Assembly: GCF_014643175.1 (NCBI RefSeq)
Contig: NZ_BMJH01000001.1
Coordinates: forward strand, 806,001-870,000
Direction of reading: 5' to 3'
DNA from: Hoyosella rhizosphaerae
Lineage (GTDB): Bacteria; Actinomycetota; Actinomycetes; Mycobacteriales; Mycobacteriaceae
DNA length: 64,000 bases
Shown: one piece after another, positions 1 to 64,000 of the stretch
Position numbering within the stretch: position 1 is the first letter of the stretch
Layout: every line of letters begins with the position of its first letter
Notes under the pieces: model-generated
What the model saw: only the letters and a program-made list of their open reading frames with translations
What the model was told of the DNA's origin: nothing
Databases searched by the model: none
Position numbers and translations under genes: made by a program

Positions 1-319
1 GCAACTTGGTGGTGCCGTGGTGCGCTTGAATTACATATCCGAACCGGGTGGCCTTAATCAGGTTGCCTAGTTCGAGGTCGAGGACGAGACCTTGCAGGTA
101 CTTGTCGGCATCGAAGACTAGGTCGTGGACGGGGTATCCGCGTTCGGCTAGGACTCGGCGGGCGTGCTCGAACGCCGCGCCTTCCCATTCTTCGGTGCGG
201 TAGTGCAGCAGTGTGTAGTCCATGTCGTAGCCGATGGCTTCGACGGTCCGCAAATTTAGCGTCCGGTTGGCGTAAACGCGACGCTCGGGGACATCTGCAC
301 CTTTATCTACCCATGACAC
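1..319 (-). CDS. HAD-superfamily cytosolic 5'-nucleotidase, N-terminal part (runs off left edge)
   Basis: Reading the minus strand from a GTG at 317-319 gives 106 codons that run off the window. The peptide contains VYANRTLNLRTVEAIGYDMD followed by YTLLHY, the DxD(Y)T motif I of the HAD fold. The N/R-L-N context before it is characteristic of the NT5C2-like 5'-nucleotidase family (purine nucleotide dephosphorylation, cytosolic). Family members are about 450 residues, so roughly three quarters of the gene lies outside. It starts 26 bp after the TetR stop codon and probably shares its transcript. The family assignment is firm; the substrate is inferred. Confidence 0.8.
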   Translation of the reverse strand, partial: MSWVDKGADVPERRVYANRTLNLRTVEAIGYDMDYTLLHYRTEEWEGAAFEHARRVLAERGYPVHDLVFDADKYLQGLVLDLELGNLIKATRFGYVIQAHHGTTKL

Positions 320-345
320 AGTTAGAACCTACATGGTCGTTTCGG

Positions 346-942
346 TCAGGGCGTGTCGATTGCGGCGAGGACGATCTGCGCCAAACGTACGAGACGTTTG
401 GTTGCTTCCGACGATTCGATGGTCGGGACGATGGCGTGTGCCACCGCGAGGCGTGCAATCGAGTCAGCGAGAATCATCGCGTCATAGTCATCAATGTTCG
501 GTTTGACCGTCTGCAGAAGTGAGGACAGTTCCTCGACTGAGCGTTCGTTGACGTCGCGCAGAAGATCCGTGAGGCCGGTTCGATCGCCACTACCAGATAG
601 CACGGTACGGATTAGGGGTTCGTCAACGAATTCGAAAAAGAGGGTGAGTGCGCCGTGCAGTCCGGTTTCGAGGTCTGGACTATTTAGAACTGTGTCGCGA
701 ACGGATACGAGAAGTTTATCGAGGCGATGGGTTATGTATGCCTCAGCGAGAGATTGTTTATTGCCAAACTCGTTGTAGACCGTTTGGCGACTAATTCCTA
801 CTGTCTTGGCAACTTTTTCTACAGTGGTGGCGGCCCAGCCGTCTTTGCGAACGAGTTCATCAACGGTAGTGAGTACGGACTCGCGCAGTAATGAACGTGC
901 TGCCTGTGCGTATGACAAGCGGGGGCGCGCGGACTCACTCAT
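346..942 (-). CDS. TetR-family transcriptional regulator
   Basis: 198 residues from the ATG at 942, chosen because GAGG lies 5 nt upstream; an in-frame GTG at 957 is the alternative. A TetR-type helix-turn-helix is seen near residues 25-65 (TTVEKVAKTVGISRQTVYNEF, with the usual F-x-N-K-x-x-L after it). The C-terminal half is a helical ligand/dimer domain without a recognisable ligand signature. It lies directly upstream of the nucleotidase gene on the same strand and divergent from the threonine dehydratase, so either could be its target. No clear dyad was seen in 943-1050. Confidence 0.85.
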   Translation of the reverse strand: MSESARPRLSYAQAARSLLRESVLTTVDELVRKDGWAATTVEKVAKTVGISRQTVYNEFGNKQSLAEAYITHRLDKLLVSVRDTVLNSPDLETGLHGALTLFFEFVDEPLIRTVLSGSGDRTGLTDLLRDVNERSVEELSSLLQTVKPNIDDYDAMILADSIARLAVAHAIVPTIESSEATKRLVRLAQIVLAAIDTP

Positions 943-1050
943 TTCTACCTCATCCACTTTGGTGTGATTGTTATCTAGCTTTCCAGACGATGCACGGTTC
1001 GCAAACTTCTACATGCTGCGGCGTGTGGTGGCACGTTCTATTGTCATGGG

Positions 1051-2019
1051 ATGACTCTTGTGACAGTTGAGGATGTTCGCAAGGCATCGAACAGGCTTGC
1101 ACCATATGTAGTGCATACGCCACTGTTGCGTGCGCCTCGGTTGTCAACTGAGCTGGACCTGCGCGTGCTGGTTAAGCCGGAGAACCTCCAGCGCACGGGG
1201 AGTTTTAAGGTCCGAGGTGCCTTGAACACGTTGTTGTCGTGGCAGGAATCCGGGAGTTTGCCGCGTGGCGTGGTGTGCTATTCCGCAGGCAATCACGCTG
1301 CCGCAGTGGCGTATGCCGGTCAGAGCCTGGGTGTGGAAACTGTCATTGCGATGCCGCATGGTGCTGTTCAGTCGAAGATTGACAATGTGCACCGGTTCGG
1401 CGGGGAAATCGTCGAGACTGACGACCTCATTGGTACGTGTAACTCGTTGTCCGCTGAACGCGGGTTTCCGATGCTTCTTCCGTTTGATATGCCCGAGGTA
1501 ATTGCCGGGCAGGGAACTGTTGGTCTTGAAATCCTTGCCGATGCCGTAGCGACTGGTACGGCCGTTGATGCCGTTCTCGTTCCTGTAGGTGGCGGAGGCT
1601 TGATAAGCGGTATTGGTGCGGTGGTGAAATCGCTGTCTCCCCGCACATTGGTAATCGGGGTGGAGTCCGAAGCGTCAAATGCGCTTGGGCTCGCATTGAA
1701 CGCCGGTGAGGTTGTGGATTTGCCCGCCCGCCTTCCCACTATCGCTGATGGTTTGGCAGCTCCGCGCGCTGGTGGACACACGCTCGCGCATGCCCAGGCT
1801 TATGTGAATTGCATGGTGGAGGTGTCGGAGTCGGCGATCACGCGAGCCTGGCGGGACATGGTTGATGCTACAAAGCTTGTGGTGGAGCCGTCGTCTGCGG
1901 TGGGGCTTGCGGCACTGCGCGAAATTAGCCTCGCTGACATGGGCTTACGTGCGGGTATGTCGGTTGTGCTGGTAGCTTCGGGCGGAAATGTGGATTTTTC
2001 TCGGTTCGCTGACTTTTAG
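1051..2019 (+). CDS. Threonine/serine dehydratase (PLP fold type II)
   Basis: 322 residues, about the length of catabolic threonine ammonia-lyases and serine racemase-like enzymes. The PLP lysine lies in NLQRTGSFKVRGA near residue 50 and the phosphate-binding glycine loop is GGGGLISG near 180. There is no C-terminal ACT regulatory domain, so it is unlikely to be the isoleucine-feedback-inhibited IlvA. It would deaminate L-threonine (or serine) to 2-oxobutyrate (or pyruvate) and ammonia in the cytosol. No Shine-Dalgarno sequence precedes the ATG, but a TATTGT-like -10 lies about 10 bp upstream, so a leaderless transcript is plausible. Confidence 0.85.
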   Translation: MTLVTVEDVRKASNRLAPYVVHTPLLRAPRLSTELDLRVLVKPENLQRTGSFKVRGALNTLLSWQESGSLPRGVVCYSAGNHAAAVAYAGQSLGVETVIAMPHGAVQSKIDNVHRFGGEIVETDDLIGTCNSLSAERGFPMLLPFDMPEVIAGQGTVGLEILADAVATGTAVDAVLVPVGGGGLISGIGAVVKSLSPRTLVIGVESEASNALGLALNAGEVVDLPARLPTIADGLAAPRAGGHTLAHAQAYVNCMVEVSESAITRAWRDMVDATKLVVEPSSAVGLAALREISLADMGLRAGMSVVLVASGGNVDFSRFADF

Positions 2020-2453
2020 CGCGTGGGGCCCTGTTTGTAACGGGCGTAGCGCGTCTGTTTGAAAATGAGCGATACCTCACATGAGGATCAATCTGTGCTC
2101 TGTGTGTGCCCTCTTGCTTCTTCTTGTTTGCTGCCTTGAACTGGCGATTCATAATGCTGCGTCCATTGGGCGCAGGTTTCGGCACAGCAAACACTCTATT
2201 TGCCCGCCTTGACAGCTCCCCATGCGGCAAACCCCAGCTCACAGCCCATCACCGCCCTGACTAACGCACACAATCCGCCTGTCGTGACCGACGTCATAAA
2301 ACCCCTGGTGAGACGAGCACCACAGACACCCCCGTGACCTTTTCGTAATCTATTCGAGACACAGCGGAGTTCATCCCGACAGATACGAACCCCGCCACCA
2401 CAGCCCCAGAAGCTACCGGGGCGCACGTAACGCACTAGGAGACTCGAAACCAC
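2020..2453. other. Intergenic region before the NlpC/P60 gene
   Basis: 434 bp without a convincing gene. The last 120 bp presumably hold the promoter and leader of the secreted peptidase gene. NlpC/P60 genes of actinobacteria often carry a c-di-AMP (ydaO) riboswitch, so I looked for its core; I could not recognise it. Only a weak CCCC/GGGG hairpin around 2403-2420 is visible. A covariance-model scan would settle it. Confidence 0.4.
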
Positions 2454-3032
2454 ATGGCTAACACTGTGAAACGCGCAGCACGCACCACACTCATCGCCGG
2501 CATCCTTGGCACCACCGCCATCATCCCCGCAATGCACGCAGCCGCCGACCCAGTAGAAGTCCCAGGCATCGGAACCTTCGAGATCCCCTCACACGTAGCC
2601 GAACAATTCGCAGCACCCACATTTGACGTACCAGCAGGTACTCCATCCGCAATCACTGACATTGCAGCGCCCGAACAAGTAGCGTCACAAGGCCAAGCCG
2701 TCGCCAACGCAGCACTCTCCAAAGTTGGCTCACCCTACGTCTGGGGCGCGACCGGACCTGACTCATTCGACTGCTCCGGACTCGTCCAGTGGGCACATAA
2801 CCAGGTTGGAGCATCAATCCCCCGCACCAGCCAAGCCCAAGCAGGCGGCGGCGCACCAGTCAGCATCAACAACCTCCAGCCCGGCGACGTCATCGCCATG
2901 TACGGCGGCGCCTCACACGTAGCCATCTACATCGGCAACGGCCAGGTTGTGCACGCCCTCAACTCATCGTCACCAGTGAAGGTCGACAACCTCGGCGACT
3001 TCCCATTCCACAGCGCACGCCGCTACGTCTAA
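2454..3032 (+). CDS. Secreted NlpC/P60 (C40) peptidoglycan endopeptidase
   Basis: 192 residues. A basic start, hydrophobic segment 12-26 and AHAAADP form a Sec signal peptide; the NlpC/P60 domain spans about 80-192. The catalytic set is visible: Cys107 in DSFDCSGL, His155 in SHVAIYIG and His167 in VVHAL. Such enzymes cut the D-Glu/meso-DAP bond in stem peptides during cell separation and wall turnover (RipA-type). The short linker between signal and catalytic domain shows no LysM, SH3 or coiled-coil region, so how it is kept at the wall is open. A rho-independent terminator follows. Confidence 0.92.
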   Translation: MANTVKRAARTTLIAGILGTTAIIPAMHAAADPVEVPGIGTFEIPSHVAEQFAAPTFDVPAGTPSAITDIAAPEQVASQGQAVANAALSKVGSPYVWGATGPDSFDCSGLVQWAHNQVGASIPRTSQAQAGGGAPVSINNLQPGDVIAMYGGASHVAIYIGNGQVVHALNSSSPVKVDNLGDFPFHSARRYV

Positions 3033-3058
3033 ACCTCCAGTCTGAAAGTTCAGACCAG

Positions 3059-3089
3059 AAAAAGCCCTCACATTGCGTGGGGGCTTTTT
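3059..3089 (+). terminator. Rho-independent terminator after the NlpC/P60 gene
   Basis: GCCCTCAC (3064-3071), loop ATTGC and GTGGGGGC (3077-3084) form an 8-bp stem with one T-G wobble, followed by five T. The upstream A-run makes it usable on both strands. It supports starting the next gene at 3130 and not inside the hairpin at 3073. Confidence 0.85.
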
Positions 3090-3129
3090 CGGCTGCCACC
3101 GCAACGAATTCTCCGTACGCTTGTCGAGT

Positions 3130-4476
3130 ATGGGCATCGAGTACACGACATTCGTTGACGACGACATTGATTCCGTATTCGCGTGGCATGGTCGGCCTGG
3201 AGCTTTCCGCAGGCTCGTACCGCCGTGGCAGCCGATGAAACTGGTGAGCGAAGCATCATCACTTTCCGATGGAACAGCGGTTCTTGGCCTTCCCGGCGGT
3301 TTGCGCTGGATCGCCAAGCACGACCCCGAGGCATATGATCCGCCGTACCGATTCGCTGACGAACTCTCACGCGATGGCGCAGCATCCATTCCAGCCAATT
3401 TGGCTGTCTCATGGCGCCACACCCACACGTTCTCGTCCGCTGGCACCGGACTTACAAAGATTGTGGATCGGGTGGAAACGACGGTGCCGGAGTTTGCGCT
3501 TCGCTCAACATTCCAGTACCGCGAACGCCAACTGCACGATGATTTTGCGCGCCACCGCGAGTATCCCGGTGTCACCCGCACCATTGCTATCACGGGCGCA
3601 TCGGGCCTGGTAGGGACTGCTCTCTCCGCGTTCTTGTCGACAGGAGGCCATCGCGTAATCCGGCTGGTGCGCGGTGAATCGAATGGTCCAGATGAGCGCA
3701 CGTGGGACCCCCAAAACCCAAGCAAGGACCTTTTCGACGACGTCGACGCCGTCATCCACCTTGCGGGCTCCTCAATCGCTGGCCGGTTTACGGAGGAGCA
3801 CAAACAAAAAATTCTCGACAGCCGTATCGGGCCCACCCGCCTTCTTGCCACATGCGCGGCCCAAGCTTCGAACGGTCCAGAGGTTTTTGTGTCAGCGTCA
3901 GCTGTCGGATTTTATGGCAGCGATCGCGGCGATGAAGTCCTCAACGAGGATGCGTCTCCTGGTGATGGTTTCCTCGCCGATGTCGTTGCGCAGTGGGAGG
4001 ACGCAACGCAACCGGCTCGCGAGTCTGGCCTCCGGGTTGTGAACGTGCGCACAGGAATTGTGCAATCGCCGAACGGTGGAACGCTGCAGATGTTGCGACC
4101 GCTCTTTAGCGCTGGTCTTGGCGGCAAACTTGGTAGCGGACGTCAATGGTTGTCGTGGATTGACCTCGATGACCTGGTCGACATCTATCACCGGGCAGTG
4201 TTGAACACGACGATTTCCGGCCCTGTGAATGCTGTTGCTCCGCTTCCCGTGCGCAACATCGAATACACCAAAGCGCTCGGTGCGGTGCTGCGCCGCCCTA
4301 CGATCCTGCCCGTCCCCAGCTTCGGCCCGAAGCTGCTGTTAGGCAAAGAGGGAACTGAAGAACTCGCGATGGCTAGCCAGAATGTTCTTCCGTACAAATT
4401 GCTCGATGGTGGGCATAATTTCCGGCGTCCCAGCATCGTCGAATGCCTACGTCACCAATTCGGAAAGTTTGTTTAG
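3130..4476 (+). CDS. TIGR01777-type SRPBCC-epimerase (SDR) fusion protein
   Basis: 448 residues from the ATG at 3130; the longer frame begins inside a terminator. Residues about 1-150 look like an SRPBCC ligand-binding domain. From about 155 a Rossmann fold begins with ITGASGLVGTALSAFL, followed by the YfcH/SulA-type epimerase core (FVSASAVGFYGS, the YxxxK-like site lost as in this family) and a C-terminal DUF1731-like segment. This two-domain architecture is frequent in actinobacteria. The reaction is unknown; an NAD(P)-dependent step on a bound hydrophobic substrate is inference. Its stop codon overlaps the stop of the next, convergent gene (TTAG, 4473-4476). Confidence 0.88.
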   Translation: MGIEYTTFVDDDIDSVFAWHGRPGAFRRLVPPWQPMKLVSEASSLSDGTAVLGLPGGLRWIAKHDPEAYDPPYRFADELSRDGAASIPANLAVSWRHTHTFSSAGTGLTKIVDRVETTVPEFALRSTFQYRERQLHDDFARHREYPGVTRTIAITGASGLVGTALSAFLSTGGHRVIRLVRGESNGPDERTWDPQNPSKDLFDDVDAVIHLAGSSIAGRFTEEHKQKILDSRIGPTRLLATCAAQASNGPEVFVSASAVGFYGSDRGDEVLNEDASPGDGFLADVVAQWEDATQPARESGLRVVNVRTGIVQSPNGGTLQMLRPLFSAGLGGKLGSGRQWLSWIDLDDLVDIYHRAVLNTTISGPVNAVAPLPVRNIEYTKALGAVLRRPTILPVPSFGPKLLLGKEGTEELAMASQNVLPYKLLDGGHNFRRPSIVECLRHQFGKFV

Positions 4477-5108
4477 CGGGTAGCCACGACGATTTCGGTT
4501 GCTGGTTTGCGCCGGAGCATGGGGATTCGCGCGACGAAGTCGTTCACCGCGTTGGCGGGGTTCAGCATGTCCTGAAGGGACGTCGCGGTGGAATTGAGGG
4601 CGTCCAGTGTTGGCACAATGCGATCGACCGCGGGCCCAAATCGTTCGAGTGTGTGCAGGAGTGCAACAAGTCTGCCGATGACATCTCGTTCGGCAACCGT
4701 CGCCACGAGGCCGTCGTCGGCGAGCAACCGATCCACGGGTCCCCCTGAGATGATGGCGCGTTCCACGAGACCATCCTTGACCGCTATTTGGTCGAGCACT
4801 CCCCCTTCGGCGAGCAGACGGTCCAGCGGACCGCCCTTCTCCAGGACCTTTTCGAGAACGCCTTCCTCATCGACGAGCCGTTCGAGTAGCCCACCTCGCG
4901 ACAGAAGCCGGTCTAGCGGCCCATCGGGGTCAAGCAAACCGCTCTGCGCGATCCGGCCGAGCACGGCCAGTTGGGGCCGAAGGTCAACGGTGTGGACAAG
5001 GACGGGTGTCCGTCGGGTCAGTTGACCGACTGTGTCAAATGCTGTGTCACGCGCTGCTCTGGTGGCTGAAGCTAGCATTCGGACTGGCAAGAAAATAAGT
5101 ATGAACAA
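4473..5108 (-). CDS. Decapeptide-repeat protein, function unknown
   Basis: 211 residues from a TTG at 5108 with GGGGGAG 4 nt upstream. A short hydrophobic start (MFILIFLPVRML) is followed by eight tandem 10-residue units at residues 64-143, for example PLDRLLSRGG, LLERLVDEEG, VLEKVLEKGG, PLDRLLAEGG and PVDRLLADDG. The pattern is [PLV][LV][DE]R[LAV][LI]xxGG, alternating amphipathic turns of helix with Gly-Gly. I recognise no named domain. A scaffold or membrane-surface role is only a guess. A CRP/GlxR-like palindrome lies 109 bp upstream of the start. Confidence 0.65.
   Translation of the reverse strand: MFILIFLPVRMLASATRAARDTAFDTVGQLTRRTPVLVHTVDLRPQLAVLGRIAQSGLLDPDGPLDRLLSRGGLLERLVDEEGVLEKVLEKGGPLDRLLAEGGVLDQIAVKDGLVERAIISGGPVDRLLADDGLVATVAERDVIGRLVALLHTLERFGPAVDRIVPTLDALNSTATSLQDMLNPANAVNDFVARIPMLRRKPATEIVVATR
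4680..4919 (-). repeat. Eight tandem 30-bp coding repeats (decapeptide units)
   Basis: These bases encode residues 64-143 of the decapeptide-repeat protein. Units diverge at the DNA level but keep the LDRLLxxGG-type protein pattern, so selection seems to act on the peptide and the copies are not fresh duplications. Confidence 0.7.
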
Positions 5109-5182
5109 CGTGCTCCCCCTGTGACGCCACGGCCATCTGCCTCCGTGTGCCAGCCAATGTAGTGCACTTGTTCGCCAATTTC

Positions 5183-5206
5183 GTGGGTGACGCGGCCATC
5201 ACCCAC
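5183..5206 (-). terminator. Perfect 8-bp hairpin downstream of the SRPBCC gene
   Basis: GTGGGTGA (5183-5190), an 8-nt loop and TCACCCAC (5199-5206). It lies just beyond the stop of the minus-strand SRPBCC gene and before the promoter of the repeat protein. There is no T-run, so it may be a U-tail-less terminator or part of a regulatory element. Confidence 0.4.
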
Positions 5207-5216
5207 GATAAGTATC

Positions 5217-5232
5217 TGTGACAGCTGTCACA
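5217..5232. promoter_or_regulatory. CRP/GlxR-type binding site (perfect palindrome)
   Basis: TGTGACAGCTGTCACA matches TGTGA-N6-TCACA exactly. It sits between the stop of the SRPBCC gene (5235) and the start of the decapeptide-repeat gene (5108), both minus strand, so it most likely controls the repeat gene. Regulator identity is inferred from the consensus. Confidence 0.65.
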
Positions 5233-5234
5233 GC

Positions 5235-5651
5235 TTATTGTCCGAGGTGTGTGAACAACTCCAGCGACTTACGAATGTCACCCTTTAACGACTTCGCGAC
5301 CGCAAAGCCGATCGGTCCGGCAACCGCAGCCCCCGTGATGTCAAAGTCGAGTGCAACCCGCGACCCCATCTCAGTAGGAGTGACAGCAAGGTCAACCACA
5401 ACATTGATGCCCATCATCCCTCGGCCCTCCAACGTCAGGAGATGAGGCTCTTCCACACGCAACGCAGTCCACGACACCTTCTGCCGTAGCCCCCGCACCA
5501 CGACTTCTGACACGGCTGTGCTGCCGTGGACGATCCGGGCTGGAACCTCACTGCACCAACCGCCATGCAACGTAAACCACTGGTCATACCCAGCGAAGTC
5601 GCATGCTCTCGCCCACGCCACTGCGGGTTCGATCGGAATTTCCGTCGTCAT
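5235..5651 (-). CDS. SRPBCC-family (polyketide cyclase/dehydrase-like) protein
   Basis: 138 residues from the ATG at 5651 (MTTEIPIEP, the usual beginning of this family); an in-frame GTG at 5666 is possible. The pattern of an N-terminal beta strand, an AVAWARACDFAGYDQW helix and a long C-terminal helix (KSLKGDIRKSLELF) fits the START-like helix-grip fold that binds a hydrophobic ligand. No catalytic residues can be assigned. It is one of four SRPBCC domains in this window. Confidence 0.75.
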   Translation of the reverse strand: MTTEIPIEPAVAWARACDFAGYDQWFTLHGGWCSEVPARIVHGSTAVSEVVVRGLRQKVSWTALRVEEPHLLTLEGRGMMGINVVVDLAVTPTEMGSRVALDFDITGAAVAGPIGFAVAKSLKGDIRKSLELFTHLGQ

Positions 5652-5693
5652 TGATGCTCGGGCCACCCGGCAACAATAGTGGACGAGTAGCGG

Positions 5694-7175
5694 TTAGCGC
5701 ATTGCTGCTTCCATCTCGGTGAACTCATCCTGGACACCCTCATCGGGACGCGGGACGAGCAACGACACCGCTACTGCGACGACGAGGCACGCAACGAATC
5801 CTGGGACGATCTCGTACATCACTCCCTTGAGCGCATCGATATTGCCCCAAATGCCAACAACGACGGCTCCGGTGATCATTCCGGCAAGAGCCCCGTTCGC
5901 GGTGAGTTTGCGCCAGAACAGTGAGAGCAGAATCAGTGGTCCGAATGCCGCACCAAAACCGGCCCAGGCGAAGCCAACGAGCTGAAGGATGGTCCCACCC
6001 GGATTCAGCGCTAGGAGCCCGGCAACTAAGGCGACTGTCAGCACGCCGATACGGCCGTACAGGACGTAACGCTGCGGGCTCGCTTCCTTACCAAAGATTT
6101 TGTAGATGTCTTCCACTAGCGCTGATGAACACACAATCAGCTGCGACGACACGGTCGACATGATTGCCGCGAGCACAGCAGCGAGAATAAACCCAGCAAT
6201 CAATGGGTGGAACATGATTTGCGACAGGCGCAGGAACACCGTTTCGGGGTTGGCGAGGGTCGCCGGATTCGCGTGGAAGTACCCAATGCCAACGAGGGCT
6301 GTCGTGATCGCGCCAGTCGCGGTGAGCACCATCCAACTGATGCCGATGCGCCTACCTGCCTTGGCGTCCTTTGCTGATCTCAGCGCCATGAACCGCACAA
6401 TGATGTGCGGTTGCCCGAAATAGCCCAGGCCCCACGCCGCGGCGGAGATGACGGCGAGCACGCTGCCGCCGAAGAACAAGGACGTGCGGTTGAGGTTTTC
6501 TGCCGCATCAGCTGCATCGATCGCAGTGAATACCTCGCCGAAACCGCCCATGGCAATGATGGTCGCAATCGGAACGGTGATCAGGGCCACGAACATCAGG
6601 ATGCCCTGTGCCACGTCGGTGAGGGTGGCGCCAAGAAAGCCACCAAACAGTGTGTACGTGAGGGTGATTCCGGCGACTAGGAGCATGCCGAACAGGTAGG
6701 TGGAGTTGAACGATGATTCGAAGAAGACACCACCGGCGACCATTCCGGAAGAGACGTAGAACGTGAAGAAAACGAGAATGATGATTCCCGCGGTAATGCG
6801 AAGCAGGCGGGTTTTGTCGCGGAACCGGTTCTCAAAGAAGCTCGGCACTGTAATCGAGTTGTTGGAAATCGCGGTGTAGGTGCGAAGCCGTGGGGCGACG
6901 AACCTCCAGTTGAGGTAGGCGCCGATAACGAGGCCGATGACGATCCATGATTCGACTAGACCACTCGCGTAGATCGCGCCGGGAAGCCCCATGAGCAGCC
7001 ACCCCGACATGTCCGAGGCTCCTGCGGACAACGCTGCGACTCCCGGTTTGAGCTTGCGCCCGGCGAGCATGTAGTCATCGAGGTCAGAGGTCTGGCGATA
7101 CGCGTAATAGCCAATGGCGAGCATGGCGCTGAAGTAGATCGCGATCGCGAGCACTTGATACGAATAGGCGGTCAT
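5694..7175 (-). CDS. putP: Sodium/proline symporter
   Basis: 493 residues, about 13 hydrophobic segments, SSS family (LeuT fold). The first helix and loop (YYAYRQTSDLDDYMLAGRKL) and GASDMSGWLLMGLPGA are the PutP signatures, and a Ser-rich stretch (STVSSQLIVCSSALVEDIYK) matches the Na+/proline-binding helix 9. It imports L-proline with Na+ across the cytoplasmic membrane. Its position beside a LysR regulator and putA makes a proline-use locus; the substrate call rests on both similarity and context. Confidence 0.9.
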   Translation of the reverse strand: MTAYSYQVLAIAIYFSAMLAIGYYAYRQTSDLDDYMLAGRKLKPGVAALSAGASDMSGWLLMGLPGAIYASGLVESWIVIGLVIGAYLNWRFVAPRLRTYTAISNNSITVPSFFENRFRDKTRLLRITAGIIILVFFTFYVSSGMVAGGVFFESSFNSTYLFGMLLVAGITLTYTLFGGFLGATLTDVAQGILMFVALITVPIATIIAMGGFGEVFTAIDAADAAENLNRTSLFFGGSVLAVISAAAWGLGYFGQPHIIVRFMALRSAKDAKAGRRIGISWMVLTATGAITTALVGIGYFHANPATLANPETVFLRLSQIMFHPLIAGFILAAVLAAIMSTVSSQLIVCSSALVEDIYKIFGKEASPQRYVLYGRIGVLTVALVAGLLALNPGGTILQLVGFAWAGFGAAFGPLILLSLFWRKLTANGALAGMITGAVVVGIWGNIDALKGVMYEIVPGFVACLVVAVAVSLLVPRPDEGVQDEFTEMEAAMR

Positions 7176-7286
7176 GGCGTCCTCGGTTCTGTTCGTTCGG
7201 CCCGGGATGTGTGCCCGTGAGGCCAGATGTCCGTGAGGTGGGGTGTCCGCGTGCGATTGGAATGTTTCGCAGGAGAGAGCGCCAAA

Positions 7287-8189
7287 TTACCACAGGCTCT
7301 CCAGGTCACGGACGGTTTCCTGCAAAGCTTCTCGGATCGCCATAATCGCAGGGTGACGGGCACTTGCGGTGCGCTGGGAGGTGAAGATGGTACGGCTTGG
7401 GCTGGTTTCGAGCGTCACCAGTCGCGCCTCCGGTTGCCTTCCCACCCAGACCAGATCTGGCAAGAAGGCGACCGCGTTTCCGGACTCGACGAGCCGAACG
7501 TGAGCTTGCAGGTCCGCAGTTTCAAATCGCACGTCAGGGTCAAAACCGGCTTGTCGGCACGCTTGCTCTGCCCAGTGCCGTGATGCGGCCCCGTGCGGTT
7601 CCATCACCCACGGTGCCTCCCGTGCGCTGGCAAGATCTTCGATGTCGAGGAAACCGCGCGGGGGTAGCGCGAGTCGAATTTCGTCACTAGTGAGGTGTTG
7701 CCGGTCTAAGCCTTGATAGTGCTGCGCAGCGTGGCCTGGGTACTGTTCCGCGACGACGAGGTCAAAGTCGCGGGCCCAGGTCTCGTGGAGGGCTGTTTCT
7801 GGTTCGTGCTGCACCATTTCAATGCGCACGTTGGGGTGTCGATGCCGCATTAGGTTTAACGATTGTGGAATGAGTGCGAGGGCTGCGGTTTGGAAAACAG
7901 CGAGTCGGACCGTTCCGGAGACGGTGGTGTCGGATGCGGCGAGGGCGGATTCTGCGCGTTCTAAACAATCGAGAAGTTCGCCGGTGTGCTCGACGAGCAA
8001 CAGTGCCTGGGGTGTGAGTTGTAGCCGTCGGCCTGATTTGCGCAGGAGTTCGGCGCCAGCCTCCCGTTCCAGGATTGCTAGTTGTTGCGACACCGATGAG
8101 GGGCTGTAGTTCAAGGCTGCGGCGACTTCCGCGATGGTGCCGCGAATGCTGAGTTCGCGCAAAAGGTTTAGGCGGTGGACGTCGAGCAT
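7287..8189 (-). CDS. LysR-family transcriptional regulator
   Basis: 300 residues from the ATG at 8189 (MLDVHRLNLLREL), with GGATGGG upstream; a TTG at 8201 is less likely. The N-terminal winged helix-turn-helix is clear (GTIAEVAAALNYSPSSVSQQ), followed by a linker helix and an effector-binding domain of two alpha/beta lobes. It stands divergent to putA and upstream of putP on the same strand, so proline-responsive control of both is likely, though untested. Confidence 0.9.
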   Translation of the reverse strand: MLDVHRLNLLRELSIRGTIAEVAAALNYSPSSVSQQLAILEREAGAELLRKSGRRLQLTPQALLLVEHTGELLDCLERAESALAASDTTVSGTVRLAVFQTAALALIPQSLNLMRHRHPNVRIEMVQHEPETALHETWARDFDLVVAEQYPGHAAQHYQGLDRQHLTSDEIRLALPPRGFLDIEDLASAREAPWVMEPHGAASRHWAEQACRQAGFDPDVRFETADLQAHVRLVESGNAVAFLPDLVWVGRQPEARLVTLETSPSRTIFTSQRTASARHPAIMAIREALQETVRDLESLW

Positions 8190-8208
8190 CAACCCATCCA
8201 ATCATTCG

Positions 8209-8237
8209 GTTTTCCTTCACGATACTCTTCGGAAAAC
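8209..8237. promoter_or_regulatory. Inverted repeat in the LysR-putA divergent promoter
   Basis: GTTTTCC (8209-8215) and GGAAAAC (8231-8237) form a perfect 7-bp dyad with a 15-nt spacer between the divergent starts at 8189 and 8307. It is a candidate LysR operator by position only. Confidence 0.35.
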
Positions 8238-8306
8238 ATCGCTATACCTGATGGGTGGTTGCGGCGCATACTCAAAGGAACCGAGCAACCAGAGGAGGTC
8301 GTAGCC

Positions 8307-11300
8307 GTGAGCACCCCCACAGGCCATGCACCGCACAATTCCCGCGAAGCCAACGTCACGCCGCAGGAACTCACCGACGAGGCAGTTCAACTGGTACGCC
8401 GCTGGTTGACCGAAGGCTCAAAATTCCCCGTCGACAAATCCGCTGAGCAACTCGCCGGAGTACTCAACGACCCCAACGGTCTCGACTTCACTGTCGGCTT
8501 CGTTGACGGCGTCGTACGCCCCGAAGATCTGCGCGTCGCCGCCACCAACCTCAAAGCGCTGGCACCCATCACGCCCGGCTTCCTCCCGTGGTACATGAAG
8601 TTCGCAATCCAACTCGGCGGCATTCTTGCCGTCGTCGCACCGCACCTCGTGATCCCCATAGCCCGAAAAGTGCTGCGCCACATGGTGGGGCACCTCATCA
8701 TCGACGCCACCGACGCCAAGCTGGGCAAATCGATCACCAAAATCAAAACCGACGGAGTTCGGCTCAACATCAACCTCCTGGGCGAGGCCATTCTCGGCGA
8801 AAGGGAGGCCGCCCGCCGCCTCGATGGCACTCGCAAACTGCTCACCCGCGATGACGTTGACTACGTCTCCATCAAAGTCTCGTCAACGATGGCGCCGCAC
8901 AACCACTGGGCATTCGATGACGCCGTCACCCACGTCGTAGAAAACCTGTCCCCGCTCTATCGCATCGCCGCGAATGCCACACCGCGACACAAGTTCATCA
9001 ACCTCGACATGGAGGAATACAAAGACCTCGACCTCACCATCGCGGTCTTCACCACACTGCTTGACCAACCAGAGTTTGAGAAACTGGAAGCTGGAATCGT
9101 GCTCCAGGCATACCTGCCTGATGCTCTCGCGGCGATGATGCACCTCCAGGAGTGGGCAGCAGCACGCGTCGCCCGCGGCGGAGCCCCCATCAAGGTTCGT
9201 GTCGTCAAAGGCGCAAACCTACCCATGGAACATGCCGATGCGGACCTCCATGGCTGGCCCCTGGCAACCTGGCACACCAAACAAGAATCAGACACGTCCT
9301 ACAAGGCAGTGCTCGACTACGCTCTGCGCCCCGAGCACACCCGCAACGTCCGCATTGGCGTGGCCGGACACAACCTGTTCGATATCGCACTCGCCTGGCT
9401 GCTCGCCACCAAACGTGACGTCACCGATGGCGTCGAATTCGAAATGCTCCTCGGCATGGCCACCGGACAGGCCGAAGCAGTGCGTCGAGATGTTGGTTCG
9501 TTGCTGCTCTACACCCCAGTTGTGCACCCACGTGAGTTTGATGTCGCGATCGCGTACCTCATCCGTCGGCTTGAGGAAGGCGCATCCAAGGAAAACTTCA
9601 TGTCCGCGGTGTTTGAACTCGACAAGAACGAAGCACTCTTTGAACGCGAGAAGCAACGCTTCCTGGCGTCGGTCCACGCACTCACCGATGAAGTTCCCAC
9701 CCCGCACCGCATCCAGGACAGGAACCGGCCACAACCCCCCGCCCCACGTACAGGGTTCATCAACACTCCCGATACGGACCCGGACCTACCCGGCAACCGC
9801 GCCTGGGGTCGGGCCATCGCTGAGCGCATGGAACACTCGACGCTCGGCAGCGAGTTAGTCGAAGAATCCTGGGTCGCCACCGAAGACGAGCTCGACACCA
9901 TAATGTCGCGCGGCGCGAAAGCGGCGGCGAGTTGGCAAGCACTCACCGCAGATGAACGTGCGGAAATCCTCCACCGCGCAGGTGACGTCCTCGAACGCAA
10001 ACGCGCAGACCTTCTCGAAGTAATGGGCTCTGAATGTGGGAAAACCCTCGACCAGGGCGACCCTGAAGTGTCAGAAGCCATCGACTTCGCGCACTACTAC
10101 GCAGAACTGGGCCGCGAACTCCAGAAAACCAACGGAGCGGAGTTCGTACCCTCTGCTCTGACGGTAGTTACTCCCCCGTGGAATTTCCCCGTGGCCATTC
10201 CCGCAGGTTCAACCCTGTCCGCACTTGCCTCCGGCTCCGCAGTTGTCATCAAACCCGCTGGACCAGCGGCGCGATCAGGCGCAGTGATGGTGGAAGCATT
10301 GTGGGAAGCTGGCGTACCGCGCGACGTCTTGCAGTTTGTCCAACTCGGCGAGCGCGAATTGGGCACCCAGTTCATTTCACATCATCTCGTTGAGCGGCTC
10401 ATCCTCACCGGCGCTTACGAAACAGCGGAACTGTTTCGCTCATTCCGGCCGGACTTGCCCTTGCTCGCTGAAACATCAGGCAAGAACGCCGTCATCGTCA
10501 CGCCCTCCGCTGACCTTGACCTAGCAGCAAAAGACGTCGCATACTCTGCTTTCGGCCACGCAGGACAGAAGTGCTCGGCGGCCTCACTTGTCATCCTCGT
10601 CGGTTCAGTCTCGACGTCCAAGCGGTTCCGCAATCAACTCATCGATGCCGTGCAGTCCCTACACGTCGGATATCCGTGGGATCAGCGCACCCAAATGGGC
10701 CCGATCATTGAACCCGCCTCGGGGAAACTACTGCGCGGCCTCACAACGCTTGGCGACGGCGAAAACTGGGTGCTCAAGCCCACCCAGCTCGACAGTTCCG
10801 GAAAACTGTGGAGCCCCGGCGTGCGAGACAACGTAGAACGCGGCTCTGAGTACCACACCACCGAATACTTCGGACCCATCCTCGGCATCATGACGGCAGG
10901 GACGCTCGACGAAGCCGTCGACATGGTCAACGAGATCGACTACGGGCTCACAACCGGCCTCCACTCACTGAATCCCGACGAAATCAAGTACTGGATGAAC
11001 CACATCGAGGCCGGAAACCTGTACGTCAACCGCGGCATTACAGGCGCTATCGTGCAACGGCAACCCTTCGGCGGGTGGAAAAAATCCGCCATCGGAGCGG
11101 GCACCAAAGCAGGCGGACCGAATTACCTCGTCGGTCTCGGTACATGGAGAGATGCACCCGTCGAACCAACGCTTGCCCCAATCACCGGCCCTCCGTCTGC
11201 CATCGCGACAGCTCTAGAAGGCGTACTGAGCACAGCGGACATGGAATGGCTGCGCGCTGCGATCGCCACTGACGCTTCCGTGTGGAATTCCGAGTTCGGC

Positions 11301-11780
11301 ATCGCGTACGACCGCACCGGTCTACACGCCGAGCGAAACCTACTCCGCTACCGGACCGTCCCCGTTGTTGTCCGGTACGAGGAAGGCACATCCGGACACG
11401 GTGTCGCCGAACTCGCTCGGGTTGTGGCCGCCGGACTGCGCTGTGGCGCACACATTAGCGTGAGCAGTGCCGCTGCTCTTCCGCCAGAAATGCTCGATAT
11501 CATTGGCGCACAAGGAGTCTCCATTAACACCGAGACCACGCAACAATGGCATCAGCACGTCGCCCACCTCGCTGCGGGTGCAGCTCGGATTCGCCTCATC
11601 GGTGGGGACTACACCGCGACAGCTAAGGCCGCGAACGGCAAACCCGATATCGCGATCTACGCGTCACCTGTGGTGTCCGCTGGCCGCGTTGAAATGTTGC
11701 CTTTCCTTCGTGAACAGGCAGTTTCCATCACGGCTCACCGGTACGGCACACCCAACCACTTGACCGACAACATCATCTAA
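8307..11780 (+). CDS. putA: Bifunctional proline dehydrogenase / glutamate-semialdehyde dehydrogenase
   Basis: 1157 residues from the GTG at 8307, fixed by AGAGGAGG at 8291-8298. The N-terminal part is the FAD-dependent proline dehydrogenase barrel (DVDYVSIKVSS, VLQAYLPDA, RVVKGAN). The second half is an aldehyde dehydrogenase with PPWNFPVAIPAG, catalytic Glu in LAETSGKNAV and nucleophile Cys in GHAGQKCSAASL. Proline is oxidised to P5C and then, by channelling, to glutamate, feeding electrons to quinone. There is no N-terminal RHH DNA-binding domain, so regulation must come from another protein, probably the neighbouring LysR. Stand-alone PRODH and P5CDH are common in many actinobacteria, so a fused PutA is worth noting. 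Confidence 0.95.
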   Translation: MSTPTGHAPHNSREANVTPQELTDEAVQLVRRWLTEGSKFPVDKSAEQLAGVLNDPNGLDFTVGFVDGVVRPEDLRVAATNLKALAPITPGFLPWYMKFAIQLGGILAVVAPHLVIPIARKVLRHMVGHLIIDATDAKLGKSITKIKTDGVRLNINLLGEAILGEREAARRLDGTRKLLTRDDVDYVSIKVSSTMAPHNHWAFDDAVTHVVENLSPLYRIAANATPRHKFINLDMEEYKDLDLTIAVFTTLLDQPEFEKLEAGIVLQAYLPDALAAMMHLQEWAAARVARGGAPIKVRVVKGANLPMEHADADLHGWPLATWHTKQESDTSYKAVLDYALRPEHTRNVRIGVAGHNLFDIALAWLLATKRDVTDGVEFEMLLGMATGQAEAVRRDVGSLLLYTPVVHPREFDVAIAYLIRRLEEGASKENFMSAVFELDKNEALFEREKQRFLASVHALTDEVPTPHRIQDRNRPQPPAPRTGFINTPDTDPDLPGNRAWGRAIAERMEHSTLGSELVEESWVATEDELDTIMSRGAKAAASWQALTADERAEILHRAGDVLERKRADLLEVMGSECGKTLDQGDPEVSEAIDFAHYYAELGRELQKTNGAEFVPSALTVVTPPWNFPVAIPAGSTLSALASGSAVVIKPAGPAARSGAVMVEALWEAGVPRDVLQFVQLGERELGTQFISHHLVERLILTGAYETAELFRSFRPDLPLLAETSGKNAVIVTPSADLDLAAKDVAYSAFGHAGQKCSAASLVILVGSVSTSKRFRNQLIDAVQSLHVGYPWDQRTQMGPIIEPASGKLLRGLTTLGDGENWVLKPTQLDSSGKLWSPGVRDNVERGSEYHTTEYFGPILGIMTAGTLDEAVDMVNEIDYGLTTGLHSLNPDEIKYWMNHIEAGNLYVNRGITGAIVQRQPFGGWKKSAIGAGTKAGGPNYLVGLGTWRDAPVEPTLAPITGPPSAIATALEGVLSTADMEWLRAAIATDASVWNSEFGIAYDRTGLHAERNLLRYRTVPVVVRYEEGTSGHGVAELARVVAAGLRCGAHISVSSAAALPPEMLDIIGAQGVSINTETTQQWHQHVAHLAAGAARIRLIGGDYTATAKAANGKPDIAIYASPVVSAGRVEMLPFLREQAVSITAHRYGTPNHLTDNII

Positions 11781-11785
11781 AAAAC

Positions 11786-11827
11786 CTGGGTGGGGTGCCT
11801 AGTAATAAAACTTGGCACCCCACCCAG
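11786..11827. terminator. Bidirectional terminator between putA and the 663-aa protein gene
   Basis: A perfect 14-bp stem: CTGGGTGGGGTGCC (11786-11799) and GGCACCCCACCCAG (11814-11827) around a 14-nt loop. On the minus strand it is followed by GTTTTTT, on the plus strand by a weaker CTCCACCTTT. It separates two convergent genes and can stop transcription from both. Confidence 0.88.
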
Positions 11828-11839
11828 CTCCACCTTTAA

Positions 11840-13831
11840 CTACTCGGGGATGCGGTCCGCAGCCCAGCTCCCGTACGCAAGTGCGCGCACCGTCTCAATT
11901 TCAGACTCCGGCACTGGCGTATCGCTCAGCGAACCCGCCGCGTCATCGTGGAAAATGTAGAGCCGCGACACCATCTCGGCGAACGGCAACGATGCCTCAC
12001 CGAAACGCTCACCGTGCCCCTGCGTCGACACCAGAACTCCGTTGCCCCAGTTCTGCCGACTGTCATTGTTCGGGTTGTAAAAATACACACGCATCTCGCC
12101 TTCTTGATCAAGGCCAACTCGAATGAGTGTGATGGCATGCCACCCGACAAACACTGCCGAACTATCCGTCACCGCTAATCCCGCCGGTTGCGGATGAATC
12201 AGAGGCTGGTTTCCGTTGTACAGCGGGTGATAACTCGCGTAGAACTCCCGGACAAATCCTTCGTAGTCACGCAGCTTTCCTGTCGCCACATCTACCGCGA
12301 TGTAGAACTCGCGGCCCACCCACCAACCGTGAAACTCAGGGTTGATCCACCGATGGGGGTCTTCTCCACGGTCGGAACACAGCCGTCCCATTTCGCCATA
12401 AATCCGGTCCAAGTGCGGCACGAGGATCGTCGACACGGCATCCGTATCGAGCATTGACGATCGTGCCAACGCGTCTGGCAGTTCGGCGGACGAAATCGGG
12501 GTGCCTTCAAAATGCATGAGCACCGTATCTTGCCGAGTTGCGTGGAAAAGCACATGCAATAGATACGCGGGATCGCTGTATGACCACATCGAAATCGCCC
12601 GAGCTGACTGGCACGTCGGGTTGTTTCCTTGCCCGATCCCCAAAGGCAGCCCGAGGGCGAGGATAGTCCCAGCGAGCAAGTGCACCCGTGGTGGAAGCGC
12701 TGCACCAAAAGTGGCCGTCAGTGCCGCACTTGCCTTCTCGGAAGGCTGCAACGCAATTTGCCGCCACAGCCCAGGTGCGATGGGCGGCGAATACAGAATC
12801 CCGCGCTCCAACAAGTTTACCAGCCCGTACAGCGCCTGCGCTGTCCCCGGATGAATCGCCTCGACGATCAGGTGGTGCACCAAATCCGAGTAACACTGCA
12901 ATGCGTCCTGGCCCGTGCTGCTCAGTCCTAGTGCAGTAGGCAATAGCGTTACCTGACCAGTGTCGAGAATCCACCGCACAAACAATGCGTGGTAATCCGA
13001 CACAAGCCCAGTATCGAGCATCGCTCGCGCAAGCCCTGAAGCTTCTTGCTGCAACCCAGGGAAATCAATCGTTTCCAGCCGAGATTGGTACTCGGTAAGC
13101 CCAGGATCGTCACGACACGTTTGTGTAGGGCCAAACAGTGAACTGATGAGCCGGTCTGCTCCCAGCCGCGCGTCACCGAGGCTTCCCGCCCCATTCGCCA
13201 TCGTGATCGCGATTTCAGTGATCATCGCTTTTACGTGGCCGACTTGGATGGGGCGTTGCGCGAGAATCCGCCAGATCTCGTCGATCAAACTCTGCAGGAT
13301 GTCGTCAAAACCGATGTGATTCAGCAAAAACTGAAACAACTCCGACACTGCACCGTCGAGTGGCCCGGCCTTTACGCGCGCCGCTTCATCCATCATTCCG
13401 AAGACGCGCTCAAGGTTCATCGCCAACACTTGTGTCAAGAAGTGGCGCGCTAGGTCCCCTGACAACTCGGTGCTGTGCATCCGCCCGGTGGCAACGGCGA
13501 GCATGCGCAATTCGCTCAGGCATTCAATGGTGATGGTCTGCGCTGAACCACCGCGCATCGTTGCCGTGACCAACCCTGGAATTAAGGAAGCCGGGGCGGC
13601 CCAATCTGTACCGGCGAATACTCCGGCCCGATCAAGCCGGGGCGCCATCTCATATAACACTTCGATGCCACCTGATTTGGTGAGCAGCCGACGCGCGACA
13701 TCAATGACCGGTGCCTGATGGTTGGACTTAGCGAACGCACTTGCCTGCTCAAGACGTGACACGGCGTGCTCAAGTTTTTCCGTGAGCTTGCCGACGCCGG
13801 GGTCAGTAACAACGGACTCCGCAGAGTTCAC
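11840..13831 (-). CDS. Putative papain-like cysteine hydrolase with long helical N-terminus
   Basis: 663 residues from a GTG at 13831 behind GAGAGGTGG. I recognise no named family. Residues 1-390 look all-helical. From about 395 the sequence GQGNNPTCQSARAISMWS places Gln401 six residues before Cys407, the papain spacing of oxyanion Gln and nucleophile. His565 in FVGWHAITLIRVG resembles the papain xHAVxxVG strand, and YNPNNDSRQNWGNG (Asn586) could supply the Asn. A thiol peptidase, amidase or transglutaminase activity is inference. The gene lies 20 bp behind the ATP-grasp gene, so the two almost certainly form an operon. There is no signal peptide. Confidence 0.6.
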   Translation of the reverse strand: MNSAESVVTDPGVGKLTEKLEHAVSRLEQASAFAKSNHQAPVIDVARRLLTKSGGIEVLYEMAPRLDRAGVFAGTDWAAPASLIPGLVTATMRGGSAQTITIECLSELRMLAVATGRMHSTELSGDLARHFLTQVLAMNLERVFGMMDEAARVKAGPLDGAVSELFQFLLNHIGFDDILQSLIDEIWRILAQRPIQVGHVKAMITEIAITMANGAGSLGDARLGADRLISSLFGPTQTCRDDPGLTEYQSRLETIDFPGLQQEASGLARAMLDTGLVSDYHALFVRWILDTGQVTLLPTALGLSSTGQDALQCYSDLVHHLIVEAIHPGTAQALYGLVNLLERGILYSPPIAPGLWRQIALQPSEKASAALTATFGAALPPRVHLLAGTILALGLPLGIGQGNNPTCQSARAISMWSYSDPAYLLHVLFHATRQDTVLMHFEGTPISSAELPDALARSSMLDTDAVSTILVPHLDRIYGEMGRLCSDRGEDPHRWINPEFHGWWVGREFYIAVDVATGKLRDYEGFVREFYASYHPLYNGNQPLIHPQPAGLAVTDSSAVFVGWHAITLIRVGLDQEGEMRVYFYNPNNDSRQNWGNGVLVSTQGHGERFGEASLPFAEMVSRLYIFHDDAAGSLSDTPVPESEIETVRALAYGSWAADRIPE

Positions 13832-13851
13832 GTCTCAGTCCACCTCTCGTG

Positions 13852-15075
13852 TCATACGTAAAAGTCAAGCTCTTCTTGCCTGGTAAGTAGTTCCTTCATG
13901 CGATCAGGATCGTCGCCGAAGAAGTACACCAGACCCCAGTGGGTGCCAAACGCCGAACGCTTCGTCACCTGATTAGCCACAGGTGGTGTGAGTTCGTGGA
14001 AATCAAAGTACTCGTCGTCTTCAGTCTCCGAGGGAATCTCGAGTTCGCTCACGACACGGCGCCGTGGGTAGACACCGAAGCAACCAGCGTGGCCTTTAGC
14101 ATCGACCACTGGTGTGGGGAAGAAAGCTTCGATTTCTTCTTCTGTTGTCTTCGGGTCGAACATCAACACCAACGCCTGGTACGCGTTGAAACCGTATGAA
14201 CGCTCAAGAAGTTCAAAAACCTTGAAGCCGGGCGGCCGGTAGGCGACCTCGCCGAAATACATTTTGCCGTCGCTGGTGACAAAGTATTCGGGGTGAATGA
14301 ACCCGAAATCAATATCGAATGTTTCGATGAGTTTTTCGATCTCTTCGGTAATCCGCGGGCGCCACTTCTCCAACTCGGGGCTGGCAGGCACAAACACTGA
14401 ATATCCGAGGCGGACGTACTCGGAAATATTGAGGAATCGAATCTTGCGATCCTGCACCCACGCCTCGACTGCGAATTCCCACCCGTCAAGGTGGCTTTCG
14501 AGCAGCGCTGGGAATTCATCGTCATTGATATTCGCGACGTCTTCCACAGTCGAAATGACTCGGTGACCTAAGCAGCCGGCCTGATCGAAGGCCTTGAGGT
14601 GAATAGGATCGTTCGGGTCACCATCGAGTTTCAGCAAGGTTTGGTTTACGCGCTTGAGGAATCGGACCACATCATCACGGTCGTGTGCTTCCTCGAAGAT
14701 GCCCACGCGGATTCCGCCGAGTTGAGCGCGGCGCTTCATCAACGCCTTGTCGCGGAACAACATTGCCTGACCGTGCAGCCTGGGGTTACCGTGCAACACG
14801 GCATTGATGGCCCCAGCCCATTCCACGGTTTCTTCGAATAGTGGAATTGCGGCGTCAACACCCATGTCTTTGAGTGTTTGAGCGATTTCTAGCGAACGAT
14901 CATTTAAGCGTTCAAAGTTCCAGCACACAAACGGAATATTGTTTTCTTTGGCGTAGTCTTCAGCCCATTCAGGTGCGACTACAACGTACCGTCGGTCGAA
15001 ACGCTCTACAGCGTCTATCGCACCGAGGCTCCAACCAAGAAGTGCAACATAGCCCTTTTCGGGATCTTTCTCCAT
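13852..15075 (-). CDS. ATP-grasp domain protein (carboxylate-amine ligase type)
   Basis: 407 residues from the ATG at 15075, set by GGAGGAG 9 nt upstream. The N-terminal 110 residues form a pre-ATP-grasp alpha/beta domain (VALLGWSLGAID). Then come the ATP-binding strands (LLKLDGDP, HLKAFDQAGCLGHRV), a central WEFAVEAWV segment and the metal-ligand region HPEYFVTSDGKMYFGEVAYR, matching the E...E-x-N/Y-x-R pattern of ATP-grasp ligases. Such enzymes join a carboxylate to an amine or thiol through an acyl phosphate. The substrate is unknown. It is the first gene of an operon with the putative cysteine hydrolase, suggesting that one makes and the other breaks or trims an amide. Confidence 0.8.
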   Translation of the reverse strand: MEKDPEKGYVALLGWSLGAIDAVERFDRRYVVVAPEWAEDYAKENNIPFVCWNFERLNDRSLEIAQTLKDMGVDAAIPLFEETVEWAGAINAVLHGNPRLHGQAMLFRDKALMKRRAQLGGIRVGIFEEAHDRDDVVRFLKRVNQTLLKLDGDPNDPIHLKAFDQAGCLGHRVISTVEDVANINDDEFPALLESHLDGWEFAVEAWVQDRKIRFLNISEYVRLGYSVFVPASPELEKWRPRITEEIEKLIETFDIDFGFIHPEYFVTSDGKMYFGEVAYRPPGFKVFELLERSYGFNAYQALVLMFDPKTTEEEIEAFFPTPVVDAKGHAGCFGVYPRRRVVSELEIPSETEDDEYFDFHELTPPVANQVTKRSAFGTHWGLVYFFGDDPDRMKELLTRQEELDFYV

Positions 15076-15461
15076 GCTCTTCAACTCCTCCAATGTAGGT
15101 TTCGAGCGGTGATCGATCTATCGGCCACAGTTCCCTAGCCTGCCACCGTTGACGACTAACCGCCACCATCGCTCCGGCCGTGGACGTGGCTACGGACTTC
15201 GTGCAGAGAGCGCATCACCCAACCAACATTGACCGAACTTCGCAACCTAAATTCAACAACGCAAACACCGTGTATCACCAGGCGTTATGCAGTCATAATT
15301 CCGCTGCTTTTCCGTTCAGAACACACATCTGCGTCACGAACGCGAATGCGCGGTAATGGGGCGCCTCTTGTTTCCCGAACGCTACGGCGTGTCGCCCATG
15401 CCTACTCACAACGGGGGGTTCAGCCGGGGTGAATGTCAGCCGCATCGGGCAGGATGTGCAC
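15076..15461. other. Intergenic region between the ATP-grasp operon and recQ
   Basis: 386 bp, divergent promoters for the ATP-grasp operon and recQ. I see no RNA gene, no convincing small coding region and no strong dyad. The region is somewhat less GC-rich around 15230-15310, consistent with promoters. Confidence 0.4.
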
Positions 15462-17552
15462 ATGCTTCAAAACGATCTCCGGGCCCGCGCTGACGAACTG
15501 CTACGCAAACTCGCTGGCGAACACGCTCAGCTACGCGACGATCAATGGTTGGCGATCGAGGCGCTGGTCGCCCACAACCGCCGCGCCCTCGTAGTGCAAC
15601 GCACCGGGTGGGGAAAATCGGCGGTGTACTTCATATCGGCTAAATTGCTTCGCGCATCGGGGCGAGGTCCGACAGTAATCGTGTCGCCTCTCTTGGCTTT
15701 GATGCGAAACCAGGTAGCCGCAGCCCAGCGAGCAGACGTCGTTGCAGCGACCATCAACTCAGGCAATATCACCGAGTGGTCAGCGATTCACGAACGTATT
15801 GCTGGAGGCGAGATCGATGTACTCCTCGTCAGCCCTGAGCGGCTCAACAACCCCGATTTTCGTGACCAGGTTCTACCCCACCTGGCACGCGACGCCGGGC
15901 TGGTCGTCGTCGACGAAGCACATTGCGTATCTGACTGGGGCCACGATTTTCGCCCCGACTACCGCCGCATACGCACGCTCCTCACCGAACTCGAACCCAA
16001 TACCCCCGTGCTTGCCACCACCGCAACTGCGAATGACCGAGTAGTCACAGACGTCGCAGCTCAACTTGGTGTCGGTGGTGACGACGAAACCCTCATTCTT
16101 CGGGGAGGACTCGATCGCGAGTCACTGCATCTGAGCGTTCTTAACGTCGGTGGTGGTGCCCGACGTGCAGCGTGGGTAGCGCAACACCTCAACGACCTGC
16201 CTGGCAGCGGAATTGTGTACACCCTCACTGTCTCCGCGGCGGAGGACCTGGCTGCGTTGCTCACCGACCAGGGTCATAGCGTGGCGGCGTACACCGGCAA
16301 AACCGACACAGCTGAACGCGAGCAACTCGAATCGGACCTTTTAAACAACGAGGTCAAGGCACTGATTGCGACGTCCGCACTCGGGATGGGCTTCGACAAA
16401 CCTGACCTTGGTTTTGTGTTGCACGTAGGCGCACCGTCGTCACCCATTTCGTATTACCAGCACATTGGCCGCGCTGGACGGTCCGCCCAAAGAGCAGAAG
16501 TGATTTTGCTACCAGCGGCCGAGGATCGCGACATTTGGCGCTACTTCGCTTCGGTAGCATTCCCACCAGAGGAATCTGTCAAAAGCGTCTTGGCAGCGCT
16601 ACGAACCGACCGTGCATTGTCCACGCCCGCGTTGGAACCGTTGGTCGACCTGGGTCGCAGTCGGCTAGAAATGGTGCTCAAAGTTCTTGACGTGGATGGC
16701 GCCGTCAAACGTGTCAAAGGCGGGTGGATCAGCACAGGTGCCGAATGGACCTACGACTACGAACGCTACGGACGGCTCAGTGAGGCACGGGATTCGGAAC
16801 AACGCGCCATGCTCGACTACGCCGAACTGAAAACCTGTCGGATGGTGTTTCTTCGTCGGCAACTTGACGATCCTTTGCTCGGTACGAATCCCGCGCCGTG
16901 TGGTCGCTGCGACAACTGTGGGGGCGCACGATTTAGCGCAACGATTTCCGACAGCACCACAGCAGCCACCGATGCGAGGTTGTCCCGCCCCGGCGTCACC
17001 CTCGCTCCGCGCAAACAGTGGCCAACAGGGATGCGCAGTCTTGGGGTGGCGCTGAGCGGGAAAATCCACACTGGTGCCGAACAAGGCCGGGCTATTGGCC
17101 GACTGACAGACCTTGGTTGGGGGCAGCGCCTGCGAACGCTTCTCCAACAGCCCGACGGGCCCGTAGACGAGGACGTCGTGTCGGCCGCGGTGGAGGTCCT
17201 CAAGGCGTGGAACTGGGGACAACGCCCAAGTGCCGTCCTAGCGATGCCACATCACACCCACCCAATACTGACCGAGACACTTGCTCAACGGCTCGCTCAA
17301 GTAGGGAAACTGGACTTTCTTGGCGTCCTACCGCGTCGTGCGAACCACCCAGTCGCCAACGCGCACAACTCCGCCTACCGCGTGGCCGCGCTACATGAGA
17401 GCTGGGAACCACCGCACGTGGCTGAAACTGGTCCGATCCTGTTAGTCGACGCGACCACAGATACTGGGTGGACGTTCACCGTCGCCGCTCATTCACTCCG
17501 GCAAGCGGGTGCGCCCGCTGTACTGCCGTTCGCCATAGCTAGCGTCAGTTAA
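15462..17552 (+). CDS. recQ: RecQ-family ATP-dependent DNA helicase with phosphoribosyltransferase-like tail
   Basis: 696 residues from the ATG at 15462; a GTG at 15429 would add 11. Visible SF2 motifs: RTGWGKSAVYF (Walker A), VVDEAHCVSDWGHDFRPDY (DEAH box and aromatic-rich loop), TTATAND, ALGMGFDKPD and HIGRAGR. A four-Cys zinc site (CRMVFLRRQ ... CGRCDNC) marks RecQ. There is no clear HRDC domain. The last 150 residues are different and end in PILLVDATTDTGWTFTVAA, which resembles the PRPP loop of phosphoribosyltransferases, a tail seen in actinobacterial RecQ-like helicases. It unwinds DNA in repair. The stop overlaps that of the convergent lipoprotein gene. Confidence 0.9.
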   Translation: MLQNDLRARADELLRKLAGEHAQLRDDQWLAIEALVAHNRRALVVQRTGWGKSAVYFISAKLLRASGRGPTVIVSPLLALMRNQVAAAQRADVVAATINSGNITEWSAIHERIAGGEIDVLLVSPERLNNPDFRDQVLPHLARDAGLVVVDEAHCVSDWGHDFRPDYRRIRTLLTELEPNTPVLATTATANDRVVTDVAAQLGVGGDDETLILRGGLDRESLHLSVLNVGGGARRAAWVAQHLNDLPGSGIVYTLTVSAAEDLAALLTDQGHSVAAYTGKTDTAEREQLESDLLNNEVKALIATSALGMGFDKPDLGFVLHVGAPSSPISYYQHIGRAGRSAQRAEVILLPAAEDRDIWRYFASVAFPPEESVKSVLAALRTDRALSTPALEPLVDLGRSRLEMVLKVLDVDGAVKRVKGGWISTGAEWTYDYERYGRLSEARDSEQRAMLDYAELKTCRMVFLRRQLDDPLLGTNPAPCGRCDNCGGARFSATISDSTTAATDARLSRPGVTLAPRKQWPTGMRSLGVALSGKIHTGAEQGRAIGRLTDLGWGQRLRTLLQQPDGPVDEDVVSAAVEVLKAWNWGQRPSAVLAMPHHTHPILTETLAQRLAQVGKLDFLGVLPRRANHPVANAHNSAYRVAALHESWEPPHVAETGPILLVDATTDTGWTFTVAAHSLRQAGAPAVLPFAIASVS

Positions 17553-18481
17553 GCCGAGGGAACCAAGAAAATCCAGGTTGTTCCCTCTGCCACTGTGAGA
17601 GGCTCCCCCGCCGAAGTGAAGAACAGCAGAGGGTCCTCGCTGCGCGTACGGCGCCACTGACCGACGTGTCGTTCCCCGTCGCGCAAGACGGTCACGGCAC
17701 CAGAACCGGTGGTGCGCGCTTCGGGTGAACCGAGCAAACCCGGCCGAATGTCTACTTCCTGCAGAACCACGGTGTCGGCGACAATGTTTCCGCTATCCGT
17801 GGTGCTTAGTGGCCGGCTATCGACATCGATCGTCCATGCGGATTTGTCACTGTCCCAGGTGATGGCATACGAGGCGAGACCGTAGTCGACTCGCTCGCCG
17901 GTGGTGATTTCACCGCCTAGTGGCGACTCCCCCACAGCAAGTACGGCACCTGCAGGAGGCTCCGACGGCTGGGGCAGAAGCCCAGGTCGGACGTACAGGT
18001 TGTGTGGTGAACTACGGCGGTTGTCTCGGAAGAAGGCTCCCGGAGTGTTTCCTTCTGTTGCGTTAATCAGAGGGGCGTCACGGAATCGGTCGAGTACCTC
18101 ATTAGCTGCACCAGAGTACGCAAATGTTGGCTCCCCTAGCAGCCTCAACAAATCTAGGTCTGTGATGCGAGCACTACGCACAGGACCGACAACCTCCGGG
18201 AGGGGCGCCTCAAAAACCGCGAGCAAGCGAGTAAGGCCTGCTTCAACAGGTTCAACGATGACTATATGCGCATCCCCAATGCCAGTTTGAGGCCGCGCCG
18301 CGGCAACATTGTCGACCTTCACTGCTATCAGCGGGTTCGGCTCCGGAGGCAACGGCTCATCTGTGGTTGGCGTGGCTGTTTCTTGCGGGTCTTCTTGCGG
18401 AGTTGGTTGCACGCAACTAGTGAGCATCAATGTCGGCGCGATGACCGCGACGGCAAGGGTGCGGAGGATCGCCCGAGTCAT
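17549..18481 (-). CDS. DUF3048-domain lipoprotein
   Basis: 310 residues from the ATG at 18481; longer in-frame starts give an N-terminus without sense. The signal peptide ends in LMLTSC, a lipobox with Cys23. A Pro/Thr/Glu-rich linker leads to the DUF3048 (YerB-like) domain: NPLIAVKVDNVAAARPQTG, VGPVRSARITDLDLL, FAYSGA and SPHNLY are its conserved blocks. It should be anchored on the outer face of the cytoplasmic membrane. Function is unknown in the family; wall- or envelope-linked roles have been proposed. Confidence 0.85.
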   Translation of the reverse strand: MTRAILRTLAVAVIAPTLMLTSCVQPTPQEDPQETATPTTDEPLPPEPNPLIAVKVDNVAAARPQTGIGDAHIVIVEPVEAGLTRLLAVFEAPLPEVVGPVRSARITDLDLLRLLGEPTFAYSGAANEVLDRFRDAPLINATEGNTPGAFFRDNRRSSPHNLYVRPGLLPQPSEPPAGAVLAVGESPLGGEITTGERVDYGLASYAITWDSDKSAWTIDVDSRPLSTTDSGNIVADTVVLQEVDIRPGLLGSPEARTTGSGAVTVLRDGERHVGQWRRTRSEDPLLFFTSAGEPLTVAEGTTWIFLVPSA

Positions 18482-18652
18482 GCGGACATTCCTACCACAG
18501 GGACACCCACCACAGAGGCGCACACCACCGGCAAGCCGATAATTCAAACAGAGTTGCAAAACCCAAATTCTGCACCTGCCGCTGACCAATTTTGCTTCCA
18601 AAAACCACCGTGACCGTCAAGATGGAGAGCAGTCCAGAGTTGGGAGCTCACG

Positions 18653-20230
18653 ATGGCATCTGAGAACGCGACAGCCACCAAAACAGATCAAGTTGGCTTC
18701 GGATCTGCGGTTCCTCCGGCCATCATCCCACCGGCAAGAATTTGGACAGGAAGGCTAGCCGGTCCACTCTTGGCGTTGGCCGCATACTTCCTCATCCCAG
18801 ATCACCCGGAACTGTCAGCAGCCGGACGCACCACTGCGGCCATCGCAGTGCTGATGGCGGTCTGGTGGATGACCGAAGCGCTCCCACTTTCGGCAACTGC
18901 GCTGGTCCCCATTGTGGCTTTCCCAGCCCTCGACATTCTGCCCATTGGTGACGCAACCGCGCCGTATGCCTCCCCCACGATTTTCCTTTTCATGGGCGGG
19001 TTCATGATTGCTCTCGCCATGCAGAAATGGAACCTGCACAAGCGAATCGCATTGCACACGGTGCAAATTGTGGGCACCCGGCCTAAACAGGTTGTGCTCG
19101 GGATGATGATCGCCACCGCGTTCCTGAGCATGTGGGTGTCTAATACCGCAACCACACTAATGATGCTGCCCATCGCAGTCAGTGTGCTCGCACTGGTAAT
19201 GGCAGGGAGCGACAAACTCGCAGATAAGGACGTGCGCAACTTCGCCGTCGGATTGATGCTCGCGATTGCCTACGCTGCATCAGTCGGTGGATTGGCAACC
19301 ATCATCGGTAGTCCCCCAAATGCGATCATGGTTGCGTTCGTCGAGGAGAACTACGGCATCAGTATCAGCTTCGCCGACTGGATGAAGATGGGCGTTCCCA
19401 TCTCCGTCTTATTCCTCTTCATTGTTTGGGGTCTTCTCACCTGGGTCATATTCCCCACAAAGATCAAATCTATTGTTGGCGGAAAAGCGATGCTGCACGA
19501 CGAGCTTCGCGCATTGGGCACAATCTCGCGCGGTGAGTGGAATGTGCTCGTCGTGTTCGTTGTGACCGCATTGCTGTGGGTGTTCCGTGAACCCCTCGCC
19601 GACATTGATGTTCTCGTGCGTGTGCTGCCGTTCATGGCGAATCTGTCTGATGCTGGCATCGCGATTGCGGCCGCATTGGTGCTGTTCTTGCTGCCGGTGT
19701 CAGTCAAGACGAGCCCGGAGTCTGGGCAACGAGAAATCATCAATACTTTGGATTGGAAAACCGCGCAATCCGGTGTTCCATGGGGCGTCTTGTTGCTGTT
19801 TGGTGGTGGGCTTAGCCTGGCAGGCGCTGTTAGCAGCACCGGGTTGGACGCTTATATTGGCGAGCAGGTCGGCGGACTTGGTGCTCTGCCCATCGTGCTC
19901 ATCGTCGCCGGGGTCGCGGTAATCGTGTTGCTGCTGACGGAGTTGACATCTAATACAGCAACCGCAGCAACGTTCTTGCCAGTTCTTGGTGGTGTGGCGC
20001 TCGGCTTGGGTATGGACCCAATGCTGTTGCTAGTTCCCGCTGTCTTGGCTGCCTCGTGCGCATTTATGTTGCCCGTCGCTACCCCGCCGAACGCTATTGT
20101 GTTTGGTTCCGGGTACGTCACCATCGGTCAAATGATGCGCGCCGGGATTTGGCTCAACGTCATCGGCATTGTGCTGATAACGGTGGCTGTCTTCACGTTC
20201 GGCGGGTGGGCGCTAGGTATCGAGTTTTGA
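18653..20230 (+). CDS. DASS/SLC13-family sodium:anion (dicarboxylate or sulfate) symporter
   Basis: 525 residues with about 12 membrane segments. Two Ser-Asn-Thr motifs that bind substrate and Na+ in this family are visible: WVSNTATTLMMLPIA in the first half and LTSNTATAATFLPV in the second, each followed by a Pro-Pro-Asn-Ala (GSPPNAIM, ATPPNAIV). This internal two-fold repeat is the VcINDY fold. It imports C4-dicarboxylates or sulfate with Na+; the sequence does not decide which. It is monocistronic, with a 170-bp upstream region. Confidence 0.9.
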   Translation: MASENATATKTDQVGFGSAVPPAIIPPARIWTGRLAGPLLALAAYFLIPDHPELSAAGRTTAAIAVLMAVWWMTEALPLSATALVPIVAFPALDILPIGDATAPYASPTIFLFMGGFMIALAMQKWNLHKRIALHTVQIVGTRPKQVVLGMMIATAFLSMWVSNTATTLMMLPIAVSVLALVMAGSDKLADKDVRNFAVGLMLAIAYAASVGGLATIIGSPPNAIMVAFVEENYGISISFADWMKMGVPISVLFLFIVWGLLTWVIFPTKIKSIVGGKAMLHDELRALGTISRGEWNVLVVFVVTALLWVFREPLADIDVLVRVLPFMANLSDAGIAIAAALVLFLLPVSVKTSPESGQREIINTLDWKTAQSGVPWGVLLLFGGGLSLAGAVSSTGLDAYIGEQVGGLGALPIVLIVAGVAVIVLLLTELTSNTATAATFLPVLGGVALGLGMDPMLLLVPAVLAASCAFMLPVATPPNAIVFGSGYVTIGQMMRAGIWLNVIGIVLITVAVFTFGGWALGIEF

Positions 20231-20236
20231 CGTCAG

Positions 20237-21502
20237 CTAGTCTGCGCTGCCTGAATCTTGGTCGGCATCGGCATCATCAGTCAGGTCATCCTCAGTGACC
20301 GGGTCGGGAAGCACAAACGTCATCGTCACGGTTTGGCCGTCGTCGACGAGTTCCGCGACCTGTGGACCTATGTTGGGGTGTGTGTCAGGGGATATTGCCG
20401 CACCGTAGCAACCGGTGGTAGCGGTCAAAGATGCAGAACCACTGCTATCAGTGACGACGGTACCGACGGCGGTTGACGCACCTTCAAAGCTGCTCAATGG
20501 GCACGTTGGGGTACGGACTATGCCGATGGTGAGGCCTTCGACCGGTTGTCCGGACTCGGTGCGCGCAACGATGGCGATCGTGCCTGACTTTTCGCCTACG
20601 GTGTCAGGAGCGTTCTGCGTGACAGAGACATGGTTCGGACTACTGCCGACATTAAAATAGACCACAGGTTCTGTGAGAAAGTAGCCGGTGTTTCCACGCA
20701 CGTGTGTTGCGGCGTAGCAACCAGGGTCTAGCGCGATGTGGATGCGCCCACTCGCATCAGACGGCGGGGTCCCCCAGCTAGTAGAGGGGTCTCCGCAGCG
20801 ATGAATTGTGATTTCGTGTCCAGCAATATTGTGCTCAGACGACGCATCATTGACGTTGATTGTGGCAGGTACCCAGTTTGAGGAAAGACCTCTGGGACCA
20901 TCGTAGAACCGCAGTTCCCCAGTGGCTGATTGTCCACTTTCGAGGTTGTTGACGGTGTGCATGCCTTCAGGGATTGGATAGACGCTGTTGGGTAGTGACT
21001 CAATTCCGTAGTGAAAACAGCCGGCAGGGACGGTGATGGTTGCATAACCTTCGACAGAACTCTGCGCGAAGTAGTCGCGTTCCGGCTCCGCGCCAAGGAT
21101 TGGGCCATCTATGTCGCATTCGGTGAAGTGGCTTGCGCGAACGGTGACGTCGCGGATGGGTGCTCCGGCGAGCGTGCGGGTTTCGATGGTGAGCGTAGAT
21201 CGCGTCGCTTCGGCACCTGGAGTGTCGCGAATAGTAGGGCGCACGTTCGGATCGGGTTGTGGTTGTTCGGGTGCCTGCGTTGCGCTGGGGGTGCTTCGCG
21301 GCGCAGTTGGAGTTGTTGCAGCAGGAGTTGTTGCAGTAGGGCCTGGGGCATCGGTGGAGCGCGTGTCGGTTGGTGCGGGGATCTGCTGAGTAGGCAGCGG
21401 TTCGGCATAGGTGTAGTTGAGGTCCGTCATGCTGCCGCAGCCGGCAACCATTAAGCCGACCGATGCGGCCGCAACCGCGAGTGCATATTTGTGATGTCGC
21501 AC
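20237..21502 (-). CDS. Lipoprotein with three cysteine-paired beta modules
   Basis: 421 residues from a GTG at 21502 with AAGGGA upstream. Signal peptide with lipobox LMVAGC (Cys22), then a Thr/Pro/Ala-rich wall-spanning linker to about residue 95. Three modules follow (about 97-165, 200-265, 300-385). Each has a Thr-x-x-Gly-x-Pro-(V/I)-type start, one Cys in the middle and a second in GC(Y/F) near its end (PAGCFHYG, DPGCYAATH, TTGCYGAA). The pattern resembles prealbumin/CnaB-like beta sandwiches with a disulfide in place of an isopeptide bond. Adhesion or envelope structure is a guess. A paralogue is at 34755-35603. Confidence 0.7.
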   Translation of the reverse strand: MRHHKYALAVAAASVGLMVAGCGSMTDLNYTYAEPLPTQQIPAPTDTRSTDAPGPTATTPAATTPTAPRSTPSATQAPEQPQPDPNVRPTIRDTPGAEATRSTLTIETRTLAGAPIRDVTVRASHFTECDIDGPILGAEPERDYFAQSSVEGYATITVPAGCFHYGIESLPNSVYPIPEGMHTVNNLESGQSATGELRFYDGPRGLSSNWVPATINVNDASSEHNIAGHEITIHRCGDPSTSWGTPPSDASGRIHIALDPGCYAATHVRGNTGYFLTEPVVYFNVGSSPNHVSVTQNAPDTVGEKSGTIAIVARTESGQPVEGLTIGIVRTPTCPLSSFEGASTAVGTVVTDSSGSASLTATTGCYGAAISPDTHPNIGPQVAELVDDGQTVTMTFVLPDPVTEDDLTDDADADQDSGSAD

Positions 21503-21593
21503 AAATGTCCCTTCGTTCCAAACTCGTACACGTTTTACTTACTAGGTTTCTCGGCTGGGGAGCTGCCACCGTTACCAAGATCGCCATATCTGC

Positions 21594-21609
21594 AGTGATC
21601 GTGATCACT
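21594..21609. promoter_or_regulatory. CRP/GlxR-type binding site
   Basis: AGTGATCGTGATCACT is a perfect palindrome that fits xGTGA-N6-TCACx. It lies between the divergent lipoprotein (start 21502) and MBL-fold (start 21671) genes. Confidence 0.55.
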
Positions 21610-21670
21610 CTGTAACCTGAACTATGGCGCAGGTTGCGTTGAAAACGGAGGCGACAGGAGGGCCGTCACT

Positions 21671-22306
21671 ATGAGGCAGATTCAACCCGACCTATGGGAA
21701 ACTGAGCCCGAATTCCCCGCTCCGGGGCTCAAGACGCACGCATACTTGTGGGTACGCCCGGACGGAAATGTGTTGCTGTACAACACCACTCTCGAATCCG
21801 AACTCGACGAAATCGAACGTCTCGGTGGTGTACGCCACCACTACCTGAGTCATCAGGATGAAATTGCGTCGTCCCTGCGCACTATCCGCGACCGATTCGG
21901 GTCAACGCTCCACATTCACGCATCAGAGGGCCATCTGTTAGATGAGGTGGTGCCGGAGCACGAGACGTTCAGCGACCGCCACGTCATCGACGGGGAATTC
22001 GAAATAATCCCCACGCCTGGCCACACACCAGGCAGCACATGCTTTATCGTCCACGGCGCAGGCGGGCAATACTTGTTTACCGGCGACACACTCATCCGCG
22101 GCAGTAACGGCCACTGGTTTACGGCCTACTTTGACGGCTTCTCCGACTACGACGCACTAGTAAACACACTAGAGATGCTGTCTACCTTGTCGCCGGACAT
22201 CATCATCTCCAGCGCATTCTCCGGCGATTCTGGCGTGACGGTATTAGGCGACGACCTGTGGCCATTGTGTGTCAACGAAGCGCTCGATGGGTTGCGGCGA
22301 AGCTAG
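21671..22306 (+). CDS. Metallo-beta-lactamase-fold hydrolase with altered metal motif
   Basis: 211 residues, start supported by ACAGGAGG upstream. The fold is clear: TPGHTPGS with metal ligand His118 and FTGDTL with bridging Asp139. The usual HxHxDH motif reads L-S-H-Q-D-E (59-64), keeping His61 and Asp63 but losing the first and last His. Related proteins with an HxDE variant exist in databases as uncharacterised MBL-fold proteins; a one-metal or non-zinc site is possible. Substrate unknown. The stop overlaps that of the convergent GMC gene (CTAG). Confidence 0.85.
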   Translation: MRQIQPDLWETEPEFPAPGLKTHAYLWVRPDGNVLLYNTTLESELDEIERLGGVRHHYLSHQDEIASSLRTIRDRFGSTLHIHASEGHLLDEVVPEHETFSDRHVIDGEFEIIPTPGHTPGSTCFIVHGAGGQYLFTGDTLIRGSNGHWFTAYFDGFSDYDALVNTLEMLSTLSPDIIISSAFSGDSGVTVLGDDLWPLCVNEALDGLRRS

Positions 22307-23889
22307 TGTGACTTGATGTAGTCGGCTGCCTTCTCCCCAATCAGCACTGACGGTGCGTGTGTGTGCCCGCGGATGATCGTCGGCATCACCGAAGCATCGG
22401 CAACCCTCAAACCTGACACACCTCGCACACGCAGTTGAGGGTCGACCACACTGTTCTTGTCCATGCCCATGCGGCACGTTCCCACCGGGTGATAGAGAGT
22501 GTGCGCGTACTGCTCAAGGCAAATCTCAATTAGTTCATCTACTGGAGCGTCGGCTGGAGCAGGCGGTTGCAAATAGTCGCCGAAATGGCGAGCAAGCGCT
22601 GGCGAGGCAGCAAGCTCGGTGCAAGTACGAAGGCCGGCGATCATGGCCGCACGATCAACCCCACCCGGATCTGACAGATACTTCGGATCAATACGAGGTT
22701 TGTCGAAGGGGTCTGGCGTCACCAAGGTGATATCCCCTGAGCTTTTCGGCTTGAGAAGCACTGATCCGAGCACAGCACCATGGCCGTCTGGTTGCACAAG
22801 ACCTTCGCGGATAAACGGACCAGGCCCAAAAAGTAGTTCAATATCTGCATGTTCCAACCCTGCGCGGCTATGCACAAACCCGTAGGCCTCCGCTACGGGC
22901 GAGGTCAACATTCCTCGCCGACGCACAAGATAGTTCACCAGTTCAGGCGGGCTTTCCGCCGACAGCAAGCTGCCTTTTTCAACGCTATACACAATCCCTG
23001 CAACCAGGTGATCTTGCAGGTTCTGCCCGACCTCGGGGGCGTCATGCACAACGGCGATACCGTGTTCGACAAGATGTTGAGCTGAGCCAATTCCAGACAG
23101 CATGAGCAGGTGTGGAGTGTTGATTGCACCGCCGCAAAGGATGACTTCGCGTCGAGCCCGGATGTGCGTCAGTTGGCCATCGCGTGCAAACGCGACGCCC
23201 TGTGCGCGAGTGCCGTCGAAGGTAACGCTGGTGGCGTAGGCATTAGTGAGCACGGTCAAGTTGCTGCGTTTGGCCGCGGGCCGGAGATAGGCGTCCGCTG
23301 TACTCCAACGTGCGCCGCGCTTCTGGGTCACCATCGTTTGCGAGAACCCGGATGGGTGCGGAGTGTTCGCCCGCTCAATCTTGAAACCGCACTCCTGCAC
23401 GGCCGTCAGAAAGTCACCCGTGAGGGCGCGTGGGCTTCGTTGTTCCGAAACAACGATCGGGCCGGATTTGCCATCGCCCGGTGAACGCCCATTCTGAACA
23501 TTCTCTATTCGTTGAAAGTAGGGCAGAACTTTCTGGAACGACCAGTCATGGCCTGCGTGGGTGGACCATTCGTCGTAATCGGCGGCATAGCCGCGAACCC
23601 ACATCATGGCGTTCATAGAGGAACAACCACCGAGCGTTTTGCCTCGCGGCCAGTATATTTGCCTGCCCCCAAGTTGCGGTTGAGGCGTCGTGGAGTAGTC
23701 CCAATCGACATCGGTCCTATATAGCTTCGAAAAAGCCGCAGGAATATGAATGAACTGGTTGGTGTCCTCCGGTCCGGCTTCAAGGATCGCAACCGTGGTC
23801 GAGAGGTCCTCACTCAACCGGGCAGCAACGACTGCACCGGCTGATCCGGATCCGACAACTACGTAGTCAACTTCTACTGGCGTGGTCAT
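22303..23889 (-). CDS. GMC-family FAD alcohol oxidoreductase (choline dehydrogenase-like)
   Basis: 528 residues. The N-terminal dinucleotide fold (VVVGSGSAGAVVAARLSE), the GMC signature WPRGKTLGGCSSMNAMMWVRG and the C-terminal catalytic pair regions YHPVGTCRMG and RGHTHAPSVLIGEKAA are all present. Length and motifs match BetA-like choline dehydrogenases and other primary-alcohol oxidases. It starts 6 nt after the aldehyde dehydrogenase stop, so alcohol to aldehyde to acid in one operon is likely. With the divergent BCCT carrier, choline is the best guess for the substrate. Confidence 0.88.
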   Translation of the reverse strand: MTTPVEVDYVVVGSGSAGAVVAARLSEDLSTTVAILEAGPEDTNQFIHIPAAFSKLYRTDVDWDYSTTPQPQLGGRQIYWPRGKTLGGCSSMNAMMWVRGYAADYDEWSTHAGHDWSFQKVLPYFQRIENVQNGRSPGDGKSGPIVVSEQRSPRALTGDFLTAVQECGFKIERANTPHPSGFSQTMVTQKRGARWSTADAYLRPAAKRSNLTVLTNAYATSVTFDGTRAQGVAFARDGQLTHIRARREVILCGGAINTPHLLMLSGIGSAQHLVEHGIAVVHDAPEVGQNLQDHLVAGIVYSVEKGSLLSAESPPELVNYLVRRRGMLTSPVAEAYGFVHSRAGLEHADIELLFGPGPFIREGLVQPDGHGAVLGSVLLKPKSSGDITLVTPDPFDKPRIDPKYLSDPGGVDRAAMIAGLRTCTELAASPALARHFGDYLQPPAPADAPVDELIEICLEQYAHTLYHPVGTCRMGMDKNSVVDPQLRVRGVSGLRVADASVMPTIIRGHTHAPSVLIGEKAADYIKSH

Positions 23890-23895
23890 GGGGCC

Positions 23896-25605
23896 CTAAC
23901 CGCGCAGCGCTGACGCGAAGATGCCTGGAAGCTTCACCCAAGAAGGGTTTGCAGAGAACTCGGTGAGTCTTCGGCCTGTGGTGGCCGCGGTGGTGTTCGT
24001 GACGAACCACGGTGGGCGGGGCGACAGCGCGAGTTCGCGGTTGAGTAGTGAACGTGGGGCTGGGCGGAATGGCCCATACACAACGGTGCGTTCAGGCTTG
24101 TCGATCAGGAATGCGTTGTGTACTACGCCAATTCCGCTTTGCACGTCGTTGAGTGTGTGACCGGGGAACGCCCCCCATGTTGCTCGCGCAGTGAGGTAAC
24201 CGACACCCGTCCATGCGTTCAGCGCAACGGTGCCGTAGTGCAGATCCTCAATAGCCTGATCAAGCTTCTTACCGAGACTGTTGATCGTATTGGGGTGGGC
24301 AACGAGGTTCACACCTAATGTTCCGGCACAATGTTCGTTCGCGAATGCCACCGCGTTAGCTAGGAAGTCAGCAGCATCGCCGGGCAACTCGGCAACGGCG
24401 AGGACGGGTGCGAAATACTCAGTGTGCAGCGCTGGGGAATCTGAGGTGATTCCCGAAATGAGCACGCGGGTACCTATCTTCTCCGCAATTTCGTGGGTAT
24501 CGAGCGCTGAACTGATCCTTTGATCGCTTCCCGGGTAGTACGGGGTGCGCGGCGGCGCATTCGTCAGCACTTCGCGGAGCGCAGTTAAGAACTGTTCCTT
24601 CTGTGCCCACTCGGCGGGCACCACGACGATTTGTGATGCGACGCAGTTATAGCCGCCGTTATGGAGTCTCTGGGTTGCGACGTGTTCAGCTTGGAATTTG
24701 ATGTCGGCGGCCGACCACTCCCCAGGAATGATGATGACCGGTGACACACCGCCAAGTTCGCTCGTGATGGGTTTGGTGAGCAGTGGGGCGTTGTCACGTT
24801 TCCGCTTCTCCCCTTCTTCGCCTGTGCCGAACACGATCGCGTCGTGAGTCACCGCACTGCCAGTCATGTGGACATGGGCGACCGCGTCGTGGTTGACGAG
24901 GTAGGTTCCGACATCAGCCCCACCCGTGACGATCCGCACGACGCCAAAATCAATAAGCGGCCGAAACACCTTCTGAAACACCGGAAGCATTCGGTCCATG
25001 ATCGGGTTGAGTTTCAGAATGACCACGCGATTGTGGGCGAACAGTTCGTACAAGACGTCGAGTGGTGCGATGGACGTAATGTTTCCTGCACCGAGCACCA
25101 CTCCAATGCCATGGGTTTCGGTGGGGTTGCGTTGAGCTAGCCCGGCATTGCTCCGTGCTTCGTCTTCCGTGACTCCTGGCTGCAACCACACATTGGCTCG
25201 GAAACCGTTCATCAACAAAGTGTCGAATGCGTTGAGCGGCAGTACTTTCACGGCTACACGGGCGCCTGGCGCTTGAGAAAATTCGGCATTATCGAGTGGG
25301 CTCTTGCCACCGTCGAGGGACTGCACGGTCTCCGCCAACGCAGCGGTTGCTGTAATAACCGGGTACGGCCCGGACATCCATTCCTCACCCACCAGCGCCG
25401 ACTCAGCAGGTAGGTCTTTTATTGCGGACGCTGCCTCAACCCACTGTTCGGCGCATTGGCCCGTCAGCAGCCGAATTTGGTCTAACAGTTCGCGTCTGCG
25501 CACGAGCGGCGTGGATCCCCAGAGCTTTTCTCCTGCGCTTAGCTCAGCCAACGCTGTATCGATGTTCGGGAAACTGGAGGGCGGCGGCGAACTTTCTCGT
25601 GGCAC
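23896..25605 (-). CDS. Aldehyde dehydrogenase, long form
   Basis: 569 residues from a GTG at 25605. Catalytic Glu in TSELGGVSP and nucleophile Cys in GGYNCVASQ identify the ALDH fold, with cofactor region VVLGAGNITSIAPLD. The protein is some 70-80 residues longer than typical betaine-aldehyde dehydrogenases (about 490), with an atypical N-terminus and a C-terminal tail, so it is not a standard BetB. It is the first gene of an operon with the GMC oxidoreductase and likely oxidises that enzyme's aldehyde product with NAD(P)+. Confidence 0.88.
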   Translation of the reverse strand: MPRESSPPPSSFPNIDTALAELSAGEKLWGSTPLVRRRELLDQIRLLTGQCAEQWVEAASAIKDLPAESALVGEEWMSGPYPVITATAALAETVQSLDGGKSPLDNAEFSQAPGARVAVKVLPLNAFDTLLMNGFRANVWLQPGVTEDEARSNAGLAQRNPTETHGIGVVLGAGNITSIAPLDVLYELFAHNRVVILKLNPIMDRMLPVFQKVFRPLIDFGVVRIVTGGADVGTYLVNHDAVAHVHMTGSAVTHDAIVFGTGEEGEKRKRDNAPLLTKPITSELGGVSPVIIIPGEWSAADIKFQAEHVATQRLHNGGYNCVASQIVVVPAEWAQKEQFLTALREVLTNAPPRTPYYPGSDQRISSALDTHEIAEKIGTRVLISGITSDSPALHTEYFAPVLAVAELPGDAADFLANAVAFANEHCAGTLGVNLVAHPNTINSLGKKLDQAIEDLHYGTVALNAWTGVGYLTARATWGAFPGHTLNDVQSGIGVVHNAFLIDKPERTVVYGPFRPAPRSLLNRELALSPRPPWFVTNTTAATTGRRLTEFSANPSWVKLPGIFASALRG

Positions 25606-25635
25606 GGGTACCTACTCTCACTTGTCGCACGCGCA

Positions 25636-25651
25636 TGTGGTCTACGACACA
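25636..25651. promoter_or_regulatory. CRP/GlxR-like site 1, ALDH/BCCT divergent promoter
   Basis: TGTGGTCTACGACACA keeps the TGTG...CACA frame with one change in each inner half-site position. It lies 31 bp upstream of the ALDH start. Confidence 0.45.
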
Positions 25652-25712
25652 CATTAGCGCGTTTCGAGCCGACGGACGGATTTGTGTTGGCATATCATTT
25701 TTCGCAACTCGG

Positions 25713-25728
25713 TGTGACATAGACCACA
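25713..25728. promoter_or_regulatory. CRP/GlxR-like site 2, ALDH/BCCT divergent promoter
   Basis: TGTGACATAGACCACA; read on the other strand it matches site 1 at 14 of 16 positions. It lies 49 bp upstream of the BCCT start. Two similar sites 77 bp apart between divergent genes suggest joint control. Confidence 0.5.
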
Positions 25729-25776
25729 AAGTGTCATGATCATATAAGGACACCGCCTCGGCCAAGGAGCACCCAC

Positions 25777-27354
25777 ATGCTCAAAAAAGCGCACGACCGC
25801 ATGGGCCTCAGGACAGACCCCATAATCTTCTTCGTCTCCGCCGGAATCGCCATCGGTTTCGTACTATTCGCCATCCTGTTCACTGGATTCGTTGACAGCG
25901 TCTTCACTGCCGCACGGGACTGGCTACTCACGTCGTTCGGTTGGTTCTACATCCTCGGCGTCACCTCATTTCTCTTGTTCCTCATCTGGATCGCGTTCAG
26001 CCGATACGGCCACGTCAAGCTAGGTGGAGAAGACGAAAAACCCGAGTACAGCAACATGGCGTGGTTTTCGATGCTGTTCGCCGCTGGAATCGGCACGATC
26101 CTCATGTTCTGGGGCGTTGCCGAGCCAATCAGCCACTACGCGAACCCGCCGCGCGGGGATGTGGAACCCGAATCAATCGCTGCGATGGACGAAGCGATGG
26201 GCTTCACGCTCTACCACTTCGGGCTGCATACCTGGACGATCTTCTGCCTACCAGCGCTGGCATTTTCCTACTTTGTCTACAAGCGCGGACTGCCAATGCG
26301 GGTCAGTTCGATCTTCTACCCCATCCTCGGCGACCGGATCCACGGCCCCATCGGAAAATCGATCGACATCCTTGCCGTCATCGGCACACTTTTCGGCGTG
26401 GCCACCTCCATCGGTTTGGGCACCTTGCAAATCAATTCCGGACTCAACAGCCTCTTCGGTGTACCGGAAGGCAAATTAACCCAAGTCCTGCTTATTTTCG
26501 GCATCACACTGATTGCAATCGGATCTGTCGTTCTCGGTCTCGACAAAGGCATCAAACGACTGTCCAACATCAACATCACGATGGCGATAGGTTTGCTCGT
26601 TTTCATCTTCATCTCCGGCGCAACCCTGTATCTGGCCAAGGGGATCATCGAGACCACGGGGACCTACCTCAAGTGGATAGTGCCGCTGTCATTCTGGACC
26701 GACGCCGCCGACGTCAACCCCGGTTGGCAAGGCAACTGGACGGTCTTCTACTGGGCTTGGACCATCACGTGGGCACCGTTCGTGGGAATCTTCATTGCCC
26801 GCATTTCGCGCGGCCGCACCATACGCCAGTTTGTCGGCGGCGTTCTTGGCCTCCCCACCGCGTTTTCCATCATCTGGTTCAGCGTCTTCGGGCTGTCATC
26901 CTTTGACATCGAACGCAACCGAGATGGCAACCTCATTCAAGAAGTGGTGGTGGAAAACGACATACCGGGAGCGCTGTTCAGTTTCCTCGAAAACTTCCCA
27001 TTCACTACCTTTGTCGCCGCAATATCCGTGCTCATAGTCGTCATCTTTTTCACAACGTCGTCCGACTCAGCGTCACTAGTGATCGACATGCTGTGTACAG
27101 GTGAGTCAGGGATGGGCCCCACCCGTCAGCGCGTATTTTGGGCGGCCCTCGAAGGTGTCGTCGGCGCAACACTTCTCGCAGCGGCAGCCGGAACGGACGG
27201 GCTCACAGCATTACAGCAAGTCATTACTGTCATCGGTTTGCCGTTCTTCCTTATCGGGTTCCTGATGATGTATAACCTCGTCAAGGCCCTTCGCGAAGAC
27301 CACGTATCTACCGGAGATCCAGTACGAGCGTGGAAGCACGCCAAATTCCGATAG
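25777..27354 (+). CDS. BCCT-family transporter (betaine/carnitine/choline type)
   Basis: 525 residues, 12 predicted membrane helices, start set by AAGGAG. The signature WAWTITWAPFVGIFIARISR with the Trp-rich substrate-binding helix is that of BetP/BetT-type carriers. It imports quaternary amines with Na+ or H+. It lacks the long charged C-terminal osmosensor of BetP, ending soon after the last helix, so an uptake role for catabolism or for betaine synthesis is more likely than osmosensing. Divergent from the ALDH-GMC operon. Confidence 0.92.
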   Translation: MLKKAHDRMGLRTDPIIFFVSAGIAIGFVLFAILFTGFVDSVFTAARDWLLTSFGWFYILGVTSFLLFLIWIAFSRYGHVKLGGEDEKPEYSNMAWFSMLFAAGIGTILMFWGVAEPISHYANPPRGDVEPESIAAMDEAMGFTLYHFGLHTWTIFCLPALAFSYFVYKRGLPMRVSSIFYPILGDRIHGPIGKSIDILAVIGTLFGVATSIGLGTLQINSGLNSLFGVPEGKLTQVLLIFGITLIAIGSVVLGLDKGIKRLSNINITMAIGLLVFIFISGATLYLAKGIIETTGTYLKWIVPLSFWTDAADVNPGWQGNWTVFYWAWTITWAPFVGIFIARISRGRTIRQFVGGVLGLPTAFSIIWFSVFGLSSFDIERNRDGNLIQEVVVENDIPGALFSFLENFPFTTFVAAISVLIVVIFFTTSSDSASLVIDMLCTGESGMGPTRQRVFWAALEGVVGATLLAAAAGTDGLTALQQVITVIGLPFFLIGFLMMYNLVKALREDHVSTGDPVRAWKHAKFR

Positions 27355-27371
27355 GTCCCGATCGTCGAAAA

Positions 27372-27761
27372 CTATTCCAAACCACTCAGATCAGAGGGGA
27401 CGTCAACAGCATTTTCTTTCAGAAACGACAGGTCGACGATACTCAGAACCTTCTCATTGGTGGCAGCCAACACCACTGGAGCAGCTACGCCATCACGGTG
27501 CGCCTGTAACCAGTTGCGCGCCGTCACACACCAACGGTCACCCGGGTTCAACCCTGGGAAGCCATACATTGGCATTGGACTGCTGAGGTTATTCCCAATC
27601 GACTTCTGGTGCTCCAAGAACTCGGCCGTCACGACCGCACAGATGGTGTGACTTCCGCGATCATCGTCACCTGTACTGCAGCAACCATCACGGTAGAACC
27701 CTGTTAAAGGTTCCGTGCTACACACCTCGAGTTCGCCGCCAACAACATTGCGTTCCGCCAT
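27372..27761 (-). CDS. DUF2237 family protein
   Basis: 129 residues from the ATG at 27761. NVVGGELEVCSTEPLTGFYR, CCSTGDDDRGSHTICAVVTA, EFLEHQKSIGNDLS-like and FPGLNPGDRWCV blocks match the DUF2237 family almost motif for motif. It is cytosolic and small; no function is established. Conserved Cys and His residues could bind metal. It ends 17 bp from the convergent BCCT gene. Confidence 0.85.
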   Translation of the reverse strand: MAERNVVGGELEVCSTEPLTGFYRDGCCSTGDDDRGSHTICAVVTAEFLEHQKSIGNNLSSPMPMYGFPGLNPGDRWCVTARNWLQAHRDGVAAPVVLAATNEKVLSIVDLSFLKENAVDVPSDLSGLE

Positions 27762-27915
27762 AGGACCACTGTAGGCGCGTAAAGCGTTTCCCACCGCCCG
27801 CACGGCGGCAAATGCGGCATCTCACTTCAGCCCCAAGCAAGATCGAACCCGGGTAGCGTAAGAACCGCAATGTTCCCGAACTGTGCTTCCGCGCAGAAAA
27901 AGCGAGGTGATGACA

Positions 27916-28383
27916 ATGAGCTACCCAGGATATGACCCCAGTTCAGGCGCTCCTGTTGGTGGACAACCAGCCGGACTACTAGTGCGATTCACCGCCCGAG
28001 TTATTGACTGGTTCGTTTGGATCGTCCTCAGCGCATTCGTGTTCTTCATCCTCCGCGCCGTCAACGCTCCCGAACTTCTTGCTGCGGCACCCGGTGTGGT
28101 TTTCGGATACCTATACTTTGTCGTGTTCGAGGTGACGACAGGCTCGACGATCGGTAAGAAGTTTGTCGGACTGTCTGTACGCGGCAGTGGAGGCGCAGCC
28201 CAGCCGTCCGTGAAGGACTCAGCTGTGCGCAACGCATTCATGATCTTGAACTTGATTCCGTTCCTCGGCACGTTGCTGTGGTTGGGTGCAAGTATCGCTA
28301 TCGCAGTGACAATCAGGTCGAGCTCCACCAACCAGGGCATTCACGACGGCTTCGCTGGTGGGACACAAGTAGTTCGCGGATAA
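27916..28383 (+). CDS. RDD-family membrane protein
   Basis: 155 residues from the ATG at 27916 with GAGGTGA just upstream. A Pro/Gly-rich N-terminus (SYPGYDPSSGAPVGGQPAG) leads to the RDD motif in RFTARVIDWFVW, then two to three membrane helices (FVFFILRAV, VVFGYLYFVVFEV, LNLIPFLGTLLWLGASIAIAV). Such proteins sit in the cytoplasmic membrane; some affect Na+/H+ exchange but most are uncharacterised. Confidence 0.82.
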   Translation: MSYPGYDPSSGAPVGGQPAGLLVRFTARVIDWFVWIVLSAFVFFILRAVNAPELLAAAPGVVFGYLYFVVFEVTTGSTIGKKFVGLSVRGSGGAAQPSVKDSAVRNAFMILNLIPFLGTLLWLGASIAIAVTIRSSSTNQGIHDGFAGGTQVVRG

Positions 28384-28394
28384 CAGCACCAAAC

Positions 28395-28856
28395 CTAGTG
28401 CGCTGCGGTGGCGGCTCGGGCGATGTCGTCAAGGTCTTGACTGATCATCCGTTTCGTTATCGCAGCGCCCAGGTAGCCGAGAGTATTGCTCACTAGCTTT
28501 CGAAGCCCATGCAACTCCGGCAACTCAGCGGAAAACGTATAAACCACGTCCGTTCCGCCGTTCACCTCCGTGAGGTGAATTTCGGATACGTAGCGAACCC
28601 CGCCGTCCTCCGATGTGATGACAATGCGCCCAGGAACCTCCATCGCCGACACCCACATCTCTTCAGTGGCTTCTTTGCCTAGAAGTTTGCGGGTTTCTCG
28701 CCATCGCATCCCGACTCGAAAACTACCCTCTGTTAACCGCTCCACCCTGGTGACAGAGCTCAGAATTTGCGGCGAGTGGTCGAGATCGGTGATGACACGC
28801 CACACATTTCCAATCGGTGAATTTACAAACTTTTCGACCTCGACAATGTTGCGCAC
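28395..28856 (-). CDS. SRPBCC-family protein
   Basis: 153 residues from a GTG at 28856 with AAGGGA 7 nt upstream. VEKFVNSPIGNVWRVITDLDHSPQILSSV is the typical N-terminal strand-helix of the polyketide-cyclase/START-like fold, and the protein ends in a long helix (LGYLGAAITKRMISQDLDDI). A hydrophobic ligand is likely; role unknown. Tail-to-tail with the RDD gene (11-bp gap). Confidence 0.8.
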   Translation of the reverse strand: MRNIVEVEKFVNSPIGNVWRVITDLDHSPQILSSVTRVERLTEGSFRVGMRWRETRKLLGKEATEEMWVSAMEVPGRIVITSEDGGVRYVSEIHLTEVNGGTDVVYTFSAELPELHGLRKLVSNTLGYLGAAITKRMISQDLDDIARAATAAH

Positions 28857-28973
28857 CAACTGGTCCCTTCGCGCTTGGAGTAACACTGTCTACGCTACTT
28901 CGAATAGACGTGTACTGGTGGGACACCAGGCCGGATTACTAACGCGGTTCGTTGAGATGGAAAGGACACTGCT

Positions 28974-30620
28974 GTGCGCCTCAGCCAATTCATCAGCAGA
29001 TCGTTAGAGAATCTCGCTGAGCCCCGCGAGGGATTCAACCCCGAACTGCCGTGGTTTCTGACTGAGGATGAACGCGATAATCCCGACACCACGATGCGAC
29101 TCTGGTCAACAGGCAACGCCGTAACACCACTCGTTGATGGCCGCACATACTTTGCACGCTTGGCCGACGCTTTAGCAGCCGCCGCTGAAGGTGACATCGT
29201 TTTCTTCACCGACTGGCGCGGTGACCCCGAACAGCTACTCACCGACGACGGCATCACTGTCGTGGAGGCACTCGTGGCAGCCGCCGAACGCGGCGCCTTA
29301 GTACGTGGGCTCATGTGGCGATCACACCCCGAAACATTCGGGTTCGCCGGTGCAAAAAACCGTGAACTAGCGGACAAGATCGGCGCCGTCGACGGCGAAA
29401 TAGTTCTTGACCAACGTGTGCTCAACCTGGGCAGTCATCATCAAAAATTCTTCGTCATCCGCTACAGCAACCCAGATATTGACGATGTGGCGTTCGTTGG
29501 TGGTATCGATATCGCCAGAAGTCGAAGAGATGATAGTTCTCATGTGGGTGACCCACTGAGCAGGCCGTTTCCGCCCGAATATGGGCCACGCCCACCGTGG
29601 CACGACATTCAGGTGGAAATCCGTGGCCCCGCCGTACGCGATGTGGAAGAAACATTCCGCGAACGCTGGAACGACCCGGCTGCGCCCTCACGACTGCCAT
29701 GGCAATCGATTCCAGACATGCTCCACCCCCGCATTCCTTTTGTCCCAAGCGAACTTCCTGCGCCAACGCCCGAGCCTCCTGCCCTGGGAACGTGCGACGT
29801 TCAACTGTTGCGCACCTATCCCAGCCGACGCCCCACGTATCCTTTTGCTAAACGAGGTGAGCGAAGCGTGGCCCGGGCCTACGCAAAAGCACTCCACCGG
29901 GCGCGGCGACTCGTGTACATCGAGGATCAGTATCTGTGGTCCCTCGACGTGGCGCGCGTATTCGCGCATGCGCTGCGCACCTCCCCTGACTTGCACATCG
30001 TTGTCGTGGTGCCGCGATACCTCGACGATGACAGTCCCGTCACCATCCCGTCCGCACTACTCGGGCACGCAGAGGCGCTTAACGAATTACAGACAGCCGG
30101 ACCCGACCGGGTGGCGGTGTATGACATCGAGAACTCCGAGTCGACACCTATCTACGTTCATGCCAAGGCCTGCATCATTGATGACGTGTGGGCGACCGTG
30201 GGCAGTGACAACTTCAATCGCCGGTCCTGGACCCACGACTCAGAACTCACGGCGGCCATCGTTGACAACCGCGAAGACCCCCGCGAACCGCTCGACCCTG
30301 CCGGGCTAGGCGACAAAGCGCGCGTGTTCGCCCGAGACCTGCGCCTCCAATTGGCCGCCGAACACCTTGACCGCCAGCCCGACGACGTTGATGATCTGCT
30401 CGACCCCCTACGTTTTTTCAACGTACTTCACGACAGTGCACGCGAGCTCGAACAGTGGCACCAACGGGGGGAACTCGGGCAACGCCCACCCGGCAGGCTG
30501 CGCCCTCATTCGATAGATCCGTCGCCGTCGTGGCAACGCACACTTGCATCGCCGATGTACCGGCGAATTGTGGACCCAGATGGTCGGCCCATGCGTATGC
30601 GCCTAACGCGGCGGTTTTGA
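28974..30620 (+). CDS. Phospholipase D-family protein (two HKD motifs)
   Basis: 548 residues from a GTG at 28974 behind AAAGGA. Motif 1 is GSHHQKFFVIRYSN (about residue 145), motif 2 is VHAKACIIDDVWATVGSDN with NRRSW after it (about 395). Together they form the two-fold PLD active site, which acts through a phosphohistidine. No signal peptide is visible, so a cytosolic or membrane-associated role (phospholipid turnover, cardiolipin-like chemistry) is more likely than secretion. The first HKD is less canonical because its Asp is displaced by an insertion. Confidence 0.88.
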   Translation: MRLSQFISRSLENLAEPREGFNPELPWFLTEDERDNPDTTMRLWSTGNAVTPLVDGRTYFARLADALAAAAEGDIVFFTDWRGDPEQLLTDDGITVVEALVAAAERGALVRGLMWRSHPETFGFAGAKNRELADKIGAVDGEIVLDQRVLNLGSHHQKFFVIRYSNPDIDDVAFVGGIDIARSRRDDSSHVGDPLSRPFPPEYGPRPPWHDIQVEIRGPAVRDVEETFRERWNDPAAPSRLPWQSIPDMLHPRIPFVPSELPAPTPEPPALGTCDVQLLRTYPSRRPTYPFAKRGERSVARAYAKALHRARRLVYIEDQYLWSLDVARVFAHALRTSPDLHIVVVVPRYLDDDSPVTIPSALLGHAEALNELQTAGPDRVAVYDIENSESTPIYVHAKACIIDDVWATVGSDNFNRRSWTHDSELTAAIVDNREDPREPLDPAGLGDKARVFARDLRLQLAAEHLDRQPDDVDDLLDPLRFFNVLHDSARELEQWHQRGELGQRPPGRLRPHSIDPSPSWQRTLASPMYRRIVDPDGRPMRMRLTRRF

Positions 30621-30635
30621 GCCTCAGCACGCGCT

Positions 30636-31118
30636 TTACAGAAGCAGCGCCACGCCCAGGCAAATAACTGCACCAATCGCAAGACCCATTCGAATGACAT
30701 TAAAGCGACACCACGGAACTTCAAACCGTTCACGCGCAGCTGACAAGTGCGCACTGTCATCGACATCAACCGCAGCGAACTCCACGTTCAGCGGAATATT
30801 CCGCACACCCGTAAGCGCGAGAACTCCCCCATACAAAACCAGTGCAGCCACCGTGAAAGCAATGACACTGGCATGGCCGTTGACAACGGCTATCAATGCA
30901 GATGCCGCGATTAAAACACCTGCCCCGATGTACACCGACAGGAACCACGGGTTAAGGATCGTGGTGTTGATCCGTTGCATCATGTCCACAAAGTCGCGGT
31001 CAGGGACTGTGCGCAATGCGGGCATTATTGCCACCGCAAATCCGAAAAATAGGCCCGCCACGAGGCCCGCAGTCACAGCACTAGCCACCAAAGTTATCGC
31101 CATGAGGATCTCAAGCAT
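30636..31118 (-). CDS. DUF1772 (anthrone-oxygenase-like) membrane protein
   Basis: 160 residues from the ATG at 31118 with AGGAGG upstream. Four hydrophobic segments and the pattern GFAVAIMPALR near the first, VRNIPLN in the middle and a W-x-x-x-N-x-x-R (WCRFNVIRMG) before the last helix mark DUF1772. Family members are four-helix membrane proteins; a few act in polyketide anthrone oxidation, most are unassigned. Confidence 0.78.
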   Translation of the reverse strand: MLEILMAITLVASAVTAGLVAGLFFGFAVAIMPALRTVPDRDFVDMMQRINTTILNPWFLSVYIGAGVLIAASALIAVVNGHASVIAFTVAALVLYGGVLALTGVRNIPLNVEFAAVDVDDSAHLSAARERFEVPWCRFNVIRMGLAIGAVICLGVALLL

Positions 31119-31381
31119 CAGCAATCGCCTCCTGCACTCATTGTCTCATTTGGCGAATTATTGGCAGCCAGAAAACACCGCGCACCGCACCCTCTTGGGG
31201 TGTAAAACCCGAGGATTTGGGGCGAAAGGCACAACCAACTATGGCGATCAAAAACCCCAGGTGCCCGCCACGAGCGAGGTTTTCATCCCCGTGTCGTGTT
31301 CCGCTGCCGTAACATGGTGCCCGCCGTTCGCACGAGAACTCAGAATGTCGGCCATGCAGTGAAAGCGGGAAGAGAGCAACC

Positions 31382-33619
31382 ATGAGCGCCCAAAAGCCCA
31401 CCATCATTTACACGCTGACAGACGAGGCGCCTCTGCTTGCGACAGCCGCGTTTCTCCCTGTAGTGCGGACATTCGCCGAGTCAGCGGGGATTGCAGTTGA
31501 AACGAGTGACATCTCTGTTGCTGCCCGAGTGCTCGCTGAATTCTCTGACTATCTTGATGAGGATCAGCGCCTGCCCGACAACCTTGCTGAACTTGGTCGG
31601 CTAACGCAGCTACCCGAAACAAACATTCTTAAGTTGCCCAACATTAGTGCGTCTGTGCCGCAGCTTCTGACTGTGATCAAGGAGCTTCAAGGAAAAGGCT
31701 ACGCAGTCCCGGACTACCCACAGGACTTGAAAACGGACGAAGACAAAGAAATCCGCGACCGTTACTCCAAGTGCCTAGGCAGCGCGGTAAACCCTGTGCT
31801 GCGTGAAGGAAACTCCGACCGCCGCGCCCCCAAGGCGGTGAAAGAGTATGTGCGCAAGCATCCGCACAGCATGGGTGAGTGGTCGATGGCGTCGCGCTCC
31901 CACGTCGCACATATGAAGCACGGCGACTTTTACCACGGTGAGAAGTCAATGACGTTGGACCGCGCTCGTGACGTCAAGATGGAGCTCGTGACCGACAGCG
32001 GGCAAACAATCGTGCTCAAGCCGAAGGTCTCCCTCGGCGAAGGCGACGTGATCGACAGCATGTTCATGAGCAAGAAGGCTCTCGTTGAGTTTTACGAAGA
32101 GCAAATGGAGGACGCACGCAAGACCGGCGTCATGCTGTCGCTGCATGTCAAGGCAACAATGATGAAAGTTTCGCATCCGATCGTCTTCGGCCACGCGGTC
32201 CGGGTCTTCTACAAGGAAGCCTTTGCGAAGCACCAGGAGCTTTTCGACGAGCTTGGCGTGAACGTCAACAATGGACTTGGGGATCTGTACGACAAGATTG
32301 AGTCGCTGCCCAGTTCGCAGCGCGACGAGATCATTAAAGACCTGCACGACTGCCACGAGCACCGTCCGGAACTGGCGATGGTCGACTCGGCCCGAGGTAT
32401 TTCAAACTTCCATTCGCCAAGCGACGTCATTGTCGACGCTTCAATGCCAGCGATGATCCGTTCTGGCGGCAAAATGTATGGTGCCGACGGGCGAACGAAG
32501 GACACCAAGGCTGTGATGCCGGAGTCAACATTCGCCCGCATCTACCAGGAGATCATCAACTTCTGTAAGACCAACGGCGCTTTTGACCCAACCACCATGG
32601 GAACTGTGCCCAACGTCGGATTGATGGCTCAAAAAGCTGAAGAGTACGGCAGCCACGACAAGACCTTCGAAGTGCCGGAAGACGGCGATGCCAACATCGT
32701 CGATCTCGAAACCGGAGAGGTGCTGCTGACGCAGCGTGTAGAAGCCGACGACATCTGGCGGATGTGCACTGTAAAGGACGCGCCCATTCGAGATTGGGTG
32801 AAGCTCGCCGTTACCCGGGCCCGCGATTCGGGCATGCCCGTGTTGTTCTGGTTGGATCGCTACCGCCCACACGAGAACGAGCTCATCAAAAAGGTCCAGA
32901 CGTACCTGAAGGACCACGACACCACTGGACTCGACATCCAGATCATGTCGCAGGTGCGGTCGATGCGCTACACGCTCGAACGCGCGATGCGCGGTCTAGA
33001 CACCATCGCCGCTACCGGCAACATTCTGCGCGACTACCTCACCGACTTGTTCCCGATCCTGGAATTGGGCACAAGCGCCAAGATGTTGTCCATCGTGCCG
33101 TTGATGGCCGGTGGAGGTCTGTACGAAACAGGTGCGGGCGGTTCGGCACCGAAGCACGTGAAGCAACTGGTGGAAGAAAACCACCTGCGCTGGGATTCCC
33201 TTGGGGAGTTCCTCGCGCTGGCCGTCAGCCTGGAAGACCTGGGTCGCAAGACAGGCAACAAACAGGCGGTCATTCTTGCTACGGCGTTAGATGCGGCGAC
33301 CGGAAAGTTGTTGGAGAACAATAAGAACCCCTCGCGACGGACCGGCGAACTGGATAACCGAGGCAGTCAGTTCTACCTTGCGCTCTATTGGGCGCAGGAA
33401 CTCGCCGCACAGACCGAGGACGAGGACTTGCGTGCCCGCTTTGCCCCGCTGGCAAAAGCACTAGCCGAGAACGAGGAAGCCATCGTCAGGGAACTCGCCG
33501 AGGTGCAAGGTTCGCAGGTCGACATTGGCGGCTACTACCTGCCAGACAGTGAGAAACTCGCATCGGTGATGCGCCCGAGCAAGACGTTCAACACCACACT
33601 GGAGTCCGCAAAGGCCTGA
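31382..33619 (+). CDS. icd: Isocitrate dehydrogenase, monomeric NADP-dependent
   Basis: 745 residues, the exact size class of the monomeric IDH (about 740), unlike the 410-residue dimeric form. The N-terminus [21 protein letters not shown], the block [20 protein letters not shown] (isocitrate-phosphate contact) and the C-terminal [16 protein letters not shown] are family hallmarks. It converts isocitrate to 2-oxoglutarate with NADP+ in the TCA cycle. Monocistronic, with a 263-bp upstream region that holds no gene I can support. Confidence 0.96.
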
Positions 33620-33694
33620 TACCGGCCAGCCGCGATCGTGAGCTCTGTGGGCAGTTAGCCGCGGTTCATAACCGATAGGCAGTATTGTTTTCAC

Positions 33695-34120
33695 ATGCCC
33701 AACGATCGGCTTCTTAAGGCCGCCAATACTCTGCACAAAGCTCTGCTCAAAGCCACGGGTGGACGCATCGGCAGCAGTATTGGCGGCATGCCCGTTCTTG
33801 AACTCATTACGGTCGGCCGCAAGTCTGGCCAGGAGCGTCGATCGATGCTCACTGCCCCCATCCACGACAACGGCGAATACGTTATCGTCGCCTCGCGCGG
33901 TGGCGACCCGATGCATCCAGCGTGGTACCACAATTTAGTGGCACAACCCGACGTCGACATCATTGTCGACGGCACGCGGATGCAGATGCGAGCCCGCACC
34001 ACTACGGGTGACGAACGCACTGAACTATGGTCCCGGATCGTGAAAGCTTTTCGCGGCTACGCCGACTACCAGAAGCGCACAACCCGCGAAATACCCGTGG
34101 TGGTCCTTACACCGCGCTAA
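33695..34120 (+). CDS. F420-dependent nitroreductase/quinone reductase family (Ddn-like)
   Basis: 141 residues with the split-barrel pattern of deazaflavin-dependent reductases: LELITVGRKSGQERRSMLTA, VASRGGDPMHPAWYHNLVAQPDV and a C-terminal IPVVVLTPR strand. Such enzymes reduce quinones or nitroheterocycles with F420H2 and occur in F420-making actinobacteria, which helps place the organism. The stop overlaps the stop of the convergent secreted protein (CTAA). Confidence 0.88.
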   Translation: MPNDRLLKAANTLHKALLKATGGRIGSSIGGMPVLELITVGRKSGQERRSMLTAPIHDNGEYVIVASRGGDPMHPAWYHNLVAQPDVDIIVDGTRMQMRARTTTGDERTELWSRIVKAFRGYADYQKRTTREIPVVVLTPR

Positions 34121-34650
34121 AACACGAGGATGAATCGCTCGATTACCCTTGGGGCGCCGGACCTGTCGTAGGCAAACCCCGCGTACACGCCTGGTTGCAC
34201 TTGGCGTATTTCATCCCGCACGAAGCCGAGCGGCCCACCCGCATAGTCGATGACGATGGTGGGTCTGCCGTCCATGAATGATGTCCCGACGTAAACCGAC
34301 GCTGGGAAAACTTCAGCGCCCAGAACCCGGTTCGACACCGTGCCTGATCCGAATGTTTTGCCGTGCCACACCAACTCGGCGACCGGGTTGTCGCGCACAA
34401 ACCCTTGCGCGACAGCATTGACGGGGACGGGGCCGGGCGACAGCGAGCGATAGAGCGCATCATATTCTGCTTGACTGCAACTGAAACGAAGATCGTTGAC
34501 CGTCGCCGCGGCGTTGCTGGCGCTCACCCCACAGGTGGGGCTCACCCGTGGCTGCGCACTCACTGTGCCCGCATTGATCGTCCCCGCTCCCACAGCGACG
34601 AGCGCGGCGATCGCAACAGTTGCCATTTGTCGAACAATCTTGCCACCCAT
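34117..34650 (-). CDS. Secreted protein of unknown function
   Basis: 177 residues. A signal peptide (hydrophobic 10-30, cleavage near VSAQP) precedes a compact domain with two Cys (PTCGVS and RFSCSQ), probably a disulfide. Conserved-looking blocks are VPVNAVAQGFVRDNP, WHGKTFGSGTVSNR and DYAGGPLGFVRDEIRQ. I think this is a conserved actinobacterial envelope family but cannot name it. AGGGG precedes the ATG. A CRP/GlxR-like site lies 49 bp upstream. Confidence 0.7.
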   Translation of the reverse strand: MGGKIVRQMATVAIAALVAVGAGTINAGTVSAQPRVSPTCGVSASNAAATVNDLRFSCSQAEYDALYRSLSPGPVPVNAVAQGFVRDNPVAELVWHGKTFGSGTVSNRVLGAEVFPASVYVGTSFMDGRPTIVIDYAGGPLGFVRDEIRQVQPGVYAGFAYDRSGAPRVIERFILVF

Positions 34651-34698
34651 GGGTCCCCTACCTTCGCGTGACGGAGTTGCCCCCCCAACCCTACTCTT

Positions 34699-34714
34699 TG
34701 TGATCTAGAACACA
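34699..34714. promoter_or_regulatory. CRP/GlxR-like site upstream of the secreted protein
   Basis: TGTGATCTAGAACACA: left half-site perfect, right half ACACA in place of TCACA, with a central CTAG. It lies between the start of the secreted protein (34650) and the stop of the lipoprotein gene (34755). Confidence 0.5.
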
Positions 34715-34754
34715 CATCAACTTGATCGTAGCTGGTGCAGGAGACCCTCAATCG

Positions 34755-35603
34755 TCAGCACGTGCCGCCCAAATCAGACCGAGTGTTAGTCACGTGAAAC
34801 GCATGGTCAAAGTCGGATCGCAACACGACCTCCTGGCCCTGTTCGTCCACTGAGCACGGGGACGTACGGCCCCTGAGGCCTTCGACCTGAAGACAGTCCG
34901 CTGCGCTCGCTACGCGCACCACACCCTGGGAATCAGTGGCGTCAGTGAAGCGAAGCGCGCTACCACCGGTGCAGGAGGCTAATGTCAACTGCTTGCCCAC
35001 GACTGGCGCACCAGTGTCGGAGTTCACCAGCCGAAACACTCCATCAACCAACTCTGCTTGCGGGTCGTTGAACAGAAGGTCAATCGTGACGCGGGACCCT
35101 GCAGTGAGAGCGGTTCCGAGATAGCTCGTCGGCACTGGACTACTGGAGATTGGGGTTTCAATGAGACCAAACCCGTAGCAGCCTGGGGGCAGTTCAGCCA
35201 GAACGGCTGTCCCATCAGTTTCTGTTACCGGAATCCCGGATGTCGGAAGTTGAAACTGTGCAGGACCAGTCGCTTCGCAGTGGTTCGACGGAACCACATT
35301 GACGGCCACCCCGACGACTGGTGAACCTGAAGTCGTTTGTGCTGAAAAGACAAATGTGCCGTGTGTTGCCTCTGGTTCAACCTCCCCTGGCGCCGTCCCA
35401 GGGGTCGGCTGCGGGGATTCCGGCTGCGGGGATTCCGGCTGCGGGGATACTGGTTCACCAGGCTCGAGCGCTTCCGAAGCTTCATCAACAACCGACGGCG
35501 AAGGAGCTTCGGACGCCGCTCGTTGTGGGTTGTCGGCACCACATCCGATTGCCAATAAAATCGGAAACGATGCTGCGGTTGCGGCAATTCTGCGTAGCTG
35601 CAC
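34755..35603 (-). CDS. Lipoprotein with two cysteine-paired beta modules
   Basis: 282 residues from a GTG at 35603, selected because GGAAGG lies 6 nt upstream; the ATG at 35627 precedes that ribosome site. Lipobox LLAIGC (Cys21), then a linker with three PQPES-type repeats, then two modules. Module 1 starts GTFVFSAQTTSGSPVVG and closes with PPGCYGFG; module 2 starts FRLVNSDTGAPVVG and closes with AADCLQVEG. The layout matches the 421-residue lipoprotein at 20237-21502, so the two are paralogues with different module numbers. Function unknown. Confidence 0.72.
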   Translation of the reverse strand: MQLRRIAATAASFPILLAIGCGADNPQRAASEAPSPSVVDEASEALEPGEPVSPQPESPQPESPQPTPGTAPGEVEPEATHGTFVFSAQTTSGSPVVGVAVNVVPSNHCEATGPAQFQLPTSGIPVTETDGTAVLAELPPGCYGFGLIETPISSSPVPTSYLGTALTAGSRVTIDLLFNDPQAELVDGVFRLVNSDTGAPVVGKQLTLASCTGGSALRFTDATDSQGVVRVASAADCLQVEGLRGRTSPCSVDEQGQEVVLRSDFDHAFHVTNTRSDLGGTC

Positions 35604-35798
35604 AAAAATCCTTCCAAGAGCCACCATTAAGTGTATGCGTACGATTTATATTTCGGATTCCAAGATCACGCCGTTACCCGCCGACTTTGACTGTTGCCGA
35701 GCCGAGTCGCAAGCGAGACCAAGTTGATACTCACCATCATTGAGACCTCCCCATCAACAACTCAGGTACCCGCCGGATCATCGCGGTAGCCTCACTCC

Positions 35799-36362
35799 GT
35801 GACGCTTTCTGTGGATCTGGCTCTCGATCACATTGCTCGGACCCCTAGGACGGCCGTGGACGCGCCTGGGATGCAGGCAGCGACAGCACTCATCATCACG
35901 GAACAAACCGAACCCCGAGTTCTTCTCATTCGCAGAGCCGTCCGTGATGGCGATAGGTGGTCGGGGCATGCCGCATTGCCTGGAGGAAAAGTAGAACCAT
36001 CCGATGGCACCAGAATCGATACCGCACGCCGGGAGGCCGCAGAAGAAACTGGGATTACCGGCCTTTCCGCCGTGGGCGCGATGGATGACATCAAGGGATG
36101 GTTTCGCACAGGTGTCGTCACTCCGGTGGTGTTCACCGTTGCACAGCCACAGGCTCTCGTCATCGATCAACGCGAGGTAGCCGAAGCCGACTGGGTTCCA
36201 CTTCAATGGTGTGCCAGTCGGCAGTTTCGCGCCCGCTACCCGTATCCCCTCATCGGGCCGTGGAGTTCGTGGGCCATTCCGTTTGGCACCCACGGCGAAC
36301 AGCTGGTCGTATGGGGCTTGACGTACAGGATCCTTTCGAACTTCATCGCACTGTGCCGATAG
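35799..36362 (+). CDS. Nudix hydrolase, CoA-pyrophosphatase-like
   Basis: 187 residues. LPGGKVEPSDGTRID is followed by ARREAAEETGI, the Nudix box REUxEExGU with its Mg-binding glutamates; the spacing and GHAALPGG context resemble the NudL/CoA-diphosphatase branch. It would hydrolyse a nucleoside diphosphate linked to X. The GTG start at 35799 has no good ribosome site and is less certain. Confidence 0.82.
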   Translation: MTLSVDLALDHIARTPRTAVDAPGMQAATALIITEQTEPRVLLIRRAVRDGDRWSGHAALPGGKVEPSDGTRIDTARREAAEETGITGLSAVGAMDDIKGWFRTGVVTPVVFTVAQPQALVIDQREVAEADWVPLQWCASRQFRARYPYPLIGPWSSWAIPFGTHGEQLVVWGLTYRILSNFIALCR

Positions 36363-36398
36363 CGATGACTTAGCAAAATTGCCCGGTACGGTGGAGTC

Positions 36399-36677
36399 AT
36401 GGCGCCGTCAGCACCCTGGGAAGACCCTTGGGACGATCAGGACCTCGACACCGACGACAACGAGAAACCCCGAACGGGAACTCGGTGGACCACGGTTGTC
36501 GCCTGGATCGCGATCGCGGCGATGGTACTCATGCCGATGATGTCGCTATTGAACTTGTATCGCGCTGAACCACTTCTCGTGATCGCTGCGATCTCACTGG
36601 TGGGTGCGGCAATATACCTGGTCAGCACCCGTAGTGGTGATCTCATCGCACGGATTAACGAGCGATTCAAGCGATAG
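36399..36677 (+). CDS. Small two-helix membrane protein
   Basis: 92 residues. An acidic, Trp/Asp-rich N-terminus (PWEDPWDDQDLDTDD) precedes two hydrophobic segments (TTVVAWIAIAAMVLMPMMSL and LLVIAAISLVGAAIYLV) and a basic tail. It is 36 bp behind the Nudix gene on the same strand and may share its transcript. No family recognised. Confidence 0.65.
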   Translation: MAPSAPWEDPWDDQDLDTDDNEKPRTGTRWTTVVAWIAIAAMVLMPMMSLLNLYRAEPLLVIAAISLVGAAIYLVSTRSGDLIARINERFKR

Positions 36678-36993
36678 GACGTCAACTTCACTGGGCTACG
36701 ATGCAGGGCGCTGAGACGTCCAATGTGACGAAGCTCGCACACTTCCGTCGGCTCGACTTTGCGGGTCCACTGGGCTGATTTTTCCACATTTCCCATTGCG
36801 TTGACGTGCCGTTTTGTTACCCACTCGTGTTGTTAGGTTCGGCTGACCTTAAGCTCCATTACGGGCACGGCTGACTGATTTTGGACAAAATCGCGGTTGC
36901 CGTCTACCAAACAAACGATTCGTTCTTTATAGTCACTTCTACGAGCTGCTGAGACATCGGGGTCCAGCACAACGACACCATGAGGGTGGATGT
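36678..36993. other. Intergenic region upstream of alkB
   Basis: 316 bp without a gene. The two halves of GGACGTC ... GACGTCC (around 36677-36720) can pair across about 32 nt but form no compact terminator. The right end holds the probable alkB promoter, annotated separately. Confidence 0.4.
36914..36933 (+). promoter_or_regulatory. Candidate alkB promoter and operator
   Basis: The dyad AACGATTCGTT (36914-36924) lies directly upstream of a TATAGT hexamer (36928-36933), which would give a leader of about 55 nt. AlkB genes are usually repressed by TetR- or LacI-type regulators; no such gene adjoins alkB here. Confidence 0.3.
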
Positions 36994-38232
36994 ATGACTA
37001 CTACGGTGAACGACGAGGGGACGGCCGCGACCGTCTCCACCAACGACGAAGTTCTTGAGCGCTGGCGAGATAAGAAGAAATACCTCTGGCCGCTATCGCT
37101 CCTACCAGCATTGGTCACCTTTATCGCGTGGGGTCTTGTTGAACTCACCGGTAACGGAATCTTCTGGTGGTCAGGCCCAGTCCTCGTATTCGTCCTCATT
37201 CCTATCCTCGATGTTCTCATCGGCGATGACGGCCAAAATGCGCCCGATGAGTTCATGGACGAACTCGAAAACGATCCGTTCTACCGCTGGGTCACCTACC
37301 TCTACATTCCCCTCCAGTACGCAGGCCTCGCCGTCGCGGTAGCAATGTGGGCCACCGGCACACTGAGCATTCTTGAAAGCATCGGTCTTGCTGTCACCGT
37401 CGCCATGACATCCGGCATCGGCATCACCGTTGCCCACGAGCTCGGCCACAAGAAGCAAGAACACGAGCGCTGGCTCTCCCGCATCGTGCTCGCGCAATCC
37501 TTCTACGGGCACTTCTTCATCGAGCACAACCGCGGCCACCACGTCCGTGTTGCCACCCCTGAGGATCCTGCATCGTCACGATTCGGCGAAAACTTCTACC
37601 AGTTCCTCCCCCGCACCGTTAAAGGTTCGCTGACTTCTGCTTGGGAGCTGGAGAAGAAGCGTTTCGAGCGCCTCGGCCAGTCGCACTGGACGCTGAAGAA
37701 CGATGTTCTCAACGCCTGGTTGATGTCGGTTGTGCTGTTCGGTGGCATCCTTGTCGGCCTACAGGCCCTGAGCTTCGCTGGTGTTCTCACCAACTACAGC
37801 ATCTGGAATGTTGTTCCTTACCTGATCATCCAGGGTGTTATCGGCTTCGGTCTGCTTGAGATCGTCAACTACCTCGAGCACTACGGCCTGAAGCGCCAGA
37901 AGCTCGAAAGCGGCCGCTACGAACGCTGCAGCCCGCAACACTCATGGAACAGCGACCGCATTGTCACCAACCTTGCGTTGTACCAGTTGCAGCGCCATAG
38001 CGACCACCACGCTAACCCAACCCGTCGCTACCAGACGCTGCGCACGTTCGATGAGTCACCACAATTCCCAGGTGGATACGCCACCATGATCGTCATCGCC
38101 GCGATCCCACCACTGTGGCGCAAGGTCATGGACCACCGCGTACTCGACCACTACGACGGTGACATCACCAAGGCCAACATCTACCCGCCCAAGCGCGACA
38201 AAATCCTCGCCAAGTACGGGCAAACCAGTTAG
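36994..38232 (+). CDS. alkB: Alkane 1-monooxygenase (non-haem di-iron membrane hydroxylase)
   Basis: 412 residues, about six membrane helices. Histidine boxes that bind the two irons: HELGH (148-152), EHNRGHH (177-183) and LQRHSDHH (332-339), plus NYLEHYGL (292-299). The enzyme hydroxylates the terminal carbon of medium-chain n-alkanes, taking electrons from rubredoxin. No rubredoxin is fused to the C-terminus and none is encoded next to it, so the electron partner must lie elsewhere. A palindromic element follows the gene. Confidence 0.95.
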   Translation: MTTTVNDEGTAATVSTNDEVLERWRDKKKYLWPLSLLPALVTFIAWGLVELTGNGIFWWSGPVLVFVLIPILDVLIGDDGQNAPDEFMDELENDPFYRWVTYLYIPLQYAGLAVAVAMWATGTLSILESIGLAVTVAMTSGIGITVAHELGHKKQEHERWLSRIVLAQSFYGHFFIEHNRGHHVRVATPEDPASSRFGENFYQFLPRTVKGSLTSAWELEKKRFERLGQSHWTLKNDVLNAWLMSVVLFGGILVGLQALSFAGVLTNYSIWNVVPYLIIQGVIGFGLLEIVNYLEHYGLKRQKLESGRYERCSPQHSWNSDRIVTNLALYQLQRHSDHHANPTRRYQTLRTFDESPQFPGGYATMIVIAAIPPLWRKVMDHRVLDHYDGDITKANIYPPKRDKILAKYGQTS

Positions 38233-38313
38233 AAACCACCCGGGGTCAGGCAACCGCTCACTGACCCTGTCCCGATAACAGGGTTAGGGAAACGGAAGCC
38301 AGATTCGGGAAGC

Positions 38314-38345
38314 TATGGCCCGCAGGTAAATACCTGCGGGCCATA
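38314..38345. repeat. 32-bp perfect palindrome after alkB (probable U-tail-less terminator)
   Basis: Left arm TATGGCCCGCAGGTA and its exact complement TACCTGCGGGCCATA flank AA. As RNA it would fold into a stem of about 13 bp with a 4-6 nt loop. Neither side has a T-run. It lies 82 bp after the alkB stop, so transcription termination or 3' end protection is likely. Confidence 0.6.
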
Positions 38346-38446
38346 CTCGTGTCTACACATGAACTGCACGCAAAATGGACATTACTTACGCGCCGCATAC
38401 AAGTTAGTGCGCACAATGTCCGACAAATCTGGAATGCTTGGGTGCT

Positions 38447-39145
38447 GTGAAGCAATCCGACGTAGCACCAGTTTATCGCGCAGTTATGCGCCTTTCGGCC
38501 CCCGTCGTCAAGCATTGGGGACAACTCGAAGTTGTCGGCGAGGAGCACCTCCCGCTCGACGGCCCTGTACTACTTATTGCCAACCACGACAGCTACTGGG
38601 ATCCGGTGACATTCGGAACAGCTCTGATAGGCCGTCGCCAGGTTCGTGCCCTCGCCAAGTCGACCTTGTGGAAGTACCGGCCCGTTGCGTGGGTTGTTAC
38701 CCGAATGGGCCAGATCCCACTCCACCGCGACAAGAGTGATGCGGGAGCGTTGGCGTCGGCGATTGAGGAACTCAAGGGTGGCGCTTGTATCGGCATTTTC
38801 CCGGAGGGAACCATCTCGCGGGGCGCTCCGATGCGTGCGCGCAGCGGTGTCGGCCGACTAGCGCAAGCGGTTCCTGAGGCAAAAGTTGTACTCGCGGCGG
38901 TGACTGGAAGCGTAGATATCGTCCGCTTCCCCAAGCGGCCCTCCATTCGAATTGAGCTGTTCGAGCCCAAGGATGGGCAGATGAAGCCTGACGAGTCTCC
39001 TGCCGATTTCTCGAACCGAATTATGGCGGAGATCCGTGAGCGCGCTCCGTTTGCGTTGCCTGGTCGGAAGAAAACGGCCACCAAGTACCGCACGCGAATC
39101 GAAGCCGGGTTGCCACCCAAAGAGCCCAAAGCGAAGCGCAGCTAA
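38447..39145 (+). CDS. 1-acyl-sn-glycerol-3-phosphate acyltransferase family (PlsC-like)
   Basis: 232 residues from the GTG at 38447 (a TTG at 38438 is possible). The acyltransferase motifs NHDSYWD (HX4D) and FPEGTISRG are present, with IPLHRD between them. It would move an acyl group to lysophosphatidate or a similar acceptor at the membrane. It ends 4 bp from the stop of the convergent MerR gene. Confidence 0.88.
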   Translation: MKQSDVAPVYRAVMRLSAPVVKHWGQLEVVGEEHLPLDGPVLLIANHDSYWDPVTFGTALIGRRQVRALAKSTLWKYRPVAWVVTRMGQIPLHRDKSDAGALASAIEELKGGACIGIFPEGTISRGAPMRARSGVGRLAQAVPEAKVVLAAVTGSVDIVRFPKRPSIRIELFEPKDGQMKPDESPADFSNRIMAEIRERAPFALPGRKKTATKYRTRIEAGLPPKEPKAKRS

Positions 39146-39149
39146 GAAG

Positions 39150-39455
39150 TTATTGGCCTAGCTGGCGCTTCATCTGCGCCAGTTTCGCCTCTAGCTGACG
39201 GTTTCGTTCTTCGAGTGCGAGTATGTACGCCACCCCCGCTAGGTTCACCCCGTCGGAGATAAGGTCGGTGATACGCGCAAGGACCGTGAGGTCCTCGTCG
39301 CTGTAACGCCGCGTGCCGCCGGAGGTGCGCCTCGGGGTGAGTAAACCTACCCGCTCGTAGTGGCGCAGCATTTGCACCCCAACCCCCGACAATTCTGCGG
39401 CAACAGATATTGCGTACACGCCGCGGCGGGAATCGAATGGGTTGTTGCTTGTCAT
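39150..39455 (-). CDS. MerR-family heat-shock regulator (HspR-like)
   Basis: 101 residues from the ATG at 39455, with GGAGGTGA upstream. [20 protein letters not shown] followed by YERVGLLTP is the MerR winged helix-turn-helix as found in HspR, and a C-terminal coiled coil ([20 protein letters not shown]) mediates dimerisation. No effector-binding domain follows, as in HspR. Divergent to hsp20, which is the expected target. The canonical HAIR operator was not found between them. Confidence 0.85.
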
Positions 39456-39521
39456 TGTCACCTCCAATGTTTCGCACAATACATCTTGCCGTCTGGGCAG
39501 GACAGTGCTACAACATCTATA

Positions 39522-39554
39522 AGAGAGATTAACAGGTTTTCTCATCGTCTCTCT
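39522..39554. promoter_or_regulatory. Inverted repeat in the HspR-like/hsp20 intergenic region
   Basis: AGAGAGA (39522-39528) and TCTCTCT (39548-39554), 19 nt apart, are the only dyad I see between the divergent starts. MerR-family operators span a 19-20 bp spacer, so it is a weak candidate operator. Confidence 0.3.
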
Positions 39555-39587
39555 ATCAACATTGGTGAGTGTATGGAGGTGGAAAAG

Positions 39588-40010
39588 ATGCTCATGCGCA
39601 CAGACCCATTCCGTGAACTTGACCGCCTAACACAGCAAGTTCTCGGCACATCGAACCGACCAGCCGTCATGCCAATGGACGCCTGGCGCGATGGCGACAA
39701 GTTCGTCATCGAGTTCGATCTCCCCGGTGTGACGACAGATTCAGTCAACCTCGACATCGAACGCAACGTACTGACCGTCCACGCCGAACGCCCAGACCGA
39801 AACGACGACCGCGAAATGCTCGCCTCGGAACGGCCACGTGGCGTCTTCAGCCGTCAACTATTCCTCGGCGACAACCTCGATACCGGCGCTATTGAGGCCC
39901 ACTATGACAGCGGAGTTCTTCGGGTCACGATCCCCGTCGCGGAGAAGGCAAAGCCGCGCAAGATCGAGATCACCAACTCCAAGGCAGGCGCGCAGGCCAT
40001 CGACGCCTAG
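39588..40010 (+). CDS. hsp20: Hsp20/alpha-crystallin small heat-shock protein (Hsp18-like)
   Basis: 140 residues from the ATG at 39588, 5 nt after [28 protein letters not shown] followed by [14 protein letters not shown] is the mycobacterial Hsp18 start. The alpha-crystallin domain spans about 35-125 ([20 protein letters not shown] ... [12 protein letters not shown]). It is an ATP-independent holdase. Its promoter faces the HspR-like gene. Confidence 0.94.
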
Positions 40011-40038
40011 CCGGTTCCCGAGCTAGGAGTCCTACAAC

Positions 40039-40075
40039 GAGGCCCTGCTAGGCACACAACACCTAGCGGGGCCTC
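40039..40075. terminator. Terminator between hsp20 and the carboxylase gene
   Basis: GAGGCCCTGCTAGG (40039-40052) and CCTAGCGGGGCCTC (40062-40075) form a 14-bp stem with one wobble pair and a 9-nt loop, between two convergent genes. The T-run is weak (TGCAGTTTC). Confidence 0.75.
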
Positions 40076-40094
40076 TGCAGTTTCATCAACGCAG

Positions 40095-43000
40095 TTACCG
40101 CATCACCACCAGGGCATCACCAGCCAGCACCTGCGTCCCAGCTCCGATTACCACTTGGTCGATTACCCCATCCTTTGGTGCCGTAATAACTGTTTCCATC
40201 TTCATCGCTTCCAACGCGAGCAGAACGTCTCCTTTGCTCACTGTGTCGCCTGCGGTGACGCTGACTTTCCACACGTTCGCCACAAAAGGCGCCTCGACGA
40301 GGGTGCCGCCATCAGGTACCGCGATGGCATCGGTGGGCGGTGCGGCTGGCTCGGCGTCCTGCCGGTCGAACTCGCCAGACGCTTCCCAAGCTGCCCGTTC
40401 AGCACCGAACGCCGCGTGCTGCTGCGCCCTAAAATCCGCGATAGGGTCAGCGTTCGCCGCGAGGAACTCCCGGTATTCAGCGAGGGAGAACTCGCCGTCG
40501 GTGATATCCGGCTCAAATCGTCCCGCCGCCATATCGGCTCGCATCTCCAAAAGCTCGTCCGGTGATACCGGGTACCAAGAGATCCGGTCAAAGAACCTAA
40601 GCAACCAAGGTGTTTCCGCGTGCCTCTGCCAGATCTGAGTGGTGCGTCCAACAAACTGGTAGCCACCGGGGCCCTCCATCCCGTAGACACACATGTACGC
40701 GCCACCGATCCCGACGGCATTTTCCGGTGTCCAGGTGCGCGCCGGATTGTATTTGGTGGTGACGAGTCTGTGCCGCGGATCCAGCGGTGTGGCAACGGGC
40801 GCCCCAAGGTAGACGTCACCGAGCCCGAGGACGAGGTATTCGGCATCGAATACGGTTTCAAACACTTGGTCTACCGTGTCAAGGCCATTGATTCGGCGTA
40901 TGAACTCAATGTTCCACGGGCACCACGGCGCATCGGATCGCACACCAGACATGTACCGTTCGATGGCTTCCCTCGTCGCTGGGTCATCCCAGGAGAGCGG
41001 CAACCGCACTGTTCTGCTGGGGACCACTAGCTCAGACGCGGCAGGAATGTCCTCCTCGAACTGCTGAAGCAACTCCACCAGCGTCGCTACAGGTAGCACG
41101 TCGGGGTCCACGTGCACTTGCAGAGACCTGATACCCGGAGTGAGGTCCACGATCCCGTCGATAGCGGCAGATTCGACCTTGGCATGAAGGGCATGGATGC
41201 GGGCGCGGAGTTCAAGATCGAGCGTGATGTCGCCATACTCGACGAGCACATTGTCGTTACCGGTTCGCCGGTACGTCAGTGAAGGCAAATCGCCCCGGTC
41301 GGGTTGATGCAGCAACACACCGTCGTCACCATCCCCACCAGTTGGTGGCATGATCCAGCGCGTTGAGTTCAAAGGCTTAGCGGTTGCCGCGGAATCACTC
41401 CGAACTGGAACAAAGCGCACCGTGTCACCCGGACGTAGTTGGCCGAGCTTCCAGCGTTGTCCCGCCACCACCGTGACGGGGCACACGAACCCGCCCAGGC
41501 TAGGTCCGTCTGGGCCAAGCAAAATCGGGGTATCACCCGTGAAATCTAAGGACCCAATGGAGTACGCGTTGTCGTGAATGTTTGACGGGTGCAGTCCCGC
41601 TTCTCCCCCGTCGGTACGGGCCCACTGCGGTCTGGGCCCGACTAGCCGGACGCCGGTGCGCGCGGAATTGAAGTGCACCTCATACGGGGTACCGTACAGC
41701 GCTTCCATGTCTGCACGAGTGAAAAATTCGGGTGCGCCGTGAGGACCCTCCGTGACGGCGAGTTCCCACTGGTGCGTGAACTCGGGCCGCTCCGATATTG
41801 GTTCGCCATCCACCTCCGGTGATTCGGGCTGTAACGCGCGCAGTACGTCTCCACTTCGAAGGGCGCGCCCGCCATGACCACCAAACTGGCCGAGGGTGAA
41901 CGTGGAGGCACTCCCAAGGTATTCGGGAATGTCGAGTCCGCCATCGAAGAGGATGTAGGTGCGCAGGCCTGCGTCGTCCGCTGTTCCGACGTCAAGTACG
42001 CCACCGGCCGGGACCGCCACGGGCTGCCACATCGGTACCTCGACCCCGTTCACTGCGACAGTGGAATCCGCGCCTGTGACGCACACGGTGGTGGCATGGG
42101 TGAACCGCAAAGCTGGACCGCCGACAGTGCATTCCAAGCCCGGCGCCCCCTCCTGGTTTCCCAGGGCCTTATTGCCGAGCCTGAACGACAAGTCGTCCAT
42201 CGGCCCACTCGGGGGCACACCTACCTGCCACAAACCGGTTCGGCCCGGATAGTCCTGCACGGTCGTTTGCATCCCGGGGCGTTCCACCACAATGCGCGGT
42301 TCCTCGTCGGCGACATCGGCCAAGGTCGCGGTGGAGTGTTCTGCAGCCAGAACGGTCGGGACGCCTGTGATGGCGCGGAGCAAACCGAGGTTCGTTTCGA
42401 TTCCATCAACCCTGGTGTCGACGAGTGCGGCACGAAGTTTGCTGAACGTCTCAGCTCGGGTTGGGGACGAAACGATAATTTTGGCGAGCATTGGATCGTA
42501 GGCAGTGGAGACTTCTGTGCCCGTTTCTACCCAGGTGTCCACACGCGCACCCTGCGGCAGCACCACTTGGGTTAAACGCCCCGCAGATGGCAAGAAATTA
42601 CGGGTGGGATCCTCGGCGTAGACGCGGGCTTCAATCGCATGACCCGTCACTGGCACCGCGTCCGGGTAATCACCCATCCCATCGCCCCGCGCAAGTTCAA
42701 GCATCAATCGCACAAGGTCAACACCGGTCACCTCTTCGGTGACGGGATGCTCGACCTGAAGCCGCGAGTTGACCTCAAGAAACGATGCCTCTTGCCGTTC
42801 CGCGTCGTACACAAACTCGACCGTGCCTGCGCTGCGGTAATTGACTGACTCAGCCAACGCGCGGGAGGTGTCATGCAGTTGCTTCCGAAGATCGTCGGGC
42901 AGCGTCGGCGCGGGTGCTTCTTCGACCACTTTCTGATTTCGGCGTTGCAGGGAGCAGTCGCGGTCGCCGAGAGTGATCACACGACCGTTGCCGTCCCCAA

Positions 43001-43628
43001 AAATCTGCACCTCAATATGGCGTGCGTTTTGCACATAGCGCTCAGCAAACACACCAGTTGCGGAGAAGCTTTGAGACGCAAGCCGCGCGACCGTCTCGTA
43101 CGCATCAATGAGTTCGGCGTCGTTCCAGCACACCTGCATTCCGATCCCGCCGCCACCACCGGTGGCCTTAAGCATCAGTGGGTAGCCGATGCCTGCGGCG
43201 ATGACTTCCTCAGGGCTTGAGACCAACCCTGTGCCGGCGATCATGGGAACCCCCGCTGCGTGGGCTGCGTCGCGTGCGGTGTGTTTGGTTCCGAAAATCC
43301 GCAACTGCTGCGGCGTAGGGCCGACAAACGCCATACCTTCGGCTTCGACCCGCTCCGCGAAGTCGGCATCCTCGGACAGAAACCCGTAGCCCGGGTGAAT
43401 TGCGTCCGCCCCGGATTTGCGTGCGGCAGCGAGGATTGCCTCCACGTTCAAGTAGGACTCACGCGGCGGGGTCGGCCCTATATGTATTGCTTCATCGGCT
43501 TGGCGAACATGGGCTGAACCACGATCGGCGTCGGAAAACACAGCGACCGTTCGTATTCCCATTTCGCGGGCGGTGCGGATGATCCGACATGCGATTTCGC
43601 CTCGGTTGGCGATCAGTAGCGTCTTCAT
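40095..43628 (-). CDS. Biotin-dependent guanidine/urea carboxylase
   Basis: 1177 residues; the ATG at 43628 overlaps the UAAP2 stop as ATGA, implying translational coupling. Biotin carboxylase domain about 1-450 (TLLIANRGEIACRI, FVGPTPQQLRIFG, TGGGGGIGMQ). A KipA-like AHS2 domain begins near 465 (RPGMQTTVQDYPGRTGLW), an AHS1/KipI-like domain covers about 800-1050, and biotinyl Lys1143 sits in EAMKMETVI. It carboxylates urea or guanidine with ATP and bicarbonate. In clusters with both UAAP subunits the enzyme has been shown to be a guanidine carboxylase making carboxyguanidine, which I favour. No allophanate hydrolase is fused; that gene is at 47643. Confidence 0.92.
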   Translation of the reverse strand: MKTLLIANRGEIACRIIRTAREMGIRTVAVFSDADRGSAHVRQADEAIHIGPTPPRESYLNVEAILAAARKSGADAIHPGYGFLSEDADFAERVEAEGMAFVGPTPQQLRIFGTKHTARDAAHAAGVPMIAGTGLVSSPEEVIAAGIGYPLMLKATGGGGGIGMQVCWNDAELIDAYETVARLASQSFSATGVFAERYVQNARHIEVQIFGDGNGRVITLGDRDCSLQRRNQKVVEEAPAPTLPDDLRKQLHDTSRALAESVNYRSAGTVEFVYDAERQEASFLEVNSRLQVEHPVTEEVTGVDLVRLMLELARGDGMGDYPDAVPVTGHAIEARVYAEDPTRNFLPSAGRLTQVVLPQGARVDTWVETGTEVSTAYDPMLAKIIVSSPTRAETFSKLRAALVDTRVDGIETNLGLLRAITGVPTVLAAEHSTATLADVADEEPRIVVERPGMQTTVQDYPGRTGLWQVGVPPSGPMDDLSFRLGNKALGNQEGAPGLECTVGGPALRFTHATTVCVTGADSTVAVNGVEVPMWQPVAVPAGGVLDVGTADDAGLRTYILFDGGLDIPEYLGSASTFTLGQFGGHGGRALRSGDVLRALQPESPEVDGEPISERPEFTHQWELAVTEGPHGAPEFFTRADMEALYGTPYEVHFNSARTGVRLVGPRPQWARTDGGEAGLHPSNIHDNAYSIGSLDFTGDTPILLGPDGPSLGGFVCPVTVVAGQRWKLGQLRPGDTVRFVPVRSDSAATAKPLNSTRWIMPPTGGDGDDGVLLHQPDRGDLPSLTYRRTGNDNVLVEYGDITLDLELRARIHALHAKVESAAIDGIVDLTPGIRSLQVHVDPDVLPVATLVELLQQFEEDIPAASELVVPSRTVRLPLSWDDPATREAIERYMSGVRSDAPWCPWNIEFIRRINGLDTVDQVFETVFDAEYLVLGLGDVYLGAPVATPLDPRHRLVTTKYNPARTWTPENAVGIGGAYMCVYGMEGPGGYQFVGRTTQIWQRHAETPWLLRFFDRISWYPVSPDELLEMRADMAAGRFEPDITDGEFSLAEYREFLAANADPIADFRAQQHAAFGAERAAWEASGEFDRQDAEPAAPPTDAIAVPDGGTLVEAPFVANVWKVSVTAGDTVSKGDVLLALEAMKMETVITAPKDGVIDQVVIGAGTQVLAGDALVVMR

Positions 43629-44230
43629 TTTCGCGTCACCACCATGCGTACTGGCGTGGGGTTGAACCCGTTGCATGGGTTGTTGATTTGTGGGCAGTTG
43701 GACACCAGGACCAGGGTGTCGATTTCAGCACGGATAGACACCTGCTTGCCTGGTCCGGAGATGCCGTCGACGATGCCCAGTGTTCCGTCAGGATCGACGG
43801 GCACGTTCATGAACCAGTTGATGTTGGACACCATGTCACGTTTGCCTAGACCCCATTTGGCGCCTTCGATCAAAAAGTTTTCGACGCACGCGTGCTGGTG
43901 TTTAGTGTGGTGCCCGTAGCGCAATGTGTTGGATTCTTGGGAGCACGCACCGCCCAGAGTGTCGTGGCGTCCGCAGTTGTCGTCCACAATCGTCATCAGT
44001 GCATCGCCGGTGTTGGCACGCAAAACACTGCCTTTGGTGAGGTACGCGTTGCCCTGTGCCGCAATGGTTTCTGGTGCGCAGTAGCGAACAGTGTGGTCTT
44101 TTGCCGAGTAGAGGATGCAGTCGACCGCCTGGTTTCCCTCAAGGTCAATGATGGTGAGGGTGTCGCCAGCTTTGACGACAGTTGACCAAGGGGCGAGTGC
44201 GGAGACGGTTTCGTCGAGAACAAGTGTCAT
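43625..44230 (-). CDS. UAAP2, carboxyguanidine deiminase subunit
   Basis: 201 residues, AAGGAG upstream of the ATG. DLEGNQAVDCILYSAKD, AQGNAYLTKGSVLRANTG and DDNCGRHDTLGGACSQESNT are the UAAP2 (DUF1989) signature blocks, with Cys and His residues likely to hold metal or act in catalysis. With UAAP1 it forms the deiminase (CgdAB) that turns carboxyguanidine into allophanate and ammonia, according to published work on the family. It is encoded 27 bp after UAAP1 and overlaps the carboxylase start. Confidence 0.9.
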   Translation of the reverse strand: MTLVLDETVSALAPWSTVVKAGDTLTIIDLEGNQAVDCILYSAKDHTVRYCAPETIAAQGNAYLTKGSVLRANTGDALMTIVDDNCGRHDTLGGACSQESNTLRYGHHTKHQHACVENFLIEGAKWGLGKRDMVSNINWFMNVPVDPDGTLGIVDGISGPGKQVSIRAEIDTLVLVSNCPQINNPCNGFNPTPVRMVVTRK

Positions 44231-44257
44231 GGTGGCTCCTTGTCAGGGGGCGGCTGG

Positions 44258-45088
44258 TCAGAGTGCGCCGCGGGCGGCGAGATAGTCGTTGGTGTTGGCT
44301 ACTGCGCGCAGATACTCGGGGTCGGTGTTGGGTAGGTGGTCAAGGTCCTCGGGGGCGGGCCATGCCAAAATTTCGACGCCTGTGGTGGCGAATACGGGAG
44401 ACGGGTCAAGACGGTGCGCGGTGTTGGCGAGCAACACGATCGCGGGCATGTGCAGCAGGAGGTCAACTGATGTTCCGGGGCCTGCTGTGCCGTCGCTGTG
44501 GAGAGTGCCATCTTCGTCGACGCGGATGCCGTGGAAAAACGACACCGATGGGGGTAGATCCCGCACAGTCAGACCATGTTTGGCGGCGGCGACGGTGAAG
44601 AGTTCGAAGCCAGCAGGGGTCGCGGAGTGGACTTCCCCTTGGCCGTATTTCGCGGTATTTGACGCCAGTGTTGTTGTACCGCACAGGAGGTCGTGCCGCC
44701 CCGACGTGTCCGCCACGACGGTGGCGATAATTCTGCCTTGGTCGGTCAGTAGTGGGTGGCCTCCACTGAGATAGGCCTGCCACGGAACTTTGACTGAATC
44801 TGCCGCGTTCAGTCGTTCCCATGGCTGGTCGGCGTTAAAAAGGAGCAGGTGGGCACAGGCATCGCCGTGTACGTCAGTGATGCGGATTCGAGTGCCGCGT
44901 GCGACAAGTTTCGATGTATATCGGCCGCCCGCGAGGGTTTCGGCCCACATCAGACGTTGCGCTGGTACGCCGTGGGGCGGAGTGGGCCAAGCCGAGGCGG
45001 GGACAGTCGGCATGGATTCACTGTGGGTTCCAGCTTGGGCTCGTGCGTGTTCGCGGGCCGCTTTTGTGGTCGCGGTGGCTGCAGTCAT
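44258..45088 (-). CDS. UAAP1, carboxyguanidine deiminase subunit
   Basis: 276 residues from the ATG at 45088 (GGAGGAC upstream). WAETLAGGRYTSKLVARGTR, DVHGDACAHLLLFNADQP, and DTSGRHDLLCGTTTLASN are DUF1989/UAAP1 blocks; it is a paralogue of the following UAAP2. First gene of the three-gene operon UAAP1-UAAP2-carboxylase. An operator-like dyad lies 24 bp upstream. N-terminal 45 residues are Ala/His-rich and probably not part of the fold. Confidence 0.9.
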   Translation of the reverse strand: MTAATATTKAAREHARAQAGTHSESMPTVPASAWPTPPHGVPAQRLMWAETLAGGRYTSKLVARGTRIRITDVHGDACAHLLLFNADQPWERLNAADSVKVPWQAYLSGGHPLLTDQGRIIATVVADTSGRHDLLCGTTTLASNTAKYGQGEVHSATPAGFELFTVAAAKHGLTVRDLPPSVSFFHGIRVDEDGTLHSDGTAGPGTSVDLLLHMPAIVLLANTAHRLDPSPVFATTGVEILAWPAPEDLDHLPNTDPEYLRAVANTNDYLAARGAL

Positions 45089-45111
45089 GACGTGTCCTCC
45101 ATCGGCAATAT

Positions 45112-45125
45112 CTGTCAGTTGACAG
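45112..45125. promoter_or_regulatory. Operator A of the guanidine/urea cluster
   Basis: CTGTCAGTTGACAG is a perfect 6-2-6 palindrome, 24 bp upstream of the UAAP1 start, followed on the minus strand by an AT-rich GATATT stretch. It is one of three related dyads in this cluster with consensus CTRTCR-N2-YGAYAG. Confidence 0.65.
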
Positions 45126-45285
45126 TTTTTACCATCATGCAAGCCCTGTGGTGTCAAAAAAGTAAATGAATGTTTCGGCCATGTTGCGCCACATTCACTT
45201 TGGCAAATGTCAACAAATCACCGGCGGTCCGTAACTAAGGGTTTACGTCGCCGAAACCACACTCCGCGAATCGCGTCGTAAGTTT

Positions 45286-45299
45286 CTGTCAACCGATAG
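45286..45299. promoter_or_regulatory. Operator B of the guanidine/urea cluster
   Basis: CTGTCAACCGATAG matches CTRTCR-N2-YGAYAG, 67 bp upstream of the symporter start. The symporter and tetR genes are probably co-transcribed, so this site would also give autoregulation. Confidence 0.6.
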
Positions 45300-45365
45300 G
45301 TACCGATTTGTCGCGCTTCCTCGCACCACCCCGACAGCTTCACACCCACCCGATTTGAGGCAACC

Positions 45366-46862
45366 ATGATCATCACAGGCGTAGCCCTTTGCGTGCTCGC
45401 ACTGCTCATCACCGGTGTGTATGCCGCGCGCCGAGTCCACGGCAGCAGCAACAACTACCTACTCGCAGGCCGTACACTCGCCATCCCCATCGTCGCGATC
45501 CTGCTCGCCTCCCAAGCGGTTGACTCCAACGGCATCCTTGGCAACACCGACCTCGCTGCATCGTTCGGATTTTGGGCCGGAGCAGCACTTCCCGTCGGCC
45601 TCGCACTATGCCTCATCATCGCCGGAATCTTCTTCGCCAAACCCATGCGCGAATACCGCATCGTCACGCTCCCCGACTTTTTCGAACGCCGATTCGGGCG
45701 CAGCATCGAACTCCCAGCATCAATCCTCACCGTCACCGCATTCGGCATCCTTGTCGCGGGAAACCTCGTTGCCCTCGGATTCCTACTCGAACACTTCGCC
45801 GGAATCCCCTACACCGTCGCCATCCTCATCGCCGTGCCGATCGTCATCAGCTACACCATCGCCGGTGGCATGTTCTCCAGCGCCTACATCGGCATCGCCA
45901 TGATCACCATCAACTTCTTCGGCATGCTCGCACTGTTCGGGTGGATGGTCGCAAACTACGGCCTCAGCTCCCCCGACGGCTTCAGCGCATTCGCCCTGTC
46001 CCAACTCACTGACCCGGCAGAAGGCGCCGTCATTAACTGGGCGACCATCGTCGCACTCGCACTCGGCAACCTCGTCGCAATTGACCTCATGCAACGAATC
46101 TTCTCCGCCCGCTGCCCTCGTACCGCTCAGAAAGCCTGCTTCGGCGGCGCCGCCCTCATCCTCATCATCTGTATCCCGTTCTCACTCGTCGCGCTCACCG
46201 CAGTGTCTGTCCTTGGCGACTCGGCAGGATCAGGCCCAGTGCTGTACACACTGCTCGGCGAGTACGCACCCCCCATCCTTGCCGTAGTCGTGTTGTCCGG
46301 CATTGTTACCGCGTCGCTCACTACCGCAAGCGGTGTGTTGCTTTCCTGCGCAGCGGTCATCACCCGCAATATATTTAGGCTCGGCCAGCAAGAATCACTC
46401 GAATCTTCGGGCGCCATGACCGCCACCCGCATCGCCATGATCCCGATGGCACTGCTCGGCGCGTTTGTTGCACTGCGTATCCCGCAAACCGGAATTTTGC
46501 TCACTCTCACATTCGATCTACTGCTAGCCGGACTTGTCGTGCCATTCATCCTCGGGCTGTACTGGAAATCTCGCGGAACCGTGTCCGCCGCGATGGCCGC
46601 GATCATTGCCGGGGTATCCGTGCGCGTCACCTTGTTTGCGCTCACGCCCACCATCTACGGGATGGACAACACATTGCTATACATCCCGAACAGCATCTTT
46701 GACGAAGCGATGGATGGGTGGGCAACCTTCATCGCCGCCGCAATTTCACTCGCCGCCTACGTTGCGGTGGCCATGATGACCAAGCCAGTCCACGTCGCCA
46801 TCCCAGCCCCACCCGCAACTCCAGCGCCAGTCCTTCGCCAGCCCGAACCAGTTCACGTTTAG
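45366..46862 (+). CDS. Sodium:solute symporter (SSS family), guanidine/urea cluster
   Basis: 498 residues, about 13 membrane helices, GAGG upstream of the ATG. NNYLLAGRTLAIPIVAILLA and REYRIVTLPDFFERRFGR are SSS-family hallmarks, as is the YTIAGGMFSSAYIGIA loop. It differs clearly from putP in this window. The substrate is inferred from context: the compound used by the carboxylase pathway, guanidine or urea. Divergent from the UAAP1 operon, with operators A and B between them. Confidence 0.85.
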   Translation: MIITGVALCVLALLITGVYAARRVHGSSNNYLLAGRTLAIPIVAILLASQAVDSNGILGNTDLAASFGFWAGAALPVGLALCLIIAGIFFAKPMREYRIVTLPDFFERRFGRSIELPASILTVTAFGILVAGNLVALGFLLEHFAGIPYTVAILIAVPIVISYTIAGGMFSSAYIGIAMITINFFGMLALFGWMVANYGLSSPDGFSAFALSQLTDPAEGAVINWATIVALALGNLVAIDLMQRIFSARCPRTAQKACFGGAALILIICIPFSLVALTAVSVLGDSAGSGPVLYTLLGEYAPPILAVVVLSGIVTASLTTASGVLLSCAAVITRNIFRLGQQESLESSGAMTATRIAMIPMALLGAFVALRIPQTGILLTLTFDLLLAGLVVPFILGLYWKSRGTVSAAMAAIIAGVSVRVTLFALTPTIYGMDNTLLYIPNSIFDEAMDGWATFIAAAISLAAYVAVAMMTKPVHVAIPAPPATPAPVLRQPEPVHV

Positions 46863-46879
46863 TCGCCGCTCCGGCATCG

Positions 46880-46918
46880 TTGAGTTGAGCCTGCAAAGAT
46901 AGAGGTGTGACAACTCAA
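46880..46918. promoter_or_regulatory. 8-bp inverted repeat around the tetR start
   Basis: TTGAGTTG (46880-46887) and CAACTCAA (46911-46918) flank the GTG start codon and could sequester it in RNA or bind protein. No sequence relation to operators A-C. Confidence 0.25.
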
Positions 46919-47578
46919 GGTGCCGGACGGCCACGCCTCACTGACCGCAAACGACCCGGCGAGACCGCACGCGAGGAAATTCTCGATGCGGCAGCCGAAC
47001 TTTTCACCACCCGCGGTTACGCGTCCACGTCGACACGCAAGATCGCAGACGCAGTCGGCATCCGGCAAGCGACGTTGTACCACTACTTCAAAACCAAAGA
47101 CGACATCCTCGATGCTCTGTTGAGCACGACAGTGACACCCACACTAGAAGTTGCCCGCCGGATCCTAGATAGCGACGCAACCCCGGCAGCTCGCTTGCAT
47201 GCCGTTGTGACATTCGACGGTGTGCAGTTGTGGACTGGCCGCTGGAATATCGGAGTCTTGTATCTGCTACCCGAACTCCGAACTGAACGGTTTCTGCCTT
47301 TCGTGCGAGCACGCGAAACTTTGCGGGCCACATACCGAGAACTAGCCGCGGCAGTACTGGCGGAGCTTGCTGCAGCGGGTACACAACATTTGCCTGATTC
47401 CGAGGAAGACATTCCTTTGCGCCTAGTGGAGACGCTGGTGAACCTGCGGTGGGATGGAATTGGACGTGAAGATGAGCCTCAGCGAACTGCTGACGCGGCA
47501 ATCCGCGCGTTGGGGTGGACGGGCGACTGGGAGGCGATGCGTTCGCAGTCTTCGGCGCTTCTTGCGCAGAAGGAATGA
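46907..47578 (+). CDS. TetR-family regulator of the guanidine/urea cluster
   Basis: 223 residues from a GTG at 46907, which has AGAGG only 1-2 nt upstream, so the real start or a leaderless mRNA is open. Helix-turn-helix: AREEILDAAAELFTTRGYAS and TSTRKIADAVGIRQATLYHY with the F-K-T-K-D-D after it. The C-terminal domain is unassigned. Placed between the symporter and allophanate hydrolase genes, it is the natural candidate for binding operators A-C. Confidence 0.88.
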   Translation: MTTQGAGRPRLTDRKRPGETAREEILDAAAELFTTRGYASTSTRKIADAVGIRQATLYHYFKTKDDILDALLSTTVTPTLEVARRILDSDATPAARLHAVVTFDGVQLWTGRWNIGVLYLLPELRTERFLPFVRARETLRATYRELAAAVLAELAAAGTQHLPDSEEDIPLRLVETLVNLRWDGIGREDEPQRTADAAIRALGWTGDWEAMRSQSSALLAQKE

Positions 47579-47616
47579 CGAGTTCACATCACGGAAATAA
47601 ACCCACTGCATAATAT

Positions 47617-47630
47617 CTATCATCCGACAG
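47617..47630. promoter_or_regulatory. Operator C of the guanidine/urea cluster
   Basis: CTATCATCCGACAG fits CTRTCR-N2-YGAYAG with one imperfect pair. It directly follows a TAATAT hexamer (47611-47616), a good -10, and ends 12 bp before the allophanate hydrolase start, so a bound repressor would cover the transcription start. Confidence 0.6.
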
Positions 47631-47642
47631 AAAGGCGGGATG

Positions 47643-49295
47643 ATGACCGCGGTGGAACGAGTCAAACGCGCATACGCACGAATTGCAGAAGCAAACAGGC
47701 CAGAGGCCTGGATTCACCTACGCCCCATACGCGATGCGATAGCAGACGCCGAAGCAGTAGACACGAACCTGCCGTTGGCCGGAACCGTATTTGCCGTCAA
47801 AGACAACATCGACGTCGCTGGGATTCCCACCACCGCCGCAAGCCCGTCATACTCCTACATACCCACCCGAACCGCCACCTCAGTGCAACGCCTCCTCGAC
47901 GCAGGCGCAGTGCTACTCGGCAAAACCAACCTCGACCAGTTCGCCACCGGCCTCGTCGGCACCCGCAGCCCCTACGGCGCATGCCGCAACGCGCATAATC
48001 GAAACCTCATCTCCGGCGGATCAAGCTCAGGATCCGCAGTCGTAGTCGCCCTTGGAATCGCAGACTTCGCGCTCGGCACCGACACAGCCGGATCCGGACG
48101 AGTGCCCGCAGCGCTCAACGGCATCGTCGGCATGAAAGCCACCATCGGTCTCGTGCCCGTCGACGGCGTTGTGCCCGCCTGCCCCTCATTCGATTGCGTC
48201 ACCGCATTCGCCCCCACCGTGCCAGACGTGGTGAAAGTAATGCGACTCATGACCGGCGCTAGCGCAGACGATCCAGGTTCACGCGCCTGGCCGTCATCAA
48301 TCCGCCTCGGCGCTCCGCCCACCCCACGAGTAGCAATACCCACCGAGGCCAACCTCGCTGTGCTCACACCACAAGCCCGGCAACGGTTCTCCGAAGCCAA
48401 AGCCGTCCTGGAAACTCGCGGTGTTGAGATAGCCGAACTCGATATCACCGACTTCCTAGACGCTGCGAAACTTCTCTACGACGGAGCACTCGTGGCAGAA
48501 CGCTGCGCATCCTTCGGCGCACACATCAACGAACCCGACACCGACCCCACCGTCCACACCATCACCCTCAAAGCCGGTTCCATCACCGCACACGCACTAG
48601 TGCGCGACCAGCAGAAAATCCGCGCGCTGCGCACCCACACCCGCAGGCTCATGGATGGCTTCGACGCGCTCCTCGTACCCACCGCACCCGAACACCCCAC
48701 CATCGCTGAAGTGCAAGCCGATCCCATCGGCGTCAACTCCACAATGGGCACCTTCACCAACTTCATGAACCTGCTCGACATGGCGGGCATCGCGGTTCCC
48801 GCAGGCACGCTAGACACAGGGCTATTTGGCGTCACCCTGGTTACGCGCGCATTCGACGACCAAGTGGGCGTAGACCTCGCCGCACTTTTGACGGATAGCA
48901 TCCCTGGGCTGTACCCGGACGTTGGACTCGACATCGCAGTATTCGGTGCCCACATGCGTGGATTCCCACTTAACCATCAACTCATCGATTGCGGCGGCCG
49001 CTTCATACGCGAAATCGCGACCAGCACCAACTACGCAATGTACGCACTACCTGGTGAAATCCCAAAGCCCGCCGTCATCCGCAACACCAACGGCGTGAGC
49101 CTCGCCGGCGAACTATGGGCACTACCGCCCGCCGGGCTAGGCACGTTCCTCGCTGCACTTCCCCGTCCGATGTCCCTCGGAAAAGTGGAACTCGCCGACG
49201 GGCAATGGGTCACCGGATTTGGCTGCAGCGAACCCGACGGAGACGACATCTCGCACTACGGTGGATGGCGAGCATTCAAAGCCGCAACGAGTTAA
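47643..49295 (+). CDS. atzF: Allophanate hydrolase
   Basis: 550 residues from the ATG at 47643; an ATG at 47640 is 3 nt nearer the ribosome site. N-terminal amidase-signature domain with the Ser-Ser-Lys triad: Lys53 in FAVKDNID, cis-Ser127 in GGSSSGSA and nucleophile Ser151 in DTAGSGRVPA. The last 130 residues match the small C-terminal domain of AtzF that completes breakdown of N-carboxycarbamate. It converts allophanate to two ammonia and two CO2, the last step of the pathway begun by the carboxylase and UAAP1/2. Confidence 0.94.
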   Translation: MTAVERVKRAYARIAEANRPEAWIHLRPIRDAIADAEAVDTNLPLAGTVFAVKDNIDVAGIPTTAASPSYSYIPTRTATSVQRLLDAGAVLLGKTNLDQFATGLVGTRSPYGACRNAHNRNLISGGSSSGSAVVVALGIADFALGTDTAGSGRVPAALNGIVGMKATIGLVPVDGVVPACPSFDCVTAFAPTVPDVVKVMRLMTGASADDPGSRAWPSSIRLGAPPTPRVAIPTEANLAVLTPQARQRFSEAKAVLETRGVEIAELDITDFLDAAKLLYDGALVAERCASFGAHINEPDTDPTVHTITLKAGSITAHALVRDQQKIRALRTHTRRLMDGFDALLVPTAPEHPTIAEVQADPIGVNSTMGTFTNFMNLLDMAGIAVPAGTLDTGLFGVTLVTRAFDDQVGVDLAALLTDSIPGLYPDVGLDIAVFGAHMRGFPLNHQLIDCGGRFIREIATSTNYAMYALPGEIPKPAVIRNTNGVSLAGELWALPPAGLGTFLAALPRPMSLGKVELADGQWVTGFGCSEPDGDDISHYGGWRAFKAATS

Positions 49296-49339
49296 CTGGC
49301 GACGGCTCACCCATTAAATCGGCTCGGCGGCCCCCAGTA

Positions 49340-49357
49340 GCCGCCTCCGGTGGCGGC
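49340..49357. terminator. GC-rich hairpin between atzF and the amidase gene
   Basis: GCCGCC-TCCGGT-GGCGGC, a 6-bp GC stem between convergent genes (stops at 49295 and 49369). It has no T-run; terminator function is likely from position only. Confidence 0.35.
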
Positions 49358-49368
49358 CTCCCGGCGGC

Positions 49369-50721
49369 TCAGAACAAACTGCCCGTTCGGCTTTGCCTCC
49401 GACTCGGCGGCTGCGGCTGGGGCTGAGGTTCCGGGTTTGGCTGGGGTTGGGGCTGAGGTTCCGGGTTCGGTTGGGGCGTAGCTGTATCCATATAGGCTTG
49501 CGCCGAGTTTCGGATCTGAACTAGGTAAGGGTATGCGCGATCTCCGGGGCACGCGGTCCGACCAACATCACGATGTCCGAAGACGATCGGCAAAGTAATC
49601 GCGGCACCGCGGGGCAGGAACGTATAACTCGTTCCCTCGGAATACATAACCGTCTTGCCGTTTGGGGTGAGCTTGGGCTGGGAACCTGCGGGGTTTAGTT
49701 TGTTCGCGACGGATAGGCGCCACCCTGTCAGTTGCGAAATCGCTTCCCGCTGTGCGGAAGTTGGCGTTATGGTTTGGAAATTGCCAAGCATGGCAAATCC
49801 CGCTGTATTGACGTTGAATCCGCCCGTATGTGCGCCCTGGATTGGGCGTTCCATTCCGCCAAATCGACCCTCGTAGATGTTGCCAAACTTGTCGACGAGC
49901 GCGTGATACCCAACGTCTCCCCACCCGAGCGTACGAGCGTGGTAGGCATAGATGCCACGGACGATCGCGGGTGCCTGCGCTTCTGTGTAGTCATTGCTGC
50001 CTGCGGTGTGGTGTATGACCACACCTCCCAAGCTGTCATTCACCGTCAGGGTGCGTCGCCTAATTGATTCATCTGCGCCCCACTGCTTGCGACTAATAAT
50101 GCGTGGTTTCGCAACCGTCCCGGCAATGTCCTTTACGCCGTCGCTGCGGGATGCTGTGGGCTCGACTGGCATCGTACTTGGACGTACTAGCACGGCTGTG
50201 AGGTCACTAGGCCCACCGTCACTTATATCGGTGACGCGCTTGCCGTGTACTTGCAGCTGTATAGCTGTGCATTCGCCTACATACAGGACCTCTGTGGCGT
50301 TTCTCGAGCTTTCGCCGAAAGGCTCACCCGCCGATTCGATCCCGTGCCCGTCCTCAAAGTCGAACCACGGGCCCCATTCGCCGTCTAGACCGCGCGCTCT
50401 GACGTGCGCATCGAGGGTCCCGTCGCCAGTCCACGTGATTCCCAGCATGCTGAATGGGCTGTCTTGGGTTACGTCGAACACACGAGTGCTTTGGCCGAGG
50501 CTGCGAATATCGGTGAGGCGCACCGACGGCTGCACGGTTGTTAAGGGAACCTCAGAGATCGTTGTGCCATCGGTCAGTGTCTCGGAAATTGTCCCTACCG
50601 CACGGGCTTCCTCCGGTGAACGTGACGCACTCGCGACAGATCGACTCAGCAGAGCCACCGGGAACGCCGCCGTCACAGCGGCAGCTCCTGCGATTACATG
50701 CCTGCGCGAAACTTGCTTCAC
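49369..50721 (-). CDS. Tat-exported N-acetylmuramoyl-L-alanine amidase (PGRP-like)
   Basis: 450 residues from a GTG at 50721, 4 nt after AGGAGG. The start MKQVSRRHVIAGAAAVTAAF has a twin-arginine motif. A beta-rich domain of unknown role covers about 50-200. The amidase_2/PGRP fold follows: SRKQWGADESIRRR, VIHHTAGS (Zn-His), GDVGYHALVDKFGNIYEGR, and GHRDVGRTACPGD (Zn-His and catalytic region). The C-terminus is a PQPNPEPQPQPQ-type Pro-Gln tail, likely threading the wall. It cleaves peptidoglycan between MurNAc and L-Ala. Confidence 0.9.
   Translation of the reverse strand: MKQVSRRHVIAGAAAVTAAFPVALLSRSVASASRSPEEARAVGTISETLTDGTTISEVPLTTVQPSVRLTDIRSLGQSTRVFDVTQDSPFSMLGITWTGDGTLDAHVRARGLDGEWGPWFDFEDGHGIESAGEPFGESSRNATEVLYVGECTAIQLQVHGKRVTDISDGGPSDLTAVLVRPSTMPVEPTASRSDGVKDIAGTVAKPRIISRKQWGADESIRRRTLTVNDSLGGVVIHHTAGSNDYTEAQAPAIVRGIYAYHARTLGWGDVGYHALVDKFGNIYEGRFGGMERPIQGAHTGGFNVNTAGFAMLGNFQTITPTSAQREAISQLTGWRLSVANKLNPAGSQPKLTPNGKTVMYSEGTSYTFLPRGAAITLPIVFGHRDVGRTACPGDRAYPYLVQIRNSAQAYMDTATPQPNPEPQPQPQPNPEPQPQPQPPSRRQSRTGSLF
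49396..49475. repeat. Tandem repeat coding the Pro-Gln tail of the amidase
   Basis: Two near-identical units of about 36 bp built on GGGGCTGAGGTTCCGGGTT within the amidase gene. Length variation of the Pro-Gln tail by slippage is plausible. Confidence 0.6.
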
Positions 50722-51082
50722 GAAACCTCCTAGATGCCCAAACGGAGACTGCGGGAGTGACTTTGCCTCTCGCTGTCCGTCCACTAACGCTAGGGCTGCA
50801 AGACGGTCATAACGGCCACGAGGCCATCTCTATTGCGCATCATTCACCGCTATCGAATTTGAAACTTCGTCAGCTGAATCCTGTTGGAATCCTTGACCCC
50901 AAAGCTTTTTATCCGGTAACCGGCGTTTTGAGTTCGGCACACCGTATTTGTGATTTTTACGTGACAGTCGCCCGGCCTGCCATCCCCCCTTGTGAGTTCG
51001 CCCGTGGCGCCTGCTGCTTCAGCGGCAACCCAAAGGGCGCGGCTAACGCTTGGAATCGCGCAAAAACGACTCCCCGCCAAGA
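50722..51082. other. Intergenic region between the amidase and furA
   Basis: 361 bp with promoters for two divergent genes. Apart from the FurA-type box at its right end I see no gene, RNA or strong dyad. The part around 50890-50970 is relatively AT-rich. Confidence 0.4.
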
Positions 51083-51104
51083 CTTGATTGATTCCAGAAA
51101 ATGG
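51083..51104 (+). promoter_or_regulatory. FurA-type operator/promoter
   Basis: CTTGATTGATTCCAGAAAA and the following TGG closely resemble the AT-rich autoregulatory element upstream of furA in mycobacteria, as I remember it. The element overlaps an ATG at 51101, which argues that translation starts downstream. Confidence 0.6.
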
Positions 51105-51118
51105 GGAAGACTGTGGAC

Positions 51119-53799
<2,681 letters not shown>

Positions 53800-53810
53800 C
53801 ACTGGCATGT

Positions 53811-53852
53811 GGGTGGGTCCGCGAGAATGTTCGCGGACCCACCCTTTGTTTT
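53811..53852 (+). terminator. Rho-independent terminator after katG
   Basis: GGGTGGGTCCGCGA (53811-53824), loop GAATGT and TCGCGGACCCACCC (53831-53844) form a perfect 14-bp stem followed by TTTGTTTT. Confidence 0.92.
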
Positions 53853-53900
53853 GCCGTGCACTGCCGTGCGGTGCCGTGCGGTGCCGTGCGCTGCCGCGCG
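53851..53900. repeat. Five tandem 10-bp repeats after the katG terminator
   Basis: Units of [TCG]TGCCGTGC[AG] run at 53851, 53861, 53871, 53881 and 53891 (the last CTGCCGCGCG). Two units are identical. They are non-coding, between the katG terminator and the promoter of the sigma factor, and look like a slippage-prone minisatellite. Confidence 0.8.
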
Positions 53901-54061
53901 GTGAAAATCTACCTGCGGAAGTACCCAAAACCCCATCAGTTAACGCGTATAACGCAGCCTTCCGCAGTCAGATTTTCAGCACAGCCCCAATCAACCGCGA
54001 AGCCGACCAAAACGTATCGTTAACCCCAATACCCAAGGTGCCCAATAAGCGAGGTAGACAG

Positions 54062-54940
54062 GTGACGCACGCGGAAATTTTTGAGCAACACCGTGGGCTG
54101 CTGTTCACTGTCGCGTACGAAATCCTGGGTGCCGCCACCGATGCTGAAGATGCTGTGCAAAACAGCTACCAACCATGGTCGGAAAGTGATCTCGACCAGA
54201 TTCGCGATCCTCGCGCTTACCTCGTGCGGGTGGTAGGACGGCGTGCGCTTGACGTGTTGAGAGCCCAAGCTCGGCGCCGCGAAACCTATGTTGGGCCGTG
54301 GCTTCCTGAACCCGTCACGACCGGCCCTGATACCGAGGTCGATCTTGCCGAATCGGTGTCGATGGCCATGCTGCTGGTTCTTGAAACGCTGTCACCGACC
54401 GAACGGGCAGTGTTCGTTTTGCGGGAGGTTTTTGACTTTCCGTACGACGACATCGCGAAGGTTGTCGGCAAGACGCCCGATGGTGCCCGGCAGATCGCGC
54501 ACCGCGCACGTGAGCATGTTGCCACCCGCAGGCGTCGCTACACCGCAGACATGGAGCAGGCCAGCGCGATTACTGTCGCATTCTTGGCGGCCACTCAGCA
54601 GGGTGATATCGCCTCGTTGGTGGCGATGCTCGCGCCGGATGCCGTTGCTATTTCTGACGGCGGCGGCATTGTGTCCGCGGCACGGCGTCCGGTCTCTGGC
54701 GCGGAACGTGTGGCCCGGTTCTTGGCTGGCCTTGCAGCGAAGAGTGCCCGTGGTGAAGCGAGCATCGACATCAGCTTTGCCATATCCAATGGGCTTCCCG
54801 GCGTTGCCGTACGCGAGGACGGTGTTCTTAGCGTTGTGCTGCAGTTCGAAATTGTCGATGGCGCTGTCCAGACAATTTATATGCATCGCAATCCACACAA
54901 ATTGAGCATGGTTGGTTCAACTCCGACGATCATGCGGTGA
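54062..54940 (+). CDS. ECF41-type RNA polymerase sigma factor with SnoaL-like extension
   Basis: 292 residues from a GTG at 54062 (GAGGTAG upstream). Sigma region 2 covers about 5-70 and region 4 about 100-155 (LSPTERAVFVLREVFDFPYD). The linker has WLPEP (80-84) and the C-terminal SnoaL-like domain has DGGG (199-202), the two motifs that define ECF41. In that group the extension controls activity in place of an anti-sigma factor. ECF41 genes usually neighbour a carboxymuconolactone decarboxylase, oxidoreductase or epimerase; here the neighbour is a flavin monooxygenase. Confidence 0.9.
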   Translation: MTHAEIFEQHRGLLFTVAYEILGAATDAEDAVQNSYQPWSESDLDQIRDPRAYLVRVVGRRALDVLRAQARRRETYVGPWLPEPVTTGPDTEVDLAESVSMAMLLVLETLSPTERAVFVLREVFDFPYDDIAKVVGKTPDGARQIAHRAREHVATRRRRYTADMEQASAITVAFLAATQQGDIASLVAMLAPDAVAISDGGGIVSAARRPVSGAERVARFLAGLAAKSARGEASIDISFAISNGLPGVAVREDGVLSVVLQFEIVDGAVQTIYMHRNPHKLSMVGSTPTIMR

Positions 54941-55037
54941 GGATGCCCGGTGACCATCGACACCACCCAAACTAATAGGTACAGTCTGTCTCAGTAATTG
55001 TGAACGTCTAAGTTGACAATTGACACAAGGGGCAAGC

Positions 55038-56519
55038 ATGGCACCGCATTTTGACGCCGTAATCGTAGGCGCAGGCTTTGGCGGAATGGGCGCTGCAATA
55101 GCGCTCAACGAACTAGGTCTTCACAACCTCGCGATACTTGAGCGCGAAGACGACCTCGGTGGAACGTGGCACGTCAACCGATACCCAGGACTTGCGGTCG
55201 ACATCGCGTCCGTCACGTATTCCTACTCGTTCGAACCGAATCCCTACTGGTCGAGACTGTTCGCGCCCGGCGCTGAACTGAAGAAGTACGCCGAGCATGT
55301 CGCCGATAAGTACGACTTACGCAAATACATGCGCTTCGATACCGTCGTCACCGGAGCCGTCTGGAATAGCGAAGAACAGTTGTGGACCGTGTCCATCGCT
55401 GACCAAGAGCCTGTAACCGCGAGGTTCCTACTCACTGCCACAGGCTTCTTGTCACAACCGCACACACCTGACATCCCCGGTATCGACACCTTCACCGGCA
55501 AGATCATCCACACAACGGACTGGGACGACTCCTACAACCTCGATGGCCGCACAGTTGCCATCATCGGCACGGGCGCCACCGCTGTCCAACTCATTCCGAA
55601 TCTCGCCAAACGGGCCAAAGAGCTGACTGTATTTCAGCGGACACCGATCTGGGTGACACCCAAAATCGACACCCCAATACCTCGCGCCGTGCAACGCATG
55701 TTTAGCGTTGCTCCCTTCACGCAGCGCGCCGCCCGCTTCGTTAACACGGCCATTCTCGAACTGATCATGGTCAGCGCCGTGCTGCACTTTAGGCAAGCAC
55801 GGTTGCTTAACGCCGTAGCTGCTTCGGTCGCCAAACTTCACCTTCGGACACAAGTTAAAGATCCGGACTTGCGACGCAAGCTCACACCCGACTACGACTT
55901 CGGCTGCAAGAGGCCAACATTTTCCAACGAGTACTTTCGGACATTCAACAAACCACATGTGCGCCTCGAAACCTCCACCATCGAGCGGGTTGAATCGGAT
56001 GGGATCGTCACTGTCGATGGCACCAAGACGACGATTGACACACTGGTGCTTGCTACCGGCTTCAACATATGGGACGTTAACTTTCCTGCCATCGACATCG
56101 TCGGGCGCGAGGGCCGCAACCTCGGTAAATGGTGGCGCGAGAACAGGTTCCAAGCTTTTGAAGGAATCAGCGTTCCGCAGTTTCCGAACTACCTAACCCT
56201 CGCGAGTCCGTATTCCTACAGCGGCTTGTCCTACTTCACCACGATTGAAGTCCAGATGAAGCACTTGCGACGAGTCATTCGCGAGGTACTACGCCGCGGC
56301 GCCACAACTTTTGAGGTAACAGAGGAAGCTAACAGCAATTACCTCGACCGGATGACCGCCAAGCTTGGAGATTCGGTGTTCTACCAGGGGAACTGCCAGA
56401 CTGCGCGAAGCTACTACTTCAACCAGCACGGGGAAGCTGCGATCTTGCGCCCCACGTCAACTGTGACTGCCCTGCGGGAGGCATCACGGTTCCCGCTTGA
56501 CAGCTATAACTACGCATAG
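55038..56519 (+). CDS. Flavin-containing Baeyer-Villiger-type monooxygenase
   Basis: 493 residues from the ATG at 55038 (AAGGGG upstream). FAD-binding GAGFGGMG (11-18), fingerprint FTGKIIHTTDW (152-162, FxGxxxHxxxW) and NADPH-binding GTGATA (177-182). These mark type I Baeyer-Villiger monooxygenases, which insert oxygen beside a ketone using NADPH and O2. Substrate unknown; in actinobacteria often steroid or lipid ketones. The location 97 bp behind the ECF41 gene suggests it may be that factor's target. Confidence 0.9.
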   Translation: MAPHFDAVIVGAGFGGMGAAIALNELGLHNLAILEREDDLGGTWHVNRYPGLAVDIASVTYSYSFEPNPYWSRLFAPGAELKKYAEHVADKYDLRKYMRFDTVVTGAVWNSEEQLWTVSIADQEPVTARFLLTATGFLSQPHTPDIPGIDTFTGKIIHTTDWDDSYNLDGRTVAIIGTGATAVQLIPNLAKRAKELTVFQRTPIWVTPKIDTPIPRAVQRMFSVAPFTQRAARFVNTAILELIMVSAVLHFRQARLLNAVAASVAKLHLRTQVKDPDLRRKLTPDYDFGCKRPTFSNEYFRTFNKPHVRLETSTIERVESDGIVTVDGTKTTIDTLVLATGFNIWDVNFPAIDIVGREGRNLGKWWRENRFQAFEGISVPQFPNYLTLASPYSYSGLSYFTTIEVQMKHLRRVIREVLRRGATTFEVTEEANSNYLDRMTAKLGDSVFYQGNCQTARSYYFNQHGEAAILRPTSTVTALREASRFPLDSYNYA

Positions 56520-56559
56520 GGCCCCTATGCCATCACGCTCAACTCGCCTACGCTGAGGT

Positions 56560-57174
56560 ATGGCCATCTATCGCGACCGAATCCTGCCGCGGATCATCGA
56601 CTGCGCGTGCGGCATGAAGATGACTGACCCACAACGCGAGCGAACCTGCGCAGGGCTCACTGGTGATGTGGTGGAACTCGGGTTCGGCTCAGGGTTAAAC
56701 GTGCCGTTCTACCCATCAACCGTCACCAAGGTATCGGCGATTGAGCCCGCCGACGCTGCGTGGAAGCTGGCATCCAAACGGGTTAAGGCGTCGCGAATTC
56801 CGATTGAACGGTCTGGTCTGGACGGTCAGCAACTCCCATTAAGCGATGCAAGTTTCGACTGCGCGCTATCGACGTTCACGATGTGCACCATCCCGGACCT
56901 CGTCGCCGCGTTACGGGAGGTGCGTCGCGTCCTTAAACCCAATGGACGGCTACATTTTGTCGAACATGGCCTGGCACCTGACGCGAAGGTGCAGCGCTGG
57001 CAGAACCGGCTGAATCCTGTGCAGAACAAACTCTTTGGCGGGTGCAACCTGAATCGGCCCATTGTTGAAATGTTGGAGCAGGAAGGGTTCGTTGTCGACT
57101 GGGTGGATCGATTCTACGACCGAGGTGCCCCGAAGTTCCTGGGTGCAATGTCGTTGGGTGTCGTGCGCGTGTGA
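56560..57174 (+). CDS. SAM-dependent methyltransferase, METTL7-like
   Basis: 204 residues. Motif I VVELGFGSGLNVPFYP, the acidic residue in AIEPADA, and LREVRRVLKPNGRLHFVEHG define class I methyltransferases. FYP after motif I and LFGGCNLNRP near the end match the METTL7/thiol-methyltransferase branch known from animals. Soluble, no membrane anchor seen. It is 40 bp behind the monooxygenase gene, possibly one transcript. Substrate unknown. Confidence 0.85.
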   Translation: MAIYRDRILPRIIDCACGMKMTDPQRERTCAGLTGDVVELGFGSGLNVPFYPSTVTKVSAIEPADAAWKLASKRVKASRIPIERSGLDGQQLPLSDASFDCALSTFTMCTIPDLVAALREVRRVLKPNGRLHFVEHGLAPDAKVQRWQNRLNPVQNKLFGGCNLNRPIVEMLEQEGFVVDWVDRFYDRGAPKFLGAMSLGVVRV

Positions 57175-57240
57175 CGTCGCCAATCCAGCGACCGCTCGGC
57201 TACGAATCATGAGGGACCCCTCCAACAGAAAGGGCTCATT

Positions 57241-57672
57241 ATGGTGCACGTCCAGCGAACTTTCGTCGTCGACAAACCAATCGATGTCGTCGTCAAGTAT
57301 CTCTCCGACTTCAGTAATACCGTGGATTGGGACCCGGGCACAGTTGCTTGCACGCGGCTCGACGACGGCCCGATTCGAGTGGATGCACAGTGGCGCAACG
57401 TCTCGCGCGTTCTCGGTAATGAAACTGAATTAACGTACGAGCTTGAGGTGTTCGAAGCCGACCGCGTGAAGTTCGTTGGCAAGAACAAAACCGCCACTGC
57501 GATCGACGATATTCGTTTGCGTTCTGAGAACGGCGAAACCGAAGTGCACTACACCGCGGACATCACATTTCACGGATTCGCGAAGCTCGCTTCACCGGTG
57601 ATGCGATTGTTCTTTGAGCGGTTGGGCAGCAAGGTAGTCATCGACATGCAGGCTGCTGTCGCGGCTCTGTAA
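57241..57672 (+). CDS. SRPBCC-family protein
   Basis: 143 residues, AGAAAGG upstream of the ATG. VQRTFVVDKPIDVVVKYLSD and FSNTVDWDPG open the helix-grip fold and a C-terminal amphipathic helix (FFERLGSKVVIDMQAAVAAL) closes it. Last gene of a plus-strand run that may begin at the ECF41 factor. Its stop is 1 nt from the stop of the convergent DUF6670 gene. Confidence 0.82.
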   Translation: MVHVQRTFVVDKPIDVVVKYLSDFSNTVDWDPGTVACTRLDDGPIRVDAQWRNVSRVLGNETELTYELEVFEADRVKFVGKNKTATAIDDIRLRSENGETEVHYTADITFHGFAKLASPVMRLFFERLGSKVVIDMQAAVAAL

Positions 57673-57673
57673 G

Positions 57674-58735
57674 TTACTCGCAGTCGATCCATTCGATGTA
57701 ACCGCTGCCGGTGATCTCGTTTCCTTGCCAGTTACCGGTGTAGGTGTATGCGCCGACGTATCCGCGACCGTGTCCGTATCGCCACGGCGCGTCGATACGA
57801 CCTTCGATGTTGAGCAGCGTCGAATTGCCGTCTCGAACAGTCCACCGGATTCGGGTGGGTACGCGCATCGGGCGGCCGTGAGGATCAAGAACTCGTTCTG
57901 GGTTGTATTCCAGGACCTCAAAATCGACGTCGTCGAATACGCTCGCTACGCCATCGACGGTTCGCATGTGCGCCAGTTTGCACGCTGTCACACCCGCTGT
58001 CCGGACGTCAGTGAGCAGCAGTTGCGTAGTGTCGTCAAGGTTCAGCACTTGATAGGTGAAAAAGTCGAGGGGCAGCTTCACCGGCTCTGGTAGCGGGGTC
58101 GACAGCAGCGATTGTGGTGACATATACCGGGCGTACTCCACTGTCCCGAGCCCACTGATGGGTGTTGTACCGCGCTCATCGGTGATGGTGCCGCTGTACG
58201 ACGCCAACATGCTGAAATGGTCGCTGACCGGGTTCTTCAAGAACCACGACACTGCGTCTGTGGCACTGAGGGTGAGGTTGACGGACATGTGTTCGTAGCG
58301 CGCGTCGACGGTGTACGTCGGATGATCGCACGTGATGGTTAGGTCATCTCCCCAGCTGAGTGTGGATCCATCATCGGCGAAGTCACACTCGTCAATCGAG
58401 TCGTACCCCTGATAGTGGTGGGACGCACCGTGCGCCGTCGAGGACATGACGGTTGCGGTTGTTCGGGGATCGTCGCGCAGAATGTAGTTGTCGTCGAAGC
58501 ACAGGGCCCCGGGGGTTCCGATCAGCGTCATCGTGTTGAGGTACCGGTATGGTTCCGGCAATGACGGAAGAAAGATTCCGAAGTGCGTGCATGCCCAACG
58601 CCGAGACAGCGTGTGCGGGACCATCATCGTTGGGTCGACACCAGGTGCTGTCGACGCTGTGATCCGCCGGTCAAGGCGTGGCAGCAGTCGTTTCACGACG
58701 GCAGTTGCGAATGCCTGCTGAGTGATATGTGCCAT
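57674..58735 (-). CDS. DUF6670/lipocalin-like protein
   Basis: 353 residues. Beta-rich with repeated Trp/Tyr-Gly strands (GYVGAYTYTGNWQGNEITG), resembling AttH/CrtC-type lipocalin folds; the block MMVPHTLSRRWACTHFGIFL and LPSLPEPYRYLNTMTLIG is what I associate with DUF6670. No signal peptide. Third gene of the desaturase-SDR operon (2-nt gap to the SDR stop), so it probably binds or changes the same lipid or isoprenoid substrate. Confidence 0.7.
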   Translation of the reverse strand: MAHITQQAFATAVVKRLLPRLDRRITASTAPGVDPTMMVPHTLSRRWACTHFGIFLPSLPEPYRYLNTMTLIGTPGALCFDDNYILRDDPRTTATVMSSTAHGASHHYQGYDSIDECDFADDGSTLSWGDDLTITCDHPTYTVDARYEHMSVNLTLSATDAVSWFLKNPVSDHFSMLASYSGTITDERGTTPISGLGTVEYARYMSPQSLLSTPLPEPVKLPLDFFTYQVLNLDDTTQLLLTDVRTAGVTACKLAHMRTVDGVASVFDDVDFEVLEYNPERVLDPHGRPMRVPTRIRWTVRDGNSTLLNIEGRIDAPWRYGHGRGYVGAYTYTGNWQGNEITGSGYIEWIDCE

Positions 58736-58737
58736 GG

Positions 58738-59544
58738 TTAGATTCCTGCCCGGAGAATGAGTGTGTTCGCTGCGTGTGGAGAAATCGAATCGATCAGCCG
58801 AATAATCCCGGCGTACCGAGAGTGCATTTGTGTGGGGCGCTTCTTCATAGCGGTGATCACCCAGCTGCTCGCCTGCTGTGGTGTGAGCGCGGCCAAGTTC
58901 TTGTAATGCTCGGTGGGGGCGATCATGGGTGTGCGGATGAGCGGAAAACCGATAGTTGTGACGTGAACCCCGGTATTTTCGGCGGCGAGGCTCCGCCCAA
59001 ACGCGGCGATCGCGGCTTTTGATGCGTGGTAGGCGGCGAACTTCGGCATTAGTCCTGCGTGCACGCCCCAGGTGGCGATGTTGATGATGTGCCCATCACC
59101 CGACCTAGCCATTGTTGGCAGCACGCCGAGGCTCATCCTCACTGCTGCCAGGTAGTTAAGGTCTATGGTCCGTTGAAAGTCGTGGAGGCGGTCGACCGAT
59201 TCCATGACGGGACGTCGAATTGAACGCCCCGCGTTGTTCACGAGGATATCGATTGTTCCCACTGTGGCGAGAAGCTTGCTGACCGCAGTCTCATCGGTGA
59301 TGTCGCACTGATAGGTTTCGCAGGAACCGCCCTTGCTGACGATTCCCTGTCGAACCTCTGCTAGTCGATCTGCATTGCGCGCCACCGCAATGACGTGTGC
59401 ACCTTCCGCGGCAGTGTCCTGTGCGAGCTGGGCGCCTACCCCGGATGACGCTCCAGTGATGAGCACCCTTTTGTCGCGTAGTTCAATGCCCCTGGTGAAC
59501 AGTGTGCGGGGCGAGATCGGTGGACTCAACAGCCATGACGTCAT
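58738..59544 (-). CDS. Short-chain dehydrogenase/reductase
   Basis: 268 residues. The ATG at 59544 overlaps the desaturase stop as ATGA, so translation is coupled. VLITGASSGVGAQLAQD is the cofactor loop, NNAGRS the NNAG motif, and YHASK gives the catalytic Tyr and Lys with the Ser in INIATWG replaced by a Thr region. NADP(H) is likely, given Arg at the end of strand 2 (VARNADRL). Oxidises or reduces a hydroxyl/keto group on the product of the desaturase-family enzyme. Confidence 0.9.
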   Translation of the reverse strand: MTSWLLSPPISPRTLFTRGIELRDKRVLITGASSGVGAQLAQDTAAEGAHVIAVARNADRLAEVRQGIVSKGGSCETYQCDITDETAVSKLLATVGTIDILVNNAGRSIRRPVMESVDRLHDFQRTIDLNYLAAVRMSLGVLPTMARSGDGHIINIATWGVHAGLMPKFAAYHASKAAIAAFGRSLAAENTGVHVTTIGFPLIRTPMIAPTEHYKNLAALTPQQASSWVITAMKKRPTQMHSRYAGIIRLIDSISPHAANTLILRAGI

Positions 59545-60413
59545 CGGGAGCTCAATTCTTTTTGTTTGGGCTTCCATCCTGGTGGAGCGAAGATATAGCC
59601 CAGTTTGTCACGCCAAGTTGTCGCAGAGCGGACGTCTCGGATGATGCTTCCGTATTCGTGGTACTGGAGTTTGATGATGTTGTACGTGCCAACCGGTGTG
59701 GTGAGACCGTATGTGGGCTGGTGCTTTTCCTCTTCAAAGGTGCCGAACAGTCGGTCCCAGATGATGAAGACGCCACCGTAGTTCTTGTCGAGATATTCGG
59801 GGTCACTTCCGTGGTGCACGCGGTGGTGCGATGGTGTGTTGAAAATGTATTCGATCGGTCGCGGTAGCTTTCCGACAGTCTCTGTGTGGACGAAAAACTG
59901 GAAGATGAGGTTGAACCCGAAAACGACAAAGATTGCCCACGGTTCAAATCCCAATAGCGGAAGGGGAAGCCAGAAGAGTGCTTCCGCCCACGGGTTCCAC
60001 TTTTGTCGGAGTGCTGTTCCGAGGTTGAAGTATTCGCTGGAGTGGTGGGCTTGGTGTGCGGCCCAACCGATGCGGACGCGGTGGGAAAACCTGTGGTAGC
60101 AGTACCAGGTGAAGTCGACGATGACGAATAGCAGGACCCAACTCCACCAGGTGTCAGCAGGAATATGCCAGGGCGCGAGATATGTCCAGATGAAAACGAA
60201 GAGCAGCAGGGTGAAGAGTTTGAAGAGTGCGTATGCGACGAGGGAACCGGCACCCATGCTTAGGGAGGTCCTTGTGTCCACACGGTTGTATCCACGAGCG
60301 TGGCCGTGTTCGTGGAACCGAAGCGCTGCAAGCTCGATGGCGATGAACACTGCGAACACTGGCAGCGCGTACACAACTGGGTTGTTTATTTGGTCCCAAA
60401 TGTCGCTAAACAT
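59541..60413 (-). CDS. Sterol desaturase / fatty acid hydroxylase family protein
   Basis: 290 residues, four or five membrane helices. The eight-His di-iron set is visible: HRFSH, HQAHH, HTETV and SHHRVHHGSDPEYLDKNYGG. These enzymes hydroxylate or desaturate a lipid chain or ring using O2. First gene of a three-gene operon with an SDR and a lipocalin-like protein, facing a TetR gene across a nested palindrome. Confidence 0.9.
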   Translation of the reverse strand: MFSDIWDQINNPVVYALPVFAVFIAIELAALRFHEHGHARGYNRVDTRTSLSMGAGSLVAYALFKLFTLLLFVFIWTYLAPWHIPADTWWSWVLLFVIVDFTWYCYHRFSHRVRIGWAAHQAHHSSEYFNLGTALRQKWNPWAEALFWLPLPLLGFEPWAIFVVFGFNLIFQFFVHTETVGKLPRPIEYIFNTPSHHRVHHGSDPEYLDKNYGGVFIIWDRLFGTFEEEKHQPTYGLTTPVGTYNIIKLQYHEYGSIIRDVRSATTWRDKLGYIFAPPGWKPKQKELSSR

Positions 60414-60423
60414 GGACCCCTCC

Positions 60424-60462
60424 TTAATTGACTGATTCGTAAGTTACGCTTTAGTCAATTAA
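60424..60462. promoter_or_regulatory. Nested 39-bp palindromic operator
   Basis: Outer arms TTAATTGACT (60424-60433) and AGTCAATTAA (60453-60462) are perfect, and an inner dyad CGTAA-G-TTACG (60438-60448) has the same centre, 60443. It lies between the desaturase start (60413) and the TetR start (60504). TetR repressors commonly bind such sites as one or two dimers. Confidence 0.75.
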
Positions 60463-60503
60463 AGTGTCAATACCCCCACCACTACACATGGTTGGATAAA
60501 CCA

Positions 60504-61097
60504 GTGAGCACAGCAGGAACCAAAGGCGTCCCCCGCGCCGAACGCGAAACCCAAATACTCGACGTTGCCGCCAACCACATCGCACACGTCGGATACGCCG
60601 GGCTCTCCATCAACGACATAGCCACCCGTGCAGGAATCTCAAAACCACTGATATACAGCTACTTCCACACCAAAGACGGGCTCTACACCGCGTGTGTAGA
60701 ACGCGCTGGGGCGAACCTCGGCCACGAAATCGAAAATGTAGTCACCGGCAGTGAACACAACATCACCATGGCGCACCGCACCCTCAAAGCGATCTTCACC
60801 GCACTCGAACCCCGCCCCGCAGACTGGAATGTCATCTTCGACCGGTCAGTTCCGCGCGACAGCGAAGCCGGAATCGCCGCAACCAAAGTCCGGCGCAGCA
60901 TTGCCGCACAAGCCCAACGCGGCAGCGCCAACGTCTTGAACACTGCCGGAATCACCGACCCACTCGACGTGTCCGCATTCAGCGAAGTGTGGATGGGCGT
61001 CGTGACCTCTCTGGTCAACTGGTGGCTCCGGCACCCGTCCGAATCGGCATCAGATATGACCGCCCGCAGCGAACGACTCATCGCAGCAATAAGGTGA
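60504..61097 (+). CDS. TetR-family regulator of the desaturase operon
   Basis: 197 residues from a GTG at 60504 (TTG at 60492 possible). ERETQILDVAANHIAHVGYA and LSINDIATRAGISKPLIYSY with the FHTKDGLY tail form the DNA-binding domain. Divergent to the desaturase-SDR-DUF6670 operon and 3 nt from the following methyltransferase gene. The 39-bp palindrome between makes autoregulation and control of the operon likely. Confidence 0.88.
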   Translation: MSTAGTKGVPRAERETQILDVAANHIAHVGYAGLSINDIATRAGISKPLIYSYFHTKDGLYTACVERAGANLGHEIENVVTGSEHNITMAHRTLKAIFTALEPRPADWNVIFDRSVPRDSEAGIAATKVRRSIAAQAQRGSANVLNTAGITDPLDVSAFSEVWMGVVTSLVNWWLRHPSESASDMTARSERLIAAIR

Positions 61098-61100
61098 AGT

Positions 61101-61832
61101 ATGGGCATAAATCCATCGAGAAGTTTTGGTCAAGCTGCACGCACCTACGCTGCCGCACGCCCCACCTACCCGCAGCAATTGCTGGCAAAAGCACTACGCG
61201 GAGTCACAGGACCCATCGTTGATTGCGGCGCCGGAACCGGCCTCCTCACAACAGTTTTGGCTGACCTCGGGTTAGAAGTCATCGCCGTTGACCCAGACCC
61301 AGCGATGCTCAACGAACTCGCCGCCACAGCGCCACACGTCCGACGCCTCATTGGTACAGCCGAGTCAATGCCAATCCCTGCCGGATCAATCGGCGCCGTC
61401 GTGTTTGGTCAAGCATGGCACTGGGTTGACCCCGATCAGGCATCGCACGAAGCAGACCGCGTCCTCACCCCAGGCGGATCATTAGTACTGGTGTGGAACA
61501 TCCGTGACGACGCAACAGAATGGGTAGGCCAACTAACCAACATCATGGGTTTAAGCCCAGCAGAGCGGTTGATTCGAGACGGCGGCCCCACCGTCACCCA
61601 ACCCTTTCAACAACGAGCGGTATTCACCCAGGAATGGGTGCGCACCTTGACCCCCGATGCGCTCCGAGGGCTCGTCCGCAGCCGCAGCCCCTACATCACA
61701 GCCAACCCAGAGCAACAGCGCGACGTCGATCATGCAGTAGATCAGCTGATCGCCACCCACCCATCGCTGGCAGGCAAAACAGAGCTGCACCTTCCCTACC
61801 GGACCTACGCGTTCGTCTACCAACGCGACTAG
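61101..61832 (+). CDS. Class I SAM-dependent methyltransferase
   Basis: 243 residues. SFGQAARTYAAARPTYPQQL at the N-terminus, IVDCGAGTGLLTTVLADLG (motif I), VIAVDPDPAML, and the GQAWHWVDP block identify the family often annotated as Trm9/UbiE-like or SmtA-like methyltransferase. Substrate unknown. Co-transcribed with TetR (3-nt gap); its stop codon directly abuts the stop of the next, convergent gene. Confidence 0.85.
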   Translation: MGINPSRSFGQAARTYAAARPTYPQQLLAKALRGVTGPIVDCGAGTGLLTTVLADLGLEVIAVDPDPAMLNELAATAPHVRRLIGTAESMPIPAGSIGAVVFGQAWHWVDPDQASHEADRVLTPGGSLVLVWNIRDDATEWVGQLTNIMGLSPAERLIRDGGPTVTQPFQQRAVFTQEWVRTLTPDALRGLVRSRSPYITANPEQQRDVDHAVDQLIATHPSLAGKTELHLPYRTYAFVYQRD

Positions 61833-63035
61833 CTAGTCCTCGTCCCTCCGACGCCCGCGCCACCAACCTTTCAGCTTCCCCGGAGCGCCCGTCAGTGACC
61901 CAGTCGTCGTAACAAGCACGTGCGTCGACGCTTCAAGCGCAACATTCAACGCGATCTTCGCAACAGTTCCCGTCACCACATTCCGCACAGCAAGCGTCGT
62001 CGTGGGCTCAACAACTGAGCGGATCACTTCGCCAATCGCATCCTCGACTGCCTTACGCAACAGCGCATCAACTTCGTCGGATGACTGAAGGTCACGCGCA
62101 TCGACGATACTGTCGACCGTCAGCACAACCCGTCGGGCAATGACAAGCGGAATACCGACAGTGACTTCCCCAGCAATCGTCCGGATAATTTCACCGCGAG
62201 CCTGCTCAGCAGCAAGATGAACCGCCGGACTCACCACCCCTGTAGCGGCACCTCGCGCAGCAACCCCGATGCTTTTCACAAGCAACGTCTGTGCGGATTC
62301 GCTCAACGGGTTGTCCGTCGCAAAATTCAACGCAGCCGTCAACGCGCCGTGCCCCGTATCCGCAATCTTCCCCGCACCTACCGCTGACGCAGCACCACCC
62401 ACGGTCGCGGTGCCGTGCAGGATCCCCGACTTAACAAGATCAATCGACGTCGACACCGACGTTTCCACCAATGCCGGTATCGCAACATCCACAGTGGAAT
62501 CCAAAGCCGCATCGACCATCCGAGTCACAGCCGCCATCGTCGTCTCGTTGACAAGAGCTGTACCCACCGCCTCTTTTGCGGCAGCCTCAAAACCTTGAGC
62601 AACCTGCGTCGAAGCGATAAACGACCCCACACCTTTCACCGCGTGCCCGAGCGGTGAAATAGCAAACAGGTGCGCCACCGTCGTCGCTACGCGACCCGGA
62701 GGACTCACCAACAACACTGCGGAAACAGTAATAGCCGTGTCGACAGCGGGATGCTTAACGACGACACGAGAAATGTCACCCGAAATACGCTTCGACACTT
62801 CGGCTGTCGCTGCGGAAGCAGCACCCTCAGCTGACTTTCGCGCCGAATCCCGAATGCGACGCACAGCCCGAGATACCGACAGCCCATCCTCGTCAGACGC
62901 CACGGGAATATCAGGTACTTCGCCGTCACCATCAGATGTTCCACTAGGCCTGCGGACGATCTCCACGACATTGCGCGCCACACGCAACGACACCCCCGCC
63001 ACTGACACGGCATTGTGTATCGAAATCCAACTCAT
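61833..63035 (-). CDS. Helical Ala/Val-rich protein of unknown function
   Basis: 400 residues from the ATG at 63035, with GGGAG 7-8 nt upstream; longer in-frame starts give an implausible N-terminus. Composition is dominated by Ala, Val, Thr, Ser and Ile with long amphipathic helices and no clear transmembrane set. Recurrent short patterns (VDTAITVSAVLLV, MVDAALDSTVDVAIPALVE, VVEPTTTLAVRNVVTGTV) suggest an internal repeat of about 50 residues. The C-terminus is very basic (GKLKGWWRGRRRDED). No family recognised; amphipathic membrane or lipid association is a guess. Confidence 0.6.
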   Translation of the reverse strand: MSWISIHNAVSVAGVSLRVARNVVEIVRRPSGTSDGDGEVPDIPVASDEDGLSVSRAVRRIRDSARKSAEGAASAATAEVSKRISGDISRVVVKHPAVDTAITVSAVLLVSPPGRVATTVAHLFAISPLGHAVKGVGSFIASTQVAQGFEAAAKEAVGTALVNETTMAAVTRMVDAALDSTVDVAIPALVETSVSTSIDLVKSGILHGTATVGGAASAVGAGKIADTGHGALTAALNFATDNPLSESAQTLLVKSIGVAARGAATGVVSPAVHLAAEQARGEIIRTIAGEVTVGIPLVIARRVVLTVDSIVDARDLQSSDEVDALLRKAVEDAIGEVIRSVVEPTTTLAVRNVVTGTVAKIALNVALEASTHVLVTTTGSLTGAPGKLKGWWRGRRRDED

Positions 63036-63220
63036 CGGGTAGCTCCCACCCAACACAACCCTCGACAGTCGTACATGGGTGCATGGTAAGCACCAGCAGC
63101 GCGGTAGCATTCCGAAACGGTCGAATCCGAAGGGTGCATGTTCAAACAAAAGGGTGGATGCTAGTAAGAACAGGGTGCCCGCCGACGAGTGCCCCACAAA
63201 TTGGAAGGAGACCACCGACG

Positions 63221-63535
63221 ATGTTCGCTGTGCTCGTCCTCGCACTGGGCGCATTGGTGACAGCGACAATCATGTCCTTCACCTCGCTGACTGGTGCAAC
63301 ATACTGGCGGGTAAGCGCCCTAATCTTATGGACCGGAGTTGGTTCCCTCATCGCCCGTGCAGTACTCGGCGACCGATCCGGACCAGTAGGTCTCACACAG
63401 GACTACGCATTCCTAGCGCCCATGGGAATCCTGCTTCTCGTCGTGGGAATCGTTGCAGTATTCGCCAAGGTCGCCACAAATGCGATGGACGCCATGGACC
63501 GCTACCGCCGACCACCAACACGGATGCGCCGGTGA
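63221..63535 (+). CDS. Small three-helix membrane protein
   Basis: 104 residues from the ATG at 63221 after GGAAGGAG; an upstream ATG at 63083 gives a non-sensible extension. Hydrophobic segments at about 2-25, 33-52 and 68-88, then a basic tail (RYRRPPTRMRR). No known family. It precedes fabH on the same strand. Confidence 0.65.
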   Translation: MFAVLVLALGALVTATIMSFTSLTGATYWRVSALILWTGVGSLIARAVLGDRSGPVGLTQDYAFLAPMGILLLVVGIVAVFAKVATNAMDAMDRYRRPPTRMRR

Positions 63536-63571
63536 GCCACACTCACACCACACAACATCCTTACGAAATTG

Positions 63572-63625
63572 TCACTTGCGCCCAAGTGATCCTACGAAGT
63601 ATTCCGGATACGCTGAACCGGATAC
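63572..63625 (+). promoter_or_regulatory. Hairpin and repeated CCGGATAC upstream of fabH
   Basis: TCACTTG-CGCC-CAAGTGA (63572-63589) is a perfect 7-bp hairpin that may end the preceding gene. It is followed by two copies of CCGGATAC (63604-63611 and 63618-63625), 14 bp apart, within 65 bp of the fabH start. Possible terminator plus regulator site. Confidence 0.35.
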
Positions 63626-63668
63626 TTTGTGATTCGAATCTGCGTTTACGGCAAAGGAGCCGACAATA

Positions 63669-64000
63669 GTGGTCAATATCGCAGCTAATCCGGTGAATCA
63701 AAACGTCGCCATACTCAGCATTGGTGCGTACCGACCTGAGCACATCGTCAGCAACGACGAACTGTGTGAAGTTCTCGATTCCAACGATGAGTGGATCTAC
63801 GAACGAAGCGGTATCCGCAACCGACGCTGGATAAGCGGCGACGAAACAGGCCGGTCCATCTCCGTTGCCGCCGCAGAGCGCGCCATCCGCAACGCAGGAA
63901 TTGATCGCGCCGAGATCGGCACCCTCATCTTGGCAACAAGCACCTGGCGAACAATAACCCCACACGGTGCACCCGAAGTCGCCTTTGATCTCGGCATCAA
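63669..64000 (+). CDS. fabH: 3-oxoacyl-ACP synthase III (FabH-like), N-terminal part
   Basis: 110 codons from a GTG at 63669 (AAAGGAG about 10 nt upstream), cut by the window end. VAILSIGAYRPEHIVSNDEL and SNDEWIYERSGIRNRRW match the KAS III start and its (S/T)xxWIxxRTGIxxRR motif. The peptide continues to GTLILATSTWRTITPHGAPE, just before the expected active-site Cys, which lies outside. KAS III begins fatty acid chains from acyl-CoA and malonyl-ACP; in mycolate-making actinobacteria it links FAS-I to FAS-II. Confidence 0.88.
   Translation, partial: MVNIAANPVNQNVAILSIGAYRPEHIVSNDELCEVLDSNDEWIYERSGIRNRRWISGDETGRSISVAAAERAIRNAGIDRAEIGTLILATSTWRTITPHGAPEVAFDLGI

Follow-up and report, generated by a model that had tools for sequence, protein, structure and literature searches.

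An ATP-grasp ligase and its papain-like partner as a candidate amide synthesis-and-turnover module in ectoine-producing bacteria

The pairing of amide-making with amide-cutting enzymes in genomes, as found at the locus described here, is reportedly a feature of the amidoligase operons of Iyer et al. 2009. Glutathionylspermidine synthetase/amidase likewise combines an ATP-grasp ligase with a papain-like amidase; it is absent from the best 50 PDB rows of either protein model presented below. A further parallel is provided by RimK, an ATP-grasp enzyme adding glutamates to a ribosomal protein, and RimB, an aspartic peptidase which binds and regulates RimK, as well as by the RloC/RloA/RloB loci, where an ATP-grasp enzyme is encoded with a peptidase and whose enzymes have been tied to osmotic stress (PMC12239564). 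The pair described here shares with these systems the encoding of an ATP-grasp enzyme together with a (here putative) peptidase. However, the RimB and Rlo peptidases are retropepsin-like aspartic enzymes, whereas the partner here shows a Cys-His-Asn arrangement of papain-like kind and does not qualify as a RimB.

Considered individually, the ligase has the same fold across its whole length as the ATP-grasp L-amino acid ligases BL00235, RizA and BacD/YwfE, which are its best PDB matches and possess the same ATP-grasp-type conserved acidic and basic residues at 12–18% identity. These known ligases were compared without regard to their neighbours, whereas the ligase here has a papain-like partner gene. 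In this partner, the Gln-(5 residues)-Cys spacing and the placement of Cys at a helix start, His within a strand and Asn behind the strand that follows correspond to clan CA papain-like enzymes such as cathepsin L and staphopain. In contrast to these, the protein has no Pfam or PDB sequence match and possesses a large helical N-terminal region. A third gene, linked to the pair in some lineages, belongs to PF00850 like HDAH, HDAC6 and the dimethoate and propanil hydrolases, but its subfamily differs from the known HDAC-like amidohydrolases in occurring only in pair carriers among 398 Pseudomonadota genomes. None of the literature listings searched names the ligase/papain-like pair.

The locus lies in a stretch of 64,000 nucleotides from Hoyosella rhizosphaerae (termed the window), and its features are collected in Table 1. 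The two minus-strand open reading frames of the original prediction, which was made from sequence alone, were both found at the positions it had given, for the 407-aa ATP-grasp ligase and the 663-aa protein alike. They are separated by the predicted 20 bp (13832–13851), and the numbering of Gln401, Cys407, His565 and Asn586 proved correct in the translated frame. The 407-aa ligase starts at the ATG at 15075, with GGAGGAG (15091–15085) just upstream; an alternative longer start, the TTG at 15093, overlaps this motif. The hairpin downstream of the pair folds at -37.8 kcal/mol, against -17.7 on average for 200 shuffles (z = -6.9), and is followed by GTTTTTT. It had been described as a strong terminator of the operon's own: its strength is borne out, its exclusive ownership is not, and because the convergent plus-strand gene ends at 11780, beyond the hairpin, it may serve both genes. 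A pattern scan did not list the hairpin; the size of its loop and a mismatch within the stem may be the reason. The supposedly long private upstream region measures 353 bp and is not private, since a divergent plus-strand ORF (listed start 15429) uses the same region. A strict sigma-70 consensus scan of 11700–15500 detected no promoter, which is weak evidence either way.

Table 1. Features of the ligase/papain-like locus, in window positions.
Feature	Position	Strand	Basis
ATP-grasp ligase gene, 407 aa, probably L-amino-acid ligase type	13852..15075	-	ORF
Gene of the bipartite 663-aa protein, with a helical N-terminal region ahead of a predicted papain-like C-terminal domain	11840..13831	-	ORF, AlphaFold2 model
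Helical N-terminal region, residues 1-392	12656..13831	-	DSSP of model
Papain-like domain, roughly residues 393-630	11942..12655	-	order of secondary structure in model, structural matches
Gln401 codon, candidate oxyanion-hole residue	12629..12631	-	invariant in 100/100 rows
Cys407 codon, candidate nucleophile	12611..12613	-	invariant in 100/100 rows; first residue of helix 407-419
His565 codon, candidate general base	12137..12139	-	invariant in 100/100 rows; in strand 561-574
Asn586 codon, candidate orienting residue	12074..12076	-	invariant in 100/100 rows; directly after strand 580-585
Intrinsic terminator (hairpin plus T tail) flanked by convergent genes	11786..11827	-	fold energy, sequence
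Shine-Dalgarno-like GGAGGAG of ligase gene	15085..15091	-	sequence

The 663-aa protein has no match in Pfam, NCBIfam or PHROGs at E <= 1 and none in the PDB, either by sequence or by profile. When 53 members of its family were scanned singly against Pfam, the best E was 0.011 and none of the matches was papain-like. In its AlphaFold2 model (mean pLDDT 86.3, pTM 0.82), the part before residue 438 contains, according to DSSP, helices and no strand. Further on, a helix begins with Cys407, His565 is part of a strand and Asn586 comes behind the strand that follows; this is the order seen in papain, and Gln401 precedes the cysteine by six residues. Gln401 may contribute to the oxyanion hole, by analogy with Gln19 of papain. 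All four residues are kept without exception in the 100 rows aligned, one of which is that of the window's protein, and the conservation of Cys407 on which the original prediction depended is thereby upheld. The supposed clustering of Cys407, His565 and Asn586 is borne out by the model at the level of topology only, in the papain-like succession of one helix and two strands around them. Structural matches to papain-like enzymes are weak when taken singly: such enzymes make up 15 of the 50 best PDB rows for this model, every one of them at E >= 0.49, and three of the seven best viral rows, none significant alone. Kinship with C39-like/DUF3335 proteins was considered and dropped, as hhalign against one C39-like protein found nothing. 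No signal peptide was seen by eye. Judging from the model and the invariant site, the partner is probably a papain-like enzyme which cuts or transfers an amide-type bond.

The ligase model, with a mean pLDDT of only 74.5, adopts the ATP-grasp fold (332 PDB rows at E <= 0.001) and is nearest to L-amino acid ligases, which occupy ranks 1–3 by fold (3vot, E 2.6e-18 for 3vot_B; 4wd3, E 8.4e-18). The ligase type is tentative because 4dim, PurK and biotin carboxylase rank close behind by fold and 4dim, named phosphoribosylglycinamide synthetase, tops the sequence-profile search of the PDB (E 0.00097, followed by 3vot at 0.003 and 4wd3 at 0.0098). The protein reaches no curated family cut-off in Pfam or NCBIfam. 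K110, E263, E276, R280 and 16 other residues, chosen among the invariant positions of alignment A5, show no substitution in any of 88 rows. By analogy, K110, K149, E263, E276 and R280, all kept in these 88 rows, would be the residues binding metal and ATP. The modelled fold suggests that the enzyme probably joins amino-acid-like molecules.

The two genes travel together. The ligase gene is present at 91 of 100 loci holding the papain-like gene; both lie on the same strand in 83 of the 91 paired loci, with the ligase first in 81 of these 83. Three loci (L121, L123, L135) were excluded from this count as repeats, and L117 is missing from it because the choice of ORF overlooked its partner gene; the corresponding genome, G435, contains both genes, adjacent to each other. 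The ligase was found in 16 of 16 whole partner-carrying genomes, including three where the fetched locus did not contain it, and the expected co-occurrence of the pair in other genomes is thus confirmed. Across 83 loci, the distance matrices of ligase and partner correlate at r = 0.90, where none of 1000 permutations went beyond 0.22; common descent of the hosts contributes to this correlation. The pair was found across at least three named phyla, over which identity to the window's proteins amounts to 76–92% for the ligase and 51–73% for the partner; spread partly by horizontal transfer is the best reading. In a Thermodesulfobacteriota sample, the pair occurred in one of 148 genomes, namely the centre genome itself, a number too small for statistics. 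Other origins were rejected: a phage origin, with no match in phages and no relative in viral contigs; a plasmid origin, with a 1.8-Mb Halomonas replicon as the only plasmid-listed record; and a defence origin, where the sole PADLOC match was at chance level (E 0.043). Two partner paralogues (L109, L111) adjoin GCS2-like and AstE-like genes, whose families make or cut amides.

The gene neighbourhood adds one recurrent element. A gene of the HDAC-like subfamily adjoins the pair in 6 of 84 loci (L005–L088) and also in L118; the four proteins scanned are clear PF00850 members (E 7e-85 to 7e-94), with HDAC6 and HDAH as PDB relatives. At E <= 1e-100, the subfamily is present in 9 of the 398 Pseudomonadota genomes, all nine being pair carriers. 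The HDAC-like step appears dispensable or replaced elsewhere, because two of the 11 carriers (G435 and G814) have no such gene at this threshold and the window's genome has none of the subfamily (best match 38%). HDAC and alpha-amylase, with three occurrences each, are the commonest neighbour Pfam families, followed by ten with two (25 of 126 families listed). Within the same list, no family exceeds 3 of 132 sampled neighbours. HDAC apart, the widely shared neighbour clusters are mostly limited to relatives of Marinobacter or Halomonas.

Ectoine, a salt protectant used in industry, has been studied extensively. Ectoine synthase (PF06339) is over cut-off in 11 of 11 pair carriers vs 59 of 398 sampled Pseudomonadota overall, corresponding to a Fisher p of 3e-10 (2e-9 without the centre genome); these p-values overstate the association because the carriers are not independent, as seven of the 11 were placed in the tree with Marinobacter (4), Halomonadaceae (2) and Alcanivorax (1). 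The synthase was also over cut-off in 26 of 27 and 48 of 50 further carriers. It is thus found in 85 of 88 carrier genomes overall, which stem from several draws between which the same species may recur; one of the 85 positives (G985) has a match of only 50 residues, and the three exceptions are all MAGs. No intact ect gene lies beside the pair in the loci searched, and ectABC is accordingly not adjacent there; the sole ectoine trace is a 27-residue ectC remnant, which at L015 lies immediately upstream of the gene for the ligase. A link with ectoine degradation (doe/eut) was rejected, as no more than 4 of the 27 carriers scanned have a match over cut-off to ectoine hydrolase (TIGR02993), with two more slightly below. 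The co-occurrence with ectoine synthase could reflect halophily in general. The ectoine link is new here, and neither it nor the third, HDAC-like gene formed part of the original prediction.

Our preferred reading, which we regard as evenly poised between right and wrong, is that the pair constitutes a cytosolic module with which salt-adapted producers of ectoine synthesise and turn over a peptide-like product with an amide linkage. As its fold and conserved residues suggest, the ATP-grasp enzyme would activate a carboxylate with ATP and join it to an amine in the manner of L-amino-acid ligases. The Cys-His-Asn site of the partner, conserved on a papain-like topology, would hydrolyse the amide or pass the acyl group to another amine, and in several lineages the genetically linked HDAC-like amidohydrolase may take off a further acyl group. 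From their joint inheritance we infer that the ligase and the papain-like enzyme share one compound, and the earlier idea that one makes and the other cuts or transfers the same bond is plausible. An intermediate of the ectoine pathway is a candidate substrate. In the most specific version, the pair would form, together with the HDAC-like enzyme where there is one, an unrecognised branch of ectoine metabolism. Diaminobutyrate or N-gamma-acetyl-diaminobutyrate would be coupled by the ligase to a second amino acid and set free again by the papain-like enzyme, with the HDAC-like enzyme taking off the acetyl group; we consider this version quite improbable.

A serious contender, in our estimate just short of an even prospect, holds that ectoine synthase only marks salt-adapted bacteria and that the pair meets another need, such as a thiol or a wall or envelope peptide, with no metabolic tie to ectoine. 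It can be combined with the ligase-plus-hydrolase component of the preferred reading. Many named pair carriers are marine or soda-lake organisms, and the lack of intact ect genes near the pair in the loci searched and the scarcity of TIGR02993 agree with such a marker role. Against it stand the small number of carriers without the synthase, only three MAGs of 88, and the ectC remnant in L015. The papain-like domain might instead be an acyltransferase finishing a natural product that the ligase begins, for which BtrJ and BtrH in butirosin reportedly offer a parallel. Although the papain-like fold includes acetyltransferases and deamidases as well as peptidases (PMC10318531), no recurrent carrier protein, large synthase or exporter is present among the neighbours listed, and we deem this proposal highly doubtful.

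Protein modification in the manner of RimK, where the ligase would tag a protein with an amino acid or a short tail that the papain-like enzyme takes off again, seems unlikely. Its precedent is the addition of glutamates to a ribosomal protein by RimK under regulation by RimB (PMC12239564), and the conservation of the ligase across three named phyla, unusual beside that of the partner, would fit an enzyme that has a conserved protein to recognise as well. However, the closest matches of the ligase model are L-amino acid ligases, which act on small molecules, and RimK is absent from its best 50 PDB rows. Moreover, RimB is not papain-like, and no target-protein gene recurs among 132 sampled neighbours of 28 loci (25 of 126 families listed).

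A Pfam-less enzyme family that has an invariant papain-like site, comes with a dipeptide-type ligase and, in the genomes covered, is nearly restricted to producers of ectoine points to unmapped salt-adaptation chemistry. The high conservation of the ligase and the small number of candidate substrates make a clean test possible. If the ectoine-branch version were true, the product would serve either as a salt protectant of a new, peptide-type kind or as a store to be tapped when salinity changes. More generally, the pair may contribute to the salt adaptation of these bacteria in a way that has so far been overlooked.

The ATP-grasp ligase and its papain-like partner constitute a real, conserved and uncharacterised enzyme pair. 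As the original prediction had it, both are open reading frames of 407 and 663 amino acids on the minus strand with a 20-bp gap; the ligase gene starts with an ATG at 15075, and GGAGGAG lies just 5′ of this start codon. The terminator attributed to the pair is indeed a strong hairpin but lies between convergent genes, so it may not be theirs alone, and the upstream region, described as private, is common to a divergent plus-strand reading frame with a listed start at 15429. By eye, the convergent gene (1201 aa) has the look of a PutA-type proline dehydrogenase/aldehyde dehydrogenase fusion. The divergent gene is RecQ-like by eye, as is a gene divergent from the pair in Lolliginicoccus; a RecQ-like gene does not adjoin the pair in the two Hoyosella loci. 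A literature search covering few subscription papers found no naming of this ligase/papain-like pair.

Coordinates of the pair and neighbouring features in the window and in loci fetched around relatives of the partner (L-numbers)
Feature	Location	Strand	Remark
ATP-grasp ligase gene, 407 aa	window 13852-15075	minus	ORF
Partner gene, 663 aa	window 11840-13831	minus	ORF
Intrinsic hairpin with T tail, 3′ of partner gene	window 11786-11827		z -6.9
PutA-like gene	window 8175-11780	plus	convergent; by eye
RecQ-like gene	window 15429-17552; L009:4277-6568		divergent; by eye
HDAC-like gene beside pair	L012:3414-4547; L014:5024-6151; L018:10100-11197; L019:10025-11122; L045:5615-6175; L048:9954-11051; L118:6591-7709
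Glycogen/trehalose enzyme-like genes	L085:3057-7846; L014:10591-12390; L140:8-5939		by eye
GCS2-like and AstE-like genes	L109:9347-11868; L111:9320-11841		downstream of extra partner copies
Ketoacyl synthase III-domain protein, 636 aa	L109:3265-5175
GNAT/DUF3335 (C39-like) fusion gene	L017:2841-4106
ectC remnant	L015:6558-6638

The partner is present in 4 of 396 Actinomycetota genomes (window's genome counted) and 11 of 398 Pseudomonadota, a count that includes the centre genome around which the sample was drawn. In the phylum to which G419 belongs (Thermodesulfobacteriota according to its tree label), a single genome out of 148 has it, and that one is the centre genome. At least 589 relatives occur in genome contigs, and the best 80, which were kept, come mainly from Marinobacter, Halomonas and its relatives, Alcanivorax, Rhodobacteraceae, Desulfobulbaceae, Hoyosella, Lolliginicoccus and a Sumerlaeota MAG. 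The expected co-occurrence was borne out: the ligase gene, whole or as a piece of at least 40%, shares the locus at 91 of 100 partner loci (window counted) and the strand at 83, although these counts are not independent because many loci come from related species. The nine others comprise two loci truncated where the contig stops (L023, L056), three with the ligase elsewhere in the genome (L017, L064 and L080; genomes G400, G412 and G416) and four extra partner paralogues (L109, L111, L112, L115). In L017, the GNAT/DUF3335 fusion gene lies about 4 kb from the partner gene. Ligase and partner distance matrices agree across 83 loci (r = 0.90). A quick tree places an actinobacterial sequence (G050) with Oceanimonas (99) within the Halomonas-Marinobacter part (100) and groups the window and Hoyosella with Thiomicrorhabdus, Desulfobulbaceae, Desulfobacteraceae, Halieaceae and others (96). 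Transfer between phyla is likely, although the tree program gave a long-branch warning.

The 663-aa partner matches no Pfam, NCBIfam or PHROGs entry at E up to 1 and, by sequence, no PDB entry. Its AlphaFold2 model, built from 53 aligned sequences (mean pLDDT 86.3, pTM 0.82), is helical over residues 1-392; Cys407 opens helix 407-419, His565 lies inside strand 561-574, and strand 580-585 leads up to Asn586. This arrangement, anticipated from the sequence, repeats the Cys-helix, His-strand, Asn order of papain; Gln401 precedes Cys407 by six residues, the spacing of Gln19 and Cys25 in papain. Conservation of Cys407 had been set beforehand as a test, and all four residues are invariant in 100 of 100 aligned rows, window included. 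Foldseek gave no significant match (papain-like PDB rows all at E 0.49 or more); papain-like enzymes, assigned by title or enzyme family, make up 15 of the best 50 PDB rows, from eight entries, and in a search of viral structures three of the best seven rows are papain-like by title. The C-terminal part likely adopts a papain-like fold.

The ligase is far more conserved than its papain-like partner, at 76-92% versus 51-73% identity to the window's proteins. All 20 residues checked, picked among those invariant in a 32-row alignment, are invariant across 88 aligned rows. The structures closest to its model (mean pLDDT 74.5) are the L-amino acid ligases 3vot and 4wd3, with BacD/YwfE also high, whereas biotin carboxylases, PurK-type enzymes and the phosphoribosylglycinamide synthetase 4dim trail by a few orders of magnitude; sequence profiles rank 4dim (E 0.00097) before 3vot (0.003) and 4wd3 (0.0098).

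An HDAC-like (PF00850) gene adjoins the pair in 6 of 84 loci (L005-L088; four confirmed by domain scan) and in L118, on either side, in either orientation and in at least four lineages. At E ≤ 1e-100, with scoring limited to five candidates per genome, its subfamily occurs in 9 of 398 Pseudomonadota, namely 9 of 11 carriers of the pair versus 0 of 387 others (p = 3e-15 without the centre genome; 2e-8 within ectoine producers), being absent from carriers G435 and G814. Among a set of 28 carriers, 14 encode a protein of at least 66% identity and one more of 49%; the window's genome and three Hoyosellaceae lack the subfamily (best identity 35-38%). The HDAC-like enzyme is likely a third member of the system and, since some carriers lack it, a frequent rather than required component. 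Three unrelated genomes have glycogen/trehalose enzyme-like genes next to the pair; PF00128 matches 3 of 132 sampled neighbours, the three not being tied to named genes.

At least three partner copies each occur in G489, G557 and G593 among the 398 Pseudomonadota (at most three candidates scored per genome). The extra copies in L109 and L111 adjoin GCS2-like ligase and AstE-like amidohydrolase genes, which again represent amide chemistry; the AstE match is just under the cut-off in L109, and the L111 genes were identified by eye. A metallo-beta-lactamase-fold gene is nearby in both loci, and a protein with a ketoacyl synthase III domain, in the C-terminal half in L109, is encoded near an extra copy in G593 and G557. 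A second ligase subfamily (70-74% identity) has its own pairs, in reversed order in L148 and L149 and on opposite strands in L110, L114 and L140.

Outside ectoine producers, the pair is almost absent from the genomes examined. Ectoine synthase (PF06339) exceeds the cut-off in 59 of 398 Pseudomonadota, including all 11 carriers (Fisher p = 3e-10; 2e-9 without the centre genome), values that are too optimistic because carriers are related; the tree gives a position to seven of the 11, four with Marinobacter, two with Halomonadaceae and one with Alcanivorax. Two further sets of carriers have it in 26 of 27 and in 48 of 50 genomes, which brings the total to 85 of 88 carrier genome entries, with just a 50-residue piece in one of the 85 (MAG G985); the three lacking a match are MAGs by title (G418, G970 and G972; loci L014, L026 and L028). 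All seven Actinomycetota carriers tested have the synthase, and in the window's genome ectC is preceded by ectA- and ectB-like reading frames (by eye). In a Desulfobacteraceae MAG (L015), a 27-residue C-terminal ectC remnant precedes the ligase gene by about 80 bp, and the genome has an intact ectC elsewhere. Against a direct ectoine link, however, count the lack of an intact ect gene beside the pair in the loci searched and the scarcity of ectoine hydrolase (TIGR02993), which exceeds its cut-off in just 4 of 27 carriers.

Most likely, the ligase would spend ATP to make an amide bond, the papain-like enzyme would cut this amide or pass the acyl group on, and the HDAC-like enzyme, where present, would remove an acyl group. 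The analysis establishes the predicted folds, the invariant sites, the inheritance of the two genes together and their association with ectoine synthase, and from these we infer both reactions and that ligase and papain-like enzyme act on a common compound; RimK-like protein modification by the pair remains a rival to this three-enzyme scheme. The pair belongs with operons that combine amide-making and amide-cutting enzymes, as a variant of that kind. It may serve in salt adaptation and, in the boldest reading, the building block for its product would be drawn from the ectoine pathway.
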